Source: Streptomyces sp. SID8374 (GTDB taxonomy: Bacteria > Actinomycetota > Actinomycetes > Streptomycetales > Streptomycetaceae). From it: a DNA stretch of 64,000 nt. The notes below the pieces were generated by a model. That model had not been told where the DNA came from. It saw nothing but the letters and a program-made list of their open reading frames with translations, and made no database searches. Numbering within the stretch: position 1 is the first letter of the stretch; the number at the start of each line of letters is the position of its first letter. Shown one piece after another: positions 1 through 64,000 of the stretch. Location of the stretch: NCBI RefSeq assembly GCF_009865135.1, contig NZ_WWGH01000001.1:3906001-3970000 (forward strand). The letters run 5' to 3'. A program made the translations under genes and the position numbers.

Positions 1-1194
1 TTCAACCAGTACTTCGCCAACGCCTCCACCGCCGAGCACAAGCGGTACGGGATCGGCACCGGCGCCACCGAGCGCAAGTGGGAGCGGTTCGACCGGCGGT
101 TCGACCTGGCGAAGGAGCCCAACGAGGCCAACCGCTTCGGCTGGGTCGTCGAACTCGACCCGTACGACCCGGACTCCACCCCGCGCAAGCGGACCGCGCT
201 GGGCCGGTTCAAGCACGAGGCGGCCGAGCCCCGGCTGACCTCGGACGGCCGCCCGGTCGTCTACATGGGCGACGACGAGCGGTTCGACTACCTCTACAAG
301 TTCGTCTCCAGCAAGCGGATGAAGAAGGGCAACTCGCGCGCCGCCCGCGAGCACAACCTGACGCTGCTGGACGAGGGCACGCTGTACGTCGCGAAGCTGA
401 CCGGAGACTCCCCGGCCGCCGAGATCGACGGCACCGGAAAGCTTCCCTCCGACGGCGAGTTCGACGGCAGCGGTGTCTGGATCCCGCTGGCCACCGGCAC
501 CACCTCGCACGTGCCGGGCATGACCGCCGAAGAGGTGTACGTCTACACGCGGCTGGCCGGTGACAAGGTCGGCGCCACCAAGATGGACCGGCCCGAGGAC
601 GTCGAACCCTCCCCGCGCACCGGCCGGGTCTACGTGGCGCTCACCAACAACACCGACCGCGGCAAGGAGGGCAAGGCCCCGGCAGACGAGGCCAACCCGC
701 GCAACGCCAACAAGCACGGGCAGATCCTGGAGCTCGCGGAGAACTGGGACGACCCGGCGGGTGACGGGTTCGCCTGGCGGCTCTTCCTCGTCGCGGGCGA
801 CCCGAACGACCCGTCGACGTACTTCGCCGGTTTCCCCAAGGACCGGGTCAGCCCCATCTCCTGCCCGGACAACGTGGCGTTCGACTCCCACGGCAACCTG
901 TGGATCTCGACCGACGGCAACCAGCTCGGTTCGCACGACGGCCTCTTCGGTGTCGCCACCCACGGTGACCGGCGCGGTGAGCTGAAGCAGTTCCTGACCG
1001 TCCCGACCGGTGCGGAAACCTGCGGACCGGTCATCCAGGACCGCCGCGTCCTGGTCGCCGTCCAGCACCCGGGCGAGGTCGACGGCGCCTCGGTGGAGAA
1101 GCCGGCGAGCATCTGGCCCGACGGCCCGGGCAAGATCGTCCGCCCCTCCGTCGTCGCGGTCTGGCGCAAGGACGGGCGCGACATCGGGGTGTGA
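1..1194 (+). CDS. PhoX-family (DUF839) phosphatase, C-terminal part
   Basis: The frame is open from the first base, so the N-terminus, and any Tat signal, lies outside the window. About 397 codons are visible. The reading contains stretches typical of the PhoX/DUF839 beta-propeller family: FGWVVELDPYDP near the left edge, RPEDVEPSPRTGRVYVALTN in the middle and CPDNVAFDSHGNLWISTDG near the end. Known members are exported, metal-dependent (Ca/Fe) alkaline phosphatases that release phosphate from organic esters, usually under phosphate starvation. Family assignment is firm; substrate and regulation cannot be judged because the promoter is off-window. Confidence 0.93.
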   Translation, partial: FNQYFANASTAEHKRYGIGTGATERKWERFDRRFDLAKEPNEANRFGWVVELDPYDPDSTPRKRTALGRFKHEAAEPRLTSDGRPVVYMGDDERFDYLYKFVSSKRMKKGNSRAAREHNLTLLDEGTLYVAKLTGDSPAAEIDGTGKLPSDGEFDGSGVWIPLATGTTSHVPGMTAEEVYVYTRLAGDKVGATKMDRPEDVEPSPRTGRVYVALTNNTDRGKEGKAPADEANPRNANKHGQILELAENWDDPAGDGFAWRLFLVAGDPNDPSTYFAGFPKDRVSPISCPDNVAFDSHGNLWISTDGNQLGSHDGLFGVATHGDRRGELKQFLTVPTGAETCGPVIQDRRVLVAVQHPGEVDGASVEKPASIWPDGPGKIVRPSVVAVWRKDGRDIGV

Positions 1195-1239
1195 CCCCCG
1201 GGACCGCATGACCGCATGACCTCGTGACCGCATGACCAT

Positions 1240-1268
1240 CAGGCCTGTGCCCATCCGGTGCGGGCCTG
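1240..1268. terminator. weak hairpin after PhoX gene
   Basis: An imperfect inverted repeat (AGGCC...GGCCT plus flanking pairs) with a 15-nt-class loop follows the PhoX stop codon and a run of CCGCATGACC repeats at 1204-1238. There is no U-tract. It may end PhoX transcription, but the call is weak. Confidence 0.3.
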
Positions 1269-1396
1269 ATGTGCATCCCTCAAAAGCGTGGCGGGGGAAC
1301 GGAATTGGGGGCCTACGGTGAACGGCCGGTGTGGCTGACGTGTGCTCGGCGGCGCCGGGGACTGTGCACCGCACGCGTCGACCCGGAAGGACCCCC

Positions 1397-3094
1397 ATGG
1401 GACTCCCCTCCCGCAGAATCCACCTCGCGGCCTGCGCCTTGGCGGCGGGGGCGCTCCTGACCGGCCTCGCACCGGCGACCGGCGCCGCCGCCCCGGTGGG
1501 GACCACGGCAAGGACCACCGCCGACGACCCGGCCCGGCCGAACAGCAGGGCCGACGACCCGGCCCAGCCCGACGACATGCCGGACGACGGGTTCGACGAC
1601 GAGCACGAGGGCGAGCAGGACGACCTCGTCGGCCCCGACGGCACGCCCGAGGGGCGGGCGCCCGGAACGCAGGCCGCACCGGTCCCGGGCAGGGCGGCCG
1701 ACTTCAAGCTCGCCGCCGGCAGCGACCTCTCCGGGCTCGTCGGCCGGCTGGACGCCGCACTGCCCAAGCAGGGCCTCACCGCGCTGATGGAGCAGGCCAA
1801 CCGCCCGTCGGGCTGGGAGGGCGCCTGCGGCAACACCTCCATCTACGGCCCCGATCTGGCGGTCAACCACCGGGTCTGCTGGGACGGCGACGACCTGGCG
1901 TCCGGCGAGTGGGTCCCGCAGGCCATCACCGGGGTCTCCGACGCCCAGGAGGACGAGGACTGGGGGTCGTCGAACGCCGAGCCGATCGCGGTGGCCTCGT
2001 ACGACGCCAAGAACCCGGGGCGCAGCGACCAGGCGTCGGGCCGCGACAACTGCGTCCAGCCCTCCGTGTCCGACGCCTGCAACGAGAAGGGCGTCCGGGT
2101 CAGCTTCTTCAACCAGGCCACCCAGAAGTACCGCCACGTCCTGCTGGCCTGGCCGTACGTGAACTCCAAGAACAACATCTCCTTCGACGCGCTCCACGCG
2201 AGCGAAGGAAAGTGCACCGGCACCGTGACGCCGTCCTGCAAGGCACAGAACGGCATCCACGCGGGCGGCATGGTCTGGTACGGCAACTACCTGTACCTCG
2301 CCGACACCGCCAACGGCATGCGGGTCTTCGACCTCCGCAAGATCATGGACCTCAACCCGGACAACGACGCCGACAAGAACGACCCGACGCCGGACGGCCT
2401 GGAGAGCGACGTCAAGGACAAGAAGCGGATCGGGCGGCAGAACAACGTCTGGTACTCCTTCGGCTACCGGTACGTCATGCCGCAGGTCGCCACCCTGAAG
2501 TTCACCACGGCGAAGAACGGCGGCACGACCGCCGGGAACCAGTGCTACGCCACCGGCCGCCCCAAGGCCTCGTTCCTCTCCCTGGACCGCACGGGCACCG
2601 ACCATCTGATCCTGGGCGAGTACTGCAACAAGAACAACGGCGGCACCAGCAACGGACGCGTCGGTACGTATCCGATGGCCGCGCTCACCGCCGCCGTCGA
2701 GGGCAAACCGGGCACCACGGCCTCCGCCGACGCCGCGTTCGGACTGCCGACCGGCGGCGCGTTCTACGGCGAGACGCTGTGGCACAAGATCCAGGGCGCC
2801 CTGCGCTACGAGGGGAAGTGGTACTTCCACCGCTCCAACGCCTACAGCAACGGCCGTCTGCTCCAGGCCACCCCGGGGACGGTCGACGGGACCACCCAGC
2901 TCGTCGGGAACACGAAGGTCCTCCAGTCCTCGTACGGTCCCGAGGACCTCTACCTGGCCCACGGGCGCGGCGACGGCTTCGCCCCGCAGCTGTGGTCGCT
3001 CAGCGAGCACGCCCCCAGCCCCTCCTGCACCGGATGCAAGCGGGAGCTGTACAGCTACAACATGAGCGAGGTGATCGGCGACTTCGGTTCCTGA
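1397..3094 (+). CDS. Secreted protein of unknown function, possible beta-propeller
   Basis: Start ATG 1397 is preceded by GGAAGG and gives 565 residues. Residues 1-35 are a Sec signal peptide (RR, hydrophobic ALAAGALLTGLAPATGAAA). A low-complexity acidic/proline region follows (about 40-110), then a Cys-containing globular part. Phrases such as GGMVWYGNYLYLADTANGMR resemble LVIVD/YncE-type propeller blades, and a CTGCKRELYSYNMSE tail carries a CxxC. I do not recognise a catalytic motif. It shares direction with the PhoX gene but is separated by 202 bp, so it probably has its own promoter. Confidence 0.85.
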   Translation: MGLPSRRIHLAACALAAGALLTGLAPATGAAAPVGTTARTTADDPARPNSRADDPAQPDDMPDDGFDDEHEGEQDDLVGPDGTPEGRAPGTQAAPVPGRAADFKLAAGSDLSGLVGRLDAALPKQGLTALMEQANRPSGWEGACGNTSIYGPDLAVNHRVCWDGDDLASGEWVPQAITGVSDAQEDEDWGSSNAEPIAVASYDAKNPGRSDQASGRDNCVQPSVSDACNEKGVRVSFFNQATQKYRHVLLAWPYVNSKNNISFDALHASEGKCTGTVTPSCKAQNGIHAGGMVWYGNYLYLADTANGMRVFDLRKIMDLNPDNDADKNDPTPDGLESDVKDKKRIGRQNNVWYSFGYRYVMPQVATLKFTTAKNGGTTAGNQCYATGRPKASFLSLDRTGTDHLILGEYCNKNNGGTSNGRVGTYPMAALTAAVEGKPGTTASADAAFGLPTGGAFYGETLWHKIQGALRYEGKWYFHRSNAYSNGRLLQATPGTVDGTTQLVGNTKVLQSSYGPEDLYLAHGRGDGFAPQLWSLSEHAPSPSCTGCKRELYSYNMSEVIGDFGS

Positions 3095-3137
3095 CGTTCC
3101 TGAGTTCCTGATGCTCCTGACGTTCCTGGCGTTCTGG
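3087..3137. repeat. Six ~9-bp tandem repeats (GTTCCTGAC-like)
   Basis: Units begin at 3087, 3095, 3104, 3113, 3121 and 3130, each a variant of CGTTCCTGA. The array contains the stop codon of the secreted-protein gene and runs into the spacer before the S4 gene. No function is evident. Confidence 0.7.
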
Positions 3138-3182
3138 CCGATGGGGCCGGTAAAGGGCGGCCCCCGGCCCGCCTACCGGGAC

Positions 3183-3195
3183 TAGAGTCGTACCC
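3183..3195 (+). promoter_or_regulatory. -10 element of leaderless S4-protein gene
   Basis: TAGAGT at 3183-3188 lies 7 nt before ATG 3196. This spacing would put the transcription start on the A of the start codon, and no Shine-Dalgarno is present. Confidence 0.6.
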
Positions 3196-3597
3196 ATGGT
3201 TTCCGGTGACGCGCCGCAGGCGGAGGGAAGCGTCCGGGTCGACGTGTGGATCTGGTCGGTCCGGCTGACGAAGACCCGTGCCCAGGCGGCCGCGGCCTGC
3301 CGGGCCGGCCATGTGAAGGTCGGCGGCGAGCGGGCCAAGCCCGCCCAGGCCGTCCGTATCGGTGACGAGGTACGGCTCCGGCACGCGGGGCGGGACCGGG
3401 TGGTCGTCGTCTCGAAGATCGTGAAGAAGCGGGTCGGACCGCCGGTGGCCGTCGAGTGCTTCGTCGACAACAGCCCGCCCCCGCCGCCGCGCGAGCTGGC
3501 GATCCAGGTTCCGGTACGGGACCGGGGCACGGGCCGCCCGACCAAGCGCGACCGCCGTGAGATGGAGCGCCTCCAGGGTCGTCTGCCGGAGCTCTGA
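3196..3597 (+). CDS. S4-domain RNA-binding protein (Hsp15/RqcP-like)
   Basis: A 133-residue basic protein. Residues about 12-75 form an S4 domain (VDVWIWSVRLTKTRAQAAAA, then GHVKVGGERAKPAQAVRIGD), followed by a linker and a basic tail (RPTKRDRREMERLQGR). The architecture and length match Hsp15/RqcP proteins, which bind stalled 50S-peptidyl-tRNA complexes or structured rRNA. A ribosome-associated role is inferred from family. The gene appears monocistronic and leaderless. Tandem parS sites follow immediately downstream. Confidence 0.9.
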   Translation: MVSGDAPQAEGSVRVDVWIWSVRLTKTRAQAAAACRAGHVKVGGERAKPAQAVRIGDEVRLRHAGRDRVVVVSKIVKKRVGPPVAVECFVDNSPPPPPRELAIQVPVRDRGTGRPTKRDRREMERLQGRLPEL

Positions 3598-3634
3598 GCC
3601 GACCGGCGGTCCCTCGTGCGGGTTCTGTCCCGTT

Positions 3635-3648
3635 GTTTCACGTGAAAC
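3635..3648. promoter_or_regulatory. parS: parS site 1
   Basis: GTTTCACGTGAAAC is a perfect 14-bp palindrome identical to the actinobacterial/B. subtilis parS core bound by ParB for chromosome segregation. It lies in the 87-bp spacer between the S4 gene and a convergent membrane-protein gene. Confidence 0.93.
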
Positions 3649-3660
3649 GTCCGTACGGGT

Positions 3661-3674
3661 GTTTCACGTGAAAC
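3661..3674. promoter_or_regulatory. parS: parS site 2
   Basis: A second identical GTTTCACGTGAAAC, with start-to-start distance 26 bp from the first. The pair would load two ParB clamps next to each other. I found no third copy by eye in the window. Confidence 0.93.
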
Positions 3675-3684
3675 GTCGGCACGG

Positions 3685-4590
3685 TCACCCCCGCCCGGCC
3701 CTCCGACGCCCCAGCAGCACCCGGGCCAGCACCGCCCCCACCAGCAGGACCGCGCCCACCACCAGCACCACCCACACCGTGGTCCGCAGCGAGGCCGTCA
3801 GGGCGTCGACCACCGCGGCTGCCGCGTCCCGGTCGCCGTCCGGGACCTCGTCCAACGCCCGGCTCCGGCCGACCGCCACCAGGATCCGCAGCGCGATCGC
3901 CCCGAGCACGAACCCGGCGCCCACGGCCGCCGTGGCGGTCAGCCCGGCCCGGAGCCCTCCCCGTACCGTCGCGATGCCCACCACCAGCACGAGCAGGACC
4001 AGCGTGGCGATGGCCGGCCAGATGCTGCAGTAGCGCAGCCAGTGGAACGAGTCCCGCAGGGTGTCCGCCCGGTCCGGGCCGATCACCGTGATCTCCGTCC
4101 GCTGGACGGGGATCTGGTCCGCGAACGGCACCCCTCGGCTCACCAGATCCTGCTTGACCTGCTGGATCACCGGCCCGAGGTCGATGGTGACCGCCTCGCC
4201 GCTGTCACCGTCCAGCGCGGCGGTCACCGCCTCGTGCGCGGTCCGGTTGGCGGTGTCCCAGGCGTTCGCGAAGGCCTCGGTGGAGGTGAAGGACCGCACG
4301 GTCTCGTGCAGGAAGTCGCGGACGGTCTCCTGGAGCGGGCCGAGGTCGATCTGCTCCATCGCCTTGTCGGTGATCAGCTCCGTGACGGTGCTCTGCACCG
4401 CCGGGTCGGAGGAGAGCGGGGAGACGGCGGCGACGTACCGGTCGGTGTCGTCGATCTCCAGGTCGACCCAGGCGGAGAGCGCGCTGAACGGCACCAGGGC
4501 GGTGAGCAGGACGATCAGGACGGCCGACAGGGCCACCGAGGCCGTCGAGACGGCCGAGGCCTTCGAGGTCGCCGCAGCAGAGGTCCGCAC
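3685..4590 (-). CDS. Four-TM membrane protein, unknown function
   Basis: About 301 residues: one TM near residues 18-40, a 150-residue extracytoplasmic region rich in acidic residues (IDDTDRYVAAVSPLSSDP...), then three TMs (about 190-212, 220-245, 268-290) and a basic C-tail. This resembles many actinobacterial integral membrane proteins with an N-terminal TM and a periplasmic domain. The start is uncertain: GTG 4590 sits directly against GGAGGA, too close for a good ribosome site. Convergent with the S4 gene. Confidence 0.8.
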   Translation of the reverse strand: MRTSAAATSKASAVSTASVALSAVLIVLLTALVPFSALSAWVDLEIDDTDRYVAAVSPLSSDPAVQSTVTELITDKAMEQIDLGPLQETVRDFLHETVRSFTSTEAFANAWDTANRTAHEAVTAALDGDSGEAVTIDLGPVIQQVKQDLVSRGVPFADQIPVQRTEITVIGPDRADTLRDSFHWLRYCSIWPAIATLVLLVLVVGIATVRGGLRAGLTATAAVGAGFVLGAIALRILVAVGRSRALDEVPDGDRDAAAAVVDALTASLRTTVWVVLVVGAVLLVGAVLARVLLGRRRAGRG

Positions 4591-4721
4591 TCCTCCAGGG
4601 AATCCCGTCCCGGGCCGGACCGCTCAGGGCCGTACGCCGTTCGAGTTGCCGGGCCGCGCGGGCGGGTGTGCTCTGGAGGAACGGGGGCGCGCGACGGGGG
4701 CGAGGGAAGGAGCTGTCCGCG

Positions 4722-5129
4722 ATGGTCACACACGCAGCCATGCCCGGCCGGAAGAGGGCCCGCGCGCATGCACGGCCCCGCAGTCTCACCCCGTACGCCG
4801 TGGCGGTGCCCATGGCGCTCGGCACCATCTACGGGTTCTACGCCGCGTTCATCCGCCGCGACGGCGGCCCCAGCACCGGCGGGCAGGTCGTCCTGGGCCT
4901 CGTCTCCGGTGCGGCGGTGGCGGCCCTCTGCTTCGCGCTGGGCCGGATCCAGCGGTCGCTGCCGCACGGGCTGCGCGCGCTCGCGTACGGGGCTCTGACC
5001 GCCTGCGCCATCGGCTTCCTGGTGAGCCTCACCGATACCGGCGTGCTGCGGTCGACCGTGCTGGGCCTGGTGGTCGGCGTGGGCGTCTTCCTGTCCACGT
5101 TCTACTTCTTCTACTCACGGGAGCGCTGA
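4722..5129 (+). CDS. Small four-TM membrane protein, unknown function
   Basis: Start ATG 4722 follows GAAGGAGC and gives 135 residues. A basic N-terminus (GRKRARAHARPRS) precedes four hydrophobic segments (about 27-47, 55-75, 84-104, 110-130) with short loops, ending YFFYSRER. No recognised domain; similar proteins are common in Streptomyces. The 131-bp spacer to the divergent gene should hold both promoters. Confidence 0.82.
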   Translation: MVTHAAMPGRKRARAHARPRSLTPYAVAVPMALGTIYGFYAAFIRRDGGPSTGGQVVLGLVSGAAVAALCFALGRIQRSLPHGLRALAYGALTACAIGFLVSLTDTGVLRSTVLGLVVGVGVFLSTFYFFYSRER

Positions 5130-5283
5130 CCGCCCCTGACCGCCTGGACCGGTCGCGAGGAACGTTCCAGCCGTGGACACCGACCGCGGACGCGGCCGCC
5201 AGATCGCATCTGGCGGCCGCGCCCCCGCATCTGGCGCCCAAGGGGTGAGGGAGCCGGAGGGGAAGCGGGAGGAGGAGCGAGCG

Positions 5284-5931
5284 ATGTCGGACGCGACGGA
5301 CGGCAGGGACACCGAGACGGACGGCAGCGGGACCGGGAAGGACGACGGGGAGACCGGGAAGACCGGGGACGGCGGGGATCCGCTGCGGGTCGCGGTGATC
5401 ATCGGCAGCACGCGCGAAGGGCGCATCGGCGACGCAGTCGGCCGATGGTTCGTGGAGCGGGCTCGGGTACGGGGCGAGCTCGACCTCGTCGTGCTGGATC
5501 TCGCGGAGTTCGACTTCCCCGTGCACTACCCGGAGCGGGCGACGGAGCAGATGACGGAGTTCGCGGGGGCGATCGGGGAGGCCGAGGCCTTCGTCGTGGT
5601 CACCCCGGAGTACAACCGCTCCTTCCCGGCCTCCCTCAAGCAGGCCATCGACTTCGCGTACGACGAATGGCAGACCAAGCCGGTCGGCTTCGTGAGCTAC
5701 GGCCACGGCTCGTCCGGGCTGTACGCGGTGGAGCAGCTGCGCTCGGTCTTCACGGAGCTGCACACGGTGACCCTGCGCAACGGGGTGGCCCTCGACTTCC
5801 TGCACACGACGCTGGAGGACCACGCGGGCGCCTGTGCGCGGGACCGGGCGGTGCGGCTGATGCTGGACCAGCTCGGCTGGTGGGGCCGGGCCCTGCGCCA
5901 GGCGCGGGCGGTCCGCCCCTACGTCTCCTGA
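5284..5931 (+). CDS. NADPH-dependent FMN reductase family flavoprotein
   Basis: ATG 5284 follows GGAGGAGCGA; 215 residues. After an acidic, low-complexity head (about 1-35) comes a flavodoxin-like fold with VAVIIGSTREGRIGDAVGRW (phosphate-binding loop) and VTPEYNRSFPASLKQAIDF, the hallmark PEYN motif of NAD(P)H:FMN/quinone reductases. Likely cytosolic reduction of FMN or quinones. It sits 63 bp upstream of the ABC exporter genes and could be co-transcribed with them. Confidence 0.92.
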   Translation: MSDATDGRDTETDGSGTGKDDGETGKTGDGGDPLRVAVIIGSTREGRIGDAVGRWFVERARVRGELDLVVLDLAEFDFPVHYPERATEQMTEFAGAIGEAEAFVVVTPEYNRSFPASLKQAIDFAYDEWQTKPVGFVSYGHGSSGLYAVEQLRSVFTELHTVTLRNGVALDFLHTTLEDHAGACARDRAVRLMLDQLGWWGRALRQARAVRPYVS

Positions 5932-5994
5932 CACCCCTCTGGCCCCCCACCCCCACGCCCCGGACTTCGACGACGACGTACAAGGAATGGATTC

Positions 5995-6966
5995 ATGAGC
6001 ACTGAACTGGCCATCGAGACCACGGGGCTGGTGAAGGTCTTCGGCGAGAACCGCGCGGTGGACGGCGTCGACCTCGCGGTCCCGACCGGCACCGTCTACG
6101 GGGTCCTCGGACCCAACGGCGCCGGGAAGACCACCACCGTCCGGATGCTCGCGACGCTGCTGCGCCCGGACGACGGAACGGCCCGGGTGTTCGGCAAGGA
6201 CGTGGTGAAGGAAGCCGACGCGGTCCGCAGCCGGGTCAGTCTCACCGGGCAGTACGCCTCGGTCGACGAGGACCTGACCGGCAACGAGAACCTCATCCTG
6301 CTCGCCCGGCTCCTGGGCCACTCCAAGCCGGCGGCCCGCGACCGGGCCGCCCAGCTGCTCGAAGGGTTCGGGCTGAGCGAGGCGGCCGGCAAGCAGGTGA
6401 AGAACTACTCGGGAGGCATGCGGCGCCGCATCGACATCGCCGCCTCCATCCTCAACACCCCCGACCTGCTCTTCCTGGACGAGCCGACCACCGGACTCGA
6501 CCCGCGCAGCCGCAACCAGGTGTGGGACATCGTGCGCGCGGTCGTCGCCCACGGCACCACGGTCCTGCTGACGACGCAGTATCTCGACGAGGCCGACCAG
6601 CTGGCCTCCCGGATCGCCGTGATCGACCACGGCCGGGTGATCGCCGAGGGCACCAAGGGCGAGCTCAAGGCCTCCGTCGGCTCCGGCACCGTCCACCTGC
6701 GGCTGCGCGACGCCGCCCAGCGGCCCGAGGCCGAGCGGGTGCTGTCGCTCGAACTCGACGCCACGGTCCAGCTGGACGCGGACCCGGTGGCGCTGACCGC
6801 CCGGGTCGACGCGCACGGCTCCGACCGGGGTGCGGCGGAACAGGCGGCACGGGCCCTGGCCGAGCTGGCCCGGTCCGGCATCACGGTCGACAACTTCTCG
6901 CTGGGACAGCCCAGCCTCGACGAGGTCTTCCTCGCCCTCACGGACAAGAAGGGAGTGGCGGCATGA
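5995..6966 (+). CDS. DrrA-type ABC exporter ATP-binding protein
   Basis: 323 residues with Walker [11 protein letters not shown] (about 38-47), ABC signature [10 protein letters not shown] (about 137) and Walker [13 protein letters not shown] (about 159). The C-terminal extension ending in [13 protein letters not shown] matches the daunorubicin-resistance DrrA subfamily. It should power export of a hydrophobic compound with the following permease; the ATGA overlap shows translational coupling. The substrate is unknown, and no biosynthetic gene cluster is visible nearby. Confidence 0.95.
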
Positions 6967-7820
6967 GCACCGCGACCACCAAGACGGAGCTGGAAGACGT
7001 CGCACTCGCCCCGCCGGACAAGGAGCGGCTCTCGGCTCTCCTGGTCGGCCTGGACCGCCCGCCGAGGCCCAGCGCGCTGTCGGCCTCCCTCACCTTCGGC
7101 TGGCGCGCCATGCTGAAGATCAAGCATGTGCCGGAGCAGCTCTTCGATGTGACGGCTTTCCCGATCATGCTGGTCCTGATGTACACGTACCTCTTCGGAG
7201 GGGCGCTGGCCGGCTCCACACAGCAGTACATCCAGTTCCTGCTGCCCGGCATCCTGGTGATGAGCGTCGTGATGATCACGATGTACACCGGCGTCTCGGT
7301 CAACACCGACATCACCAAGGGCGTCTTCGACCGGTTCCGTACGCTGCCGATCTGGCGGCCCGCGCCGATGGTCGGCTATCTGCTCGGTGACGTCCTGCGC
7401 TATGTGCTGGCCTCGGTGGTGATGCTGACGGTCGGCATGATCATCGGCTTCCGGCCGGGCGGCGGGGTGCTGGGGATGCTGGCGGGGGTGGCCCTGCTGT
7501 TGGTCTTCGCGTTCGCGTTCTCGTGGATCTGGACCATGTTCGGGCTGCTGCTGCGCACCGAGAAGTCGGTGATGGGCGTCAGCATGATGGTGATCTTCCC
7601 GCTCACCTTCCTCAGCAACGTCTTCGTCGACCCGAAGACGATGCCGGGCTGGTTGCAGGCCTTCGTGAACAACAGCCCGATCACCCACCTGGCCACGGCG
7701 GTACGCGAGCTGATGGCGGGCAACTGGCCCGCATCCGACATCGCCTGGTCGCTGGGGTGGGCCGGAGCGATCATGGCCGTGTTCGGTGTCGTGACGATGA
7801 GGCTCTACAACCGGAAGTGA
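6963..7820 (+). CDS. ABC-2 type permease (DrrB-like)
   Basis: ATG 6963 overlaps the TGA of the ATPase gene by four bases. 285 residues with six predicted TMs starting near residue 60 and the ABC-2/DrrB phrases [16 protein letters not shown] and [20 protein letters not shown]. The cytoplasmic N-terminus (about 1-45) is polar. Forms the membrane half of the exporter with the upstream ATPase. Confidence 0.95.
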
Positions 7821-7897
7821 CCAGGCGGAAGGGACCCCGGCGCGGATCGGCGCCGGGGTCACAGGCCGTCGCCCGGGTCACAGGCCGTCGGTCCGGG

Positions 7898-10800
7898 TCA
7901 CAGGCGCCAGTCCGGCGCCTGGCCCGGGCGGTAGGCGCAGGTGGTTCCGGTGGTCACGGACTCCCTTAGGTGCGCCGCCAGTTCGGGGTGGAGGGAGTCC
8001 AGCTTGCGCAGGGTGTCGCGGATCCGGGCGGTGACCGTCTTACGGGCCCGCTCGGTCCGGTCGTCCAGGCGGCGGGTCCGGCCACCGAGGCCCGCCGCGG
8101 TGCGCAGCTGGTCCAGGAGGGCCTGCCGCTCCCGGTCGTACGCCTCGACCTGCCGGGTGTCGTCCCGTGCCGCGGCGCGGTCTATCTCGGCGTCCAGCCG
8201 GTCCAGGTGCTCCTTGTACCGGCGCTTGGCCTCCTCGTCGAGGACCGGGTCGCCGCCCATCCGGCCGGCGGCGACCACGACGTTGCCGCCCTCGGGGGCG
8301 AGCAGCTCCACGGCCGGGACGTCGGCCCCGGGCAGCCCCAGCAGGCTGTGCAGGTCCCGCAGCCCCTTCGCGTCGGGGACATGCACGGTCCGCCCGTCCC
8401 AGCGCAGCTGCCATACGGAACCGTCGCGGCGGAACTCGGCGTCGGGCGCGGGGTCAACGGGTGCGGGAGCGGGGGAGCGGTCGGTGGCCGGCGAGAGTGC
8501 GCGGAGGGCGGGGCGTTCGGAGGCCAGGTGGTGCAGGCCCAACTCGCCTGCCTCCCGCTCCACTTCGGCCAGCAGCGCGCGGGCCCGGCCGGTGTCGCCC
8601 GGCTCGGCGCGGGCGAGGAGGGAGCGGGCCAGGTGCAGGCGGGCGCGTACGGCCCAGGGGCGGGCGCCGAGGCGGTCCGCGGAGGCGGCGGCCTCGGTGA
8701 GCGCGGCCACCGCCGCGTCCCGGTCGTCCCGTGCGGCGGCGAGCATGCCGAGCCAGAGGTCGACGGGGCCGCCGATGTCGCACCCGTACAGCGAGACGAC
8801 CCACTGGCCGGTGTAGGGCGTGAGCTCGTCCTCGGCGCGGGTGATCAGGCGCCGGTCGCCGGTGGTGGCGGCCGTCTGGGCCAGCAGTCGGAGCCAGAGC
8901 GGCATGAACGCCCGCGGATAGGGGGCCGCGCGGTCCGACTGCTCGGCGATCAGGCGGAGGGCCGGGGCCGCGTCGCCCTGCTCCACGGCGGTGAGCGCCT
9001 CCAGCAGCCCGGGGTACGGATACCGGGCGCCCGGCAGCGCGGCGAGGATCTTCTCCGCCTCCGCGAACCGTCCGCGCAGCAGATGCAGGGACCAGTGCAG
9101 ATGGCACCCCATGAAACCGATCGCCTCGTGGTCCTCGCCCTCCAGGCCGAGCTCCTCACCGCTGAGCGCATCGGCGGCCTCGGTGAACCGGCCCTGGAGC
9201 GAGGCGATCAGGCTGCCGTCGACGGCGACGGCCAAGGCGAACCGGGGCAGCTCCGAGCGCTCTGCGGCCCGGATGAACCTGCGGTACTGGTCGATGAAGG
9301 CCGGGTCGCCGAGCTCCAGCAGGGCCACCCACCGCATCGAGGTGGCGTGCAGCTCCATGTCCAGGTTCTGGGTGCGCCGGCCGACGACGGCCATCTCGTC
9401 GGTCAGCCCGAGCCGCTCCACCGCCGAGCCCAGACCCCATACGGAGTCGTGGCGCGCCCAGAGCGAGAACGCGAGGGCCTCGTCGTCCGAGCCGTCGCGG
9501 GCGAGGGCCATGATGTGGATGGCCAACTCCTGCGCGAGCCGGTCGGCGGAGAGGCTGTCCTGCCCGTCCTTGCCGGTGACCTTGCGGTGCGCCTCGCCCA
9601 GGAACGCCACCATGAAGGCCTCACCGTCGCCCAGCGTGCCCCGGCGGTACAGGGTGATCGCGACCCGGGCCAGCAGCTCGGGATCGTCCAGCTCCCGGGC
9701 CAGGTCGACCGCCCGGTCCAGCAGGCGGCCCGCCTCGGCGGCCTCCCCGGCGTGCCGCAGCTGCTCGCCGAGGTCGAGGCAGATGAGCGCGGTCCGACGC
9801 CGATCGGACCCTGGCCCCGGCCCAAGGTGCCCCTCGCCCGGCCCGCTCCCCCGCCCCCCCTCGCCCGGCCCGCTCCCCGACGGGGGACCGCCCGGTGCAC
9901 CCCCCGCTTCCGGGCCCGGCTCGCCCGACGCCACCGCGAGGGCCCGGCGGTAGTGGCCGATGGCCTCCTCGTCGGCGAGGCGCCCCGAGGCGTCCCGGGC
10001 GGCGGCGAGCAGCAGGTCGATCCGGCGGTCGCGCTCCAGCTCTCCCCCGGCGAGGTGGGCGTGGCGGGCGAGGTCCCCGGGCCGCACCGCGTCGTCCAGC
10101 CCGCCGTGCGCGTCCAGCGCCCGTACGGCGGCGGCATGGCGGCGGCGGGCGTCCGCGTCCCCGAGCGAGGCGTACAGCGTCTCGCGGAGCAGGTCGTGGG
10201 CGAAGGCGTACCCCCCGGAGGGGCGCGGGACGACGACCCGGGCGACGATCGCCGACTCCAGCAGCCGCTCCACCTGGGGGACGGGGGAGCCGTGCACCAC
10301 GGCCAGCACCTGGCGGCGGAACTCCCGGCCGAGCACGGCGGCGGCGGTCAGCAGCGAGACGACCGCCTCCGGCAGCAGGCTCAGCCGCTGCCGGACCGCC
10401 TCCCGCACCCCGGGTGGGATGGTGGAGACGGGGCTGCCGCTGTGCCAGAGCCGGGCCGTCTGCTCCACGAAGAACGGGTTGCCGCCGGTGCGCCGGTGGA
10501 CCTCGTCGACCAGCCGCGGCTCGGGCTCGCGGCCCGTCGTCACGGCCATCAGCGCGCCCACCTCGTCGCGGCCGAGGCCGGTCAGCGTGAGGGTGGCCGA
10601 GGCGCGCGAGACGAGGGGCAGGATCAGCTGCTGGAGCGGGTGGCCGGGGGCCTCCACCTCGACGTCCCGGTAGGTGCCGATGAGCAGCAGCCGCTCGAAC
10701 CAGGCGTGCTGGGCGGCGAATTCGAGCAGGCGGAGCGAGGCGGGGTCGGCGCTGTGGAGGTCGTCCAGGACCACCACCAGCGGGCGGCTCTGGGAGACGG

Positions 10801-11293
10801 TGACGAGGGCCGTGGTCACCGCGTCGTACAGCCCGAAGGCCTCGGGCCCGTCGGACGAGGCCCCGGCCGCCCCGGTCGCACCAGGAGCCCCGGCCGTAAC
10901 AGAGGCACCTGCCGCCCCGCCTTCCCCGTCCCCCGCGCCCGATCCCGCGGCCGCGCCCCCGCCCGCCGCGTCCCCCAGGAGGACGCCGAGCCGCCCGTCC
11001 GCCGCCTCCTGGGCTGCCGCCCACTGGGCCGCCGTGGCCGAGCGGCGCAGGCCGCGCAGCACCTGCACCCAGGGCCAGTAGCCAGGAGTGCTGTCGGAGT
11101 CCCAGCAGGAACCGCCGACCACCAGCGCCCCGCGCCGCCGCGCCTCGTGGGCGGCGTCGGTGACGAGGGTGGTCTTCCCGATCCCGGCCTCGCCCGTGAC
11201 CAGCACGAGCCCGCCGTGGCTCTCCGTGGCCCGGACGATCTCCGAGCGGAGGATGCCTGCGGGGTGGTCGCGCCCGAACAGAGCAGGGGTCAT
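7898..11293 (-). CDS. Large LAL-like AAA ATPase without LuxR HTH
   Basis: 1,131 residues from ATG 11293. Residue 4 onward reads LFGRDHPAGIL, then Walker A GEAGIGKTTLV (about 33) and Walker B VVVLDDLHSAD (about 185), then a long alpha-helical TPR/MalT-like region as in LuxR-type LAL regulators. No LuxR helix-turn-helix is seen at the end. Instead the last ~190 residues hold a distinct domain (KGLRDLHSLLGLPG..., a charged coiled coil, then ARKTVTARIRDTLRKLDSLH and a TTCAYRP tail). Gly/Pro/Ala-rich inserts interrupt the ATPase region (about residues 100-150) and the helical part (about 465-505). Probably a signalling ATPase; DNA binding is unproven. The gene follows the universal stress gene by 38 bp. 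Confidence 0.87.
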   Translation of the reverse strand: MTPALFGRDHPAGILRSEIVRATESHGGLVLVTGEAGIGKTTLVTDAAHEARRRGALVVGGSCWDSDSTPGYWPWVQVLRGLRRSATAAQWAAAQEAADGRLGVLLGDAAGGGAAAGSGAGDGEGGAAGASVTAGAPGATGAAGASSDGPEAFGLYDAVTTALVTVSQSRPLVVVLDDLHSADPASLRLLEFAAQHAWFERLLLIGTYRDVEVEAPGHPLQQLILPLVSRASATLTLTGLGRDEVGALMAVTTGREPEPRLVDEVHRRTGGNPFFVEQTARLWHSGSPVSTIPPGVREAVRQRLSLLPEAVVSLLTAAAVLGREFRRQVLAVVHGSPVPQVERLLESAIVARVVVPRPSGGYAFAHDLLRETLYASLGDADARRRHAAAVRALDAHGGLDDAVRPGDLARHAHLAGGELERDRRIDLLLAAARDASGRLADEEAIGHYRRALAVASGEPGPEAGGAPGGPPSGSGPGEGGRGSGPGEGHLGPGPGSDRRRTALICLDLGEQLRHAGEAAEAGRLLDRAVDLARELDDPELLARVAITLYRRGTLGDGEAFMVAFLGEAHRKVTGKDGQDSLSADRLAQELAIHIMALARDGSDDEALAFSLWARHDSVWGLGSAVERLGLTDEMAVVGRRTQNLDMELHATSMRWVALLELGDPAFIDQYRRFIRAAERSELPRFALAVAVDGSLIASLQGRFTEAADALSGEELGLEGEDHEAIGFMGCHLHWSLHLLRGRFAEAEKILAALPGARYPYPGLLEALTAVEQGDAAPALRLIAEQSDRAAPYPRAFMPLWLRLLAQTAATTGDRRLITRAEDELTPYTGQWVVSLYGCDIGGPVDLWLGMLAAARDDRDAAVAALTEAAASADRLGARPWAVRARLHLARSLLARAEPGDTGRARALLAEVEREAGELGLHHLASERPALRALSPATDRSPAPAPVDPAPDAEFRRDGSVWQLRWDGRTVHVPDAKGLRDLHSLLGLPGADVPAVELLAPEGGNVVVAAGRMGGDPVLDEEAKRRYKEHLDRLDAEIDRAAARDDTRQVEAYDRERQALLDQLRTAAGLGGRTRRLDDRTERARKTVTARIRDTLRKLDSLHPELAAHLRESVTTGTTCAYRPGQAPDWRL

Positions 11294-11305
11294 GACCACA
11301 CGATA
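11294..11305 (-). promoter_or_regulatory. -10 of leaderless start, LAL-like ATPase
   Basis: Reading leftwards, TATCGT is followed by 6 nt and then the ATG at 11293. There is no Shine-Dalgarno; the complementary strand carries the GGAGG seen here. A separate leaderless transcript besides read-through from the stress-protein gene is therefore likely. Confidence 0.5.
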
Positions 11306-11331
11306 GGAGGACCCACTGACAACGGCTTCCC

Positions 11332-11754
11332 TCAGTCGCGTACCACCGTCACCGGGCACGGCGCGTGCTGCGCGACATGGAGGCTGACCGAGCCGAGCAG
11401 CGTCGCCTTGAGACCGCTGCGGCCACGGGCGCCCACGACGAGCAGGTTGGCGCCCTTGGCCCGGTCCAGCAGGGACTGGGCCGGGTTGCCGATGACCACG
11501 ATCTTGCTGACCGCGGCCGCTCCTTCGGCGCCGAGTGCCTCCTCCAGCGCCTCGTTGAGGGAGACGGTGGCCAGCTCCTGCGGGTCGAAGTCCGCCGGCA
11601 GGCCCGGCATCATCGAGGCCCAGCTGGTCGCGGGGTACTCCCAGCTGTTCACGGCCTCCACGGTGTCACCGGTCAGCTCGGCCTGGCGTACGGCCCAGTG
11701 CAGTGCCTTGATCGAAGGATCGGACCCGTCCACACCCACGACGATCCTGCCCAT
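11332..11754 (-). CDS. Universal stress protein (UspA family)
   Basis: 140 residues, one Usp domain: N-terminal IVVGVDGSDPS and the ATP-binding GARGRSGLKATLLGSVS (G2xG9xG(S/T) pattern) near the end, so probably an ATP-binding Usp. ATG 11754 is preceded by GGAGG. The gene is first in a likely two-gene unit with the LAL-like ATPase. Family members help survival under starvation or redox stress; the exact trigger is not visible. Confidence 0.93.
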   Translation of the reverse strand: MGRIVVGVDGSDPSIKALHWAVRQAELTGDTVEAVNSWEYPATSWASMMPGLPADFDPQELATVSLNEALEEALGAEGAAAVSKIVVIGNPAQSLLDRAKGANLLVVGARGRSGLKATLLGSVSLHVAQHAPCPVTVVRD

Positions 11755-11783
11755 ATCTGCCTCCAGCTCGGTCCGGATCGGAA

Positions 11784-11803
11784 CGGATGCGTCACCGCAT
11801 CCG
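11784..11803. promoter_or_regulatory. 8-bp-arm inverted repeat in Usp leader
   Basis: CGGATGCG and CGCATCCG flank a 4-nt loop (TCAC). The repeat lies about 30 nt upstream of the Usp ATG, just after a TACAGT -10 candidate (read on the minus strand at about 11808-11813). It could be an operator or a 5' stabilising hairpin. Confidence 0.5.
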
Positions 11804-11918
11804 GTCTCACTGTAGTCAAACCGGACAATAGGGCGGGGCCGGGTGCCGCCGGGCAGGACCGGGGGGGGCGCACCCGGCCCCGTGCCGGACACCCGGGCCC
11901 CGGGCAGGGTACCCGGGC

Positions 11919-12578
11919 TCAGTCCAGCCGCAGGTCGGCGAGCTGCTGCTCGAAGGGGACGACCGCGTCCTCCCCGTCGTCCAGGCCCGGCGTCCGGGAG
12001 GCCCCGGAGACCGTGCGGCCCAGCACGGCCGAGGCCAGCTCGCCACCGGCGCGGCGGATCCGGGACGGCAGCCCCTCGGTGTACTCGTCGCCGGAGGAGC
12101 CCCAGTCCTCGGAGGCGGCGTAGACGGACGTCGGTACGGTGACGGCCCGCAGATAGGCGAAGAGCGGGCGCAGCGCGTGCTCCAGGACCAGCGAGTGGCG
12201 GGCCGTGCCGCCCGTCGCGGCGATCACGACGGGCTTGCCGGTCAGCGCGGTGTGGTCGATCAGGTCGAAGAACGACTTGAACAGACCGCTGTACGAGGCG
12301 GTGAACACCGGTGTCACGGCGATCAGCCCGTCCGCCTCGGTCACCGCGTCGATCGCCTCCCGCAGCCTGGCCGACGGGAACCCGCTGACCAGGTGGTTGG
12401 CGATGTCCACGGCGAGGTCGCGGACTTCGACGACCTGGACCTCGACGTTCCGGTCCTGCTCGGCCGCGAGGCGCTCGCGGGCGGCGGCGGCCAGCCGGTC
12501 GGCCAGCAGCCGGGTGGAGGACGGCTGGCTGAGCCCGGCCGAGACGGCCACGATGCGCAGGGGAGTGGTGGCGAACAT
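11919..12578 (-). CDS. FMN reductase (CE1759-like partner of LLM monooxygenase)
   Basis: About 219 residues from ATG 12578, which has a GGGGG ribosome site at a normal distance; an in-frame TTG three codons earlier is less likely. Flavodoxin-like fold with VAVSAGLSQPSSTRLLADRL (FMN phosphate loop) and TPVFTASYSGLFKSFFDLID, as in SsuE/CE1759 NAD(P)H:FMN reductases. It starts 5 bp after the stop of the upstream monooxygenase gene, so it should supply that enzyme with reduced FMN. Confidence 0.93.
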   Translation of the reverse strand: MFATTPLRIVAVSAGLSQPSSTRLLADRLAAAARERLAAEQDRNVEVQVVEVRDLAVDIANHLVSGFPSARLREAIDAVTEADGLIAVTPVFTASYSGLFKSFFDLIDHTALTGKPVVIAATGGTARHSLVLEHALRPLFAYLRAVTVPTSVYAASEDWGSSGDEYTEGLPSRIRRAGGELASAVLGRTVSGASRTPGLDDGEDAVVPFEQQLADLRLD

Positions 12579-12583
12579 GGAGG

Positions 12584-13675
12584 TCAAGCCCCCTTTCCAG
12601 CAGCTCGGGCGGCGGCGACCGCCGGGTGGACGGGCGCGGATTCCGGCACACCGGCCGGCCGCAGGTTGGCGAACTCCTTGCGCAGCACGGGCACGACCTC
12701 CTCGCCGAGGATGTCCAGCTGCTCCAGGACCGTCTTCAGCGGGAGCCCCGCGTGGTCCATCAGGAACAGCTGCCGCTGGTAGTCGCCGACCGCGTCCCGG
12801 AACGTCAGCGTCCGCTCGATGACCTCCTGCGGGGAGCCCACCGTCAGCGGGGTCTCGCGGGTGAAGTCCTCCAGGGACGGGCCGTGGCCGTAGACCGGCG
12901 CGTTGTCGAAGTACGGGCGGAACTCCCGTACCGCGTCCTGCGAGTTCTTCCGCATGAACACCTGGCCGCCGAGCCCGACGATGGCCTGTTCGGCGGTGCC
13001 GTGACCGTAGTGGGCGTAACGGCGCCTGTAGAGGTCCACCATCTTCTTGGTGTGCTCCATGGGCCAGAAGATGTTGTTGTGGAAGAACCCGTCACCGTAG
13101 TAGGCGGCCTGTTCCGCGATCTCCGGGGAGCGGATGGAGCCGTGCCAGACGAACGGCGGGACGCCGTCCAGCGGGCGCGGGGTCGCGGTGAAGGACTGGA
13201 GCGGCGTACGGAACTTGCCCTCCCAGTCCACGACCTCCTCGCGCCACAGCTTGTGCAGCAGGGCGTAGTTCTCGATGGCCATGGGGATGCCCTGGCGGAT
13301 GTCCTTGCCGAACCAGGGGTAGACCGGTCCGGTGTTGCCGCGGCCCATCATCAGGTCGACGCGGCCGTCCGCGAGGTGCTGGAGGGTGGCGTAGTCCTCG
13401 GCGATCTTCACCGGGTCGTTGGTGGTGATCAGGGTGGTGGACGTGGACAGGATCAGGTTCTCGGTGCGGGCCGCGATGTAGCCGAGTGTCGTCGTCGGGG
13501 AGGACGGGACGAACGGCGGGTTGTGGTGCTCGCCGGTCGCGAAGACGTCCAGACCGACCTCCTCGGCCTTCTGCGCGATGGCCAGGGTCGCCTTGATCCG
13601 CTCGTTCTCGGTCGGCGTCCGGCCGGTGGTCGGGTCGGTGGTGACGTCTCCGACGGTGAAGATCCCGAACTGCAT
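12584..13675 (-). CDS. LLM-class flavin-dependent monooxygenase (CE1758-like)
   Basis: 363 residues from ATG 13675 with an AGGAGG ribosome site. The luciferase-like TIM barrel is clear: MQFGIFTVGDVTTDP at the start, FATGEHHNPPFVPSSP, and LMMGRGNTGPVYPWFG. Uses FMNH2 from the adjacent reductase to oxidise an unknown organic substrate; the pair is common in actinobacteria. Directly upstream are five 16-bp tandem repeats, so expression is probably controlled by a repressor. Confidence 0.94.
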   Translation of the reverse strand: MQFGIFTVGDVTTDPTTGRTPTENERIKATLAIAQKAEEVGLDVFATGEHHNPPFVPSSPTTTLGYIAARTENLILSTSTTLITTNDPVKIAEDYATLQHLADGRVDLMMGRGNTGPVYPWFGKDIRQGIPMAIENYALLHKLWREEVVDWEGKFRTPLQSFTATPRPLDGVPPFVWHGSIRSPEIAEQAAYYGDGFFHNNIFWPMEHTKKMVDLYRRRYAHYGHGTAEQAIVGLGGQVFMRKNSQDAVREFRPYFDNAPVYGHGPSLEDFTRETPLTVGSPQEVIERTLTFRDAVGDYQRQLFLMDHAGLPLKTVLEQLDILGEEVVPVLRKEFANLRPAGVPESAPVHPAVAAARAAGKGA

Positions 13676-13700
13676 GGCGTCCGCCTCCTGAGCGATCCGT

Positions 13701-13780
13701 ACGAATGGGTTGAACGGCGAATGGGCTGAACAACGAACGGGATGAACGGTGAATGCATTGCACCCAAATTGGTTGAACGT
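13701..13780. repeat. Five imperfect 16-bp tandem repeats in LLM promoter
   Basis: Units at 13701, 13717, 13733, 13749 and 13765. The first three share the pattern RCGAAYGGGNTGAAC; units 4 and 5 are diverged, and the end adds the direct repeat GTTGAAC x2 (13772-13785). The array lies 25-105 bp upstream of the monooxygenase start, where an operator is expected. Confidence 0.8.
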
Positions 13781-13892
13781 TGAACTACACCCTACAACGG
13801 AGCACCCCCGGCACCTATTCCCGGGCGTACGCTGGCAGGGCCGCCGGTCCCGCCGGCGAGCCCGGGACCACCGGCGGAGGGAGGCGGAGACC

Positions 13893-14045
13893 ATGAGCGA
13901 AAAGGGCAGCGACACCGGCAGCGACAGCGAGAGCTGGAAGGCGCGGGGCGTCGCCCTGCGCGTCTTCGTCTACATTTTCGCGACGCACCTCTTCGCGGGC
14001 TTCATCTGGATCCTCTTCTACGTGGGCGGGCACGCGGACAAATAG
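13893..14045 (+). CDS. Small membrane protein (DUF6126-like)
   Basis: 50 residues from ATG 13893, preceded by GGAGGGAGGCGG. A polar, acidic head (SEKGSDTGSDSESWK), the phrase ARGVALRVFVYIFATHLFA and one TM ending FIWILFYVGGHADK. Matches my memory of the short single-TM DUF6126 proteins of Streptomyces; function unknown. Divergent from the LLM gene. Confidence 0.85.
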   Translation: MSEKGSDTGSDSESWKARGVALRVFVYIFATHLFAGFIWILFYVGGHADK

Positions 14046-14068
14046 CCGCCGCGTAAGCCCATGGCGGA

Positions 14069-14080
14069 TACACTGACCGC
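14069..14080 (+). promoter_or_regulatory. -10 element of leaderless trp leader transcript
   Basis: TACACT at 14069-14074 is 6 nt before the leader ATG at 14081, so transcription should begin at or next to the A of that ATG. No clear -35 is visible. Confidence 0.55.
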
Positions 14081-14122
14081 ATGACCTCCGTACCGTGCCG
14101 AAACTGGTGGCGCTCCTCCTAG
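14081..14122 (+). CDS. Trp-rich leader peptide of trpS attenuator
   Basis: A 13-residue frame, MTSVPCRNWWRSS, with two tandem TGG codons at 14105-14110 and a TAG stop. It has no Shine-Dalgarno and seems to be translated from a leaderless transcript. The Trp codons sit in the 5' arm of hairpin 14107-14131, and a terminator hairpin follows 34 nt later, upstream of the synthetase gene. This is the arrangement of ribosome-mediated attenuation: a ribosome stalled for Trp-tRNA would free the antiterminator pairing and switch trpS on. Seen in sequence; regulation is inferred. Confidence 0.8.
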   Translation: MTSVPCRNWWRSS

Positions 14123-14131
14123 GAGCGGCCA
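14107..14131 (+). promoter_or_regulatory. Attenuator hairpin 1:2 over the Trp codons
   Basis: GTGG-C-GCTCCT pairs with AGGAGC-GG-CCAC around a CCT loop and covers the second Trp codon and the leader stop. The segment CGGCC at its 3' side (about 14126-14130) can alternatively pair with GGCCG at 14157-14161, the 5' arm of the terminator, which would be the antiterminator. Confidence 0.65.
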
Positions 14132-14155
14132 CAGCATCTGTCTGCACGGAACCCA

Positions 14156-14182
14156 GGGCCGTTCACCATGGACGGCCCTTTT
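14156..14182 (+). terminator. Intrinsic terminator (attenuator) before trpS
   Basis: GGGCCGT (14156-14162) pairs with ACGGCCC (14172-14178), extendable by a G-U and a C-G pair, and is followed by TTTT at 14179-14182. U-tracts are rare after hairpins in this window, which makes this one stand out. It lies 102 bp before the trpS ATG. Confidence 0.8.
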
Positions 14183-14284
14183 CGCTGCCTTCTTTCAGGT
14201 GCGATGTACGGGAACGGGGCACCGCACGCCCCCCACCGCCCGGGCCGTCCTCCACGCACCCACCACCCGCGAGGAGACCCCGCT

Positions 14285-15385
<1,101 letters not shown>

Positions 15386-15437
15386 GCGGGTGCGCAAGCC
15401 CTTCCGGTAGGCACGCGGCCCCGGGACCGCCCGCCCC

Positions 15438-17447
15438 TCACTGCCTCGGCAGCACCGACCGCTGCCGCCGCAGCAGCTCCGCCAGCCCTCGCCGGGTGGC
15501 CGCGATCACCACCCGGTCCTGGGCGCGCAGCACATACCCGGGGTGCAGGTCCCAGACCAGGCCGGAGGGGGGCGGGGTGCCGCCTTCCGGGGGGTACGGG
15601 GGGAGCGCGGCGAGGTCCGGGTTGCGGTCGGCGGGCGGGGTGGCGTCGATGGCCAGGACCCGCCACGCGCCCGCCCGGAACGCCTGCTCCACCGTGCGCC
15701 CCTCCAGCTGCGGATGGCCCGCGACCTCCAGGGCGGCGAAGAGCATCACCTTCCGCTCCACCGGGACCGCGCCGAGGATCTGGCGGCCCATCATGGCGAC
15801 CGCGAAGGAGGGCGCGGCCAGGTGGGAGACGGACCGGGAGCGGGTCAGGGCCTGGGGGTGCGCGGTGCGCAGGGTGCGGTAGACGGCGGTGGCGAACTCG
15901 TCGTCGTACAGCCGCAGCGCCACCCTCAGGTCCGGCTTGACCGACCGCGCGTACAGCGTCGCTTCCAGGTTCGTCGTGTCGATGCTGGTGAGCGCGAGGA
16001 GGGCGTGGGCGCGGCGGATCTTGGCCGCTTCCAGGACACCTTCCTGGGTGACGTCGCCGATGACGGTCGGCACGTGCATGGAGCGGGCCAGCGGGATGCC
16101 CCGCGCCTCGGGGTCCTCCTCCACGACGACCACGGGGATGTCCAGCTCCCGCAGGCGTACGAGGACGCGCGTACCGATCTTGCCGAGCCCGAGCAGCACC
16201 ACGTGCCCCGACAGGCCACGCGGCGGGCGGCGCAGCGAGGAGGCGGTGCGCAGGGTGCCGAACGCCTCCAGGACGGCGGCGATGAGCAGCGGGAGCAGAA
16301 GGATCCCGGCGACCCCGGAGAAGATCTGGATGATCTTCCGTGCCGTCGTGCCGTCCTCCGATGGATCGTTCATGCTCAGCAGGTCGAGAAGGATGAGGTA
16401 GGCGGAGTGCAGCAGGCTGTCCTCGGTGGTGAGGACCGAGACGACCACCAGGGCGACCGCTGCCAGCACGAACCCGAGGGCGGACCAGCGCAGCCGCCGG
16501 GAGAAGATCTTGGCGAGCGGCGCGCCCCGGCCGCCCATCCGGGTCGCGGGACGGTCCGGGCCCGCCCGGCTGATCGCCTCCAGGACGACGGTGCCGCGTC
16601 CGTCGGCCGCGGCCACGGACTCCTCGTCGGGGAGGAGTTGGGGCGCCTCGTCGCCGCTGCTGTCCGAACCCTCCGCCCCCGCAGGGTCGTTGGTGGTGGA
16701 GGAGAGCAGCGCGAGGGTGCACAGGCCCGGGTCGAGGGTCTCGCCGGGGCGGGGCGGCGGACGTTCGGCGGCGCGCAGGAGCAGCCCCTCGGCCTGGACG
16801 ACCTTGCTGCTGCCGGTGAGCGCGGTGGCGGCGAGCGCGGGGGCGGCGGTGTCGGCGTCGGACAGGACGGTGGTGGAGGCGTCCAGCTGCGCCGGGTCGA
16901 TGCCGGGCATGGCGACGGCGGCCGCCTGGTCCAGCAGCTCCTCCAGGTGCTGCCCGAGCTTGCGGTTGTAGAGCCGGATCACCAGCCGCAGGCGGGGGTT
17001 GAGGCGGCGGGCGGTGAGGGCGGCGCGGATGTTGCGCTCGTCGTCGTCGTAGACGAGGGCGAGGGCGGCCGCCCGGTCGACGCCCGCCTCCTCCAGTACG
17101 TCGTCGGAGGGTTCGGGCGCCTCCATGATCCGGACGGCCTCGACCCCGGCGTTGGTGTCGTTGCCGCCCCCGTTCCCCGTGGCGGCGGTGCGGTTCATCG
17201 CCGCCGACATCCGGCCGAACAGGGCGGCCGCGCGCCCCCGTTGGGTCAACGGCGTCTCGGGGCTGTTGGCGTCGCGGCCGGGCGGCAGGAGCAGGGTGAC
17301 CCGCTCCCCGTAGACGAACCGCAGCTCCACGGCGAGCCGGCGCGCCAGCGCGTCGTCACCGCAGACGATCATGTGGCCGGTGGGCGAGGGCCGCCCCGGC
17401 TGCGGACGTCCTGGCTGCTGAGGAAGTGGGGGCACGAAACCCAGCAT
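15438..17447 (-). CDS. CASTOR/POLLUX-like RCK ion-channel protein
   Basis: 669 residues. A TrkA-N/RCK domain (HMIVCGDDALARRLAVEL, about 24-215) comes first, then two TMs (about 320-340 and 372-395), then a second RCK (SGHVVLLGLGKIGTRVLVRL, about 415 onward) and a C-terminal ligand-type domain. This order recalls CASTOR/POLLUX and DMI1-type channels. The loop between the TMs (LLDLLSMNDPSEDGTTARK) lacks a TVGYG potassium filter, so ion selectivity is unclear. ATG 17447 has GGAAGG and lies 30 bp after the giant ATPase gene, so it is probably last in that operon. Confidence 0.88.
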   Translation of the reverse strand: MLGFVPPLPQQPGRPQPGRPSPTGHMIVCGDDALARRLAVELRFVYGERVTLLLPPGRDANSPETPLTQRGRAAALFGRMSAAMNRTAATGNGGGNDTNAGVEAVRIMEAPEPSDDVLEEAGVDRAAALALVYDDDERNIRAALTARRLNPRLRLVIRLYNRKLGQHLEELLDQAAAVAMPGIDPAQLDASTTVLSDADTAAPALAATALTGSSKVVQAEGLLLRAAERPPPRPGETLDPGLCTLALLSSTTNDPAGAEGSDSSGDEAPQLLPDEESVAAADGRGTVVLEAISRAGPDRPATRMGGRGAPLAKIFSRRLRWSALGFVLAAVALVVVSVLTTEDSLLHSAYLILLDLLSMNDPSEDGTTARKIIQIFSGVAGILLLPLLIAAVLEAFGTLRTASSLRRPPRGLSGHVVLLGLGKIGTRVLVRLRELDIPVVVVEEDPEARGIPLARSMHVPTVIGDVTQEGVLEAAKIRRAHALLALTSIDTTNLEATLYARSVKPDLRVALRLYDDEFATAVYRTLRTAHPQALTRSRSVSHLAAPSFAVAMMGRQILGAVPVERKVMLFAALEVAGHPQLEGRTVEQAFRAGAWRVLAIDATPPADRNPDLAALPPYPPEGGTPPPSGLVWDLHPGYVLRAQDRVVIAATRRGLAELLRRQRSVLPRQ

Positions 17448-17477
17448 GCCGTGATCCTTCCGGCTCGGTCTTCCTGC

Positions 17478-20400
17478 TCAGTGTGGAGTGTTTGTGATCT
17501 TCGCACGGTGGTTCTGGAGCCCTGGCCGGTTCTCGTCCCCCGGGGGCTGGTTCACGGCCCCCTGCTGACTCGGCGGCCCCGGGGGCTGGTTCACGGCGCC
17601 CTGCTGACTCGGCGGCCCCGCCAGCAGATGGCGCGGGTCCGCCGCCCGCTGGATCGCCGTCTCCACCGCCGCGATCCGGTCCGCGAGCAGCCCGAGCGCG
17701 GCCACGGCCCGGGTCATCGGATCGCCGTCCGGGCCGCCGAGCGCCTGCGTGCGGACGTACGAGGCGGTGATCGCCGCCCACCGCTCGGCCTGCTCGGCGG
17801 TGAGCGTGCCCCGCAGGGCGGCCAGCTTCAGCAGGTTGGCCTCGGCGCCCGTGGTGAGCGTCTGGGCCTCGCCCGCGTAGTGGTCGTCGACGACGGCGGA
17901 GAGCTCGGCATCGTTCATGACGGGCACGATCCGCTCCGCGATCTTGTTCATGTTGCGGTACGAACCCTGGAGCCGGAACGGCGGCTCCGTGCGCGTCGCG
18001 TCCGTCTGCGCGGCGGACGCGATGTACGCCGCGTTCACTGCGAGGACGGTGTCCCGGGCGGTGAGCAGGTGCCGCAGCACGGCGAGGATGGCGTCCAACT
18101 CGGCCGACGAGTAAGGGTGTTCCAGGTGCTCGGCACGGGCGGAAGGGTCGCTCCCGCCGGCCAGCCGCACCAGCAGCGCCAGGTCGTCGCGCGAGCGGGC
18201 GGCGAGCGGGGCGAGGACCGGGTTGGCGGTCAGCGCGTTCTCCACGAAGCTCAGCGCGAAGACGTCCTCGCGCCCGCTGAGCACCTCGCCCAGGTTCCAC
18301 ACGTCGGCCCGGTTGGCGAGCATGTCCGGGATCCGGAACTGCTCGCCGGACTCGGTGTACGGGTTGCCCGCCATGCAGACCGCGAACCGCTTCCCCCGCA
18401 GGTCGTAGCTACGCGGCTCACCGTCCCGTACGCCCTCGATACGGCGCGTGGCATCGCACAACGGGATGAACTTCTGGAGGAGTTCGGGCGAGGTGTGCTG
18501 GATGTCGTCCAGGTACAGCAGCGTGTTGTTGCCCGCCTCCAGCGCGAAGCTGATCTTCTCGATCTCCTGCCGGGCGGTCGCGCTCGGTGCCTGGGCGGGG
18601 TCGAGGGAGGTCACGTCGTGCCCCAGGTTCGGCCCGCTGATCTTGACGAGGACCATCCCGAGCCGGTCCGCGACGTACTCCATCAGCGTCGTCTTGCCGT
18701 AGCCGGGCGGCGAGACGAGCAGGAGCAGCCCCTGCGAGTCCGTGCGCCGGTCGGCGTCGGCGGTGCCGAGCTGCTTGGCGAGGCTGTCGCCGATCAGCGG
18801 CAGGTACACCTCGTCCAGCAGCCGGTTGCGGACGAACGCCGACATCACGCGCGGCCGGTGGTCGTCCAGCCGCAGCCGCCCGCGCTCGGCGGCCACCAGG
18901 GAGGTGCGCAGCCGCTGGTACGCGCGGAAGGCGGGCACGGCCCGCGTGCGGAACTCCCCCGTACGGGCCAGGAGTTCATCGATCCGTACGGTGAGGACTC
19001 CGCCGCCCCCGATGCGCGGGTGGTCGCCGAGGAGGCCCTCCACCCGCTCCGTGAGCGGCGCGTCGCACCCGTACCGCTCCAGCTCCGGGCAGAGCTCCAC
19101 CGCCACGGCCTCCGCGAGGTCCCCGGGTTCGACGGCGGCGCCGGTGGCCTCCGCGTACGGGGTGAGCCAGCCCTCCACGAGCTGCTTCCGGGCGGCCAGG
19201 TCCCCGCCGAGGGCGGCGAGGTCGTCCCCGTACACGTCGGGGCCTGTCGCCCGGTGGAACGCGTCCAGGAAGGCGCGGATCGAGGCGCCCACGACGAACC
19301 CGGCGGGCCCGCTGGTCAGCTCCTCGAAGAGGTACGAGGCGACGGCGTCGGGCCTCGCGACGTCCCCGAACTCGCCTATGGCGGCAGCCCATTCCTCCTG
19401 GAGCACGGCGATGGCCGGGGCCAGACCGAAGGTGTCGCGGGCGCGCGCCAGGGATGCGGCCCGCCGGGTCCACGAGACACGTTGCGCCTCCTCGATCCCG
19501 TACGCCCAGAAGAGCTGGGCGGCCGCGCGGACGGCGGGCTCGTGGCGCAGCAGCCCCGCGTCCGCGTGCAGGCGCAGCAGGGCGCGGAGGATGGCGGTGG
19601 CGTCCTCGTCGTGGACGCCCCGGGTGTACCCCTCGTCGTACGCCTCGGCCGCCGACTCCCGTACGAGCAGGGATAGTTCGTCATCGGCCAGCGCGGTGAG
19701 GCGCTCGGCACCGTGCTCCTCCAGCAGCCGGGTCGCCAGATACTCGCCCCGGTAGACGGCGGCCGACTCCGAGGGCAGCAGCTGCTCCCAGTAGGGGCGG
19801 GTCGCCTCGAAGGCCGGGTCGGTGACCGGCGCCCGGTAGTCGGTCCCGGTCAGCGCGAAGGCGAGGCGGTCCCCGGAGGGCACGAGCGTCAGGTCGAACG
19901 GCTGGGTGTTGACGGCGAACCGGTGCCGCCCCAGCTTGATGACCGAGCCGCCGTCCGCGTACAGCTCACTGCGGTCCCGCAGCGCCCGCCCGGCCTCCTG
20001 GCGGGCCGCCTTGATCCGCCCGTCCAGCTCCTCCGCCCGTACGGGATCGCCCAGCTCACGCAACTCGTCGGCGGTCCGCCGAACCTTGGCGACCATCGGG
20101 TCGGAGGCGAAGTACGTGTGGACGGCGTCCAGGTCCGCCAGCGCGGCCACGCGCCGGCCGATGGTCTCCAGCACCCGCTGAGCCGACCCGGCCAGCCGCT
20201 CGGCCCGCCGCGCCCGCTCGTCCTGGAGCGTCTGCTTACGGGCCGAGAACGCGTCGTACACCTCGGTCCTGCGCTCGGCCAGCTCGGCGAGGAAGTCGTC
20301 GAACTCCGCGAACCGCGACTCCAGGTTCTCCAACTGGAGCAGCAGCCGCGCGAGTTGGTCGTCACACGCCTCCGGCGAATCGGCGGCGGCCAGCGCCCCC

Positions 20401-22541
20401 GTCACCGCCTGCCCGAGCAGCGCGAACTCGGCGGCGAACTCGGCCCGCCCCTCCTTCGACAGCAGCTCCCTGCGGCGCGCGTCCAGCGTGGCGCGGGCGC
20501 GGTTGGCCCCGCCCAGCACCTCCGCGATCCGCTCCAGGATCGACGTACGCACGGTGGCGTCGCCGATCTCCAGCCCGGCCACCACATCGGTGACGGTGGC
20601 AAGCCCGTCCGTCATCGCGGCCAGCCGGTCGGTCACGGCGGACGCGTCCCGTACGGTCGCGAGCGCCCCCGCGTCGGCGACGAGCCCCGCGATGTCCTCG
20701 TGGTACCCGTCGAAGGCGTCCTCACGGGCGAGGAACGACACCGCCCGCTGAGCGGCGGACGCGATGTCGTCCTCGGTCCGGGCCGACAGCTCCGCGATCC
20801 GCTCGGTGTCGGCGTACCGCATCTCGCCGATGGTCGCCAAGTGCCCGTGCGCCTGCCGGAGTTCGGTCAGCCGCTCCACCCAGGCGGCGGCCGACCCCGG
20901 CACCTCGCCGCGTACGCGCCGCACCAGCGCGGTGATGCGGGTGGAGGTCTCCTCCAGCGCGTCGGCGGCCCGCCGGGTCAGCTCCTGCACGGCGGTGAAC
21001 TCGGCGAGCACCTGCTGCGCGGTGGCCCGCAACTCCCCCAAGGGCTCTGCGAGCGCGCCCAGTTGGGGATCAGACAGCCAGTGGTACCGGTCCTGCGCCC
21101 GGGCGCAGTCGGCGGCGAGCTGCCCGTACACGGCGGTCGTCGGCGTCATGTCCCGTACGCCGTGGGCGAGTGCGAGGCAGTCGGAGATCCCGCGTACGAG
21201 GTCGGCGTTGCCGGCCCGGGCGAGCGGCCCGGTCCCGGCCGGGCGGGCGGCGGCGTAGGTCTCGGAGACGTACGGCGTCTGCCAGCGCTGCAACGGGTGC
21301 ACACGGGCCGGCCCGTCCGGGTTGTCCCGGAGCAGGACCAACGTTCCGTCGTCCAGAAGGGCGTGGCCACGTCCGGTGAGCGGGGTGGCGACCTCCTGCC
21401 GGATCAGGTTGTACGGGAGGAGGAGACTGCGCACGCCGTCACGGGAGCGGAAGACGTACAGCACGTCCTCCCCGTTGGGCGAGCGCACCGCGCCCTCGAA
21501 GACCGGCTCGGTCAGCTCCTCGGCGGTGTCGAAGGTCTTCGCGGTGCCGGTGGTGAGGTAGTAGCCGCCGGGGAAGATGATCCCCTGGTCCTCGGGGAGC
21601 CGGTGGCAGGCGGGCCCGATGGAGTCGAGGCGCTGGACGGTGGAGAGCAGCGAGTTGAAGACGAGATGCCGCCAGCTCTTCTCCTTGTACGGCCGCACAC
21701 GCAGCAGCACCAGCGGCCCGACCTCCGCGTACTCGACGTCCGCGTCGGCCAGCGACTGCAACGGCTCGTCGACGGGCTCCTCGTAGATCCCGTCCGGCGA
21801 CTCGGTGTCGTCGGTCACCTTGACGGTGAGCGTCCCGCCGAGCGTGTCGACGAAGAGCCCGCCGCCCTTGCCGATGGCGATGTGCGGGTGGCGCCCCGGC
21901 ACGTGGGCGTCGCGCCCGGCGACGGTCCACTCGAAGTCGTGGGAAGGCGGGAAGACATGATCGCGCTCGCCCTGAGCGTCGATGAAGGCCCCGGGCGCCC
22001 CGTCCGCGCCGAGGGCCCACCGCAGAACCCGGATGTCCTCGGCGTCCGCACCCGTACGGAAGACGGCCAGCAGCTTCCCGTTGACGCGACGCAGCCGGAG
22101 CAGCCGGGCATCGCGGAAGTAGCGGTGGAGGGAGGAGAACTCGCGCCGGAACCCGTCGTCGTCGAGGAGGGTGGCGCCGGGCTGCGGGGAGGTGTCGGTG
22201 TCTGCCGCATCCCGTACGAGGAGTACGTCGTCGACCCCGGCCTCACCCCGGGCCCCCGGCCCCCGCTCGAAGCCGAAGAGCAGCTGCCCGCCGACGGCGA
22301 TCAGGTCGCGGGGGACGGAGGCGTGCTCGGTGCGCACCTGCTCGGTGGCCAGCAGCCGCAGCTCGGTCGACCCGAACTCCTCGGTCCGCCGCGCGTTGAG
22401 CCACTCGGCCCGCCGCACGAGCTCCCCGGCCTGCGCGGAGAGCCGCCGCCGCAGCACTTCATAGGCACCGGCATCCACATCGCCCTCCCCGCCCTGCCTG
22501 TCCTGTGGCGCGGTGCCGGTGGCGGTGATGTCGCTGTCCAT
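17478..22541 (-). CDS. Giant DUF3686/AAA ATPase (annotated DNA repair ATPase)
   Basis: 1,687 residues from ATG 22541, supported by AAGGAG; longer upstream reading is repeat DNA. The N-terminal ~1,000 residues carry the DUF3686-type region (EVLRRRLSAQAGELVRRAEW..., FPPSHDFEW, IIFPGGYYLTTG), then long coiled-coil helices (about 740-1,000). The AAA+ domain (about 1,270-1,560) has Walker A SPPGYGKTTLMEYV, Walker B NNTLLYLDDIQHT and sensor-like CMAGNPYTESG. The DNA-repair name is inherited and unproven. In proteobacteria such ATPases neighbour flotillin/YqiJ genes, as here. The C-terminus carries a 13-residue tandem repeat (PPSQQGAVNQPPG x2). Confidence 0.92.
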   Translation of the reverse strand: MDSDITATGTAPQDRQGGEGDVDAGAYEVLRRRLSAQAGELVRRAEWLNARRTEEFGSTELRLLATEQVRTEHASVPRDLIAVGGQLLFGFERGPGARGEAGVDDVLLVRDAADTDTSPQPGATLLDDDGFRREFSSLHRYFRDARLLRLRRVNGKLLAVFRTGADAEDIRVLRWALGADGAPGAFIDAQGERDHVFPPSHDFEWTVAGRDAHVPGRHPHIAIGKGGGLFVDTLGGTLTVKVTDDTESPDGIYEEPVDEPLQSLADADVEYAEVGPLVLLRVRPYKEKSWRHLVFNSLLSTVQRLDSIGPACHRLPEDQGIIFPGGYYLTTGTAKTFDTAEELTEPVFEGAVRSPNGEDVLYVFRSRDGVRSLLLPYNLIRQEVATPLTGRGHALLDDGTLVLLRDNPDGPARVHPLQRWQTPYVSETYAAARPAGTGPLARAGNADLVRGISDCLALAHGVRDMTPTTAVYGQLAADCARAQDRYHWLSDPQLGALAEPLGELRATAQQVLAEFTAVQELTRRAADALEETSTRITALVRRVRGEVPGSAAAWVERLTELRQAHGHLATIGEMRYADTERIAELSARTEDDIASAAQRAVSFLAREDAFDGYHEDIAGLVADAGALATVRDASAVTDRLAAMTDGLATVTDVVAGLEIGDATVRTSILERIAEVLGGANRARATLDARRRELLSKEGRAEFAAEFALLGQAVTGALAAADSPEACDDQLARLLLQLENLESRFAEFDDFLAELAERRTEVYDAFSARKQTLQDERARRAERLAGSAQRVLETIGRRVAALADLDAVHTYFASDPMVAKVRRTADELRELGDPVRAEELDGRIKAARQEAGRALRDRSELYADGGSVIKLGRHRFAVNTQPFDLTLVPSGDRLAFALTGTDYRAPVTDPAFEATRPYWEQLLPSESAAVYRGEYLATRLLEEHGAERLTALADDELSLLVRESAAEAYDEGYTRGVHDEDATAILRALLRLHADAGLLRHEPAVRAAAQLFWAYGIEEAQRVSWTRRAASLARARDTFGLAPAIAVLQEEWAAAIGEFGDVARPDAVASYLFEELTSGPAGFVVGASIRAFLDAFHRATGPDVYGDDLAALGGDLAARKQLVEGWLTPYAEATGAAVEPGDLAEAVAVELCPELERYGCDAPLTERVEGLLGDHPRIGGGGVLTVRIDELLARTGEFRTRAVPAFRAYQRLRTSLVAAERGRLRLDDHRPRVMSAFVRNRLLDEVYLPLIGDSLAKQLGTADADRRTDSQGLLLLVSPPGYGKTTLMEYVADRLGMVLVKISGPNLGHDVTSLDPAQAPSATARQEIEKISFALEAGNNTLLYLDDIQHTSPELLQKFIPLCDATRRIEGVRDGEPRSYDLRGKRFAVCMAGNPYTESGEQFRIPDMLANRADVWNLGEVLSGREDVFALSFVENALTANPVLAPLAARSRDDLALLVRLAGGSDPSARAEHLEHPYSSAELDAILAVLRHLLTARDTVLAVNAAYIASAAQTDATRTEPPFRLQGSYRNMNKIAERIVPVMNDAELSAVVDDHYAGEAQTLTTGAEANLLKLAALRGTLTAEQAERWAAITASYVRTQALGGPDGDPMTRAVAALGLLADRIAAVETAIQRAADPRHLLAGPPSQQGAVNQPPGPPSQQGAVNQPPGDENRPGLQNHRAKITNTPH
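17541..17618. repeat. 39-bp tandem duplication in ATPase C-terminus
   Basis: Two near-identical 39-bp units starting at 17541 and 17580 encode PPSQQGAVNQPPG twice in frame. They differ at one or two bases, so the duplication looks recent. Confidence 0.85.
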
Positions 22542-22596
22542 GCGTACGGCTCTCCTTACGTGTTCGTTTCGCTGAGCCCGTCCGGGGCTCTGCCCG

Positions 22597-22825
22597 GCCT
22601 GCCCGGGACGTGTGCGGCCTGCCCGGGACATGTGCGGCCAGTGCCGGGACCTTTCCGGCCCGTGCCGGGACTTCTCCAGCCCGCCCGGTACCCACCCAGG
22701 CCGTGCCGGGTACTTCTCCGGCCTGTCCCGGATACTTCTCCGGCCCGCCCGGTTCCCGCCCAGGCCGTGCCGGGTACTTCTCCGGTGCGCCCGGCACCTA
22801 TTCAGCCCGTCCGGCGTTTGAGGAC
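22597..22825. repeat. Degenerate ~21-bp tandem array (about 11 units)
   Basis: Units begin near 22598, 22618, 22637, 22658, 22679, 22699, 22721, 22743, 22763, 22785 and 22805 and follow GCC-NGTGCCGGGTACTTCTCCG. The array fills the spacer between flotillin and the giant ATPase. No spacers of unique sequence separate the units, so it is not a CRISPR. Confidence 0.75.
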
Positions 22826-22830
22826 GGAAC
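22803..22830 (+). repeat. Streptomyces-type intergenic repeat, copy A
   Basis: CAGCCCGTCCGGCGTTTGAG followed by GACGGAAC. This sequence family is, from memory, widespread between genes in Streptomyces genomes. It merges with the last unit of the 21-bp array. Confidence 0.75.
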
Positions 22831-22884
22831 CCTCGGCCCGGTGGGCCCGCTCTCGGCGTGAGGGCGGGCCCAGGTGGCCCTGTC

Positions 22885-22912
22885 CAGCCCGTCCGGCGTT
22901 TGAGGACGGAAC
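22885..22912 (+). repeat. Streptomyces-type intergenic repeat, copy B
   Basis: A second direct copy, identical over the 28-bp core to copy A, 82 bp further on. Both are followed by a GGCCCGGTGGGCCCG-like palindromic segment. Confidence 0.75.
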
Positions 22913-23018
22913 CCCCGGACCCGGTGGGCCCGCCCCCGGCATGCGGGGCAGACCCAGGCGACCCGGCCGGTGAAGCGCCCACCCCCGTGGGGCACCCCAC
23001 CAGACCCGGCCCCAGACC

Positions 23019-23050
23019 AAGGGTTCCGCCCTTAAACGCCGGACGGACCG
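23019..23050 (-). repeat. Streptomyces-type intergenic repeat, inverted copy C
   Basis: The reverse complement reads GTCCGTCCGGCGTTTAAGGG then CGGAACCC, a diverged inverted copy of A and B. A/B and C can pair into a large hairpin just after the flotillin stop codon, which may act as terminator or mRNA stabiliser. Confidence 0.65.
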
Positions 23051-23072
23051 CGGCAGGCAGCCGGCGGCGGAA

Positions 23073-25205
23073 CTACCCGGCCGCCGCCCCCGCCCCCGCC
23101 CCGTTCCGGGCCACCACATCACCCGAGGGCGCACCCCTCCGACCGGCCACCGAAGACACCGGCAGATCCGCCAGCCCCAGCTCCTTCGCCGCCGCCAGCA
23201 ACTGCTCCACCTGCCCCGAGGCCGCCCCAGAGGTCCCCATCAGCCGCATCAGCAACGCTGACACCGTCAGGTTCTGCACATCCCCCGTGGAGACCGACCC
23301 CAGCACCCGGCTGAGGTCGTCCGTGAAGGACGACGACCCGTCCAGCCACGGCCCCGCCAGCGCCTGCGCGGTCTGCGAGTTGTCCACGAACCCGTCCACC
23401 GCCTTGCCGAGCGAGATCGACGAGACGAGCCGGTCGAAGAAGACCGAGTCGCCGCCGACGATGTCGATGTCGGCGTTCTCCAGCCCGGTCGCCAGGACCG
23501 TCGCCTGCGCCTCGGCCACCTGCCGCTGCACTTCGAGCCCGGCCAGCCGGATTTCCTTCTCCGCGTCGAGGCGCAGCCGGTACTCCTCGTGCCCGCGCGA
23601 CGCCTCGTCCAGCGCCGCCATCGCGGCCGCCTTCTCCGTGAGCCCCGCGGCCTCCGCCTTCAGCTTCTCGCCGATGACCGCCGCGTCCGCCGACGCCTGG
23701 GCCTGCGTACCCTCGGCCTCCGCGAGCGCCTTGAGCCGCGAGCCCTCGGCCTCCGCCTTGAGCCGGGCCGCCGTGGCCTCGGCCTCCGCGAGACCGGCCT
23801 TCTCGGTGACGTCGGCCTCCGCGTCGCGGACCTGCACCGCGGCGAGCCCGGGCGCAGCCGTCTCGGCCTGGATGCCCTCGGCGAGCCGCAGCTTGGCCTG
23901 CGCGTCCAGGTCGGCGGTCTTGAGCCGCGCCTCGGCGAGCGTGAGCTGCTCGGCCGCCAGGTGCGTGGAGGCCGCTTCCGCCGCCTCGGCCGCCTTGATG
24001 TCCTTGACCAGCTTCTCCTGGGCCTCGGCCTCGGCGGCGATGATGATCGACTTACGGGAGCGCTCGGCGTCCTCGACGGCCCGCAGGGTCAGGATCGACT
24101 CCTCCTGCTCGGCGACCGTACGGTCCACCGCGATCCGCTCGCGGATGACATCGGCGACCTCGCGGCGCTCGGCCTCGACCTCCTTGGTGGCGGCGATCCG
24201 GTTCAGCTCGGTCTCGCGCTCGCGCCCGATGACCTCCAGCATCCGGTCCTTCTCGATGCGCTCGCTCTCGACGGCGATGACGCGCTCGCGGTTCTTCTGC
24301 GCGACGGCGATCTCGCGCGCCTGGTTCTCGCGCTGGATGCCGAGCTGCTCCTCGGTCTTGATGAACGCGGTCTGCGCGCCGAGCCGCTCCTCCTCCTGCA
24401 CCCGTGCGGTGGCCGCCTCCTCGCGGGCCCGCAGCACCTCGACCTCGCGGCGCTGCTTGATCTCCGCCTCGGCCTGCCGGCGCTCCAGCTCCAGGATGGT
24501 CTCGCGGGCGTCGACGTCCTGTCGGGTGATCTCCTTCTGCTCGGTGCGCTGGAACTCGTTGGTGCGCACGTGCTCGATCGCCGTCAGTTCGGTGATCTTC
24601 CGGATGCCCTGGGCGTCGAGGATGTTGGCGCCGTCGAGTTGCGACATCGGGGTCTGCTCGAGGAAGTCGATCGCGGCGTCGTCGAGGTGGTAGCCGTTCA
24701 GGTCGGTCCCGATGACCTGGATGATCCGGTCCCGGAACTCCTCGCGCTTGGTGTAGAGGTCGACGAAGTCGAGTTGCTTGCCGACGGTCTTGAGGGCCTC
24801 GGAGAACTTCGCGGAGAAGAACTCCTGGATGGCGACCTTGTCGCTGGCCCGTCCCGTACCGATGGCCTGGGCGACCTTGATGACGTCCTCGACGGTCTTG
24901 TTGACCCGGACGAAGAAGGTGATCTGGATGTCGGCGCGGATGTTGTCCCGGCAGATCAGACCCTCGCGCCCGGCGCGGTGGATCTCGATCGTCTTCACCG
25001 AGATGTCCATGGTCTCGGCCTTGTGGAGCACGGGCAGGACGACGGCACCGGTGAAGGTCACATCGACCTTCTTGGTCTTGGAGATGATCAGCGCCTTGCC
25101 CTGCTCGACCTTGCGGAACAGCCGGGTGATGACGAAGGCGATGGCGACGACGATGAGCAGGACAACGGCGATGAGCACGCCGATGCCCAAGGAGATGGCA
25201 TCCAT
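23073..25205 (-). CDS. Flotillin-like SPFH/band-7 protein (YqiK type)
   Basis: 710 residues from ATG 25205 with AAGGA. One N-terminal TM (about 5-27), then the SPFH domain (VEQGKALIISKTKKVDVTF onward, to about 220), then ~380 residues of Glu/Ala-rich coiled coil (many EAEA, EAEATA repeats) and a globular tail. Flotillins form large oligomeric cages on the inner membrane and organise microdomains. The length and the YqiJ-like gene upstream mark the YqiJ/YqiK subtype. Probably co-transcribed with the giant ATPase and the RCK channel gene downstream. Confidence 0.95.
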   Translation of the reverse strand: MDAISLGIGVLIAVVLLIVVAIAFVITRLFRKVEQGKALIISKTKKVDVTFTGAVVLPVLHKAETMDISVKTIEIHRAGREGLICRDNIRADIQITFFVRVNKTVEDVIKVAQAIGTGRASDKVAIQEFFSAKFSEALKTVGKQLDFVDLYTKREEFRDRIIQVIGTDLNGYHLDDAAIDFLEQTPMSQLDGANILDAQGIRKITELTAIEHVRTNEFQRTEQKEITRQDVDARETILELERRQAEAEIKQRREVEVLRAREEAATARVQEEERLGAQTAFIKTEEQLGIQRENQAREIAVAQKNRERVIAVESERIEKDRMLEVIGRERETELNRIAATKEVEAERREVADVIRERIAVDRTVAEQEESILTLRAVEDAERSRKSIIIAAEAEAQEKLVKDIKAAEAAEAASTHLAAEQLTLAEARLKTADLDAQAKLRLAEGIQAETAAPGLAAVQVRDAEADVTEKAGLAEAEATAARLKAEAEGSRLKALAEAEGTQAQASADAAVIGEKLKAEAAGLTEKAAAMAALDEASRGHEEYRLRLDAEKEIRLAGLEVQRQVAEAQATVLATGLENADIDIVGGDSVFFDRLVSSISLGKAVDGFVDNSQTAQALAGPWLDGSSSFTDDLSRVLGSVSTGDVQNLTVSALLMRLMGTSGAASGQVEQLLAAAKELGLADLPVSSVAGRRGAPSGDVVARNGAGAGAAAG

Positions 25206-25245
25206 AAGAGTCCTTGGCGGCTTGAGGGTAGGGAAGTTGAGGACA

Positions 25246-25311
25246 GGCGAAGAACAGAGAAGAAACAGAGAAGAAACAGAGAAGAAGAGGAAAGAGGGAA
25301 GGAGGAGAAGG
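25246..25311. repeat. Purine tract with 11-bp repeats before flotillin
   Basis: On the plus strand this is almost pure A/G, with AGAAGAAACAG-like units repeated about three times, then GAAGAAGAGGAAAGAGGG. In the mRNA it would be a long pyrimidine-rich tract about 40 nt before the flotillin start. It is strikingly low in GC for this genome. Confidence 0.8.
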
Positions 25312-25384
25312 ACGCACGAGAGGCAGCCGCGTAGAGCCGGCGGGCCACCCGCGACAACCACATCCACGAAGGGCCCAGGCACAA

Positions 25385-25463
25385 CCGACAGGCACACACC
25401 TCCCGGCAGAACCGACAGGCACACACCACCCGGCATCCACCGCCCGGCACTCCCGACAGGCAC
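25385..25463. repeat. Three copies of CCGACAGGCAC
   Basis: Exact copies at 25385, 25412 and 25453 with related flanks (ACACACC, CCCGGCA), spaced 27 and 41 bp. They lie in the 315-bp spacer between the YqiJ-like gene and flotillin. No gene fits in this spacer. Confidence 0.7.
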
Positions 25464-25520
25464 CCACCCGGCCACCGGCCACCTGGCCGACCGGTCCTCC
25501 GGGCGCACACCCCGCCGGGG

Positions 25521-26201
25521 TCAGCCGTTCGTGGCCTCCGGCAGCCCCTGCCCGCCGGGTTTCGCCTTCGGACCGGGGTCGAGGGCCGCGTCGTACGGCG
25601 ACACCCAGAAGAACTCGCCCTCTTCGTCGTACGCGTAGAGGAGTCCCGTGCTGCCGAAGGCGAGGCGCTCCTCGGCGTGCAGCTCGGCGAGCTGTGCGAC
25701 CCGGGGGGCCTGGCGGACCTGGACGATGGCCGTCGAACCGTCGGCCGCGGCGACCTCGGCCTGACCGAAGCCGGCGCTGACGGAGCCGGTGCGGATGGTG
25801 CACACGCGTCCGACGAAGTCCATGCGCGATGGCGGAGGTTCCGCCGGGAAGTACCGGCGGAAGAGGTGTGCGAGAAGGCGGACGGTTCCCCAGGCGAGGA
25901 ACAGCGATCCGGCGAGTACGGCGACGGCGAGCACCGCGCGGGCGGGGCCGCCGGCCGGGATCCGGTGCACCAGGACCGTGCCGGTCAGGCTGCCGAACCA
26001 GGCGATGACGACGAGCAGCGATACGGAGACGGTGACGGGTACCCCGCCGAAGCCGACCGTGCCGGAGTCGAGGTCCGAGTCGAAGGAGTGCTGGTCGGCG
26101 GCGCCGGCCAGCACGAGCAGCCAGAAGCAGACGACGACCACGAGTGCGGCGCCGAAGATGACGGCGGGGAAGCCGAGTGCCGCGTCCAGGAACTCGCCCA
26201 T
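25521..26201 (-). CDS. YqiJ-like membrane protein with OB-fold domain
   Basis: 226 residues from ATG 26201 (AAAGGGGG upstream). Three TMs at about 10-32, 62-82 and 88-112 are followed by a cytosolic-type beta domain (about 125-200; MDFVGRVCTIRTGSVSAGFG, ADGSTAIVQVRQ) as in the YqiJ/NfeD OB-fold family. Such proteins are obligate neighbours of flotillins and are thought to work with them in membrane organisation. First gene of the presumed flotillin operon. Confidence 0.88.
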   Translation of the reverse strand: MGEFLDAALGFPAVIFGAALVVVVCFWLLVLAGAADQHSFDSDLDSGTVGFGGVPVTVSVSLLVVIAWFGSLTGTVLVHRIPAGGPARAVLAVAVLAGSLFLAWGTVRLLAHLFRRYFPAEPPPSRMDFVGRVCTIRTGSVSAGFGQAEVAAADGSTAIVQVRQAPRVAQLAELHAEERLAFGSTGLLYAYDEEGEFFWVSPYDAALDPGPKAKPGGQGLPEATNG

Positions 26202-26656
26202 CGGTCCCACCCCCTTTGCCGTTCCGCGCGCCGGCCCGGTGGCGGGCGCGATCCTCTGTCGGTACGGGGGAGTCGTGCCGATCCGACTCGGCCGCCACGT
26301 CCGAAGACACGTCCGACACGTCCGACACGTTCGGTACACGGCTCGGTGGTGGTGGCGGGGCCCGGCGCTGCGCCACCGCGAACTGTGCCGCAGCGACCGG
26401 TTCGTTCCCCTCAGGCGCTCACCGTAGATCCCGAATCCCCCGTGGACCGTCCGGCGGGGCGCCTGTTCTCCCCCGTATCCCCCGTGCTCCCCCGTGTGTT
26501 CCCCCGTTGTGTTGCTGACCTGATCCTGTCATCCGGGCCCCACCCGCCGCATTGCCGGATTCCGGCAATCTTTACGCTTTCCTGATGCCGGGCACCGGCA
26601 CCGCCCGGTGTGCGTTGGTGAAATGACAGAACCGTTGCAAGGCTGAAGGAGTGTGC
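26202..26656. other. Divergent control region, YqiJ operon / PucR gene
   Basis: A 455-bp region without a gene. It holds five CCCCCGT motifs at about 26446-26505, the palindrome element at 26551-26591 described separately, and a GCACCGGCACCGCCCGGTG hairpin-like stretch at about 26591-26610. Promoters for both directions should lie here. Confidence 0.7.
26551..26591. promoter_or_regulatory. Palindromic element, copy 1
   Basis: ATTGCCGGA-T-TCCGGCAAT is a perfect 9-bp-arm palindrome (26551-26569). It is followed by CTTTACGC, 7 nt, and ATGCCGG, a third half-site 33 bp (three helical turns) from the first. The centre is 97 bp before the PucR start. 34 of 41 positions match copy 2 at 40753. Confidence 0.75.
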
Positions 26657-27730
26657 GTGGCCGAGCCAAGGATTCCCGAGGAAATGCTGGGAAATTATGC
26701 CCATATTCTGGGCGAAGTCGCCACCACGGGAAGGCGTCTGACGCGTAACGAACTGGAGATGCGGCGGGCGTTGGGCCGCGAGGCGGCCGACGCCGGCCAT
26801 CAGCTGCGTGCGCTGGTGACGATGCATCTGGCCCAGACACGCGAGGCCTGGCCAAAGGCGGCTGCCGGAAACAGCCCTGCCGTGGCCGATGCGGTGCTGG
26901 CCGCGGTGGAGCAGGCGGTCGACGCGTTCGCCGAGGGGTTCGAGCGGGCGCAGCGTCTCACCGTACGGCGGGAGGAGGCGGCACGCCGCGAGTTCATCGA
27001 CGATCTCCTCTACGGACGCAGCGACTTGGTCCGGCTCGCGGAGCGCGCCACCCGCTTCGGCCTGCGGCTTTCCCGGGCGCACGCGGTCGCGGTGGCGTCG
27101 GGCCCGGAGGCGTACACGGAGACGGACGCGGTGCCGCGGAGTGTGGAGGCGGCGCTGCTGACCCGGTTCAGCGGCCGCAAGATCCTGCTGACGACGAAGG
27201 ACGGGCGGATCGTCTGCATCGCCCCGGGCAGCCAGCCCGACGTCCTGCGCTACTTCGCCAAGCAGTCGCACGCGGCGACGGACGGCGGCCAGGTCGCGAT
27301 CGGCCGCCCGCACAAGGGCCCGGGCGGAGTGGTCCACAGTTACGACGAGGCGCTCGAAGCTCTCGACCTGGCGGAGCGGATGGGGATGGAGGACCCGGTG
27401 CTGTACGCCTCGGACCTCCTGGTCTACCCGGTGCTGACCCGGGACCGGCAGGCGATGGCGGATCTCGTACGCAGCGAACTGGGCCCGCTCCAGAAGGCGC
27501 GGGGCGGCGCGGAGCCGCTGCTGAAGACACTGGCGGTCTACTTCGACGCGGGGTGTGTGGCGGCCGAGACGGCCCGCCGCCTGGCGCTGAGCGTACGGGC
27601 GTTGACGTACCGCCTGGAACGCATCCACCAGCTCACCGGCTCCGACCCGGCGGACCCGATGCACCGCTACAGCTTGCAGACGGCAGTGATCGGCGCGCGC
27701 CTGCTGGACTGGCCGGCCAAGGAGCTGTGA
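26657..27730 (+). CDS. PucR-family transcriptional regulator
   Basis: GTG 26657 is 6 nt after GAAGGA, giving 357 residues; GTG 26651 in the same frame is less well placed. An N-terminal helical part (about 1-115), a GGDEF-like middle (about 130-250) and a C-terminal PucR HTH domain with LLKTLAVYFDAGC...ETARRLALSVRALTYRLERI (about 285-340). PucR-type proteins act on promoters of neighbouring genes, so control of the divergent flotillin operon and of its own gene is a reasonable inference. The palindrome 97 bp upstream is a candidate operator. Confidence 0.92.
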   Translation: MAEPRIPEEMLGNYAHILGEVATTGRRLTRNELEMRRALGREAADAGHQLRALVTMHLAQTREAWPKAAAGNSPAVADAVLAAVEQAVDAFAEGFERAQRLTVRREEAARREFIDDLLYGRSDLVRLAERATRFGLRLSRAHAVAVASGPEAYTETDAVPRSVEAALLTRFSGRKILLTTKDGRIVCIAPGSQPDVLRYFAKQSHAATDGGQVAIGRPHKGPGGVVHSYDEALEALDLAERMGMEDPVLYASDLLVYPVLTRDRQAMADLVRSELGPLQKARGGAEPLLKTLAVYFDAGCVAAETARRLALSVRALTYRLERIHQLTGSDPADPMHRYSLQTAVIGARLLDWPAKEL

Positions 27731-27780
27731 GGCCCCCGGCCGGCCCGTGAATGCGTAGGTGCGTACCCCTACAGGTCGAC

Positions 27781-28236
27781 CTACAGGTCGAACTCGTGCG
27801 GCGGCAGGTCCAGGGCGAAACACGCCTCACGCACGACGGCCTGCTCCGTCTTGTCGAAGTCGCCGTCGGCGCCGCCGATGATGATGCCGATCTGGATGAC
27901 GGCACGCGCCTCGGCGGGCTTCTTCTTCGCCTTGGCGATCTCCTGGAGCACGCTGACCTTGCCGAAGTCGAAGTCGGCGGTGAGCTTGTTCAGGTAGTCG
28001 TTGAACCGCCGCTGAAGGTCGTCCGCGGGGAAGTTCTTCAGGACGTCGTTGTTGGCGATGAGCGCCGCGACGCGCTGACGCTCGGACGCGTCGATGGAGC
28101 CGTCGGCGGCGGCGACCAGAGCGCACATGGCCATGCTCGCGTCCCGGAACGCCCCCGACTTCAGGTCGTTCTTCTTCGCTTCCAGCTGCGTCTGCATAGA
28201 CGAAGCGGATTCCTTGATCCGATCCCACAGGGCCAT
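27781..28236 (-). CDS. TerB-family protein
   Basis: 151 residues from ATG 28236 with GGAG. All-helical TerB fold: MCALVAAADGSIDASERQRV and IIIGGADGDFDKTEQAVVREA are the two EF-like acidic motifs of TerB. In tellurite-resistance systems TerB is membrane-proximal and works with TerC/TerD, but none of those is present here, so this is an orphan. A short inverted repeat lies 45 bp upstream. Confidence 0.92.
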   Translation of the reverse strand: MALWDRIKESASSMQTQLEAKKNDLKSGAFRDASMAMCALVAAADGSIDASERQRVAALIANNDVLKNFPADDLQRRFNDYLNKLTADFDFGKVSVLQEIAKAKKKPAEARAVIQIGIIIGGADGDFDKTEQAVVREACFALDLPPHEFDL

Positions 28237-28281
28237 GACATCTCCATACGTTGCGGTGCAATGCCGGAACAAAAGAAAACT

Positions 28282-28295
28282 CTACAGACGTGTAG
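28282..28295. promoter_or_regulatory. Short inverted repeat before terB
   Basis: CTACA-GACG-TGTAG in the terB promoter region, next to an unusually AT-rich stretch (AACAAAAGAAAAC). Possible operator. Confidence 0.35.
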
Positions 28296-28364
28296 AAGCT
28301 AGCAGGGAGGGCGGCCCCCCGCCCCGGGTTCAGGGGGTCTGACCAGCCCGCAGGGACAAGTTCC

Positions 28365-28421
28365 GGACAGCATGGACAGCACGACGGACAGCACGATGGA
28401 CAGGGCAACGGACAGCACAAC
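28365..28421. repeat. 12-bp-period GGACAG repeats
   Basis: GGACAG occurs at 28365, 28374, 28386, 28398 and 28410; the last four are exactly 12 bp apart with ACG/CACGA flanks. The repeat is in the 246-bp spacer between the antiporter stop and terB. No gene is seen in the spacer. Confidence 0.75.
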
Positions 28422-28482
28422 GGCCGGTCCAGGGCGCCGTGGTGACGGCGGCCCGAACCGGCCGGAGCGGAGCAGGAGTTGG

Positions 28483-29754
28483 TCAGTCGCCGCGAGCCTC
28501 GCCCGCGGGCTCCGGGGTGAGGTCGTCGTGGTCGCCGAGCCGGCGCTCGGGAGCGGCCTTGGGAGGCGCTTCCACCACCGCACCACCACCGGGCTTCGCA
28601 CCCCGCATGGTCTGGATCTTCTCGGCGAGGGGCTGCGTCCACCGGGCGGTGAGCGGGCCGACGATGACGAGGATCAGGACGTACGCGGTGGCCAGCGGCC
28701 CGATGCGGGGCTCGGTGGCCACGGCCAGACCGGCGATGACGATGGAGAACTCACCGCGCGCCACGAGCGTGCCGCCCGCCCGCCAGCGCCCGCGCGAACC
28801 GATGCCGGCGCGGCGGGCCGCGTACCAGCCGGTGGCGATCTTGGTGAGGACCGTGACGGCGGCGAGGACGGCGGCGGGCAGCAGCACCGGCGGGATGTCG
28901 GCCGGGTTGGTGGAGAGCCCGAAGAAGACGAAGAACACGGCGGCGAACAGGTCGCGCAGCGGCGTGAGGAGCTTGCGGGCCCCCTCGGCGACCTCACCGG
29001 AGAGGGCGATGCCGACGAGGAACGCGCCGACGGCCGCCGAGACTTGGAGCTGCTGGGCGACCCCGGCGACGAGCACGGTGAGACCGAGGACGACCAGGAG
29101 CAGCATCTCCGGGTTGTCGGAGGAGACCGCGCGGCTGATGAGGCGGCCATGGCGCAGGGCCAGGTACAGCACGAAGCCGACGGTCCCGAGCGCGATCACG
29201 AGCGCGAGGCTGCCGCCCGCGAGGCTGACTCCGGCGAGCATGGCGGTGAGCAGCGGCAGGTAGACCGCCATCGCCAGGTCCTCCATGACGAGGACGCCGA
29301 GGATGACGGGGGTCTCGCGGTTGCCGAGCCGCCCGAGGTCGGTCATCACCTTCGCGATCACGCCGGACGACGAGATCCAGGTGACCCCGGCGAGCGCGAC
29401 GGCACCGACGGGCCCCCAGCCGAGAATCAGGGCGGCCACAGCACCGGGCGTCGCATTGAGCACGAAGTCGACGGCACCGGACGGATACTGGGTCTTGAGA
29501 CTGGTGACCAACTCTGAGGCGCTGTATTCCAGCCCCAGCAGGAGCAGCAGCAGAATCACGCCGATCTCGGCGCCGACCATGGTGAACTCTTCGCTGGCGT
29601 CCAGCGGGATGAGCCCACCATGGCCGAAAGCGAGCCCCGCGAGCAGATAGAGCGGAATGGGCGAGAGCCCTATCCGCCCGGCGACCCGCCCGATGAGCCC
29701 GAGCCCGAGGATGACGGCGCCCAGCTCCACCAGCAATGCAGTCGTGTCATGCAC
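28483..29754 (-). CDS. CPA2 K+(Na+)/H+ antiporter (KhtU-like)
   Basis: 423 residues, about 12 TMs, with the CPA2/KefB-like phrases LLLLLLGLEYSASEL, WISSSGVIAKVMTDLG and TLVARGEFSIVIAGLA. No C-terminal RCK domain is present; the tail is a short Pro/Glu-rich segment. Starts at GTG 29754, 2 nt after the stop of the TrkA-C protein, hence coupled. Probably exports K+ or Na+ in exchange for protons under control of that protein. Confidence 0.95.
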   Translation of the reverse strand: MHDTTALLVELGAVILGLGLIGRVAGRIGLSPIPLYLLAGLAFGHGGLIPLDASEEFTMVGAEIGVILLLLLLGLEYSASELVTSLKTQYPSGAVDFVLNATPGAVAALILGWGPVGAVALAGVTWISSSGVIAKVMTDLGRLGNRETPVILGVLVMEDLAMAVYLPLLTAMLAGVSLAGGSLALVIALGTVGFVLYLALRHGRLISRAVSSDNPEMLLLVVLGLTVLVAGVAQQLQVSAAVGAFLVGIALSGEVAEGARKLLTPLRDLFAAVFFVFFGLSTNPADIPPVLLPAAVLAAVTVLTKIATGWYAARRAGIGSRGRWRAGGTLVARGEFSIVIAGLAVATEPRIGPLATAYVLILVIVGPLTARWTQPLAEKIQTMRGAKPGGGAVVEAPPKAAPERRLGDHDDLTPEPAGEARGD

Positions 29755-29756
29755 GG

Positions 29757-30227
29757 TCAGCCCTCCGCAATGATCTCGGAGAGCGCGTCGACGCCCTCAC
29801 GCGTTCCGACGGCGACGAGCGTGTCCCCGATGGCGAGTCGAAAGTTCGGTTCCGGAGACGGGTGCGCGCTGTGCGTACGCAGCACGGCGACGATGGACGC
29901 CCCGGTCCGCGTACGCGCCCGAGTCTCCCCCAACAGGCGCCCCCCGTAAGGGGATCGGGACCCGAGCGGAATGTGCTCGGTGACGAGGTCGATGCCCTCG
30001 GTCCGTACGGCGTCGATGGGCGCGGGGTCGATGAGGTGGGCCAGCGCGGTGGCCTCGGCGGTCGTCAGGGGCACGGACAACCGGCACGAATCGGGGTCGT
30101 CCTGTTCGTAGAACCCGATGAACCGCCGCCCGTCGTGGTGGACGACGACGGAGATGTGCTGCCCGGTCTCGGTGGTGAAGTCGTACTGAGCACCCACTCC
30201 GGGCAAGGACGTGCGACGGGTTCCCAT
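29757..30227 (-). CDS. TrkA-C regulatory subunit (KhtT-like)
   Basis: 156 residues from ATG 30227 with GGGAGG. The first 65 residues form a small beta domain (QHISVVVHHDGRRFIGFYEQ), the rest a TrkA-C/RCK-C domain (LGETRARTRTGASIVAVLRT, GDTLVAVGTREGVDALSEI). This matches KhtT, the cytosolic subunit that gates the KhtU antiporter, possibly by nucleotide binding. Two-gene unit with the antiporter. Confidence 0.93.
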   Translation of the reverse strand: MGTRRTSLPGVGAQYDFTTETGQHISVVVHHDGRRFIGFYEQDDPDSCRLSVPLTTAEATALAHLIDPAPIDAVRTEGIDLVTEHIPLGSRSPYGGRLLGETRARTRTGASIVAVLRTHSAHPSPEPNFRLAIGDTLVAVGTREGVDALSEIIAEG

Positions 30228-30430
30228 GACTACCTCCCGAGACGTGCGTCGGAGTCTCGGCGCACATGGTGATCTATTTATCCGGCCATTACCTTATCGG
30301 CAGGCCTGAACTGAACCACCGGTCTCGGCGCCCCGGAATCCCGCCATCCCCACGGCCGGAACGGTCACGGGCGGTCACGAACGGACGCAACGGTTCCGGC
30401 AGCGATTCGGCGGCGAGTCGGCAGCGAGGG
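30228..30430. other. AT-richer spacer before khtT
   Basis: 203 bp with a conspicuous AT-rich core (TGATCTATTTATCCGGCCAT near 30270) just upstream of the KhtT start, probably its promoter. Nothing else recognised. Confidence 0.5.
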
Positions 30431-30994
30431 TCAGTACTTCCCGTCGACCGGAATCCAGCCGGACCAGGACTCCGGCTGGTAGAACTTCCCGGTGTCACCG
30501 TCGTAGCGCAGGACCCGCAGACGTACGTTCCCGGTCTCGCGGTAGTCCTTGTTGCAGGTGGCCCAGGTGTTCACGCCGAGCTTGTTGATGCAGACCTCGG
30601 CGGCACGCCCGTAGTCGGTGTAGACCCCGACGGCGGCGGACATGCCGTCCTTCTGCGTATCGCCCGCCCAGACGATGTCGCCGTTGTGCTGGAAGCACCC
30701 CTTGGCACCGTAGGCGGCGGTGGCGCCGAGGCAGGTGCTGGTGGGAGCGGCCTTGGCGGCGGCCTGCACCGCGGAGGGGGCGTCGGCCTCTTCCGCCTCG
30801 GGCTCCAGGGAGGGGAGGTCCACCCCGGGCGCCGGAGCAAGCCCCTCGACGATCTTCACATCAGCCGGCATCTCGACTTCCTGGGGGCCGCCCGCGGACT
30901 CCTCGGCCAGCGCGGGCGCGGCCGTGAGAGCGGAGAACGCCAGTGCGGACGCACCAACGACAACGCTCGCCTTTATGCGCCAGTTTTCACGCAT
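30431..30994 (-). CDS. Secreted small Cys-containing protein
   Basis: 187 residues from ATG 30994. Sec signal peptide (residues 1-30, ending APALAEE), a Pro/Glu-rich linker (about 31-80), then a compact ~105-residue domain with four Cys (STCLGATAAYG, KGCFQHNGD, EVCINKLG, ATCNKDY) that could form two disulphides, and a Trp-rich end (QPESWSGWIPVDGKY). Exported; function not recognised. Confidence 0.85.
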   Translation of the reverse strand: MRENWRIKASVVVGASALAFSALTAAPALAEESAGGPQEVEMPADVKIVEGLAPAPGVDLPSLEPEAEEADAPSAVQAAAKAAPTSTCLGATAAYGAKGCFQHNGDIVWAGDTQKDGMSAAVGVYTDYGRAAEVCINKLGVNTWATCNKDYRETGNVRLRVLRYDGDTGKFYQPESWSGWIPVDGKY

Positions 30995-31125
30995 ATTTCA
31001 CTACCCCCGCACCTGACTCCTGTTTAGAAGTCACCCATTGTTGAATGTGAACAGGATGTGAGGCTAAGGGATCTCTGGGCACGGGGGAAGTTTTCGAAGG
31101 TTCTGAACACACGTGAACACACGGC

Positions 31126-31162
31126 AGGAGGGGCAGGCACCCGCTAGGCGCCTGCCCCTCCT
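31126..31162. terminator. Perfect 13-bp hairpin terminator
   Basis: AGGAGGGGCAGGC (31126-31138) pairs perfectly with GCCTGCCCCTCCT (31150-31162) across an 11-nt loop. It lies 35 bp past the stop of the lipoprotein gene and serves as its terminator. No U-tract. Confidence 0.75.
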
Positions 31163-31196
31163 CGCCCCTCCTGCCGCTGCTCCTGCTGGGCCGGCC

Positions 31197-31529
31197 CTAC
31201 TGCGCGTCGGGCGCCCCGGAGGCAAGCTCTCCATCGCTGCTCTCCTCGAAGGAGAGGTCGAGAGCACACTCCACCGGAATCCGATCGACAGGAACCGCAC
31301 ACTCCGAGGGCCCGGCCGCGCTCTGCCCCTCCATCCGGGGCGGCCCCGCCTGACGCTTACCCGTCTCGATGTTCCCGGTCATGCCCTCGACCGGAGCGGG
31401 ATCGGCCGAGGCGGCGGGCCCGGCGGGCCGGGACCTGTCCGAGGCATCCGACGGGACCGAACAGGCAGCGGCACCGGCCGCAGCGCACAGGACGAACACG
31501 GCCGAGGCCGCGACGGTGCGAAGACGCAT
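31197..31529 (-). CDS. Small secreted protein, probable lipoprotein
   Basis: 110 residues from ATG 31529. N-terminal MRLRTVAASAVFVLCAAAGA then AACS, a weak lipobox (A-A-A-C) that would place Cys23 at +1. The mature part is Ser/Pro/Ala-rich and low in complexity, with two further Cys (SECAVPVDRIPVECA). Function unknown. Confidence 0.65.
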   Translation of the reverse strand: MRLRTVAASAVFVLCAAAGAAACSVPSDASDRSRPAGPAASADPAPVEGMTGNIETGKRQAGPPRMEGQSAAGPSECAVPVDRIPVECALDLSFEESSDGELASGAPDAQ

Positions 31530-31773
31530 GAGATCCCCCTACGCGGACGCTCGGACACCCGAGCCACCAGTTGATCCACCGTGCCACAGAGCACGGCGCG
31601 GAAGGCGCGGAAAGTGTGAAGAAGCGCAGCCGTGGCGCGGCGCCCGATCGGACCAACGCGGCGTATACGTACGGCTGATGATGGAATAGGCACCACGCTC
31701 CGTATTCCTGCACGGCCGACTGTTCCGGCTGAAACTCCACCCGTCGTCGAGAAGGAGGACGCAGGGCGTGGCC
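31530..31773. other. Non-coding spacer
   Basis: 244 bp between two minus-strand genes. Open frames here have poor codon bias. The AT-richer part near 31660-31730 (CGTATACGTACGGCTGATGA) may hold the lipoprotein-gene promoter. Confidence 0.4.
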
Positions 31774-32325
31774 CTACCCGAACACCCTGGGCGCGAGCAG
31801 CTCCAGAGCTTCCTCCCACCGGAACTGCCCCGCCGCGCCACCGGCCTTGGGCGGGTGAGGTTCGTAGGAACCCACCAGAATCCCCATGTCCCGCAGCCGC
31901 CGCAGGCTTTCGGCATAGGCGGGATGGGCGGCCTGGGCGGAGTTGACGTACGGCAGGACGGCCGTGGGGATGCCGAACCCGTACGCCTCGCACAGGATGC
32001 CCAGGGCGAGGGTGTCCGAGATCCCGGCCGCCCACTTGTTGACCGTGTTGAAGGTGGCCGGTACGACGGCGATGGCGTCGGGGTCCGGGAGCGGCCGCGG
32101 CTCACCGGGAGCCCGCCAGGCCGACCGGATCGGATACCCGGTCTGCGCCTCGACGGCCGGCGCGTCGATGAAGGTCAGCCCTTGCGGGGTGGCGACGACA
32201 CCGACGTCCCAACCACGCTGCTGGGCGGCCGAGATGAGCTGCCCCACCTCACCGGCGATGCCAGCCGCACAGACGACGACGTACAGGAAGGGCTTCTTGA
32301 CCTGCTGCCCGGACTGAGCACTCAC
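31774..32325 (-). CDS. Flavoprotein (CoaC/HFCD-like decarboxylase fold)
   Basis: Start GTG 32325 follows GGGAG with 7-nt spacing; 183 residues. HFCD/flavoprotein fold: LYVVVCAAGIAGEVGQLISA (nucleotide loop), IAVVPATFNTVNKWAAGISD (PATxNT-like FMN-binding motif) and TAVLPYVNSAQAAHPAYAES. Relatives decarboxylate cysteine thioenolates or prenylate flavins. Standing alone, it is typical of Streptomyces flavoproteins of unknown substrate. Confidence 0.88.
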   Translation of the reverse strand: MSAQSGQQVKKPFLYVVVCAAGIAGEVGQLISAAQQRGWDVGVVATPQGLTFIDAPAVEAQTGYPIRSAWRAPGEPRPLPDPDAIAVVPATFNTVNKWAAGISDTLALGILCEAYGFGIPTAVLPYVNSAQAAHPAYAESLRRLRDMGILVGSYEPHPPKAGGAAGQFRWEEALELLAPRVFG

Positions 32326-32427
32326 GCGGGGCTCCCTTGATGACGGCTGGAGGGGTGGGTACGGCGGCTCCGGCAGCGTACGGCGACGTTCGCGGTGCCG
32401 CATCGGCAGACCGATAGGAACGGCCGG

Positions 32428-33312
32428 TCATGACACCCGGCGACCGGCGCCACCGTCAGCCGCCATCCGGCCCCAGACCTCCTCGGCCCGCTGACGCAGC
32501 GCGGGAACGAGTTCGGGATGGTCCCCCCGCTCGGCGCTCTGGAGGAGTTCGGTGATGACCACCAGCTCCGCGAAGCGCCCGGCGTCGCTCGCGAGGATGT
32601 CGGACAGCTCCGTCCGTACGCGCTCCGCGACCTCTGGCACCGCGAGGCTGTAGGCGTGCAGCAGGGCGGCGTCGTAACCGGCCGGGGCCACGCCCCAGCC
32701 TTCCCAGTCCAGGATGGTGAGTTCCGGCCCGCAGAGGTTGCCCCAGTGCAGGTCGCCGTGAGCGGTGGACCACGCGGGCACAGTCGTGGGCACGGGCCTA
32801 CCGAGGAAGGCGAGGTACGTCGGCATGGCCCGGTCCAGATAGGCCTGGCGTACGGCCATGCGCTCGGCTCGTACGGTGGCGAGGCATCCGAGGGCCGTAC
32901 GCAGGCCGCTCCACCAGGTCGCCGTCAGGCGGGGCGCCTCGGCGAGTACCGGGCTGGGGGAGAGGGCCCCGTCGGCGACGAACTCGTAGAGCTCCGCCCG
33001 GTAGGCGTCCTCCCCGTCCACCCACTCCCGTACGAGATGCAGACGGGGACGCGGTACGTGCCGGGGCACCAGCCGCTCGGCGTCCTCCGGCCCGGTCCAC
33101 AGCTTGCCGCTCACCTTGCCCACCGGGCTGTGGACGACACGCAGCCACCCGGACCCGTACGGACCGGTGGCGGGCTTACCGAGGGTGCGCCCCCGCCACC
33201 CCCACGCTTCCCGCGTGCCAGGGGAAGGAGCGGCCCCAAGCGCGGCGCAGGCCAGGGTATGAGCCGCACGCATGCGGTTGACGACGGCGGGGTCGTCAGG
33301 TTCCGAGAACAT
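32428..33312 (-). CDS. Aminoglycoside-phosphotransferase-fold kinase
   Basis: 294 residues from ATG 33312. APH-type catalytic core: AHGDLHWGNL (HxDxxxxN-like catalytic loop, about residues 189-198) and LTILDWEGWG (Mg-binding D-W-E). The N-lobe is short and the GxGxxG loop is not obvious. Could phosphorylate a small molecule; antibiotic resistance is not implied by fold alone. Confidence 0.87.
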   Translation of the reverse strand: MFSEPDDPAVVNRMRAAHTLACAALGAAPSPGTREAWGWRGRTLGKPATGPYGSGWLRVVHSPVGKVSGKLWTGPEDAERLVPRHVPRPRLHLVREWVDGEDAYRAELYEFVADGALSPSPVLAEAPRLTATWWSGLRTALGCLATVRAERMAVRQAYLDRAMPTYLAFLGRPVPTTVPAWSTAHGDLHWGNLCGPELTILDWEGWGVAPAGYDAALLHAYSLAVPEVAERVRTELSDILASDAGRFAELVVITELLQSAERGDHPELVPALRQRAEEVWGRMAADGGAGRRVS

Positions 33313-33381
33313 TGAGGCCCCTTCGAGGGAGAGCCGCCGACAGCAGGGCGCATGCCACACGGTTGTGGGGCACAACGAGCC

Positions 33382-34158
33382 TCACTCCCATCCGCCGAGC
33401 ATGACCGCGCGGACGATGTTCGCGAGGTGGGCGGGGCTTCCCGTGCCGGGGATGGGGGCGACGTGGGGTCCCAGGCCGAGGAGCCAGGAGAGCGGGGTGT
33501 AGACGTCTCCTTCGTGGGCGGCGCTTCCGGCGGCGAGCGGTCGGTAGGGCACGTACGGGACGCCGTGGTCGCGGCAGAGTTCCTGCACCGGGTCGTAACG
33601 GTCGTGAATGTTGAGGACGTTCTGTACGGCCGCGACGGTCAGCTCCTCGTTCCACCGGCGGAAGTCCTCGGCGTTGATCTTCGACAGGCCGATGTGCCCG
33701 ATCTTCCCCTCCTCCCGGAGAGCTTGGAGCGTGCCGAGCTGGTCTTCGACGGGCACCTCCCAGTCGATGCGGTGCAGATAGCAGAGCTCCAGCCGCTCCA
33801 CGCCCAGCCGGCGGAGGCTGCCCTCGACGGAGGCGCGGAGGTACGCGGGGTGGCCGAGGGGCATCCAGATGTCGGGCGCGGGCCGCACCAGGCCGACCTT
33901 CGTGGCGATCAACACCTCGTCGGGGTAGGGGTGGAGAGCCTCGTGGACCAAGTTTTCGACGGTGTGCGGACCGTAGGCGTCGGCCGTGTCGATGTGGGTG
34001 ATGCCGTGCTGGTGGACGGCTTGCCGGAGCAGACTGACGGCCTGGGCGCGATCCCCCGGGCCACCCCAGCCGCCGGGCCCGGCCAGCCGCAGGGTGCCGA
34101 GACCGAGACGGGACACGGTCTTCCCGGCGATCTCGATGGTTCCGCCCGGGGGGTTCAT
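33382..34158 (-). CDS. Aldo/keto reductase
   Basis: 258 residues from ATG 34158 (GGGAGCAGG upstream). TIM-barrel AKR with the motif ITHIDTADAYGPHTVENLV (catalytic D and Y), VLIATKVGL (K), and the LCYLHRIDWEVP strand with the catalytic His. Short AKR of the YdhF/PdxI-like class; NADPH-dependent reduction of an unknown carbonyl. Its ATG overlaps the stop of the preceding 72-residue gene (ATGA), so the two are coupled. Confidence 0.93.
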   Translation of the reverse strand: MNPPGGTIEIAGKTVSRLGLGTLRLAGPGGWGGPGDRAQAVSLLRQAVHQHGITHIDTADAYGPHTVENLVHEALHPYPDEVLIATKVGLVRPAPDIWMPLGHPAYLRASVEGSLRRLGVERLELCYLHRIDWEVPVEDQLGTLQALREEGKIGHIGLSKINAEDFRRWNEELTVAAVQNVLNIHDRYDPVQELCRDHGVPYVPYRPLAAGSAAHEGDVYTPLSWLLGLGPHVAPIPGTGSPAHLANIVRAVMLGGWE

Positions 34159-34373
34159 GCCCTGCTCCCAGGCGTCTGCCCGTGCCGCAGGCCGTGGTGG
34201 CGCCCGATTTCCACGTTGGTGTCCGTGACCTTCGACCAGTCCCCGATCCTGGTTGCCTCGGCCCGTTGCTTGGCCAGCGCTTCGCATACGTCGCAGTACC
34301 TGAAGGGCTTTGGAGGTGCCGGAGGATCCGCCACGTACACCGGCGGGGCCATCGTCGTCTTCGCATCGTCCAT
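34155..34373 (-). CDS. Small conserved actinobacterial protein, unknown function
   Basis: 72 residues: PPVYVADPPAPPKPFRYCDV, a CxxC, then EALAKQRAEATRIGDWSKVT and a His-rich tail. I recall this short Cys-pair protein as frequent beside XRE/DUF5753 regulators in Streptomyces. TAGCGT lies 8 nt before the ATG, so it looks leaderless. Overlaps the aldo/keto reductase start by four bases. Confidence 0.75.
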   Translation of the reverse strand: MDDAKTTMAPPVYVADPPAPPKPFRYCDVCEALAKQRAEATRIGDWSKVTDTNVEIGRHHGLRHGQTPGSRA

Positions 34374-34414
34374 GGGCAGTCACGCTAGAAAGCGGACGGG
34401 AGGGATTCGGTGCC

Positions 34415-34465
34415 ATGTTCTCGAATGTTCTCGCACATAGGTGGAATGTTCCTAGTTGTTCTCCT
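34415..34465. promoter_or_regulatory. Four helically phased TGTTC repeats
   Basis: TGTTC (mostly ATGTTCTCG) starts at 34416, 34426, 34447 and 34457, that is spacing 10, 21 and 10 bp, all on one face of the helix. The array is in the divergent spacer between the 72-residue gene and the DUF6879 gene, a natural place for a regulator to bind. Confidence 0.6.
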
Positions 34466-34556
34466 GTGCTGCTGCGAATCTGTACTGCGGGGGAGAGTCT
34501 CCGGTCATGCTGCTTATCGGCAGAAGCATGTGGCTCGGGAAAGGGACGTGGGGACG

Positions 34557-35291
34557 ATGGCTCGGAACCTTCGCTTCAACGGAACAGGGTCAGGCGGGGG
34601 CGGATGCCCCTCCGTGCACGAGGACTTGGACAGTGGTGAGGTGGTCGTTCACGGCCCACCGCTCACTGACCCCGAGGACATCGCCCAGCTCCAGCATCTG
34701 AACGAAGGTGAGGTGCCCATCGTGGTGCCGCGTGATCTGCTGGTGGACTTCGCTCCCAGGAACCGAACCCCTCGCATCGTTGACCTGGAGGCGTTCGGGA
34801 AGCTGTTCGCCACCTTCGAGCACACTGCCTGGCGACTGGAGACGCGTCGCAGGTTCGCGTCCGACGAAGCGACCGACACCTATGCCCAGTTCCAGGCAGG
34901 ACGGCCCGTCGACTGGGATTACGAGGACGACTGGTGCCGGAACGCCCGGGCGCAAACCGCCCTGGGGAAGCGGTTCGAGCGGGTCAGGATCGTCGACAAC
35001 CCGCCGACGCCTGGGCAGCTCTACCTCCTCGACAATGCGCGTCGCAACTGCGCCGTCGGGGAAGACATCCGGAATCTGTGGCGCACCGATGCCGAGCGGC
35101 TGCGGCTTCCCTCCGAAGACTTCTGGATCTTCGATTCGCGGCTTGTCGCTCTCCTGAACTTCGACGCGGACGACCAACTCGTCGACGTGGAGCTGATCAC
35201 CGAGCCGGCCATCGTGAACCGGTACGCACAAGTGCGCGATGCAGCTTGGCACTTCGCGATCCGCTGCGACGCCTTCGCGGCGAACCTCTGA
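34557..35291 (+). CDS. DUF6879-type protein with fused N-terminal small domain
   Basis: 244 residues from ATG 34557. Residues about 1-70 (NLRFNGTGSGGGGCPSVHED, then VVVHGPPLTDPEDIAQLQHL) resemble a small protein that I recall being encoded separately upstream of DUF6879 genes. Residues about 74-244 are the DUF6879 domain (RIVDLEAFGKLFATFEHTAW...). Here both are in one frame without a stop. DUF6879 proteins accompany WhiJ-like XRE regulators in Streptomyces, as here. Molecular role unknown. Confidence 0.82.
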   Translation: MARNLRFNGTGSGGGGCPSVHEDLDSGEVVVHGPPLTDPEDIAQLQHLNEGEVPIVVPRDLLVDFAPRNRTPRIVDLEAFGKLFATFEHTAWRLETRRRFASDEATDTYAQFQAGRPVDWDYEDDWCRNARAQTALGKRFERVRIVDNPPTPGQLYLLDNARRNCAVGEDIRNLWRTDAERLRLPSEDFWIFDSRLVALLNFDADDQLVDVELITEPAIVNRYAQVRDAAWHFAIRCDAFAANL

Positions 35292-35305
35292 CCCAGCCGA
35301 GCAGT

Positions 35306-35318
35306 TAGCGTGTGACCG
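35306..35318 (+). promoter_or_regulatory. -10 of leaderless XRE-gene start
   Basis: TAGCGT at 35306-35311, then 7 nt to GTG 35319. No Shine-Dalgarno. It sits 15 nt after the DUF6879 stop, so the regulator can be expressed independently. Confidence 0.55.
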
Positions 35319-36161
35319 GTGAGCACAGACTTTCAAAAGGCGCGGGACGCCCTCGGGGCGCGACTTCGGGAGCTTCGCACGACGGGCCCCGCAGGGCGGC
35401 TCACCGGTCCACAGCTGGCCGAACGGCTCGGCTGGCCCCACTCCAAGATCTACAAACTGGAGAACGGCCGGCAGACCGCGACCGCCGCTGACCTCCAGGC
35501 TTGGGCGGAAGCCGCGGGCCAGCCCGACGCCACATCCGAACTGCACTCGCGTCTCAATGGACTTGAGTCCCACGTACGGTCCTGGCGGCGGCAGCTCGCT
35601 ACGGGACACCGGCCGGTGCAGGACGCGATCACCGTGGAGCACGCCCGGACCGCCACCTTGTACATCTGGGAGAACAGCCTCATACCGGGGATGGTGCAGA
35701 CCCCGGACTACGCTCGCGCGGTCTTCACCCGGCACGCCCAACTGATGCGCTCCCCGAAGGACACCGAGGAGGCTGTACGGGTAAGGGTGCGGCGCCAGGA
35801 AGCGCTGTACGACTCCGGTAAACGGCACCGGATCCTTATGTGGGAGGGGGCTCTAAGGGCCCTCGTGTGTTCGCCCGCCGTGCTGGCTGCCCAACTCGAC
35901 CGGCTCGCGAGCCTGACCGGCCTGGATACCGTGGAACTGGGAATCGTGCCCTTCACCGCTCCACTCAAGATCCACCCCTCTAACGGGTTCTGGATCTACG
36001 ACGAGCGGCTGGTCATCACTGAGGACTGGCATGCGGAACTCTGGGTTGATGACACGGACAGCATCGCCGTCTACCAGCGCACGTGGAATCTCCTACGGGA
36101 ATCAGCTGTCTTCGGTACCGAGGCCCAACGAGTCATTACCCAGGTGCAGCGCTGGCTATAG
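35319..36161 (+). CDS. XRE-family regulator with DUF5753 (WhiJ-like)
   Basis: 280 residues. Helix-turn-helix at about 12-65 (GPQLAERLGWPHSKIYKLEN), followed by the DUF5753 domain (about 95-275; NSLIPGMVQTPDYARAVFT, MWEGALRALVCSPAV, LDTVELGIVPFTAP). Such proteins (e.g. WhiJ) control development genes and typically work with small partner proteins encoded next door. The likely partner is the DUF6879 gene 27 bp upstream, and the phased TGTTC sites may be its target. Confidence 0.94.
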   Translation: MSTDFQKARDALGARLRELRTTGPAGRLTGPQLAERLGWPHSKIYKLENGRQTATAADLQAWAEAAGQPDATSELHSRLNGLESHVRSWRRQLATGHRPVQDAITVEHARTATLYIWENSLIPGMVQTPDYARAVFTRHAQLMRSPKDTEEAVRVRVRRQEALYDSGKRHRILMWEGALRALVCSPAVLAAQLDRLASLTGLDTVELGIVPFTAPLKIHPSNGFWIYDERLVITEDWHAELWVDDTDSIAVYQRTWNLLRESAVFGTEAQRVITQVQRWL

Positions 36162-36265
36162 ATTTTGCGAGGGGAGAGGATACTTCCACTCGATGAAAGT
36201 TTCGGAGCCGATGGCAATCGAGCGCTTTGCCGGATCGATCACAGTTATGAACGGGGCGGCAGTCA

Positions 36266-36424
36266 TCAGGCTCCGCTTCTGATGGTGCCCAGCACCACAT
36301 CTATGCGGTCCTGCACTGCCCCGTCGTCGGTTAGTTCCCGTGCTGTCTGGCCATCTTCCAGAGTGTGAAACCGGATCTGAACCTCGCCATGTGAGCCATC
36401 CTGAATGCGGGCACTGACAGTCAT
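36266..36424 (-). CDS. Short orphan frame, 52 residues
   Basis: ATG 36424 to TGA 36266. The reading starts MTVSARIQDGSHGEVQIRFH and is followed by an acidic/polar mix and a LGTIRSGA end, with balanced composition and no low complexity. No Shine-Dalgarno; a CATACT lies 8 nt upstream. It occupies a 463-bp gap that otherwise lacks coding. Could be real but is unsupported by any recognised family. Confidence 0.4.
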   Translation of the reverse strand: MTVSARIQDGSHGEVQIRFHTLEDGQTARELTDDGAVQDRIDVVLGTIRSGA

Positions 36425-36624
36425 GCCCGACAAGTATGAGACCGCGTCGATCAGTTACTCATAGTTGCGACTTGATGTGGCTGCGCCGATCACCTGGTGC
36501 GGAATGGGTCCGCTAGGTCGGGACTCCGTGGCATCGACAGCAGCAGCCTCTGATGTCTGTGATCGGATTGGCGGTTGAGTTAAGCATTCACGCGTGACCT
36601 TGGGAGATCGAGTTGGCGTCAGTT

Positions 36625-37059
36625 CTACTCGCTCCGCACAGCCCCCGGGGGCCAACCGATTACCTCGTCGGCTTGGACGTTGCGTAGGGACGTTCCCTCG
36701 AAGCGGGCGCCTGTGATGTCCGTGGGGCCCAGGCGGGGGATGCCTGTGTTGACGCTGCTCAGTCTGGCGCCCGTCAGGTCCGTGTCGCGGAGGTCGGCGT
36801 CCCGGAGGTTGCAGCCGGCCAGGACTGCGCCGCGTAGGGAGGCTCCGCGTAGGTCTGCGCCGGTGAAGTCGCAGAACTTGAACCAACAGCCTTCCAGGGT
36901 GGCGAAGCGGAGGTCCGCGCCTGCGAACGAGCAGCGCGCGAAGCGCAGTTGGTTCGTGCGCGTTGATGCCAGGTTCTGGTGGGTAAAGTCCTCGCCGCTT
37001 ACGGCCGCGTAGCGGTGGAGCTCGGAAAGGCGTTGGCGCGCGGTCAGTGGCGTGGTCAT
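36625..37059 (-). CDS. Pentapeptide-repeat protein
   Basis: 144 residues. From about residue 38 it reads A(D/N)LXX pentapeptides: FAGADLRFATLEGCWFKFCD, then FTGADLRGASLRGAVLAGCN and DLRDTDLTGARL, forming a right-handed quadrilateral beta-helix of about 12 repeats. Relatives include gyrase-protecting MfpA/Qnr, but this one is short and soluble and its target is unknown. ATG 37059 has only a weak ribosome site. Confidence 0.9.
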   Translation of the reverse strand: MTTPLTARQRLSELHRYAAVSGEDFTHQNLASTRTNQLRFARCSFAGADLRFATLEGCWFKFCDFTGADLRGASLRGAVLAGCNLRDADLRDTDLTGARLSSVNTGIPRLGPTDITGARFEGTSLRNVQADEVIGWPPGAVRSE

Positions 37060-37338
37060 GGAGACCAGCGTCTCAGCGGGGTTCGGGGCGGCGTCGAGAT
37101 TTCGACAATTTGAGGGTTCAACAGACAGGCCCTGCGTGGGTGATCACGTGCCCCTGGAGGGGGACTTGAGGCCGTCTCGCGTTGGTTTGGGCGCCAACGT
37201 GCTCTTGCCTGCTGTACGGTGATCGTGTCATCACGCTCTGTGTGTGCGCACCCGCCTGCACATGGGGCGGCCCCCGGTGGTGTTACAGCACCTAGCCGAG
37301 GGCCTTCACCCAACTAGTGGAGATAGAGGTCCACCGGG
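37060..37338. other. Divergent spacer, pentapeptide / HTH genes
   Basis: 279 bp without a gene and with lower GC than its surroundings. CTTGCC and TACGGT near 37205-37220 look like -35/-10 boxes for the rightward HTH gene. Nothing else recognised. Confidence 0.45.
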
Positions 37339-38391
37339 ATGCTTTGGCATGCTATCGCGCCTGTTCGGCGCTACACGAAGGCCTCGCACGATGTCGTGCG
37401 TCATCCGCGTCTGTGCAGTGACGCGAAGATCTTGTTGTTGTACGTGCAGGGGTTGCCCGATGGGCAGACCCATGTGGCGTTGTCCGAGCATGGCCGGAAG
37501 CTGGGTATCAAGGGGCGTGCGTTCCAGCGGGCCAAGGAGCAGTTGGTCGTGAACGGGTTCGTTCATGAGCGGCGGGTGTCCGGTGAGCGGGGGTTGTGGG
37601 TCACCCATCAGCTCTTCTCGAATGTGCCGTTGAGTGAGGGTGATGCTCTGGTGGTGTGGCGGGATGCTGGGGAGGGGGTCCGGTCGTCGGCTCCGAGTGC
37701 GCAGTTTCCGGCCGTCGGTCAGCCGGGGGGTCGGAGCGTCGGTCATCAACTACCGGTAGACGAAGAACTGGGGGAGAACTCATCCCGCCCGCCCACCGAA
37801 CCCCCCGGCGACGATGGCGATGTGGGTGAGCTCTCGCCTCAAGAGAGCCAAGCCGAGCGGGTGTTGTTGTCGCTTCGGCACTCCCATCGGCAGCTTCACC
37901 TTGGCGTTGCTGAAGTCCGTGAGCTTGTTCCGGTGGCTGTTGAGTGGTTGCGGCGCGGGGTGTCTGCGGGGGACCTTCGGAGCGTGCTCAGCAGTGGTCT
38001 GCCGTCTGACGGTGTTCGGTGCGCTGTGAAGTTCCTCAAGCACCGGCTCGTGCAGAAGATGCCCGAAGACCCCCAGGAGCGTCAGAAGCCCTCACCTGGT
38101 CGTGAGGAGGCGCCTGCCGTCCTGCCTGCTCCGCCTCCCTACGTCGCTCCCCTGATCACCTGCCAAGGGCCCGGCGCCGAGCATGTCTTCCGGTCTTTCG
38201 ACGGCGCCACCGAGTGCCCCGACTGCCAGCAGGCCGCCGCCTGGGCCCGGTGGGCCGAACGCCGCGCCGCTGACCTCGGTATCGATCTTGCCGAAGACGC
38301 CGCCGCTGCCGTCGAGGCCGGGCGGGACCCCGACGGGTGGCGAGGGCGGCTCGCCGCCGCAGCCCGGGGTGCGGGCGGGGGCGACCAGTAG
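37339..38391 (+). CDS. HTH protein resembling replication-initiator/DnaD-like
   Basis: 350 residues from ATG 37339, with AGAGGT 8 nt upstream. Residues about 1-100 form a winged-HTH (HPRLCSDAKILLLYVQGLPD, ALSEHGRKLGIKGRAFQRAK, GFVHERRVSGERGLWVTHQL), the middle is a Pro/Gly-rich linker (about 110-170), then a helical domain and a zinc-like CxxC (ECPDCQQAAAW). Similar proteins are scattered in Streptomyces chromosomes and plasmids. No replicon or integrase is seen here, so the role is open. Confidence 0.8.
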   Translation: MLWHAIAPVRRYTKASHDVVRHPRLCSDAKILLLYVQGLPDGQTHVALSEHGRKLGIKGRAFQRAKEQLVVNGFVHERRVSGERGLWVTHQLFSNVPLSEGDALVVWRDAGEGVRSSAPSAQFPAVGQPGGRSVGHQLPVDEELGENSSRPPTEPPGDDGDVGELSPQESQAERVLLSLRHSHRQLHLGVAEVRELVPVAVEWLRRGVSAGDLRSVLSSGLPSDGVRCAVKFLKHRLVQKMPEDPQERQKPSPGREEAPAVLPAPPPYVAPLITCQGPGAEHVFRSFDGATECPDCQQAAAWARWAERRAADLGIDLAEDAAAAVEAGRDPDGWRGRLAAAARGAGGGDQ

Positions 38392-38446
38392 GGCCCCGGG
38401 GCGCAGTTGGCCGATTTCCGTCTCGGGGGGTGGCAGGGCGGACGCG

Positions 38447-38489
38447 CCTGTGCCCGGCGACGTAACGGATCTACGTCGCCGGGCACAGG
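38447..38489. terminator. Perfect 18-bp bidirectional terminator
   Basis: CCTGTGCCCGGCGACGTA (38447-38464) pairs with its exact complement at 38472-38489 across a 7-nt loop. It separates the convergent HTH and flotillin genes. Confidence 0.85.
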
Positions 38490-38528
38490 GAGCGGAGCTG
38501 ATGCGGGAAAGCGTCAGTCCGTAAAGCG

Positions 38529-39980
38529 TCAGTCCGTGATCTCGATCTGGTCCTTCTTCTTGTCCTGGGTGCCCTTCTCCGGTGTGGAGGAGGACGTGTC
38601 GGCCGGGCCGCCCGTGCGGTCCTTGAGGTTCTGGAGCAGCGAGGCCACGTCCACGCCCGTCGTGGAGCTGAGCAGCTCCACGCCCTGCGCGACGTTGTCG
38701 GTGACCGTGCGGGCCAGCTGGCTGGCGCCGTCCGTCGAGATGACCGTCAGCTTGTCGATCGCGCTCAGCGGCTCGGAGGCCTTCGCTACGACCTCCGGGA
38801 GGACCTCGACCAGCATCTGGAGGACGGCCGCGTCGCCGTACTGCGCGAACGCGTCGGCCTTCTTCTGCATGGCCTCGGCCTCGGCCGCACCCTTGGCGGC
38901 GATCGACGCGGCCTCGGCCTCACCCTCGATGCGCACCGCGTCGGCCAGTGCCGAACGGTGGAGCTTCTCACCCTGACCGGTCAGGCGCGAGCGCTCCGCG
39001 TCCGCCTCGGCCTCCTTGACCTGGGCGATGCGGCGGGCCTCCGCCTCCTGCTCCGCCTGGTAGCGGGCGGCGTCGGCGGGCTTACGGACCTTGGTGTCCA
39101 GCTCGCGGTCGGTCAGCGCGGCCTGGCGCTCGGCGACCTTCTCCTGCTCCATGAGGACTTCCTGCTGACGCGCGGCCTCGGCGAGCGGACCGGCGGCGTT
39201 GGCCTTGGCGGCCGCCGCTTCGGTCTCGGCCTTGATCTCGGCCTGCTTCAGGTAGTACGTCCGCTCGGCGATGGCGATCTCCTCGGCCGCCTTCAGCCGG
39301 GCCTGCTCCGAGGCGCGCTTGGCGATCGCCTCGGCGATGTCCGCTTCCTGCTTGGCGCGGGCGGCCTCCGGACGGCCGAGGTCCTCCAGGTAGGAGCCCT
39401 CGGTGGTGATGTCCTGGATCTGGAAGGCGTCCAGGATCAGGCCCTGGCCGGAGAGGCTGGTCTCGGCCTCCTCGGCGACCTGGCCGGCGAACGCGGCCCG
39501 GTCGCGGATGATGTCCTCGACCGACATGCGGCCGACGATCGCGCGGAGCGCTCCGGAGAGCACTTCCTGGGTGAAGCCGACGATGCCGTCCTGCTGCTGG
39601 AGGAAGCGCTGGGCGGCGGCGCGGATCGCGTCCTCGCCACCCCCGACCTTGACGATCGCGACGCCTTCGAGGTTCGACTTCACGCCGCGCAGGGTGACCG
39701 CGCCACGGACGGCGATCGGGATGTGCCGGCTGGAGAGGTCCAGGGTGAACTTCTGCTGGACGAACGGCACGACGAAGACGCCGCCACCGACGACGACCTT
39801 CTGGCCGCTGTTGTCGACGCTGGTGAGGCCGGTGACCGGGTCCGTCGACTTCTTGCCGCGGCGGCCCGTGATGATGAAGGCCTCGCTGGGGCCTGCGACC
39901 TTGTACCGCGTGATGACGACCAGGCCGAGCAGGACGAGAAGTACGACGATGCCGATGACGGCGAGTGCTACTGGACTCAT
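38529..39980 (-). CDS. Flotillin family protein (second copy, FloT-like)
   Basis: 483 residues from ATG 39980 with AGGGGGG. N-terminal hydrophobic anchor (about 3-25), SPFH domain (YKVAGPSEAFIITGRRGKKS onward, to about 200), long Ala/Glu coiled coil (KQEADIAEAIAKRASEQARL, etc., to about 420), and a C-terminal flotillin tail. Shorter and clearly distinct from the YqiK-type flotillin at 23073. Expected to form membrane scaffold cages with the NfeD-like protein encoded upstream. Confidence 0.95.
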   Translation of the reverse strand: MSPVALAVIGIVVLLVLLGLVVITRYKVAGPSEAFIITGRRGKKSTDPVTGLTSVDNSGQKVVVGGGVFVVPFVQQKFTLDLSSRHIPIAVRGAVTLRGVKSNLEGVAIVKVGGGEDAIRAAAQRFLQQQDGIVGFTQEVLSGALRAIVGRMSVEDIIRDRAAFAGQVAEEAETSLSGQGLILDAFQIQDITTEGSYLEDLGRPEAARAKQEADIAEAIAKRASEQARLKAAEEIAIAERTYYLKQAEIKAETEAAAAKANAAGPLAEAARQQEVLMEQEKVAERQAALTDRELDTKVRKPADAARYQAEQEAEARRIAQVKEAEADAERSRLTGQGEKLHRSALADAVRIEGEAEAASIAAKGAAEAEAMQKKADAFAQYGDAAVLQMLVEVLPEVVAKASEPLSAIDKLTVISTDGASQLARTVTDNVAQGVELLSSTTGVDVASLLQNLKDRTGGPADTSSSTPEKGTQDKKKDQIEITD

Positions 39981-40058
39981 ATGAGGTGTCCCCCCTGCCT
40001 CCCGGGTGGGGGACGGCAGATTGTTGTGGTGCCAGGTGCTGGTGGGGTGTGGGTGAGC

Positions 40059-40111
40059 TGGTGGTGAGTAAGGATGAGTGAGTGTGTGAGTAAGTGAGTG
40101 GATGAGGTGGT
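40059..40111. repeat. C-free GTGAG-repeat tract before second flotillin
   Basis: 53 nt without a C on the plus strand, with GTGAG at 40064, 40078, 40086 and 40094. In the mRNA this is a G-less pyrimidine/adenine tract between the NfeD-like gene and flotillin, comparable in position to the tract before the first flotillin. Confidence 0.75.
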
Positions 40112-40158
40112 CGTGGGGCTCAGGTCGCCGGGCTGGGGAGCGGTGCCGGTTCGCGTGG

Positions 40159-40668
40159 TCAGCGCTCTACCGGGCGGACGGCGACCGACGTGGTCGACAG
40201 CTCCGCCTCCACCCAGACCTCGGTGCCCCGGACGACCGGCGCCGGGGACTTGGCCGCGTACTTGACGGGCTGGCCCGCCAGCCGCAGCATCACCTCGCCG
40301 TAGCCGTCGGCCGGGATGGCCGTCACGACCGTCCCCGACGTGCCGACGAGGTCGCCGCCGCGCGGCGTGGCAGAGGTCTGGTCCCGCATCAGGGCCTTGC
40401 TGAGTTTCCAGGTCAGCCAGCCCGCGACCACACCGGCCGCGACGCCGACGACGGTGGCCACGAACGGCCCGGCACCCGTGGTGCCAAGCACGATCGCTCC
40501 GCCGAAACCGAGCATCGAGATGAAGCCGGCGATCACCGGGAGCGAGAGCAGTCCGTCGAAGAGCCCGTCGAGTACGCCGTCGAGCATCCCTTCGAGGACG
40601 CCGCCGAAGATGAGGGAAAGGGCCAGCAGGACGATTCCCGCAATGCCGAGACCGAGAAAGAAGGTCAC
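40159..40668 (-). CDS. NfeD-like membrane protein
   Basis: 169 residues from GTG 40668 with GGGGAG. Three to four TMs (about 3-24, 45-65, 68-90) and a C-terminal OB-fold (about 105-165; GTSGTVVTAIPADGYGEVML) as in short NfeD proteins. NfeD proteins pair with SPFH proteins; here the gene sits 178 bp upstream of flotillin in the same direction. Confidence 0.9.
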   Translation of the reverse strand: MTFFLGLGIAGIVLLALSLIFGGVLEGMLDGVLDGLFDGLLSLPVIAGFISMLGFGGAIVLGTTGAGPFVATVVGVAAGVVAGWLTWKLSKALMRDQTSATPRGGDLVGTSGTVVTAIPADGYGEVMLRLAGQPVKYAAKSPAPVVRGTEVWVEAELSTTSVAVRPVER

Positions 40669-40752
40669 GCGATCACTCCCCTGTTTTTCGACTTCCCCCG
40701 GGATATTTCCGTCGAACTGGCTGGATGATCCCATAGGTGGCCGGTTCGTGGC

Positions 40753-40793
40753 ACTGCCGGATCCCGGCAATCTTTACGCCGTTTTAATGCCGG
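40753..40793. promoter_or_regulatory. Palindromic element, copy 2
   Basis: ACTGCCGGA-T-CCCGGCAAT (7 of 9 arm pairs), then CTTTACGC, 7 nt, ATGCCGG: the same order and spacing as copy 1 at 26551. It lies 85-125 bp upstream of the NfeD start and covers the last codons and stop of the peroxiredoxin gene. Confidence 0.7.
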
Positions 40794-41274
40794 ACAACTG
40801 ATCGGCAAGGGTGGAAAGTGACTGGAAGGTGGCGCCCAGCAGGGCGACGTGCTTCCAGCGTAGGACGCCGTCCGGGCCGATGAGGAAGACCGCCCGCCGT
40901 ACGCCGATACCGGGGGCGGCGACCCCGTACGCCTTGGCGATCTCCCGGCCCTCGTCGGCCAGCAGCGGCATGCGGAGCCCGTAGGTGCGGGCGAACGACT
41001 CGTGGCTGTCCACACCCTGTGGACTGATTCCCCAGACCTCCGCGTCGAGGCCCTCGAAGGTCTCCATGCCCGAGGAGTACGAGCAGAGCTGCTTCGTGCA
41101 GACGCTGGTGTTGTCCCCGGGGTAGAAGGCCAGCACCAGGGCCCGGCCCCGGGCGGCGGAGAGGGTGTAGTCGCCGCGTTCGAAGGTGTCCCCGGGCACG
41201 GACGGGCCGGACAGGACACCGCCCGGGAGCGTGAAGTCCGGTGCCGGGGTGCCGAGGGGAGGTCCTGCCGCCAT
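40774..41274 (-). CDS. Peroxiredoxin (AhpC/TSA, BCP-like)
   Basis: 166 residues from ATG 41274 with AAGGAG. Thioredoxin fold; the peroxidatic Cys lies in DNTSVCTKQLC with a second Cys five residues on, as in BCP-type enzymes. The catalytic Arg/Thr surroundings (LAFYPGDNTS) are normal. Reduces peroxides using thioredoxin-like donors. The gene is immediately upstream of the NfeD/flotillin unit on the same strand. Confidence 0.93.
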   Translation of the reverse strand: MAAGPPLGTPAPDFTLPGGVLSGPSVPGDTFERGDYTLSAARGRALVLAFYPGDNTSVCTKQLCSYSSGMETFEGLDAEVWGISPQGVDSHESFARTYGLRMPLLADEGREIAKAYGVAAPGIGVRRAVFLIGPDGVLRWKHVALLGATFQSLSTLADQLSGIKTA

Positions 41275-41442
41275 GACGACTCCTTCTTATGCGTTCGTGG
41301 TACGTACATGGATGGGGGCGTGCCCGTACAGTGAACGGCACTTTCCGCCCGTTGACACGTTCGGCCCAATCCGGAACCGGGTCCGCACCGAATACGGAGG
41401 GAGCGGGACCATCGGCGCCCGCACCCGGATCTGGAGGTACGC

Positions 41443-42195
41443 GTGGCCCAACGACCGCCGTCGGCTGCGGTTCTCGTCCTGCACGGGGGCCATGAGAACG
41501 GGACGGAGCCGCCGCCCTGGGGCCCACTCAACCTCCCCGGCGTCCGCATGCGCCCCTTCGTCCGCGCCCTGCGCCGTGCCACCCGCGCACCCCGGGCCGA
41601 CGGCGACGGTGACGGTACGCAGGTCCTCGTACGGCAGGTGCGGTACGCCCACCGGGGGTGGAACGGGCCCCGCGCCGACGCCCTCCGCGACGCCCTGGCC
41701 GCGCTGGACGCCCTCGGCGAGGAGGCCGGGGACGTGCCGGTGGTCCTCCTCGGCCACTCCATGGGCGCCCGGGCCGCCCTGCGCGCCGCCGGGCACCCCC
41801 TCGTACGCGGCGTCGTCGGCCTCGCCCCCTGGTGCCCGCCGGGCGACCCGGTGACCCAGCTCGCGGGCCGCGACATCGTCCTCGTCCACAGCAGCCGGGA
41901 CCGGATCACCAGCCCCCAGGCCACCCAGTCCCTCACCGCCCGGGCCCGCCGCGCCGGCGCCCGTACCTGCATGGTCACCGTCCGGGGCGGCGACCACGCC
42001 ATGATCCGCCGCGCCCCGGCCTGGCACCGGCTCACCACCGAGCTGGTCACCGGGTTGCTGGGTACCGGCAGTCTGCCGGAGCCCGTCACCGCCGCCCTCG
42101 GGCTGCCGCGCACCGCCGAGCCCACGGAGGGCACCCTCGACCTCGACCGGCTGCGCGGCGAGCGGGGACCGGCCGGACTCCTGCCGAGTTCCTGA
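41443..42195 (+). CDS. Alpha/beta hydrolase
   Basis: 250 residues from GTG 41443, preceded by GGAGG. AVLVLHGGHENG (oxyanion region), nucleophile elbow LLGHSMGARAALRAAG with Ser at about 110, acid IVLVHSSRDRITSP and a C-terminal HAM (His) motif make a complete triad. Substrate unknown. Divergent from the peroxiredoxin gene across 168 bp. Confidence 0.9.
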   Translation: MAQRPPSAAVLVLHGGHENGTEPPPWGPLNLPGVRMRPFVRALRRATRAPRADGDGDGTQVLVRQVRYAHRGWNGPRADALRDALAALDALGEEAGDVPVVLLGHSMGARAALRAAGHPLVRGVVGLAPWCPPGDPVTQLAGRDIVLVHSSRDRITSPQATQSLTARARRAGARTCMVTVRGGDHAMIRRAPAWHRLTTELVTGLLGTGSLPEPVTAALGLPRTAEPTEGTLDLDRLRGERGPAGLLPSS

Positions 42196-42217
42196 CCCGG
42201 GGGCGCCTTGGCCCGGA

Positions 42218-42255
42218 CGTACGCGCGTACAGACACGTACGTACGCGCGTACAGA
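42218..42255. repeat. Two direct copies of a palindrome, 22 bp apart
   Basis: CGTACGCGCGTACAGA occurs at 42218 and 42240; each holds the palindrome GTACGCGCGTAC (42219-42230 and 42241-42252). The pair spans about two helical turns and lies 83 bp before the PP2C-type gene, so it may be an operator. Confidence 0.65.
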
Positions 42256-42337
42256 GGCGCCGCGCTGCGGATGCGGTGCCGGGGGCCGCCGCCCACGATG
42301 GAGTTCCGGAGGCCGATCTACGGCGGAGGAGAACCCC

Positions 42338-44068
42338 TTGCAGGCCGAAGCCGAAGCGTGCGGCGACGGTATGCCGTCGTCCTTCGACCCCTCGACCGTG
42401 GCCGCCCTGCTGGACGGCAACCCCGCCGGAGTCGCCGTACTCGACGCGAACCTCCGCTACACCTACGTCAACCCCGCGCTCGAACGGCTCAACGGCCTCC
42501 GCGCCGGCGCCCACATCGGCCACACCTTCTCCGAGGTGCTCCCCGAACTCCGCGGCCAGGCCGCCGTCCTGCGCGGCGTCCTGCGTGACGGCGAACCCCG
42601 CGAGCAGACCATCACCGGCCGGACCTGGGCCGCGTCCTCCGCCGAGCCCCGCTTCTGGCGCGCCACCTACCACCGGCTGGAGACGGGCGGGTCCGTCTGC
42701 GGGCTGATGGTGATCGTCGTCGAGATCAGCGACGTCGCCCGGCAGCGGGCGGAGCTGGAGGAGGCCCGGGGCCATGTGGCGCTGCTCTCCACGGCCGCCG
42801 TCCGGATCGGCACCACCCTCGACATGGACACCACCTGCCGGGAGCTGGCCGAGTTCGTGGTGCCCGCCTTCGCCGACGTGGCGGCCGTCGACGTCTTCCC
42901 GCCCGAAGTCGGCCACCCCGTACGCCGCCCCGAGCCCGGTGTCCTGCGGCTGCGCCGGGCCGCGCTGCGGGGCGAGGGGCCTCTCGACGAGCAGGTGCAG
43001 CGGTTCGGATACCCGGGGCAGTACGTCGACTTCGCGGCGGACTCCGCCGTCACCCGCTGCCTCGCCGAGAACGAGCCGGTCCTCGACGACTGGAAGGACC
43101 ACCAGCGCGGCCGCTCCGCCTTCACCTCCGACCGGATCGCCGCCTCCCAGGCCCTCGGGCTGCGCCAGGCGCTCGTCGTCCCGCTCAACGCCCGGGGCCA
43201 CCAGATCGGCTCGCTCAGCCTGGTCCGGGCCGAGAGCTCGCCCGCCTTCACCGACCAGGACATCGTCGTCGCCCGGGAGGTCGCCGGGCGGGCCGCCGTC
43301 GACCTCGACCACGCCCGCCGCTACGACCACGAGCACAGCATCGCCCGCGAGCTCCAGGGCTCCCTGCTCTCCGAACCCCGCGGCCCCCACCCGCACGTCG
43401 AGATCGCCACCCGCTACCTCCCCGCCGACCGGGGCGTCCTGGTGGGCGGCGACTGGTTCGACGTCGTACCGCTCCAGGACGGCCGCCATCTCAAGGCCAT
43501 GGGCGACGTGATGGGCCACGGGGTGGAGGCCGCCGTGGCGATGAGCCACTACCGCTCGCTCCTGCGGCTGCTGGCCGGCGACGACCTGCCGCCGCACCAG
43601 ATCCTGGAGCAGCTGGACGCCATGGTGGAGCGGTCGGGCCTGGACCGGGCGGCGACCTGCCTGCTCGCCGTCGTCGACCGGTTCGGCGGGGTGTGCGAGG
43701 TGGCCAGCGCGGGCCATCTGCCGCCGGTGTTCATCGACCCGGGGGCGGCCGGGGCCCGCATCGTCCGGGTGGAGTCCGGGCCGCCGCTGGGCACCGGCTT
43801 CGGCGGCTACCGGACCACCGCCGTGCCGTGCGGTTCGGGGACGGTGCTGTTCATGTACACCGACGGCCTGGTGGAGCGCCGGGGCGAGGACATCGACGTG
43901 TCCGTGGAGCGGCTGGCCTCGCTGACCCTGCCGCGCACCGGGACGCTGGAGGACCTGCTGGACCGGGTGGTGGACAGGTTCGGCGGGGACGCGGAGGACG
44001 ACATCGCGGTGCTCGCCTCCCGGATCAGGGAGGGGCCGCCGGTGCTGCGGAGGCCCGATCCGACATGA
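42338..44068 (+). CDS. PAS-GAF-PP2C (SpoIIE-type) phosphatase
   Basis: 576 residues from TTG 42338, which has GGAGG 7 nt upstream; ATG 42371 would drop eleven residues. PAS domain about 17-130 (GNPAGVAVLDANLRYTYVNP), GAF about 150-320, SpoIIE/PP2C about 350-570 with GGDWFDVVPLQDGRHLKAMG (metal-binding D), MYTDGLVERRGED and DDIAVLASR. Such Streptomyces proteins dephosphorylate anti-anti-sigma factors in stress signalling. The sensed ligand is unknown, and no anti-sigma gene is adjacent. Confidence 0.94.
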   Translation: MQAEAEACGDGMPSSFDPSTVAALLDGNPAGVAVLDANLRYTYVNPALERLNGLRAGAHIGHTFSEVLPELRGQAAVLRGVLRDGEPREQTITGRTWAASSAEPRFWRATYHRLETGGSVCGLMVIVVEISDVARQRAELEEARGHVALLSTAAVRIGTTLDMDTTCRELAEFVVPAFADVAAVDVFPPEVGHPVRRPEPGVLRLRRAALRGEGPLDEQVQRFGYPGQYVDFAADSAVTRCLAENEPVLDDWKDHQRGRSAFTSDRIAASQALGLRQALVVPLNARGHQIGSLSLVRAESSPAFTDQDIVVAREVAGRAAVDLDHARRYDHEHSIARELQGSLLSEPRGPHPHVEIATRYLPADRGVLVGGDWFDVVPLQDGRHLKAMGDVMGHGVEAAVAMSHYRSLLRLLAGDDLPPHQILEQLDAMVERSGLDRAATCLLAVVDRFGGVCEVASAGHLPPVFIDPGAAGARIVRVESGPPLGTGFGGYRTTAVPCGSGTVLFMYTDGLVERRGEDIDVSVERLASLTLPRTGTLEDLLDRVVDRFGGDAEDDIAVLASRIREGPPVLRRPDPT

Positions 44069-44079
44069 GAGCTGGTTGT

Positions 44080-44940
44080 TCAGCCCAGCTCCAGGCTGGT
44101 GATGCCGTAGTACCCGCCCCGGTCGATCACCGGCTCCGGGCCCGTGTACATCCGGGCCGTGTCGAACGACGGCGTCAGGCCCAGCACGCCCGCGAGCCGT
44201 ACGGCCGCCGGGTTGACGTCCGGTACGTCGACCGCCACCGCCCCGTCCGGCACCGTCGCCGCGAGCGCGCTCACCAGGGCCGCCGCCACCGCCGGGGACG
44301 CGGCGTAGAGCGGGCCGATCCGGGAGGCCGCCCGGCAGGCGCGTACCGCCCCGAGGCCCTGGAGCTCCCCGTCCCGGACCGCCGCCAGCGCGGTGCGGCC
44401 CGGCGCGGTGATCCAGGACGCCAGGAAGCCGTCGCGGGGCGCCGGGAAGAACCGCCGGTCGTACGCGGCGAGGTGCGCGAACGGTACGGTCCGGGCGTCG
44501 ACCAGCGAGGTGCCGGGCGGCGGTGCGATGTCCGTCGGCGGGGTGCCCTCGTACCGGGCGTTGCTCCAGCAGGTACGGAAGCCGGAGCGGCGGTAGTTGT
44601 CCTGCTGTGCGGGCACCCCGTCCAGCCCGACGTTGCGGCCGGAGAGCCGGTCCGTCCCGGCCTGCCAGGTGCGCAGCCCGTACCCCTGGCCGCGCAGGTG
44701 GGGGCGGGTCAGATAGAAGCCCAGGAAGCCGTGGTCGGGGCCGTACCGCACGACGGAGACGGAGGTGACCGGTACGCCGTCGAGGCGGCCGATCAGGAAG
44801 CCGCCCGGGTCGGTCGGGAAGAAGACCCCGCCGTCGGCGAGGCCCGGGTTCCAGCCCTCCTCGTGGGCCCAGACGCCCAGCGTCACGATGTCCTCGGCGC
44901 TGGCCGCGGTGATCTCGAAGTCCTCGACGGGGTTCGGCAC
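44080..44940 (-). CDS. GNAT acetyltransferase, two-domain
   Basis: 286 residues from GTG 44940. N-terminal GNAT domain about 1-140 (DFEITAASAEDIVTLGVWA; LTRPHLRGQGYGLRTWQA is the acetyl-CoA loop), C-terminal YitH-like half about 150-286. The substrate is not predictable. Converges with the PP2C gene, 11 bp between stops. Confidence 0.92.
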   Translation of the reverse strand: MPNPVEDFEITAASAEDIVTLGVWAHEEGWNPGLADGGVFFPTDPGGFLIGRLDGVPVTSVSVVRYGPDHGFLGFYLTRPHLRGQGYGLRTWQAGTDRLSGRNVGLDGVPAQQDNYRRSGFRTCWSNARYEGTPPTDIAPPPGTSLVDARTVPFAHLAAYDRRFFPAPRDGFLASWITAPGRTALAAVRDGELQGLGAVRACRAASRIGPLYAASPAVAAALVSALAATVPDGAVAVDVPDVNPAAVRLAGVLGLTPSFDTARMYTGPEPVIDRGGYYGITSLELG

Positions 44941-45009
44941 GGCACAGTCGTACCCAGGGCGTGGGCGGTTCAGTGATCCGTGGTTACGCCGTTGGAGTGG
45001 TCGCCGCCC

Positions 45010-45258
45010 CTATGCCGTCTCCGCGTTCTCCCGGCGCCGGCCGCGCAGCTGCCGCAGGATCAGCGCGGCCGAGGTGATCAGCGGCAGCATCCCCGCCACC
45101 GCGTCGGCCGTGTTCAGCCTGTCGTGCGAGCCCTTGGCCCGGCGCACCTGCTTCGAGGCCCTGAGCACGGCGAGCGCGCTGCTGCCCAGGCTCAGCGCGA
45201 GCCCCACCTTGCTGCCGCGCAGGCCCTTGGCGGGCGCGGAGCGGTTCTTCTTCGCCAT
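45010..45258 (-). CDS. Small basic protein with hydrophobic segments, unknown
   Basis: 82 residues from ATG 45258 with GGAGG. Highly basic head (MAKKNRSAPAKGLRGSK), then LALSLGSSALAVLRASKQVR, KGSHDRLNTADAVAGMLPLI and a basic tail. Perhaps a membrane-surface protein. No family recognised. Confidence 0.75.
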   Translation of the reverse strand: MAKKNRSAPAKGLRGSKVGLALSLGSSALAVLRASKQVRRAKGSHDRLNTADAVAGMLPLITSAALILRQLRGRRRENAETA

Positions 45259-45365
45259 CGGAGGTACCTCCACGAGGTGCGGGGCGGGGTGTTCCGGACT
45301 CGCCCGTTCCACGTAACCGGGTCAGCCCCGCCCCCGCAAACGGACCCGCCCCCGCGACCGGCCGT

Positions 45366-46892
45366 TCACCATCCCGTCCAGAGCAGGTGGTTGATCAGCA
45401 GCGCCGGGACCACCGACGCCACCAGCCAGTACCGGGCCGTCCGGGCGGGCAGCAGGGCGGCGGAGGGCAGCAGCCACAGCAGGAACGGCTGCCAGATGCG
45501 CTCGGTCTCCGCCTTGCTCATCCCGGAGAGGTCGGCGGCGAGCAGCGCCACCAGCGCCGCGAGGACGAGCAGCGCCAGCCGTTGAGCGGGGGCGTGCGGT
45601 GCCGGCCGCTGGGCCGGGGCGTGCGGTGCCCTGTCGCCCGTGCGTCGTACGCCCCCGGCGCGTGTACGGAGTTCCCGTACGGCCCCGAAGGCGTACGACG
45701 CACTCCGGCGCACTCCGGCGACCGCCGCCAGGCCCGCCGCGAGGACGGCGCAGGCGAGGTTGGCCCAGACCCAGTACGCGTACGGGCGCACGCCCCCCGC
45801 GCCCTGGTAGTACCGCTCCACCAGCAGGTGGTACGCCGTCCACCAGTTGAACCCGGCCAGCGTGAAGGCGACCGGCACCACCAGCGCGCCCAGAAGGAAC
45901 GGGACCACCGGGCGGGCCGTCCGCGCGAGCACCAGGACCGCGAGCAGGACCGCCGCCATCAGCCCCAGCCCGTAACTGAGGTAGCAGGTCCACCCGAACA
46001 GCAGGCCCCCGCCCACCGCCGCGACCCCCGGGAAGCGGACCCGGCGCGTCGCCGCGAGCGCGAGCAGCGCCACCGACCAGGCGGCGACGGCGGTGAAGTA
46101 CCCGTCGGCGGAGACGCCCGCCCACACGGCCGCCGGGGCGAGGACCAGGAAGGGCGCCGCCCGCCGGGCCAGGTGCTCACCGGCCAGGACGCGCACGGTG
46201 ATCAGGGCGGCCAGCACCGCCGAACTGCCCACGACGACACACCAGACGGCCGCCCACGCACCCCCGCCGAGCCCGATCCGGTCCAGCCAGACGAAGGTCA
46301 GCGTGGCGCCCGGCGGGTGGCCGGCGACATGGGCGGGCCAGTTGCCGGGCTCGCCGATCACGATGTGGTTGGTGAAGTCGCGCAGGGTGGCGGGGATGTC
46401 GTCGAAGCGGTCGATGACCCGCAGGTACTCGTGCTTGGTGGTGAGGCGCCGCTCCACCCCCCGGTACCAGCCGTCGATCAGCGCCATCGAGAAGACCCAG
46501 GCGGTGGACCCGGCCCAGGCCGTCGCGAGCAGTCCGCGCCACGGCAGCCGGGCGGCGAGCGGCGGGCCGTACGCGATCACCAGCACGGCCATGGTCAGCG
46601 CGGCGGGGGTGCCGGGGCCGAGGTGCGGGTCCCAGGAGGCCAGGAGGGGCGGCCACTGGACCTGGAGGGTGCCGGTCCGGTTCTGGACGTACCGGCCGAT
46701 CAGGATCGCGGCGGCGACGAGCAGGGCCGCGAGGGCGGCGGCGGTGAGGTCGTGGCGCCGGGCGCGGGCGTCGTCCGGTGGCGGGGGGCTTCCGGCCGCG
46801 GCCAGGGCGCCCGTAGGTACGCCGGGCTCGGTCCTCTCGGTGTTCTCAGCGGTGTCCTTGGTGCTGTCCTCGGTGCTGTCCTCGGTCTTCAC
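45366..46892 (-). CDS. GT-C-like polytopic membrane protein
   Basis: 508 residues from GTG 46892. An acidic/Thr head with EDST repeats (about 1-45), then about 11 TMs. A large first loop holds DGWYRGVERRLTTKHEYLRV and the late region SGMSKAETERIWQPFLLWLL, features of mannosyl/arabinosyl GT-C transferases or their relatives. It may use polyprenyl-phosphate sugars outside the membrane. TAGCGT lies 6 nt before the GTG, so it is leaderless. Divergent from the molybdoenzyme gene. Confidence 0.82.
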   Translation of the reverse strand: MKTEDSTEDSTKDTAENTERTEPGVPTGALAAAGSPPPPDDARARRHDLTAAALAALLVAAAILIGRYVQNRTGTLQVQWPPLLASWDPHLGPGTPAALTMAVLVIAYGPPLAARLPWRGLLATAWAGSTAWVFSMALIDGWYRGVERRLTTKHEYLRVIDRFDDIPATLRDFTNHIVIGEPGNWPAHVAGHPPGATLTFVWLDRIGLGGGAWAAVWCVVVGSSAVLAALITVRVLAGEHLARRAAPFLVLAPAAVWAGVSADGYFTAVAAWSVALLALAATRRVRFPGVAAVGGGLLFGWTCYLSYGLGLMAAVLLAVLVLARTARPVVPFLLGALVVPVAFTLAGFNWWTAYHLLVERYYQGAGGVRPYAYWVWANLACAVLAAGLAAVAGVRRSASYAFGAVRELRTRAGGVRRTGDRAPHAPAQRPAPHAPAQRLALLVLAALVALLAADLSGMSKAETERIWQPFLLWLLPSAALLPARTARYWLVASVVPALLINHLLWTGW

Positions 46893-46904
46893 GCTGGCAC
46901 GCTA
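46893..46904 (-). promoter_or_regulatory. -10 of leaderless GT-C gene
   Basis: TAGCGT (46904-46899 on the minus strand) then 6 nt to GTG 46892. Confidence 0.55.
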
Positions 46905-47020
46905 TGCACGCCGGGCCGTGATCCGGTGGTACGACAGGGCCCGCGCCCGGGCACTGGGCCGTACGGGCGGCGCCGGGGCGAAGCGGGAGCCGGGGCCGCT
47001 CCCGTACGGGCTCCGGCGCC

Positions 47021-47033
47021 TAGCGTCGGGACC
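47021..47033 (+). promoter_or_regulatory. -10 of leaderless molybdoenzyme gene
   Basis: TAGCGT at 47021-47026, 7 nt before ATG 47034. No ribosome site. Confidence 0.6.
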
Positions 47034-48290
47034 ATGCCCCTGCCCGACCTCCGCCGCCTCCGTGGCGTCCGCCCGCGTACGCCCGCCGACCCCGCCTTCT
47101 GGCGCAGCCCGGTGCGCGGGGTGCGGTTCACGGCGGTGCTGGGGCTGGTCCTGCTCGTCGGGCTCACCGTGGTGGCCGTGACCGGACTGCTCTCGTACGC
47201 CGCCTACAACCCGGACCTGAACGCGGCCAACGACTCCACGCCCGACAAGGGGTGGCTCGGCTTCTACCTGTTCGCCTGGCCGACCGGGCCGCACTGGCTC
47301 TACCGGCTGACCCAGGGGGTGCACGTCACCCTCGGGATCGTGCTCGTACCCGTGCTGCTGGCGAAGCTCTGGTCGGTGATCCCGAAGCTGTTCGCGCTGC
47401 CGCCCGTACGGTCCGTGGCGCACGCCCTGGAGCGGCTCTCGCTGCTCCTCCTGGTGGGCGGGGCGCTGTTCCAGTTCCTCACCGGGCTGCTCAACATCCA
47501 GCTGGACTATCTGTTCCCGGGGTCGTTCTACCGGCTGCACTTCTACGGGGCGTGGGTGTTCCTGGCCGGGTTCGTCGCGCACACCGCCCTCAAACTGCCG
47601 CGTGCGGTACGGGTGTTGAGACGCGGGGTACCGTCCGGTCAGGCCGACGAGCTGGCCTCGCCCGATCCGCTGCCGCCGACCATCTCCCGGCGCGGGGCCT
47701 TCGCGATGGTCGGGGCCGGGTCGCTGCTCCTGCTGCTCACCTCGGCCGGGCGGAGCTTCGACGGGACGCTGCGCCGGACCGCGCTGCTCACCCCGCGCGG
47801 CGGTACGGAACCCGGGCCCGGCGGCTTCCAGATCAACAAGACGGCCGCCGCCGTCCGGATCACCGCGGCGGACCGGGGCGAGGCGTGGCGGCTGCGGGTG
47901 CGCGGGCCCGCCGGTGAATTCAGCTTCTCCCGCGAGGAGTTGCTGGCCATGGAGCTGCACACCGCCGCGCTCCCGATCGCCTGTGTGGAGGGCTGGTCCA
48001 CCTCCGACCAGCTCTGGCGCGGGGTGCGGCTGCGGGATCTGGCGGTGATCGCCGGATATCCGGACCGGCCGCCGGGCGTGTTCGTGGAGTCGATCCAGCG
48101 CCGGGGGCCCTTCCGCAAGGCCGCCCTGCGCGACAACCAGGTCCGGGACCATCGGTCGCTGCTCGCGCTGGAGGTCAACGGCGCGCCCCTGACGGCCGAT
48201 CACGGCCACCCGGCCCGGATCATCGTGCCGGCCGCGCCCGGGGTGCTGAACACCAAGTGGGTCGGGTCGCTGACGTTCGGGGAGCTGTGA
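47034..48290 (+). CDS. Molybdopterin oxidoreductase fused to cytochrome-b-like domain
   Basis: 418 residues. The first ~200 carry four TMs (about 29-55, 94-116, 135-155, 165-190) with His in TM2 (GVHVTLG) and in TM4 (RLHFYGAW and VAHTAL), positions fitting haem ligands. A twin-arginine motif ISRRGAF (217-223) and a fifth TM (AMVGAGSLLLLLTSAG) follow. Residues about 265-418 are a sulfite-oxidase/MsrP-type Mo domain with the Mo-ligand Cys317 (IACVEGWS). Four TMs would leave the RR in the cytosol, so TM5 plus a folded Mo domain could be exported by Tat. Likely electron donor to or from an extracytoplasmic substrate. Confidence 0.9.
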   Translation: MPLPDLRRLRGVRPRTPADPAFWRSPVRGVRFTAVLGLVLLVGLTVVAVTGLLSYAAYNPDLNAANDSTPDKGWLGFYLFAWPTGPHWLYRLTQGVHVTLGIVLVPVLLAKLWSVIPKLFALPPVRSVAHALERLSLLLLVGGALFQFLTGLLNIQLDYLFPGSFYRLHFYGAWVFLAGFVAHTALKLPRAVRVLRRGVPSGQADELASPDPLPPTISRRGAFAMVGAGSLLLLLTSAGRSFDGTLRRTALLTPRGGTEPGPGGFQINKTAAAVRITAADRGEAWRLRVRGPAGEFSFSREELLAMELHTAALPIACVEGWSTSDQLWRGVRLRDLAVIAGYPDRPPGVFVESIQRRGPFRKAALRDNQVRDHRSLLALEVNGAPLTADHGHPARIIVPAAPGVLNTKWVGSLTFGEL

Positions 48291-48835
48291 TGTCCACGAG
48301 AGAGCCCACGGGAGCGTCCACGAGAGTGGCACGGCCCCGGCGCGCGCCGTTCTCCGTACGCCGGTGGTACGGCGAGGGGCCGCTGCACCTGCTCCTGCTG
48401 GCGGCCACCTTCTGCCTGGCCGGATACGCGGGCGTGCGCCTCCTGGAAGGCGACACCCTCGCCATCCTGCTCTGGTTCGCCGGATCGGCGGTGCTGCACG
48501 ATCTGGTGCTGCTCCCGGTGTACGCGGGGGCCGACCGGGCCCTGCGCGCGGCGCTGGGGCCGCGCCGGGCTCTGGTCAACTTCGTCCGCGTACCGGTGTT
48601 CCTCTCCGCGCTGCTCCTGCTGATCTGGTTCCCGCTGATCACCCGGCGGACGGCACGGCGGTACGAGGCCGCCTCCGGCACCACGCCGGACGTCTACCTC
48701 TCCAACTGGCTGCTGATCACCGGCGTGCTGTTCGCGCTCTCCGCGCTCTGGCTGGTGGTCCGTGCGCTCCGCTCCCGTACGGGGTGGCGGGGGCGGCGCA
48801 GGGAGACGAAGGCCCGGCCCTCCGCGCTCCACTGA
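48290..48835 (+). CDS. Four-TM membrane protein coupled to molybdoenzyme
   Basis: 181 residues; its ATG shares the A of the preceding TGA (TGATG), so translation is coupled. A basic head (RVARPRRAPFSVRRWYGEG), TMs at about 36-56, 62-80, 97-118 and 138-160, and a basic tail. Possibly an accessory or quinone-side subunit of the oxidoreductase. The 3' 142 bp overlap the convergent methyltransferase gene. Confidence 0.75.
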   Translation: MSTREPTGASTRVARPRRAPFSVRRWYGEGPLHLLLLAATFCLAGYAGVRLLEGDTLAILLWFAGSAVLHDLVLLPVYAGADRALRAALGPRRALVNFVRVPVFLSALLLLIWFPLITRRTARRYEAASGTTPDVYLSNWLLITGVLFALSALWLVVRALRSRTGWRGRRRETKARPSALH

Positions 48836-49728
48836 TCGGCCGGGCGCCAGCCGCACGCCCCGGCGTACCGCAGCAGCGCCGGGGTGCCGATCCGCGCCCA
48901 GGGGAACGGCCGGTCCGCCGGGCCGGGCGCGGGCTTCTCCGCCGGGGTGCGCAGGCCGTCGTCCAGGTGGACCTGGACGCGTTCGTCGATGTCGAGGGGC
49001 GAGGTCTCCGCGATCAGGAGCCCGCCGGTGGAGAGGAGATCGGCCGCCCGCTCCAGCAGGGCGGCCGGGTCTCCGCCGATGCCGATGTTGCCGTCGACGA
49101 GGAGCAGGGTGCCCCAGCGGCCCTCCCCCGGCAGCGGATCGAAGACGCTGCGGAGCAGGGCGGAGCCGCCGATGCGCCGGGTGCGGGCGACGGCCGCCTC
49201 GCTGACGTCGATGCCGAGCGCCCGGTGGCCCAGCGCGGTCAGCTCCGCGACCAGCCGCCCGGGGCCGCAGCCGATGTCCAGCACCGGGCCCTCGCACCGG
49301 TGCAGTGCGGAGAGGTCGGCGGCGCCCGCCTCGGAGCACCAGCGCTCCACCTCCAGGGGCAGCAGCCAGCCGTCGCTCCGGCGGAGGAAGAGCGGGCCGC
49401 GGCCGTTGCGGAGGGCGTTGGCGTACGGGTCGGTGCCCCAGGGGGCGGTACGGGACTCGGCAGCGCCGTGGGGGTCGGCGGACCGGGTGGCCCCGGGGGT
49501 GTCGGCGGGCCGAGCCGTCCCGGGGGCGTCGGGGGACCGGGTGGTTCCGGGGGCGTCGGCGGTCTCCCGGTGCTCCTGCGGGGCTGTGGTCGTGCTCGTC
49601 GCGGTGGAGTTCGCCGTGGCCGTGGCCGTGGCGGTGGTCGTGGTCGTGGCGGTGCCTGTGGTCGTAGTCGTGGCGGTGCCTGTGGTCGTGGCCGTACGGG
49701 ACGACGACGGCGGCAGCATCGTGCTCAT
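48694..49728 (-). CDS. Class I SAM-dependent methyltransferase
   Basis: 344 residues from ATG 49728. The first ~100 are Thr/Ala low complexity (TATTTGTATTTTTGT then DAPGTTRSP-like octapeptide repeats). The Rossmann fold begins near residue 145 with VLDIGCGPGRLVAELTALG (SAM loop), acidic GIDVSEAAV, and ETSPLDIDERVQVH. Fourth of the tightly packed set with GT2 and DUF2064 (ATGA overlap). The last ~45 codons overlap the opposite-strand membrane gene. Confidence 0.88.
   Translation of the reverse strand: MSTMLPPSSSRTATTTGTATTTTTGTATTTTTATATATANSTATSTTTAPQEHRETADAPGTTRSPDAPGTARPADTPGATRSADPHGAAESRTAPWGTDPYANALRNGRGPLFLRRSDGWLLPLEVERWCSEAGAADLSALHRCEGPVLDIGCGPGRLVAELTALGHRALGIDVSEAAVARTRRIGGSALLRSVFDPLPGEGRWGTLLLVDGNIGIGGDPAALLERAADLLSTGGLLIAETSPLDIDERVQVHLDDGLRTPAEKPAPGPADRPFPWARIGTPALLRYAGACGWRPADQWSAEGRAFVSLRRPRHPVRERSARTTSQSAESANSTPVISSQLER
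49480..49690. repeat. Low-complexity repeats in methyltransferase head
   Basis: GTCGTGGCGGTGCCTGTGGT occurs twice (near 49643 and 49670) inside a GTGGTCGTG run. GGGGGTGTCGGCGGGC-like units recur between 49495 and 49560. These encode Thr/Ala and (S/T)PDAPGT repeats. Such tracts tend to expand or shrink. Confidence 0.65.
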
Positions 49729-50537
49729 CGCACCCCCGCCCCCGCCCCGGTCAGCCGGCCGAGCGCCGCGGCGAACCGGCCGCCCGGCGCGTCGGCCGCC
49801 ACCCGATGGGCGTCGGACGCGGTGTCCACGTCGAGGAGGACCGGCAGGTCCCGTACCGACAGACCGGCCTCCACCAGCCGGCGCCGCTGCACCGCACCGG
49901 TCTCCGGGACGGACATGGGCACCCCCCGGAGCAGGGCGGGATCGGGTTGCGCGAGGCCCAGCGCCCAGAAGCCGCCGTCCTCGGCGGGGCCGAACCAGGC
50001 GTCGCAGCCCTCCCAGGCGTCCGGGGCGAGCGCGGGGGCGAGCAGGGCCGGGGTGATCTGCGGGGTGTCCATGCCGACCAGGAGGGCCGGCCCGGTACAC
50101 CTCCCGAAGGCCGCCGCGAGCCGCTCGTCCAGCCCGCCGCCGCTCTGCGGGACCACCTCGATGCCCGGCGGCACCCAGGGGCCCGGCCGCCCGTCGAGGA
50201 CCAGGACGCGGCGCCGGGCGGGGAGGGCGAGCACGGTCTCCAGGGTGTCCGCGAGGGCGGCGGCGGCCAGCTCGGCGGCCTCGGCGGGGGAGAAGGGCGG
50301 ACAGAGCCGGGTCTTGACCCGCCCGGGAACCGGCTCCTTCGCGATGACCAACAGCTCGGTGGGGCCGGTGGGCCCGCACGCGGCGGGCTCGGCGGGTCCG
50401 TACGCGGCGGGCTCGGCGGGTCCGTACGCGGCGGGCTCGGTGGGTCCGTACCCGGCCGGGCCGTCAAGGTCGTGCGCGCCAGGGCCGGTGGGCCCATGCG
50501 CGGTGGGTTCGTACTCCGTGGGTCCGTACGCGCTCAT
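49725..50537 (-). CDS. DUF2064/TIGR04282 glycosyltransferase-like protein
   Basis: 270 residues from ATG 50537. A Gly/Pro/Tyr-rich head of ~45 residues (TEPAAYGPAEPAAYGPAEPA) precedes the nucleotide-sugar-transferase-like fold: LLVIAKEPVPGRVKTRLCPP, LVGMDTPQITPALL, GPAEDGGFWALGL. The family is annotated with arsenosugar-type biosynthesis in other bacteria, always near a GT2 enzyme as here. No arsenic gene is visible, so the sugar chemistry is open. Overlaps both neighbours by ATGA. Confidence 0.88.
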   Translation of the reverse strand: MSAYGPTEYEPTAHGPTGPGAHDLDGPAGYGPTEPAAYGPAEPAAYGPAEPAACGPTGPTELLVIAKEPVPGRVKTRLCPPFSPAEAAELAAAALADTLETVLALPARRRVLVLDGRPGPWVPPGIEVVPQSGGGLDERLAAAFGRCTGPALLVGMDTPQITPALLAPALAPDAWEGCDAWFGPAEDGGFWALGLAQPDPALLRGVPMSVPETGAVQRRRLVEAGLSVRDLPVLLDVDTASDAHRVAADAPGGRFAAALGRLTGAGAGVR

Positions 50538-51307
50538 CGGGCGGCCTCCGTCCGGGTCGGGGCGGTCGGTGCCGGGGCCCGGTCCGCCGGTGGCTCGCGC
50601 AGCACGCCGCGCATGTCCCGTACCGCGTGCCAGGTGCCGCGCCAGGTGCCCGTCACCTTCGACCTGCCCGTACGCGGCCGGTACGGGACGTCGGTCTCCG
50701 CGACCCGCAGTCCGGCGTCCGAGGCCCGGACCACCATCTGGAGCGGGTAGCCGCTGCGCCGGTCGGTGAGGTCCAGGGCCAGCAGGTCGGCGCGGCGGGC
50801 CGCCCGCAGCGGGCCGAGGTCGTGCAGGCGCAGCCCCGTACGGCGGCGGAGCATCCGGGCCAGCGCCAGGTTGCCCGCGCGGGCGTGCGGCGGCCAGGCG
50901 CCCCGGCCCTCGGGGCGGCGGCGGCCCAGCAGCAGATCGCACTCGCCGTCCGCGATCCGCCGGACGAACCCGGCCAGCCGGGCGGGGTCCAGCGAGCCGT
51001 CGCAGTCGCAGAAGCAGACGAACTCGGCCTCGGCGGCGAGCAGTCCGGCATGGCAGGCGGCGCCGAACCCGCGCCGCTCCTCCGTGACGACGTGCGCGCC
51101 GAGGGAGCGGGCGAGCTCGGCCGAACCGTCGGTCGACCCGTTGTCGACGACGATCGCGCGCCAGCTCTCGGGGACCCGGTCGAGTACCCAGGGCAGGGCG
51201 GCCGCCTCGTCCAGGCAGGGCAGGACGATGTCGGCCCTCGGGACGGCTCTGCGGGAAGCGGTGGGCGGGACGGTGGCATCGGGAAGGGCGGCAGAGGAAT
51301 CGGTCAC
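50534..51307 (-). CDS. Family 2 glycosyltransferase (dolichol-phosphate-mannose-synthase-like)
   Basis: 257 residues from GTG 51307, placed by a TAGGGT -10 exactly 7 nt upstream. GT-A fold with IVLPCLDEAAALPWVL, VVDNGSTDGSAEL and DCDGSLDPARLAGF (DXD metal site). Resembles polyprenyl-phosphate sugar transferases. First gene of the coupled three-gene unit GT2, DUF2064, methyltransferase. Confidence 0.92.
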   Translation of the reverse strand: MTDSSAALPDATVPPTASRRAVPRADIVLPCLDEAAALPWVLDRVPESWRAIVVDNGSTDGSAELARSLGAHVVTEERRGFGAACHAGLLAAEAEFVCFCDCDGSLDPARLAGFVRRIADGECDLLLGRRRPEGRGAWPPHARAGNLALARMLRRRTGLRLHDLGPLRAARRADLLALDLTDRRSGYPLQMVVRASDAGLRVAETDVPYRPRTGRSKVTGTWRGTWHAVRDMRGVLREPPADRAPAPTAPTRTEAAR

Positions 51308-51320
51308 CCGCCTCACCCTA
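51308..51320 (-). promoter_or_regulatory. -10 of leaderless GT2 operon
   Basis: TAGGGT (51320-51315, minus strand) then 7 nt to GTG 51307. An upstream in-frame GTG at 51316 lies inside the box and is excluded. Confidence 0.6.
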
Positions 51321-51582
51321 CGGAGACAACTCCGGCATTCCGGTCTATAGGTTCTTACGCACCATCAGCGTCGGCCGGATGGCGGTGGGGTACGCCCGCG
51401 CCAGGCGCCACGCGCGGCCGGTCCCGCCGTGGCATGACAGCGTCATCGTCCGTTCACGCCACGTCCGTACGGGCGTCGCCGCGCCTTGCGATCGTCACCG
51501 CGGAAGAAGCGGAAGAGGCGCGACAAGCCGCAGAACGCGCGTACGGACGCGCGGAACTGACACGTGTACGGAGAGGACGTCC

Positions 51583-53100
51583 ATGAACAGATCGAGTACC
51601 GGACTGCCGCAACGCGGGGCCCGGCTGCTGGCCGGGGTGCTGGCCGCGGGCACGGTCGTCGTGGGCGCCTCCACCGGGGCGGTCGCGGCGGGCGCCGGCA
51701 GCGCGGGCGGCTCGGGGGCGTGCGCCGGGAGCGGGCCGCTGCCGCGCGCCTGCGCCCAGCCGGGCGATCTGATCGACGTCACCCTGGGCGAACTCCACCC
51801 GACGCAGGCCGTACTCGGCTTCGACCAGGTCTTCTACAAGCTGGGCCGGTACGGCAGCGACCGGGACGAGGCGGCGGGCGGCTTCAACAAGCGGTTCGAC
51901 GACTGGTGCGAGACCAACGGCCAGGGCGAGACGGCCTCCGTGCGCCCCGGCGCGCGGCTGGACGACCCGACGAGCTTCACCTGTACGGTGCCGCTCGGCC
52001 AGGAGACCGCGAAGTCGATCGCGCCCATGAAGACGGCCGTGATCGGGCCGGGCGGGAAGCTCTACCTCACCGACGGGCACCACACGCTGACGTCCTTCCT
52101 GGAAGGCCCCGACGGCTCCACCCGGCTGCCGATCCGCCTCCGCGTCACCGACAACTTCAGCTCCCTCTCCCCCGCCGCCTTCTGGCAGCGCATGAGCGCC
52201 GAGAAGAAGGTCTGGCTGCGCGACGAGAACAACAAGCCCCTGGGCGTCGACCAGCTGCCGGACCGGCTGGGGATCACCGACTTCCGCGACGACCCGTACC
52301 GCAGCCTCGTCTACTTCACGCGGGACATCGGTTACGAAGTCCCGGACGGCGCTTCGGAGTTCCTGGAGTTCTCGTGGGGCTCCTGGCTGCGCGGGGAGCA
52401 CGACGCGGCCGCGTACGACCTGACCTCCCCCGGCCCGTACCTCGACCTGGTCAAGAGCGCCTCGAAATCGATGGCCGCGCTCGCCCCGGACGCGGTCGTC
52501 GACGACGGGAAGACCGCCGCCCAGCTGGGGCGGATCGCGGAGTGGAACGGCGGCAAGAAGGAGACCGGCGGGGAGTTCGCCAAGCTGGGCAAGCCGCTGA
52601 CGGACGCCAAGCCGGGCAAGCTCGCCGAGGCCCTCGACTACAAGTCCCGGGTACGGCACGCGCCCGCGTGCACCACGAAGATCACCGGCGTACGCAACGG
52701 CCCGCTGACCGTCACGGACGGCGTCACCTGCGCCGAGCGCGCCGCCCTGCGCGGCCCGGTCACCGTGCGCGCCGGAGCCGCCCTCGTGCTGACCGGCTCC
52801 ACGCTGGAGGGCCCGGTCCAGTCCGACCGCGCCGCCGCGATCCACGTGTGCGGTTCGACCGTCACCGGGCCGCTGGCCATCAGCCGGACGACCGGACCCG
52901 TCCGGCTGGGCGGCCCGGGCTGCACCGCCAACTCGGTGACCGGGGCCGTCGTCCTGACCGGCAACACCGGGGGCGTCCTGCTCGCCGCCAACAAGGTCAC
53001 CGGTCCCGTGGCGTGCTCCGGCAACCTGCCGGCCCCGGACAACACGGGCCGCCCCAACGAGGTCCACGGCCCGCGCACGGGGGAGTGCGCCGGGGTGTGA
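51583..53100 (+). CDS. Secreted ParB/Srx-fold (ParBc_2-like) protein
   Basis: 505 residues from ATG 51583. Signal peptide about 1-36 (AGVLAAGTVVVGASTGAVAA). The central domain (about 60-320) has VTLGELHPTQAVLGFDQVFY and LYLTDGHHTLTSFLEGP, the ParB-superfamily GHH-type core. Residues about 375-500 are a parallel-repeat region with Cys pairs (VRAGAALVLTGSTLEGPVQS, ISRTTGPVRLGGPGC). Unlike intracellular ParB it is exported; catalytic activity, if any, is unknown. Confidence 0.88.
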   Translation: MNRSSTGLPQRGARLLAGVLAAGTVVVGASTGAVAAGAGSAGGSGACAGSGPLPRACAQPGDLIDVTLGELHPTQAVLGFDQVFYKLGRYGSDRDEAAGGFNKRFDDWCETNGQGETASVRPGARLDDPTSFTCTVPLGQETAKSIAPMKTAVIGPGGKLYLTDGHHTLTSFLEGPDGSTRLPIRLRVTDNFSSLSPAAFWQRMSAEKKVWLRDENNKPLGVDQLPDRLGITDFRDDPYRSLVYFTRDIGYEVPDGASEFLEFSWGSWLRGEHDAAAYDLTSPGPYLDLVKSASKSMAALAPDAVVDDGKTAAQLGRIAEWNGGKKETGGEFAKLGKPLTDAKPGKLAEALDYKSRVRHAPACTTKITGVRNGPLTVTDGVTCAERAALRGPVTVRAGAALVLTGSTLEGPVQSDRAAAIHVCGSTVTGPLAISRTTGPVRLGGPGCTANSVTGAVVLTGNTGGVLLAANKVTGPVACSGNLPAPDNTGRPNEVHGPRTGECAGV

Positions 53101-53131
53101 GCCCGCGCGGATCACTCCCGCACGCCGGGGT

Positions 53132-53163
53132 GTGAGCCGGAGCTTACGGAGTCCGGGGCTCAC
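53132..53163. terminator. Hairpin terminator between convergent genes
   Basis: GTGAGCCGGA pairs with TCCGG-G-GCTCAC (one bulged G) across a 10-nt loop. Located between the ParB-fold gene and the epimerase stop. Confidence 0.75.
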
Positions 53164-53175
53164 GCAGACCAGGTT

Positions 53176-54270
53176 CTACGGCGCCTCAGCCCCCACAGGC
53201 TGGGGCGCCGCCGCTTCGGCTCCCCGCAGCCCGGCCCGCGCGAACTCCGCCATCCCCTCAGCGAAGCCGACCACCGGCCGCCACCCCAGCTCCTCGCGCA
53301 GCCGCCGCGAATCCGCCGTGACATGGCGTACGTCGCCGAGGCGGTACTCCCCGGTCACCACCGGCTCAGGCCCGCCGTGCGCGGCCGCCAGCGCGGTGGC
53401 CATCTCGCCGATCGTGTGCGGCTCCCCGCTGCCCGTGTTGTACGCGGTGAACGAGGCGGGCCGGCGCTCCCGTACCGCCTCCAGGGCCACCGCGTTCGCC
53501 GCCGCCACATCGCGGACGTGGACGAAGTCCCGGCGCTGGCGCCCGTCCTCGTAGACCCGGGGCGCCTCGCCGCGCGCCAGGGCAGAGCGGAAGAACGAGG
53601 CGACCCCGGCGTACGGGGTGTCGCGCGGCATCCCCGGCCCGTACACGTTGTGGTAGCGCAGCGACACCGCCCGGCCGCCCGTCGCCCGGGCCCACGCGGC
53701 GGCCAGGTGTTCCTGGGCGAGTTTGGTGGCGGCGTACACGTTGCGCGGGTCGGCGGGCGCGGCCTCGGCAACCAGGCCCGGCAGCAACTCCGTACCGCAC
53801 TCGGGGCAGTGGGGCTCGAAGCTCCCCGCCCGCAGCGCCGCCTCCGGGCGCGGGCCGGGGCGGACGGTGCCGTGGCTCGGGCAGTCGTAGCGGCCCTCGC
53901 CGTAGACCACCATCGACCCGGCCAGCACCAGGTCCCGCACCCCGGCCGCCGCCATCTCGGCCAGCAGCACCGCCGTACCCAGGTCGTTGCACCCCACGTA
54001 CAGCGGCGCGTCCGCGAAGTCCTTGCCCAGGCCCACCATCGCCGCCTGGTGGCAGACCGCGTCGACCCCGGCGAGCGCCCCCGCCACCGCCTCCCGGTCC
54101 CGGACGTCCCCGACGACCAGGTCGGCCCCGGGAACCTCGGGGGCCGTGGCGCCGGGGTGGGCCGAGGGGAGCAGGGCGTCCAGCACCACGCTCTCGTGCC
54201 CGGCCGCGGTGAGCGCGGCGACGACATGTGACCCGATGAACCCGGCTCCGCCGGTGACCAGTACGCGCAT
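53176..54270 (-). CDS. NAD-dependent sugar-nucleotide epimerase/dehydratase
   Basis: 364 residues from ATG 54270. Extended SDR fold: VLVTGGAGFIGSHVVAAL (NAD loop, 3-20), catalytic YAATK at about 178-182, HNVYGPGMPRDTPYAG. An inserted zinc-like HCPECG at about 152-157 is uncommon. Should epimerise or dehydrate a UDP/dTDP sugar. TAGCGT 7 nt upstream marks a leaderless start. Confidence 0.93.
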   Translation of the reverse strand: MRVLVTGGAGFIGSHVVAALTAAGHESVVLDALLPSAHPGATAPEVPGADLVVGDVRDREAVAGALAGVDAVCHQAAMVGLGKDFADAPLYVGCNDLGTAVLLAEMAAAGVRDLVLAGSMVVYGEGRYDCPSHGTVRPGPRPEAALRAGSFEPHCPECGTELLPGLVAEAAPADPRNVYAATKLAQEHLAAAWARATGGRAVSLRYHNVYGPGMPRDTPYAGVASFFRSALARGEAPRVYEDGRQRRDFVHVRDVAAANAVALEAVRERRPASFTAYNTGSGEPHTIGEMATALAAAHGGPEPVVTGEYRLGDVRHVTADSRRLREELGWRPVVGFAEGMAEFARAGLRGAEAAAPQPVGAEAP

Positions 54271-54283
54271 GGCGGCCACGCTA
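54271..54283 (-). promoter_or_regulatory. -10 of leaderless epimerase gene
   Basis: TAGCGT (54283-54278, minus strand) then 7 nt to ATG 54270. Confidence 0.58.
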
Positions 54284-54417
54284 GGGGCGGCGGCCGGGAC
54301 GGCGGGGGCGCGGCGCACCGGCGGGGGACGAGGCCGCCCGAACGAGTACGTGCCCCGCCGAGGCGCGCTCCATCAGCCCTCGGACCAGTACGTGCCCCGC
54401 CCCGCGAGGCGGCTCCG

Positions 54418-55026
54418 TCAGCCCCCGACCGCGTACGCCACCGTCGTCGCCGCCCCCAGCGCCGCGCCCGCCACGGTCTGCGCGACCGTGTGGTAGCCGA
54501 GGGCCACCCGCGACCAGCACATGGCGACGGTCAGCGCGTACGCGGCCAGCCACCACGGGGAGTGCACGACGGCGAGCAGCGCCACCACCGCCGAGGCCAC
54601 CGCCGCGTCGACGGAGATCTTCCACACCGTGTTGACGGCCAGCAGCCCGATCGTCATCACCCAGAGCGCGAGCATCGCGGTGAGGATGCCGCGCGGCGCG
54701 TTCCCGAGGACCATCACCACCGAGCCGGTGCCGATGGAGCCGAGGATGACGAAGAAGATCGGGGCCCGCTTCGTACGGTCCACGACATGGCGGTCGCCCC
54801 AGGTGCCGCGCCCGCGCTCCCACTCGATGTAGCCCGCCGGGACCAGCCCGGCGCAGAGCGCCCCGAGGAACCCCCAGAGCAGCCCGGTCCAGTCGCCGGC
54901 CGCGGCGAGTCCGATGCCGAGCATCCCGGCCAGCAGGGCGTTGCGGGGCTGGAGCACGTCGGTGACGGTGCGCGCGAGGGCGGAGGTACGGGCGGGGGTG
55001 TCCTCGGCGGCGGGGGTGGGGCTCAT
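54418..55026 (-). CDS. PAP2-like membrane protein
   Basis: 202 residues from ATG 55026 (GGGGGAGAAG upstream). Six TM segments. The end reads SRVALGYHTVAQTVAGAALG, close to the PAP2 SR...H motif, while ERGRGTWGDRHVVDRTKRAP could be the KX6RP-like part. Lipid or polyprenyl phosphate phosphatase is plausible; active-site completeness is uncertain. Confidence 0.8.
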   Translation of the reverse strand: MSPTPAAEDTPARTSALARTVTDVLQPRNALLAGMLGIGLAAAGDWTGLLWGFLGALCAGLVPAGYIEWERGRGTWGDRHVVDRTKRAPIFFVILGSIGTGSVVMVLGNAPRGILTAMLALWVMTIGLLAVNTVWKISVDAAVASAVVALLAVVHSPWWLAAYALTVAMCWSRVALGYHTVAQTVAGAALGAATTVAYAVGG

Positions 55027-55107
55027 GAGGTCTTCTCCCCCGGGCTCTCCCGCGCGGCGTCCACCAGCGGGGGGAGGGCTCGGACTACGGCGGCTCCGGA
55101 CAGGGGT

Positions 55108-55143
55108 GTAGCCCTTCACGACGGGGGATGCGTGAAGGGCTAC
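55108..55143. promoter_or_regulatory. Perfect 13-bp inverted repeat
   Basis: GTAGCCCTTCACG and its exact complement flank a 10-nt loop in the 358-bp divergent region between the PAP2-like and MerR-like genes. Operator or leader hairpin. Confidence 0.7.
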
Positions 55144-55177
55144 GCGTGCATTATGGCCCCGCGGTCCGCCCGACGAC

Positions 55178-55197
55178 AACTGACCAGTCGGTCAGTT
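55178..55197. promoter_or_regulatory. TetR-operator-like palindrome
   Basis: AACTGACCAGTCGGTCAGTT: perfect 8-bp arms around AGTC, a pattern typical for TetR-family dimers. No TetR gene is in the window. The remaining spacer (55027-55384) shows no gene. Confidence 0.6.
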
Positions 55198-55384
55198 CCA
55201 TCGGCGCGTCGGCCATCGGCCCGCCGCCGGTGGCCGAAACCTGTTCCGGCCGCGATAGACATGACCTTCCCGGGCGATTAGGGTTTCTTGTGCAGTCAGG
55301 TGAAACAGCGGTACGCAGCAGAGGGGCACCCCGCAGGCGTACGGCGCCCCGGGCCCTCGGTCATGCGTGACAGAAGAGGTGCAG

Positions 55385-55711
55385 ATGCCCCCGGAGACCC
55401 CCTCGCACGCCATCGATCGACTCGACGACGACGACTACCCCGCCTACACGATGGGGCGCGCCGCCGAGATGATCGGGGCGACGCCGGGTTTCCTGCGGGC
55501 GATCGGTGAGGCCCGGCTGATCACGCCGCTGCGGTCCGAGGGCGGCCACCGCCGTTACTCCCGCTACCAGTTGCGCATCGCCGCCCGCGCCCGCGAGCTG
55601 GTCGACTCCGGCACGCCCGTCGAGGCCGCCTGCCGGATCGTCATCCTGGAGGACCAGCTCGAAGAGGCGCTGCGCCTCAACGAGGAGCTGCGCGGCCGCA
55701 CGGACCGCTGA
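55385..55711 (+). CDS. MerR-like HTH regulator
   Basis: About 108 residues from ATG 55385 (GAAGAGG upstream); GTG 55367 in frame is possible. Residues about 20-85 form a winged-helix HTH: YTMGRAAEMIGATPGFLRAI, then GGHRRYSRYQLRIAARAREL, and an amphipathic C-helix. No effector domain. It precedes the cold-shock gene by 332 bp in the same direction and may regulate it. Confidence 0.9.
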   Translation: MPPETPSHAIDRLDDDDYPAYTMGRAAEMIGATPGFLRAIGEARLITPLRSEGGHRRYSRYQLRIAARARELVDSGTPVEAACRIVILEDQLEEALRLNEELRGRTDR

Positions 55712-56043
55712 GGACGCCCGGGGCCACCCCCGCGCGGCGCCCGGAACATATCTGCATTCGCCAGCACAGAATTTCAAGCAATGCGCGATGAGGCTTTTTC
55801 TTCCGCGATTTGTTCCGCCATGCCGAGTGATATTCCGTTCAGCCTCTCCCGGCGCTGCCGTGCTACTGTTGATCTCAGTTGCAGTTGTGGTTCCCAAAAA
55901 CTTCAAGTGCATCAGCCGACTCGATGTCGGTAGGTGCGCTTTTGTATTTCCGGTGTTCTTCCGGACGGGGTAATCATCGCGGCGACGTGGGGTCCGCACA
56001 GTGTGGGCCCGCGGGCACTGCCCCTCCCCTAAGGAGATATGAC
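55712..56043 (+). promoter_or_regulatory. Long AT-rich leader/promoter of csp
   Basis: 332 bp, far richer in A/T than the surroundings (TTTTTCTTCCGCG, TTGTATTTCCGG). The hairpin CCGAC-TCGAT-GTCGG sits at about 55917-55931. The lack of Streptomyces codon bias argues against an encoded protein. Probably a structured 5' UTR of the cold-shock gene. Confidence 0.6.
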
Positions 56044-56247
56044 ATGGCTACTGGCACCGTGAAGTGGTTCAACGCGGAAAAGGGCTTCGGCTTCATCGAG
56101 CAGGACGGCGGCGGCGCTGACGTCTTCGCCCACTACTCCAACATCGCCGCCTCCGGCTTCCGTGAGCTGCAGGAGGGCCAGAAGGTGAACTTCGACGTCA
56201 CGCAGGGCCAGAAGGGCCCGCAGGCCGAGAACATCACCCCCGCCTGA
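56044..56247 (+). CDS. Cold-shock protein
   Basis: 67 residues, full CspA length, with AAGGAG. RNP1 [10 protein letters not shown] and RNP2 DVFAHYSNI are intact, so it binds single-stranded RNA/DNA and melts RNA structure. A very strong terminator follows 20 nt after the stop. Confidence 0.97.
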
Positions 56248-56267
56248 TCACTCAGGTAGTTCTGCGC

Positions 56268-56303
56268 AGCTGGGGCCCGCACCTTGGGGTGCGGGCCCCA
56301 GCT
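56268..56303 (+). terminator. Perfect 16-bp terminator after csp
   Basis: AGCTGGGGCCCGCACC and its exact complement flank TTGG, followed by CGTTGCTGTTT. Confidence 0.9.
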
Positions 56304-56458
56304 CGTTGCTGTTTCCGGGGCCCGCCCAGCGCGCCCCCTGACGAAGCCGCGTCCGGTGCACTGATTCCCGGCGGCCGGGCTTCGCTCCCCTTTGTCATTT
56401 CATCGGCTCGTTCTTGCGATTCTGGGTGCCGTTCACGGCCGCTTCCCGAAAAAGAATC

Positions 56459-56481
56459 CCTCGATACGTGCCCCATCGAGG
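56459..56481 (+). promoter_or_regulatory. Hairpin masking the helicase ribosome site
   Basis: CCTCGAT (56459-56465) can pair with ATCGAGG (56475-56481) over a 9-nt loop. The 3' arm includes the GAGG of the GAGGAAAGG ribosome site, 11 nt before ATG 56493. Confidence 0.55.
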
Positions 56482-56492
56482 AAAGGTTCTGC

Positions 56493-58061
56493 ATGAACCG
56501 CGAACGCACCCCCCGCTCCAACGACCGATTCGCCCGTACCCGCTCCGGCGGCCCCTCCGGCGCCCGCAGCGGCGGCGCCCCCCGCTACTCCGGTGGCGGC
56601 GAGCGCCGCGCCGCCGGGTTCGGCGGCGGCCCCAAGCGCTCCGGTGGTTCCAGCCGCCGCAGCTCGGCGCTGAAGGGCGAGTTCGCCCTGCCGGTCACCA
56701 TCACCCCGGCGCTGCCCGCCGCCGAGACCTTCGGCGAGCTGGAGATGCCCGCCACGCTCAAGGCGGCGCTCACCGCCGAGGGCATGACCGTCCCGTTCCC
56801 GATCCAGGCGGCCACCCTGCCGAACTCGCTGGCCGGCCGTGACGTGCTCGGCCGTGGCCGCACCGGCTCGGGCAAGACCCTCGCCTTCGGCCTGGCGCTG
56901 CTGGCCCGTACCGCGGGCCGCCGCGCCGACGCCAAGCGCCCGCTCGCCCTGGTCCTCGTCCCCACCCGGGAGCTGGCCCAGCAGGTGACCGACGCGCTCA
57001 CCCCGTACGCCCGGTCGCTCAAGCTCCGCATCGCCACCGTCGTGGGCGGCATGTCCATCGGCCGCCAGGCCAGTGCGCTGCGCGGCGGCGCCGAAGTCGT
57101 CGTCGCCACCCCGGGCCGGCTCAAGGACCTCATCGAGCGCGGCGACTGCAAGCTGGACCGGGTCACCATCACCGTCCTCGACGAGGCCGACCAGATGGCC
57201 GACATGGGCTTCATGCCGCAGGTCACCGAGTTGCTGGACCAGGTGAACCCGGAGGGGCAGCGGATGCTCTTCTCGGCGACCCTCGACCGCAACGTCGACC
57301 TGCTCGTCAAGCGCTACCTCAACGACCCGGTCGTCCACTCCGTCGACCCGGCCGCCGGTGCCGTCACGACGATGGAGCACCACGTGCTCTACGTCCAGGG
57401 CGCCGACAAGTACGCCACCACCACGGAGATCGCCGCCCGCGACGGGCGCGTGATCATGTTCCTGGACACCAAGCACGCTGTGGACAAGCTCACCGACCAC
57501 CTGCTGCACAGCGGGGTCCGGGCGGCGGCGCTGCACGGCGGCAAGTCCCAGCCGCAGCGCACCCGCACCCTGGAGCGGTTCAAGACCGGGCACGTTACGG
57601 TCCTCGTCGCCACGAACGTCGCGGCTCGCGGCATCCACGTGGACAACCTGGACCTCGTCGTCAACGTCGACCCGCCCAGCGACCACAAGGACTACCTGCA
57701 CCGCGGCGGCCGTACCGCCCGGGCCGGGGAGTCCGGCAGCGTCGTCACGCTGGTGCTGCCCAACCAGCGCCGCGAGATGACCCGGCTGATGCTGGACGCC
57801 GGGATCACCCCGCAGATCGCCCAGGTCCGCTCCGGCGAGGCCGAGCTGAGCCGGATCACCGGTGCGCAGGCGCCCTCGGGCGTCCCGGTGGTCATCACCG
57901 CCCCGCCCAAGGAGCGCTCCGGCCGCAGCGGCGGCGGCGCGTTCATGGGGCGCGGCACCAAGCGCGGCGGCGGGGCCCCGGCCCGTGGCCGCCGCCCGGG
58001 TGTGCCGACGCCGGAGGCGCGTGCGGCCGCCGCGATGCGCCGGTCCAACCGCGCCGCGTAG
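56493..58061 (+). CDS. DEAD-box RNA helicase
   Basis: 522 residues from ATG 56493. A Gly/Arg/Ser-rich head (about 1-60) and a similar tail flank the helicase core: Walker A GRTGSGKT (about 120), PTRELAQQ, LDEADQM (about 229), FSAT (about 260), and HRGGRTARAG motif VI. RGG-like ends bind RNA. It follows the cold-shock gene by 245 bp, fitting a cold-adaptation role in unwinding RNA. Confidence 0.95.
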   Translation: MNRERTPRSNDRFARTRSGGPSGARSGGAPRYSGGGERRAAGFGGGPKRSGGSSRRSSALKGEFALPVTITPALPAAETFGELEMPATLKAALTAEGMTVPFPIQAATLPNSLAGRDVLGRGRTGSGKTLAFGLALLARTAGRRADAKRPLALVLVPTRELAQQVTDALTPYARSLKLRIATVVGGMSIGRQASALRGGAEVVVATPGRLKDLIERGDCKLDRVTITVLDEADQMADMGFMPQVTELLDQVNPEGQRMLFSATLDRNVDLLVKRYLNDPVVHSVDPAAGAVTTMEHHVLYVQGADKYATTTEIAARDGRVIMFLDTKHAVDKLTDHLLHSGVRAAALHGGKSQPQRTRTLERFKTGHVTVLVATNVAARGIHVDNLDLVVNVDPPSDHKDYLHRGGRTARAGESGSVVTLVLPNQRREMTRLMLDAGITPQIAQVRSGEAELSRITGAQAPSGVPVVITAPPKERSGRSGGGAFMGRGTKRGGGAPARGRRPGVPTPEARAAAAMRRSNRAA

Positions 58062-58147
58062 CCCGCGCGGGGCGGCGGTCCGCCGCCGCCCTCCCCGTAC
58101 GGCTCCGCCGTGCGGCCTCCCGAGCCACTCGACCCTGTTGAGGACCC

Positions 58148-58510
58148 ATGCGCTGTGTCATCGCCCGCTTCCCCTTCGACATCTTCAAGAACGAGGTCGA
58201 GGACCTGATGAAGGGCGTCAAGCCCGAGCCCGTCACCGGTGACGCGGTGGTCATCAGCCGCCGTGTCTACCCGGTCAAGCAGGTGGGTGAGCTCATCACC
58301 CGCCAGGACCGGCGTGACTTCTCCTCCGCCGAGGTCGTCCGGGCGCTCTCCAAGCTCGGCTTCACCTGCCGTACCGCCGAGGCGGCCGTCGCCCCGGCGG
58401 CCGCTGCGGCCCGCACCCCGCTGGAGACGGCGTCCGCGCTCCTGGGCACCCCGGCGGTCGCGGCCCCGGCCGCCGCCCCGGGTCCCGTGCAGGGGCTCGG
58501 CGCCCTGTAG
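58148..58510 (+). CDS. Conserved small protein downstream of helicase
   Basis: 120 residues from ATG 58148 (GAGGAC). MRCVIARFPFDIFKNEVEDL and VYPVKQVGELITRQDRRDFS form a mixed alpha/beta head of ~75 residues, followed by an Ala/Pro-rich tail. I recognise it as a frequent companion of the csp/helicase genes in Streptomyces, without known activity. Confidence 0.8.
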   Translation: MRCVIARFPFDIFKNEVEDLMKGVKPEPVTGDAVVISRRVYPVKQVGELITRQDRRDFSSAEVVRALSKLGFTCRTAEAAVAPAAAAARTPLETASALLGTPAVAAPAAAPGPVQGLGAL

Positions 58511-58529
58511 CGGTTCCTTCCGCGTCGAA

Positions 58530-58580
58530 GGCCCCCGGGCGGACCGACCACCTCACGGTGGGGTCCGCCCGGGGGCCTTT
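58530..58580 (+). terminator. 16-bp terminator ending cold-shock cluster
   Basis: GGCCCCCGGGCGGACC and its exact complement (58562-58577), then TTT. Confidence 0.85.
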
Positions 58581-58588
58581 CCGTACGT

Positions 58589-59677
58589 TCAGGGCTGTTT
58601 CGCCGCCGGCGGCCGCTGCCTGGCCCACTCCATGCGGGGTTCCAGGAGGGGCCGCAGCAGGCTCCGTACGTACGGGGTGCACAGCAGGGTCACCATGACC
58701 GCCGCGCCGACGGTGACGGCGACCGTGCCCAGGGTGGTGTCGAAGAACGGCCGGTCGTAGAAGCCGCCGTAGAACAGGCCCCGGATGACGAAGCCGTGCA
58801 GCAAATACCCGTACAGCGTGCACTTGCCGAGCGCCGTCATCCAGCTGTGGCCCTGCGGCACCCAGGCCAGGAAGCACGCGCCGAGCACGATGGCCGCCAC
58901 GAAGAGCAGGAGCGTCGCCGTCGGGCCGGTCCACTGGGCGCTGTCCATCTCCAGGGTGCTGTTCTTCCGGAAGAACCACGAGGTCGAGGTCCGGGGCACC
59001 AGCCAGTACGCCACCAGCAGCCCGAGCGCGAAGACCGGTACGGAGACGACGCGTACCCAGGTCCGCCGCACCAGCGCGAAGTGCTGCGGGCCCAGCCGCA
59101 GCCCCAGCACGTAGAACGGCAGGAACTGCAAGGTGCGCTGGATGGGGAGCGAGCCGTCGGCGGCCGGGGACACCGTCGCCACGGCCGCGATGGCGAGGGC
59201 GACGAGCACCGGGGCGCGGACCGCCTGCCAGACCGGGGTGGAGAGCCGCCAGAAGAACAGGGCGGGCAGGAACCACAGCAGCCAGTACGGCGAGAGCAGG
59301 GAGAGCGAGTACTCCGGGTCGCGGGTGAGCCGCTGGAAGACCGTGTAGAGGACCTCGAAGATCAGATACGGCACCAGCAGGCTGGTGATCAGCTTCCACA
59401 CCCGGTCCGGCCGCAGCTCGAAACCACGGGAGAAGTAGCCCGCGATCAGGATGAAGACCGGCATGTGGAAGGTGTAGATCAGTGTGTACGCGGCTTCCAC
59501 CAGCCGCCCGCTGGGCAGCGGCTCCCATGCGTGTCCGATCGCGACCAGCACGATCGCCAGGTACTTCGCGTTGTCGAAGAAGTGGTCCCGGCCGCCGGCG
59601 GGCGGCTTGCCGGTCTCCGGTGCGGTGGCGGCGGCCGCGGTGGGGCGCGGCTGCTCCGAAGTGAGGGGGGAAGGCAT
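58589..59677 (-). CDS. Acyltransferase-3 family membrane protein
   Basis: 362 residues, about 10 TMs. NAKYLAIVLVAIGHAWEPL and YTFHMPVFILIAGYFSRGFE carry the conserved His and Arg/Phe of acyltransferase-3 (OafA/NodX-like) proteins, which O-acylate cell-surface or secreted sugars. Leaderless start: TAGGGT lies 6 nt before ATG 59677. Confidence 0.92.
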   Translation of the reverse strand: MPSPLTSEQPRPTAAAATAPETGKPPAGGRDHFFDNAKYLAIVLVAIGHAWEPLPSGRLVEAAYTLIYTFHMPVFILIAGYFSRGFELRPDRVWKLITSLLVPYLIFEVLYTVFQRLTRDPEYSLSLLSPYWLLWFLPALFFWRLSTPVWQAVRAPVLVALAIAAVATVSPAADGSLPIQRTLQFLPFYVLGLRLGPQHFALVRRTWVRVVSVPVFALGLLVAYWLVPRTSTSWFFRKNSTLEMDSAQWTGPTATLLLFVAAIVLGACFLAWVPQGHSWMTALGKCTLYGYLLHGFVIRGLFYGGFYDRPFFDTTLGTVAVTVGAAVMVTLLCTPYVRSLLRPLLEPRMEWARQRPPAAKQP

Positions 59678-59689
59678 CCTGACACCCTA
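59678..59689 (-). promoter_or_regulatory. -10 of leaderless acyltransferase gene
   Basis: TAGGGT (59689-59684, minus strand) then 6 nt to ATG 59677. Confidence 0.58.
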
Positions 59690-59854
59690 GGGGGCGGAGG
59701 CGTTCCTTCCACCCCCGGTGCCCTTCGTCACTCCCGTCCGTGGGCCCTCGGGTTCCTGGGCGCTGCCCGCAGGGGCCTTCCTGGGGGTGGCCCCACCTGG
59801 AGTCCACCGGCCTTCCGGATGGGCTGCGGGCTCCGGGGCGACCAGGCTTGTCGC

Positions 59855-61378
59855 ATGACGAACCGGACCCGCAAGGCCCTCCTGCTCGCCCTCTCCGTGA
59901 CCGCCGCGGCCGCCACGCTGACCGCCGCCGTGACGCCCGTCGCGCACAGCCGCCCGGCGGGCCGCGCCGCGCCCCCGCTCGCCTGGCACGCCTGCGAGCC
60001 GGGCGCCGGGGTGCCGGTCCCGGCGGCCGGGCAGGAGTGTGCCGAGCTGCGGGTCCCGCTGGACTACGGCGACCCCGGGGGCCGCACGGTCGGGGTTGCC
60101 GTCACCCGGCTGCGCACCGACCGGCCGGACGCCCGGCGCGGCACGCTGTTCGTGATCCCCGGCGGGCCCGGCTCCTCGGGGGTGCAGCGCCTGGCACAGA
60201 AGGGCGAGGCGCTGCGGGCGGCGACCGAGGGGGCGTACGACCTGGTCAGCCTGGACCCGCGCGGGGTCGGCTCCTCGGTCCGGGCGAACTGCCGGATTCC
60301 CGAGGCCGACCGGCACCTGGTGACGCTGCGGTCCTGGCCCGCGCCGGACGGCTCGATCGCGGCCGCCGCCGAGCGCTCCCGCCGCACCGCCGAGCTCTGC
60401 GCCCGGAACGGGGGCCCGGTGCTGCGGTCCTTCACCACGGGGAACGAGGTCCGTGACCTGGACCGGCTGCGCGGCGCGCTGGGGGAGCGGAGGGTGTCCA
60501 TCTGGGGTTCTTCGTACGGGAGTTACGTCGGCGCGGTGTACGCGCAGCGCCACCCGGACCGGGTCGGCCGGCTGGTCCTGGACAGCACCGGCGACCCGGA
60601 CCCGGGCCGGGTGGCGTACGGCTGGCTGGCGAACATGGCCCCGGGCGCCGCCGAGCGCTTCCCCGACTTCGCGGCCTGGGCGGCGGACCCGGCCCGGGAG
60701 GCCCAGGGGCTGCGGCTGGCCCGGCGCCCCGGGGACGTACAGCCGCTGTTCCTCTCCCTGGCACGGGAGTTGGACCGCCACCCGAAGACCTCGGACGTGC
60801 CGTCCACCCCGCTCACGGGCAACCTGCTGCGGCAGGCCCTCCAGAGCGCCCTGTACAGCGATACGGGCTTCGCCCCGCTGGCCCGGCTGGTGAAGGCGGC
60901 CCGGGACCCGAAGGGCCGCCCGGTCCTTCCGCCGGAGCTGGCGGGGCCGCTGCCGGACGCGGACGCGTCGATGACGGTCGCGGCGATCTGCAACGACGTG
61001 CGCTGGCCGGGACCGGCCTCCGGGTACGCGGGCCGGGTCGCCGCCGACCGGGCGCGGTATCCGCTGACGGCCGGGATGCCCGCGAACATCACGCCCTGCG
61101 CCTTCTGGACCCACGCCGAGGAGCCGAGACCCACCCGGATAACCGACGAGGGCCCCTCGAACGTCCTGATGATCCAGAGCCTGCGCGACCCCTCCACCCC
61201 GTTGGCCGGAGCCCTGAAGATGCGTAAGGCGCTCGGCGAGCGGGCCCGGATGGTCACCGTCGAACAGGGCGGGCACGGCATGTATCTGGGCAACGGCAAC
61301 GCCTGCGGGGACCGGGTGGTCAGCGACTTCCTGGTGACCGGGGTGCGGCCCGCCCGGGACATCCACTGCCCGAACTGA
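59855..61378 (+). CDS. Secreted alpha/beta hydrolase (tripeptidyl aminopeptidase-like)
   Basis: 507 residues from ATG 59855. Signal peptide about 1-32, then the SlpD/E-type S33 peptidase fold: LFVIPGGPGSSGVQRLAQKG (oxyanion), nucleophile IWGSSYGSYVGAVYAQRHPD (Ser about 215), acid SLRDPSTPL and catalytic His in QGGHGMYL. Probably cleaves N-terminal peptides outside the cell. No ribosome site; AGGCTT 5 nt upstream is a weak -10. Confidence 0.92.
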   Translation: MTNRTRKALLLALSVTAAAATLTAAVTPVAHSRPAGRAAPPLAWHACEPGAGVPVPAAGQECAELRVPLDYGDPGGRTVGVAVTRLRTDRPDARRGTLFVIPGGPGSSGVQRLAQKGEALRAATEGAYDLVSLDPRGVGSSVRANCRIPEADRHLVTLRSWPAPDGSIAAAAERSRRTAELCARNGGPVLRSFTTGNEVRDLDRLRGALGERRVSIWGSSYGSYVGAVYAQRHPDRVGRLVLDSTGDPDPGRVAYGWLANMAPGAAERFPDFAAWAADPAREAQGLRLARRPGDVQPLFLSLARELDRHPKTSDVPSTPLTGNLLRQALQSALYSDTGFAPLARLVKAARDPKGRPVLPPELAGPLPDADASMTVAAICNDVRWPGPASGYAGRVAADRARYPLTAGMPANITPCAFWTHAEEPRPTRITDEGPSNVLMIQSLRDPSTPLAGALKMRKALGERARMVTVEQGGHGMYLGNGNACGDRVVSDFLVTGVRPARDIHCPN

Positions 61379-61451
61379 CCGGGTGTTGCGGGCCTGGCCG
61401 GGAGGCGCGGTGCCCTTCCGGGCCTTTCCCGGGCGGCGGCCCGCCTCCCTC

Positions 61452-61880
61452 CTAGGCCGTGCCGTCCTCCGTCGGCACGCACAGCACCGGGACCGGGGAC
61501 ATGTGCAGCAGCTTGTGCGGGGTCGATCCGAGCAGGGCGCCGCGCATCGGGGACTCGCCCCAGGTGCCGACCACGATGACCCGGGCGCCGTGCCGTTCGG
61601 CGGCGTCCAGGAGGGCCTGCGCGGGGCTCTCGTCCAGCACCTCCACACTCGCCGGTACGCCGGCCTCCTCGGCGGACGTCAGCGCGTGCTCCAGACCCGT
61701 GCGGCCGGCCTGCCGGATGGCGTCGTAGTGGCTGCGGTACTCGGCCCCGTCGCGCAGGCCCGGGGCGGCGGCGCCGTAGACGAGGACCAGCTCCTCGCCG
61801 TAGGCCGCCGCCACCTCGATCGCGATGCGCAGGGCGCGGGCGGCGCCGGGGGACTCGTCGTAACCGAGGACGACCGACAT
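61452..61880 (-). CDS. Universal stress protein, permease partner
   Basis: 142 residues, one Usp domain (VVLGYDESPGAARALRIAIE; ATP motif VVGTWGESPMRGALLGSTPH). Its ATG comes 1 nt after the permease stop, so the two are coupled; Usp/APC pairs are known and the Usp may gate transport. Confidence 0.92.
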   Translation of the reverse strand: MSVVLGYDESPGAARALRIAIEVAAAYGEELVLVYGAAAPGLRDGAEYRSHYDAIRQAGRTGLEHALTSAEEAGVPASVEVLDESPAQALLDAAERHGARVIVVGTWGESPMRGALLGSTPHKLLHMSPVPVLCVPTEDGTA

Positions 61881-61881
61881 C

Positions 61882-63420
61882 TCAGCGCTCCTTCCCGCCG
61901 GCGGACTTCCCGTCGGACTTCGCGGTCGTGGCGTGCACCAGCTCCGGATCGGCGACCCCCGGCCGCTCCTGCCAGAAAACCGCGTCGCGCAGCCGCCACA
62001 CCACCATCAGGACCACGCCGACCAGGGAGATCGCGATGCCGATGACGAGCGGCGGGCCGAGCCCGAACCAGGAGGTGCCGCTGTAGGAGTTGGCCGGGTC
62101 GGACATGTCGATGACCGACCGGACCAGCAGCCAGGCCAGCAGGGCGGCGCCGACCACCGGGCCCAGGCCGATGAGGACGAAGTTGCGCACGCTCTCGGTG
62201 AGGTGGCGCCGGTAGTAGACGGCGCAGGCCACCCCGGTGAGCGCGTAGTAGAAGGCGATCAGGAGGGAGAGGGCGGTGAGCGAGTCGAAGAGGGCGTTGG
62301 TGGAGATCTGGTTGACCACCAGGTACCAGGCGATGGCGATCCCGGCGACCCACCACGTACTGACGTCGGGGGTACGGAAGCGGGGGCTGATGTGCCCGAA
62401 GTGCTGCGGCAGCGCCTGACGGCGGGCCATCGACAGGGCGGTCCGGGACGCCGGGATGATCGTGGTCTGGGTGGAGGCGATCGCGGAGGTGGCGACCGCG
62501 AGCAGCAGGATCCAGTCCCAGCCGCCCAGCACGTCCCCGGCGAGCTGGGCGAAGATGAACTCCTCCTCGCCCGCGTTCTCCGCCAGGAACGCCGTCCCCG
62601 CGAAGGCCACGACAGCGACGGCGACCGACAGGTAGGTCACCAGGAGCACCACCGTGGACCACAGGCCCGCCTTGCCCGGGGCGCTCGCCGAGTTCTCCGT
62701 CTCCTCGGTGAGGTTGACCGCCGACTCCCAGCCCCAGTAGATGAACACCCCGAGCAGCAGCCCGCCGGTCAGCGCGGCGCCACCGGCGCCGAACGGGTCC
62801 AGCCAGCCCAGGGACGGTTCGATGGAGTCGAAGCCGGTGGTGCCCGCGTACACCCGGTAGAGCGCCACCACGACGAAGACCAGCAGGAAGGCGACCTGGA
62901 GGAGGATCAGCGCGTTCTGCACCTTGGCCGACAGCTCGGTGCCGATCACACAGAGCCCGGTCATCACGATGATCAGCAGCACGGTGAGCAGCTGCCGTAC
63001 GAAGTCGTTGGCGACCCAGCCGTCGAGGCCCACCGCCAGCAGGGTGAAGCTCACCGCCACATCGGCCAGCGAGCCGACGACCAGCACGCCGGTCATGGTG
63101 ATCGCCCAGCCGCCGAGCCACCCCGCCCACGGGCCCATCGCCCGGGTCACCCAGGAGAACGTCGTACCGCAGTCCTGGTCGACCTTGTTGAGGTAGTAGA
63201 ACGCCGAGGCGATCAGCAGCATCGGGACGAAGGAGGCGAACATGACGCCCGGGGCGTAGATCCCCACCAGGGCCACGATCGGGCCGATCACGGCGGCCAG
63301 GGAGTAGGCGGGGGAGGTCGCGTTGAGGCCGATGACGAGGGCGTCGACGAACCCGATGGCGTTCGGCTTCAGGCTGACCGCCGAGCCGTCGCGCCCGTCC
63401 TGGAGAGCGTCGTGGGCCAT
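61882..63420 (-). CDS. APC-family amino acid permease
   Basis: 512 residues from ATG 63420 (GAGGAAC). About 12 TMs with VDALVIGLNATSPAYSLAAV (TM1 APC motif), FIYWGWESAVNLTEETENSA and TTIIPASRTALSMARR. Imports an amino acid or amine by proton symport. Upstream of and coupled to the universal stress gene. Confidence 0.94.
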   Translation of the reverse strand: MAHDALQDGRDGSAVSLKPNAIGFVDALVIGLNATSPAYSLAAVIGPIVALVGIYAPGVMFASFVPMLLIASAFYYLNKVDQDCGTTFSWVTRAMGPWAGWLGGWAITMTGVLVVGSLADVAVSFTLLAVGLDGWVANDFVRQLLTVLLIIVMTGLCVIGTELSAKVQNALILLQVAFLLVFVVVALYRVYAGTTGFDSIEPSLGWLDPFGAGGAALTGGLLLGVFIYWGWESAVNLTEETENSASAPGKAGLWSTVVLLVTYLSVAVAVVAFAGTAFLAENAGEEEFIFAQLAGDVLGGWDWILLLAVATSAIASTQTTIIPASRTALSMARRQALPQHFGHISPRFRTPDVSTWWVAGIAIAWYLVVNQISTNALFDSLTALSLLIAFYYALTGVACAVYYRRHLTESVRNFVLIGLGPVVGAALLAWLLVRSVIDMSDPANSYSGTSWFGLGPPLVIGIAISLVGVVLMVVWRLRDAVFWQERPGVADPELVHATTAKSDGKSAGGKER

Positions 63421-63591
63421 GCGTTCCTCGATCCGGCCGGGCTCGCCGCAGGGCGCGGCGGACGATCCGGATCTCATCGTAGGAACACCTGCCCAGGTGC
63501 GCATTCCGGACGAAATGCCCCCACCGGGCGGGGGTCACCCGATCGGCCCGCCCCCCTGCGAAGGCCGGGACCGAGGCGCAGGGTGGAGTCC

Positions 63592-64000
63592 ATGTGGTCC
63601 CGCCGAACCGTCGTCCTGGGCGCCCTGCTGCTGCCCCTGGTCCTCCTGGTGTTCCGGGACGGCCCGGCGCTCCACGAGCAGCACCGGGAGCTGGCCTCGG
63701 GACCCAGACCGCCGCGCGGGCTCCCGCAGCCCGCCGTCGTCAGCCGCCAGGAGTGGCACGCGGATGAGGAGCTGGTCCGGGAGCGCCCGCACTACACGGG
63801 CGCGGCGAAGGCGGTCTTCATCCACCACACCGGCAACCCCAACGACTACGCCTGCGCGGACGCCCCCGAGCTGATCCGGGCGGTCCAGGCCGACCATGTG
63901 GAGAAGGACGGCTGGGACGACATCGGCTACAACTTCCTCGTCGACCGCTGCGGCACCATCTACGAGGGCCGGGCGGGCGGCGTGGGGCGGTCGGTGCTCG
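63592..64000 (+). CDS. N-acetylmuramoyl-L-alanine amidase (PGRP-type), N-terminal part
   Basis: ATG 63592 after GGTGGAG; 136 codons before the window ends. Signal anchor about 5-22 (TVVLGALLLPLVLLVF), then a PGRP/amidase-2 domain with VFIHHTGNPNDY (zinc His) and IGYNFLVDRCGTIYEGRAGG. Exported; hydrolyses the amide between MurNAc and L-Ala or binds peptidoglycan. The C-terminus is missing. Confidence 0.92.
   Translation, partial: MWSRRTVVLGALLLPLVLLVFRDGPALHEQHRELASGPRPPRGLPQPAVVSRQEWHADEELVRERPHYTGAAKAVFIHHTGNPNDYACADAPELIRAVQADHVEKDGWDDIGYNFLVDRCGTIYEGRAGGVGRSVL

Follow-up and report, generated by a model that had tools for sequence, protein, structure and literature searches.

A conserved, predicted leaderless leader with the features of a tryptophan attenuator upstream of an auxiliary trpS gene in actinobacteria

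Classical tryptophan attenuation, as in Escherichia coli trpL, combines tandem Trp codons with a logic of 1:2, 2:3 and 3:4 pairings. Several related systems have been described in actinobacteria. In Streptomyces lividans, start mapping showed both trpL1, ahead of trpE, and trpL2, ahead of trpS, to be leaderless (PMC8079986). For S. coelicolor trpRS1 (SCO3334), attenuation is credited to Vecchione and Sello (2010, J Bacteriol 192:3565), as cited in PMC4787780; a classical Trp attenuator was predicted for S. avermitilis trpS2 (Seliverstov et al. 2005, PMC1262725); and mycobacteria have attenuators built on leaderless polycysteine uORFs (Canestrari 2020, as cited in PMC13236596).

The locus considered here lies in a 64,000-nucleotide stretch of Streptomyces sp. 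SID8374 DNA (the window). The original prediction placed an attenuator with a leaderless leader peptide ahead of its trpS gene. This claim is supported, at the level of sequence, by promoter spacing, the absence of a Shine-Dalgarno sequence, Trp codons 9 and 10, covariation, and folds with a placed ribosome; the element at 14069-14285 is confirmed as real and conserved across many actinobacteria. Very probably it is a ribosome-mediated transcription attenuator, which would make an auxiliary tryptophanyl-tRNA synthetase (TrpRS) when charged tRNA-Trp is low. The novelty implied by the original prediction is smaller, because leaderless Trp leaders ahead of trpE and trpS had already been mapped in S. 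lividans. The attenuated auxiliary TrpRS of Streptomyces, the S. avermitilis trpS2 prediction, and leaderless trpL2 are all known. The interesting part is the repeated conservation of leaderlessness. A search of the open-licence literature for this conservation in the window TrpRS clade, for the P:D helix described below, and for the parallel between two TrpRS lineages found none of the three.

Anatomy of the leader element

The features are collected in Table 1. The leader codons are ATG ACC TCC GTA CCG TGC CGA AAC TGG TGG CGC TCC TCC TAG. The gap between TACACT and the leader ATG (14081-14083) is 6 nt, which would set the +1 at the start codon; a Shine-Dalgarno sequence is absent.

Table 1. 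Features of the trpS leader region, in window coordinates
Feature	Position	Strand	Remark
Co-directional ORF MSEKGSDTGSDSESWKARGVALRVFVYIFATHLFAGFIWILFYVGGHADK, 50 codons	13893-14045	+	ends 35 nt before leader start
A-rich element ACAAATA	14038-14044	+	upstream of the missing -35 box
-10 element TACACT	14069-14074	+	TAnnnT 6 or 7 nt before the start in all 78 orthologous leaders whose start is unambiguous
Predicted +1, A of leader start codon (leaderless)	14081	+	inferred from -10 spacing; Shine-Dalgarno absent in 100/101 clade leaders
Leader peptide ORF MTSVPCRNWWRSS*	14081-14122	+	13 codons; sequence read
Arm P CCGUGC, codons 5-6	14093-14098	+	pairs with arm D in ribosome-free RNA; swap test
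Tandem Trp codons 9 and 10	14105-14110	+	first Trp is codon 9 in 95/101 clade leaders
Segment 1 GUGGCGCUCC	14107-14116	+	overlaps second Trp codon
Leader stop TAG	14120-14122	+	sequence read
Segment 2 GGAGCGGCCAC	14122-14132	+	core 14123-14130 is partner of segment 3
Arm D GCACGG, linker	14144-14149	+	partner of arm P; fold and swap test
Segment 3 GGGCCGUUC	14156-14164	+	used by both the antiterminator (2:3) and the terminator (3:4)
Segment 4 GGACGGCCC and U-tract UUUU, intrinsic terminator	14170-14182	+	sequence, fold, covariation
Shine-Dalgarno GAGGAG of trpS	14271-14276	+	sequence read
Auxiliary tryptophanyl-tRNA synthetase trpS, 366 aa	14285-15385	+	TIGR00233, 232.7 bits (cut-off 176.75)

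The sequence features of a trpL-type attenuator are present: a short tandem-Trp ORF ahead of the gene; a 1:2 hairpin that spans the second Trp codon and the stop, with the stop in its loop; mutually exclusive 2:3 and 3:4 helices, which share segment 3 and both co-vary; and an intrinsic terminator with a short U-tract. Terminator 3:4 has a G+C stem of 9 pairs, then UUUU (UUUUCG), and a consensus scan requiring 5 T does not call it at 14170-14182. The fold of 14081-14200 reaches -52.1 kcal/mol, against -39.3 (sd 4.1) for shuffles (z = -3.15). An Rfam scan of 12000-17000, covering T-box, riboswitch and other families, gave zero matches at the family cut-off.

The original prediction gave the order -10, ATG, 13-codon WW peptide, hairpin, alternative pairing and terminator, and this order is exact base for base. 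Its terminator stands as a stem with UUUU, but the tract is short and the strict scan misses it. Helices 1:2, 2:3 and 3:4 are present; the prediction overlooked a fourth, P:D, which closes the 1:2 hairpin from outside (14093-14098 with 14144-14149).

Conserved Trp codons and competing helices

The comparison set comprises 109 orthologous loci drawn from two partly overlapping collections, with some strains counted twice; there are 89 distinct leader sequences. Hosts include Streptomyces, Kitasatospora, Embleya, Kutzneria, Saccharopolyspora, Nonomuraea, Microbispora, Actinomadura, Streptosporangium, Microlunatus, Actinoplanes and others. WW leaders were picked up automatically at 97 of the 109 loci. 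Six of the other 12 have a one-Trp version: L013, L016 and L045, which read CGG TGG at the Trp pair, and the Actinoplanes/Winogradskya loci L089, L093 and L103. No WW-type leader was found upstream of trpS at five of the 109 loci (L022, L024, L026, L087 and L095). L030 (G173:C104) is a frame-disrupted second window-type trpS (70% identity); its genome carries an intact copy as well. More distant genomes of the class have VKSLVLVWWLPS and similar leaders. In the orthologous leaders the tandem UGG keeps its place while most other codons vary, and the distance from Trp to stop is nearly constant.

Thirty-eight divergent leaders were aligned to count paired cells for each helix: 95.8% for helix 1:2, 98.7% for antiterminator 2:3, and 99.4% for terminator 3:4. 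All three show compensatory changes, with a covariation score reached by no shuffle; the rows share descent, and shuffle counts are not probabilities. For example, where segment 2 changes from GAGCGGCC to GGACGGCC, segment 3 changes from GUUC to GUCC, and all three helices are kept.

The P:D helix is less regular. Rigid column counting in the window clade finds it in 55.9-76% of cells, a weak signal because the linker varies in length. The per-sequence swap test is clear: own arms pair at -12.5 kcal/mol and swapped arms at -9.7, and 0 of 5000 permutations were as low. Codon 6 is Cys in 86 of 89 leaders, probably because of P:D pairing.

Folds of the transcript before segment 4 emerges were computed with a ribosome footprint assumed to extend 13 nt past the A-site codon's first base. 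Ribosome-free RNA folds into P:D and 1:2; with the A site at Trp9 or Trp10, 2:3 forms; with the ribosome at the stop, neither arrangement forms. At full length, the equilibrium fold with a stalled ribosome lets the window 3:4 helix outcompete 2:3. The switch must therefore act kinetically, like the classical one.

These observations are consistent with the following mechanism. RNA polymerase would start at the A of the leader ATG, and a ribosome would load directly at the exposed 5' end with no help from a Shine-Dalgarno sequence, both steps being suggested by spacing and conservation. With ample Trp-tRNA, the ribosome would reach the stop at 14120 and cover segment 2, and terminator 3:4 would form. 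With scarce Trp-tRNA, it would stall at Trp codon 9 or 10, covering segment 1; 2:3 would then pair, and polymerase would continue into trpS. The pairings come from sequence and covariation; the stalling, the termination and the physiological response we infer. In ribosome-free RNA, P:D and 1:2 would form with 3:4 left free to terminate, so general loss of translation should not turn the gene on. The likely use of P:D is to hold the gene off when no ribosome loads. Set against the attenuator reading are the U-tract of only four U, the missing -35 box, and the upstream co-directional ORF, which allows read-through transcripts with longer 5' ends.

The uORF might instead sense a general slowing of translation, with the Trp codons incidental. 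Precedent exists: the wblC uORF is reported to sense slow translation in general, and published work found S. coelicolor SCO3334 to be WblC-dependent and antibiotic-induced. Moreover, both TrpRS clades (the second, SCO3334-like, is treated below) have an A-rich element at the WblC position, at -31 to -28 of the -10 element. In published work the WblC site, GAAAWY, is placed 3 nt 5' of the -35 box. A literal GAAAWY match was sought at the window's leader and its orthologues and not found; ACAAATA is tentatively a candidate WblC/WhiB7-type activator contact. An A-rich element without a -35 box suggests combined control by activator and attenuator. General sensing is nonetheless improbable: in each of two unrelated TrpRS clades the tandem UGG is held at a set codon position, and when ribosome loading fails, P:D with 1:2 would tip the balance towards termination.

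The predicted leaderless start

The spacing count (LEADERLESSNESS) was limited to leaders with a single possible in-frame start (n = 78), and TAnnnT lies 6 or 7 nt before the start in all 78. This unbiased count is preferred over one from 148 leaders, a set partly chosen by spacing, in which TAnnnT occurs elsewhere in the 60 nt upstream 3 times. A Shine-Dalgarno-like 4-mer is found at -16 to -5 in 1 of 101 clade leaders, compared with 67 of 74 of the longer (110 nt) stretches before trpS. In the folds, pairing is mostly absent from the start codon and the first eight bases (mean unpaired 0.72, versus 0.35 for the whole leader).

These data bear on a second alternative, in which the attenuator works as proposed but the main transcript starts upstream, and the peptide is reached by reinitiation or scanning. 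The co-directional ORF terminating at 14045, together with a search for a -35 box that found none at the leader promoter, speaks for such a start. Against it, the 6-7 nt spacing holds in every one of the 78 leaders, in families whose upstream sequences differ; no Shine-Dalgarno sequence precedes the leader; and both S. lividans leaders have leaderless starts (PMC8079986). An upstream start is improbable as well. The ORF itself, which ends 23 bases before the -10 element and is also found upstream in L016, probably encodes a small membrane protein.

That a short ORF, trpS and a terminator serving transcripts from upstream lie together by chance has a negligible probability and is already refuted by conservation across orthologous loci: the bare promoter and peptide pattern is not rare in the genome, so that a single sequence proves little, but the helices co-vary and the window-clade covariance model R1 has a single match in the genome (E 4.8e-18). 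In Streptomyces, R1 matches with E below 1e-15 lie directly 5' of window-type trpS, one per genome. The loose pattern TAnnnT-N5-8-ATG-...-TGGTGG was dropped as a detector; it occurs at 27 places in the genome and at 26 in a reversed control, which is only noise.

Two TrpRS lineages and their leaders

The original prediction had raised the matter of a second trpS, and the genome has one other, of housekeeping type and about 35% identical to the window protein. A second gene beside the housekeeping one is the arrangement of the S. griseus SGR_3809-type auxiliary TrpRS. Solved relatives of the window TrpRS include, among the best ones, 2a4m, 'Tryptophanyl-tRNA synthetase II'. The window TrpRS is probably an indolmycin-type-resistance enzyme. 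Where housekeeping and SCO3334-type enzymes have the motif DLHA(I/L)T, it has DYQVLT. The His of this motif contacts indolmycin in Bacillus TrpRS, so the replacement may bear on the predicted resistance.

Most other Streptomyces have a different, SCO3334-like auxiliary TrpRS, 49% identical to the housekeeping enzyme and 37% to the window protein. By their leaders, both SCO3334 of S. coelicolor and SLIV_21110 of S. lividans seem to be of this type. The SCO3334 type is closer to the housekeeping enzyme than is the window type, and the two auxiliary lineages are not sisters. Among 101 Streptomyces genomes, 4 have both types, 17 the window type only, 59 the SCO3334 type only, and 21 neither (Fisher p 7e-6; genomes not independent), so the types are largely mutually exclusive.

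In three of the four genomes with both types, the window-type gene has no WW-type leader. At L024, L026 and L095, closely spaced (A)TCTGG repeats lie by a GTATA/CTATA-like box in place of a WW leader (for example GTATACCTGGAACCATCTGGTCTGCCTCTGG in L024); L022 has a degenerate version. The repeats look like another operator, a putative one. The L022, L024 and L026 genomes also carry SCO3334-type TrpRS.

At 30 of 30 loci the SCO3334-type gene follows a leaderless leader, 12-14 codons long and in most cases ending WWAA*; the search required the -10 spacing, which all 30 passed. Its stems, GGCCGCC / CGGCGGCC / GGCCGCCG, differ from those of the window while the layout is alike. The 2:3 stem is invariant in this clade, leaving the swap test without contrast to measure. 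The P:D arms pair at -15.9 (own) versus -12.8 (swapped), and both sides change in 6 of 8 pairs. The window-clade covariance model finds the SCO3334-type leader weakly and a trpE leader more weakly still. The same genome has a leaderless triple-Trp leader, MSTQQIQISIQNWWWTAHPAAR, at G000:C1:1595731 (L180, G000:C1:1595600-1598200); it precedes an anthranilate synthase-like gene and matches S. lividans trpL1.

It is possible, though short of an even chance, that leaderless initiation has been selected as a functional part of actinobacterial Trp attenuators, and that two non-sister TrpRS lineages share this design and a co-varying P:D through convergence or transfer of the control region. If so, leaderless loading would give the ribosome and polymerase a fixed starting point for their race, and P:D would hold the gene off whenever ribosome loading fails. 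Well over 100 natural variants of this very small transcription-translation switch, with ribosome loading on a bare 5' end, make testable how leaderless initiation keeps up with polymerase, a question with no classical E. coli counterpart. As a tRNA-charging sensor before an auxiliary TrpRS, the leader could also report TrpRS inhibitors through its read-through.

Comparison with known systems sets the window leader in place. Unlike it, E. coli trpL has a 5' UTR and a Shine-Dalgarno sequence and controls a biosynthetic operon. The mycobacterial polycysteine uORFs, as described in the citing paper, share a leaderless short ORF through which amino acid supply controls downstream expression, but respond to cysteine rather than Trp and precede other operons. 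The S. avermitilis trpS2 prediction likewise places a Trp attenuator ahead of a Streptomyces trpS; leaderlessness is not discussed there (PMC1262725). S. coelicolor trpRS1, as cited, is also an auxiliary, antibiotic-resistant TrpRS under ribosome-mediated transcriptional attenuation, but belongs to the other TrpRS clade. The S. lividans TK24 trpL2-trpS leader, MMTRTCTQLWRAA (PMC8079986), apparently of the SCO3334 type by its leader, differs in its TrpRS lineage (its enzyme and the window protein are 37% identical), in its stem sequences, in having one Trp codon where relatives of the gene mostly have leaders ending WWAA*, and in that no U-rich stretch is reported (PMC8079986). The two nevertheless share a 13-codon leaderless leader with Trp near its end, two hairpins, and a TrpRS gene downstream.
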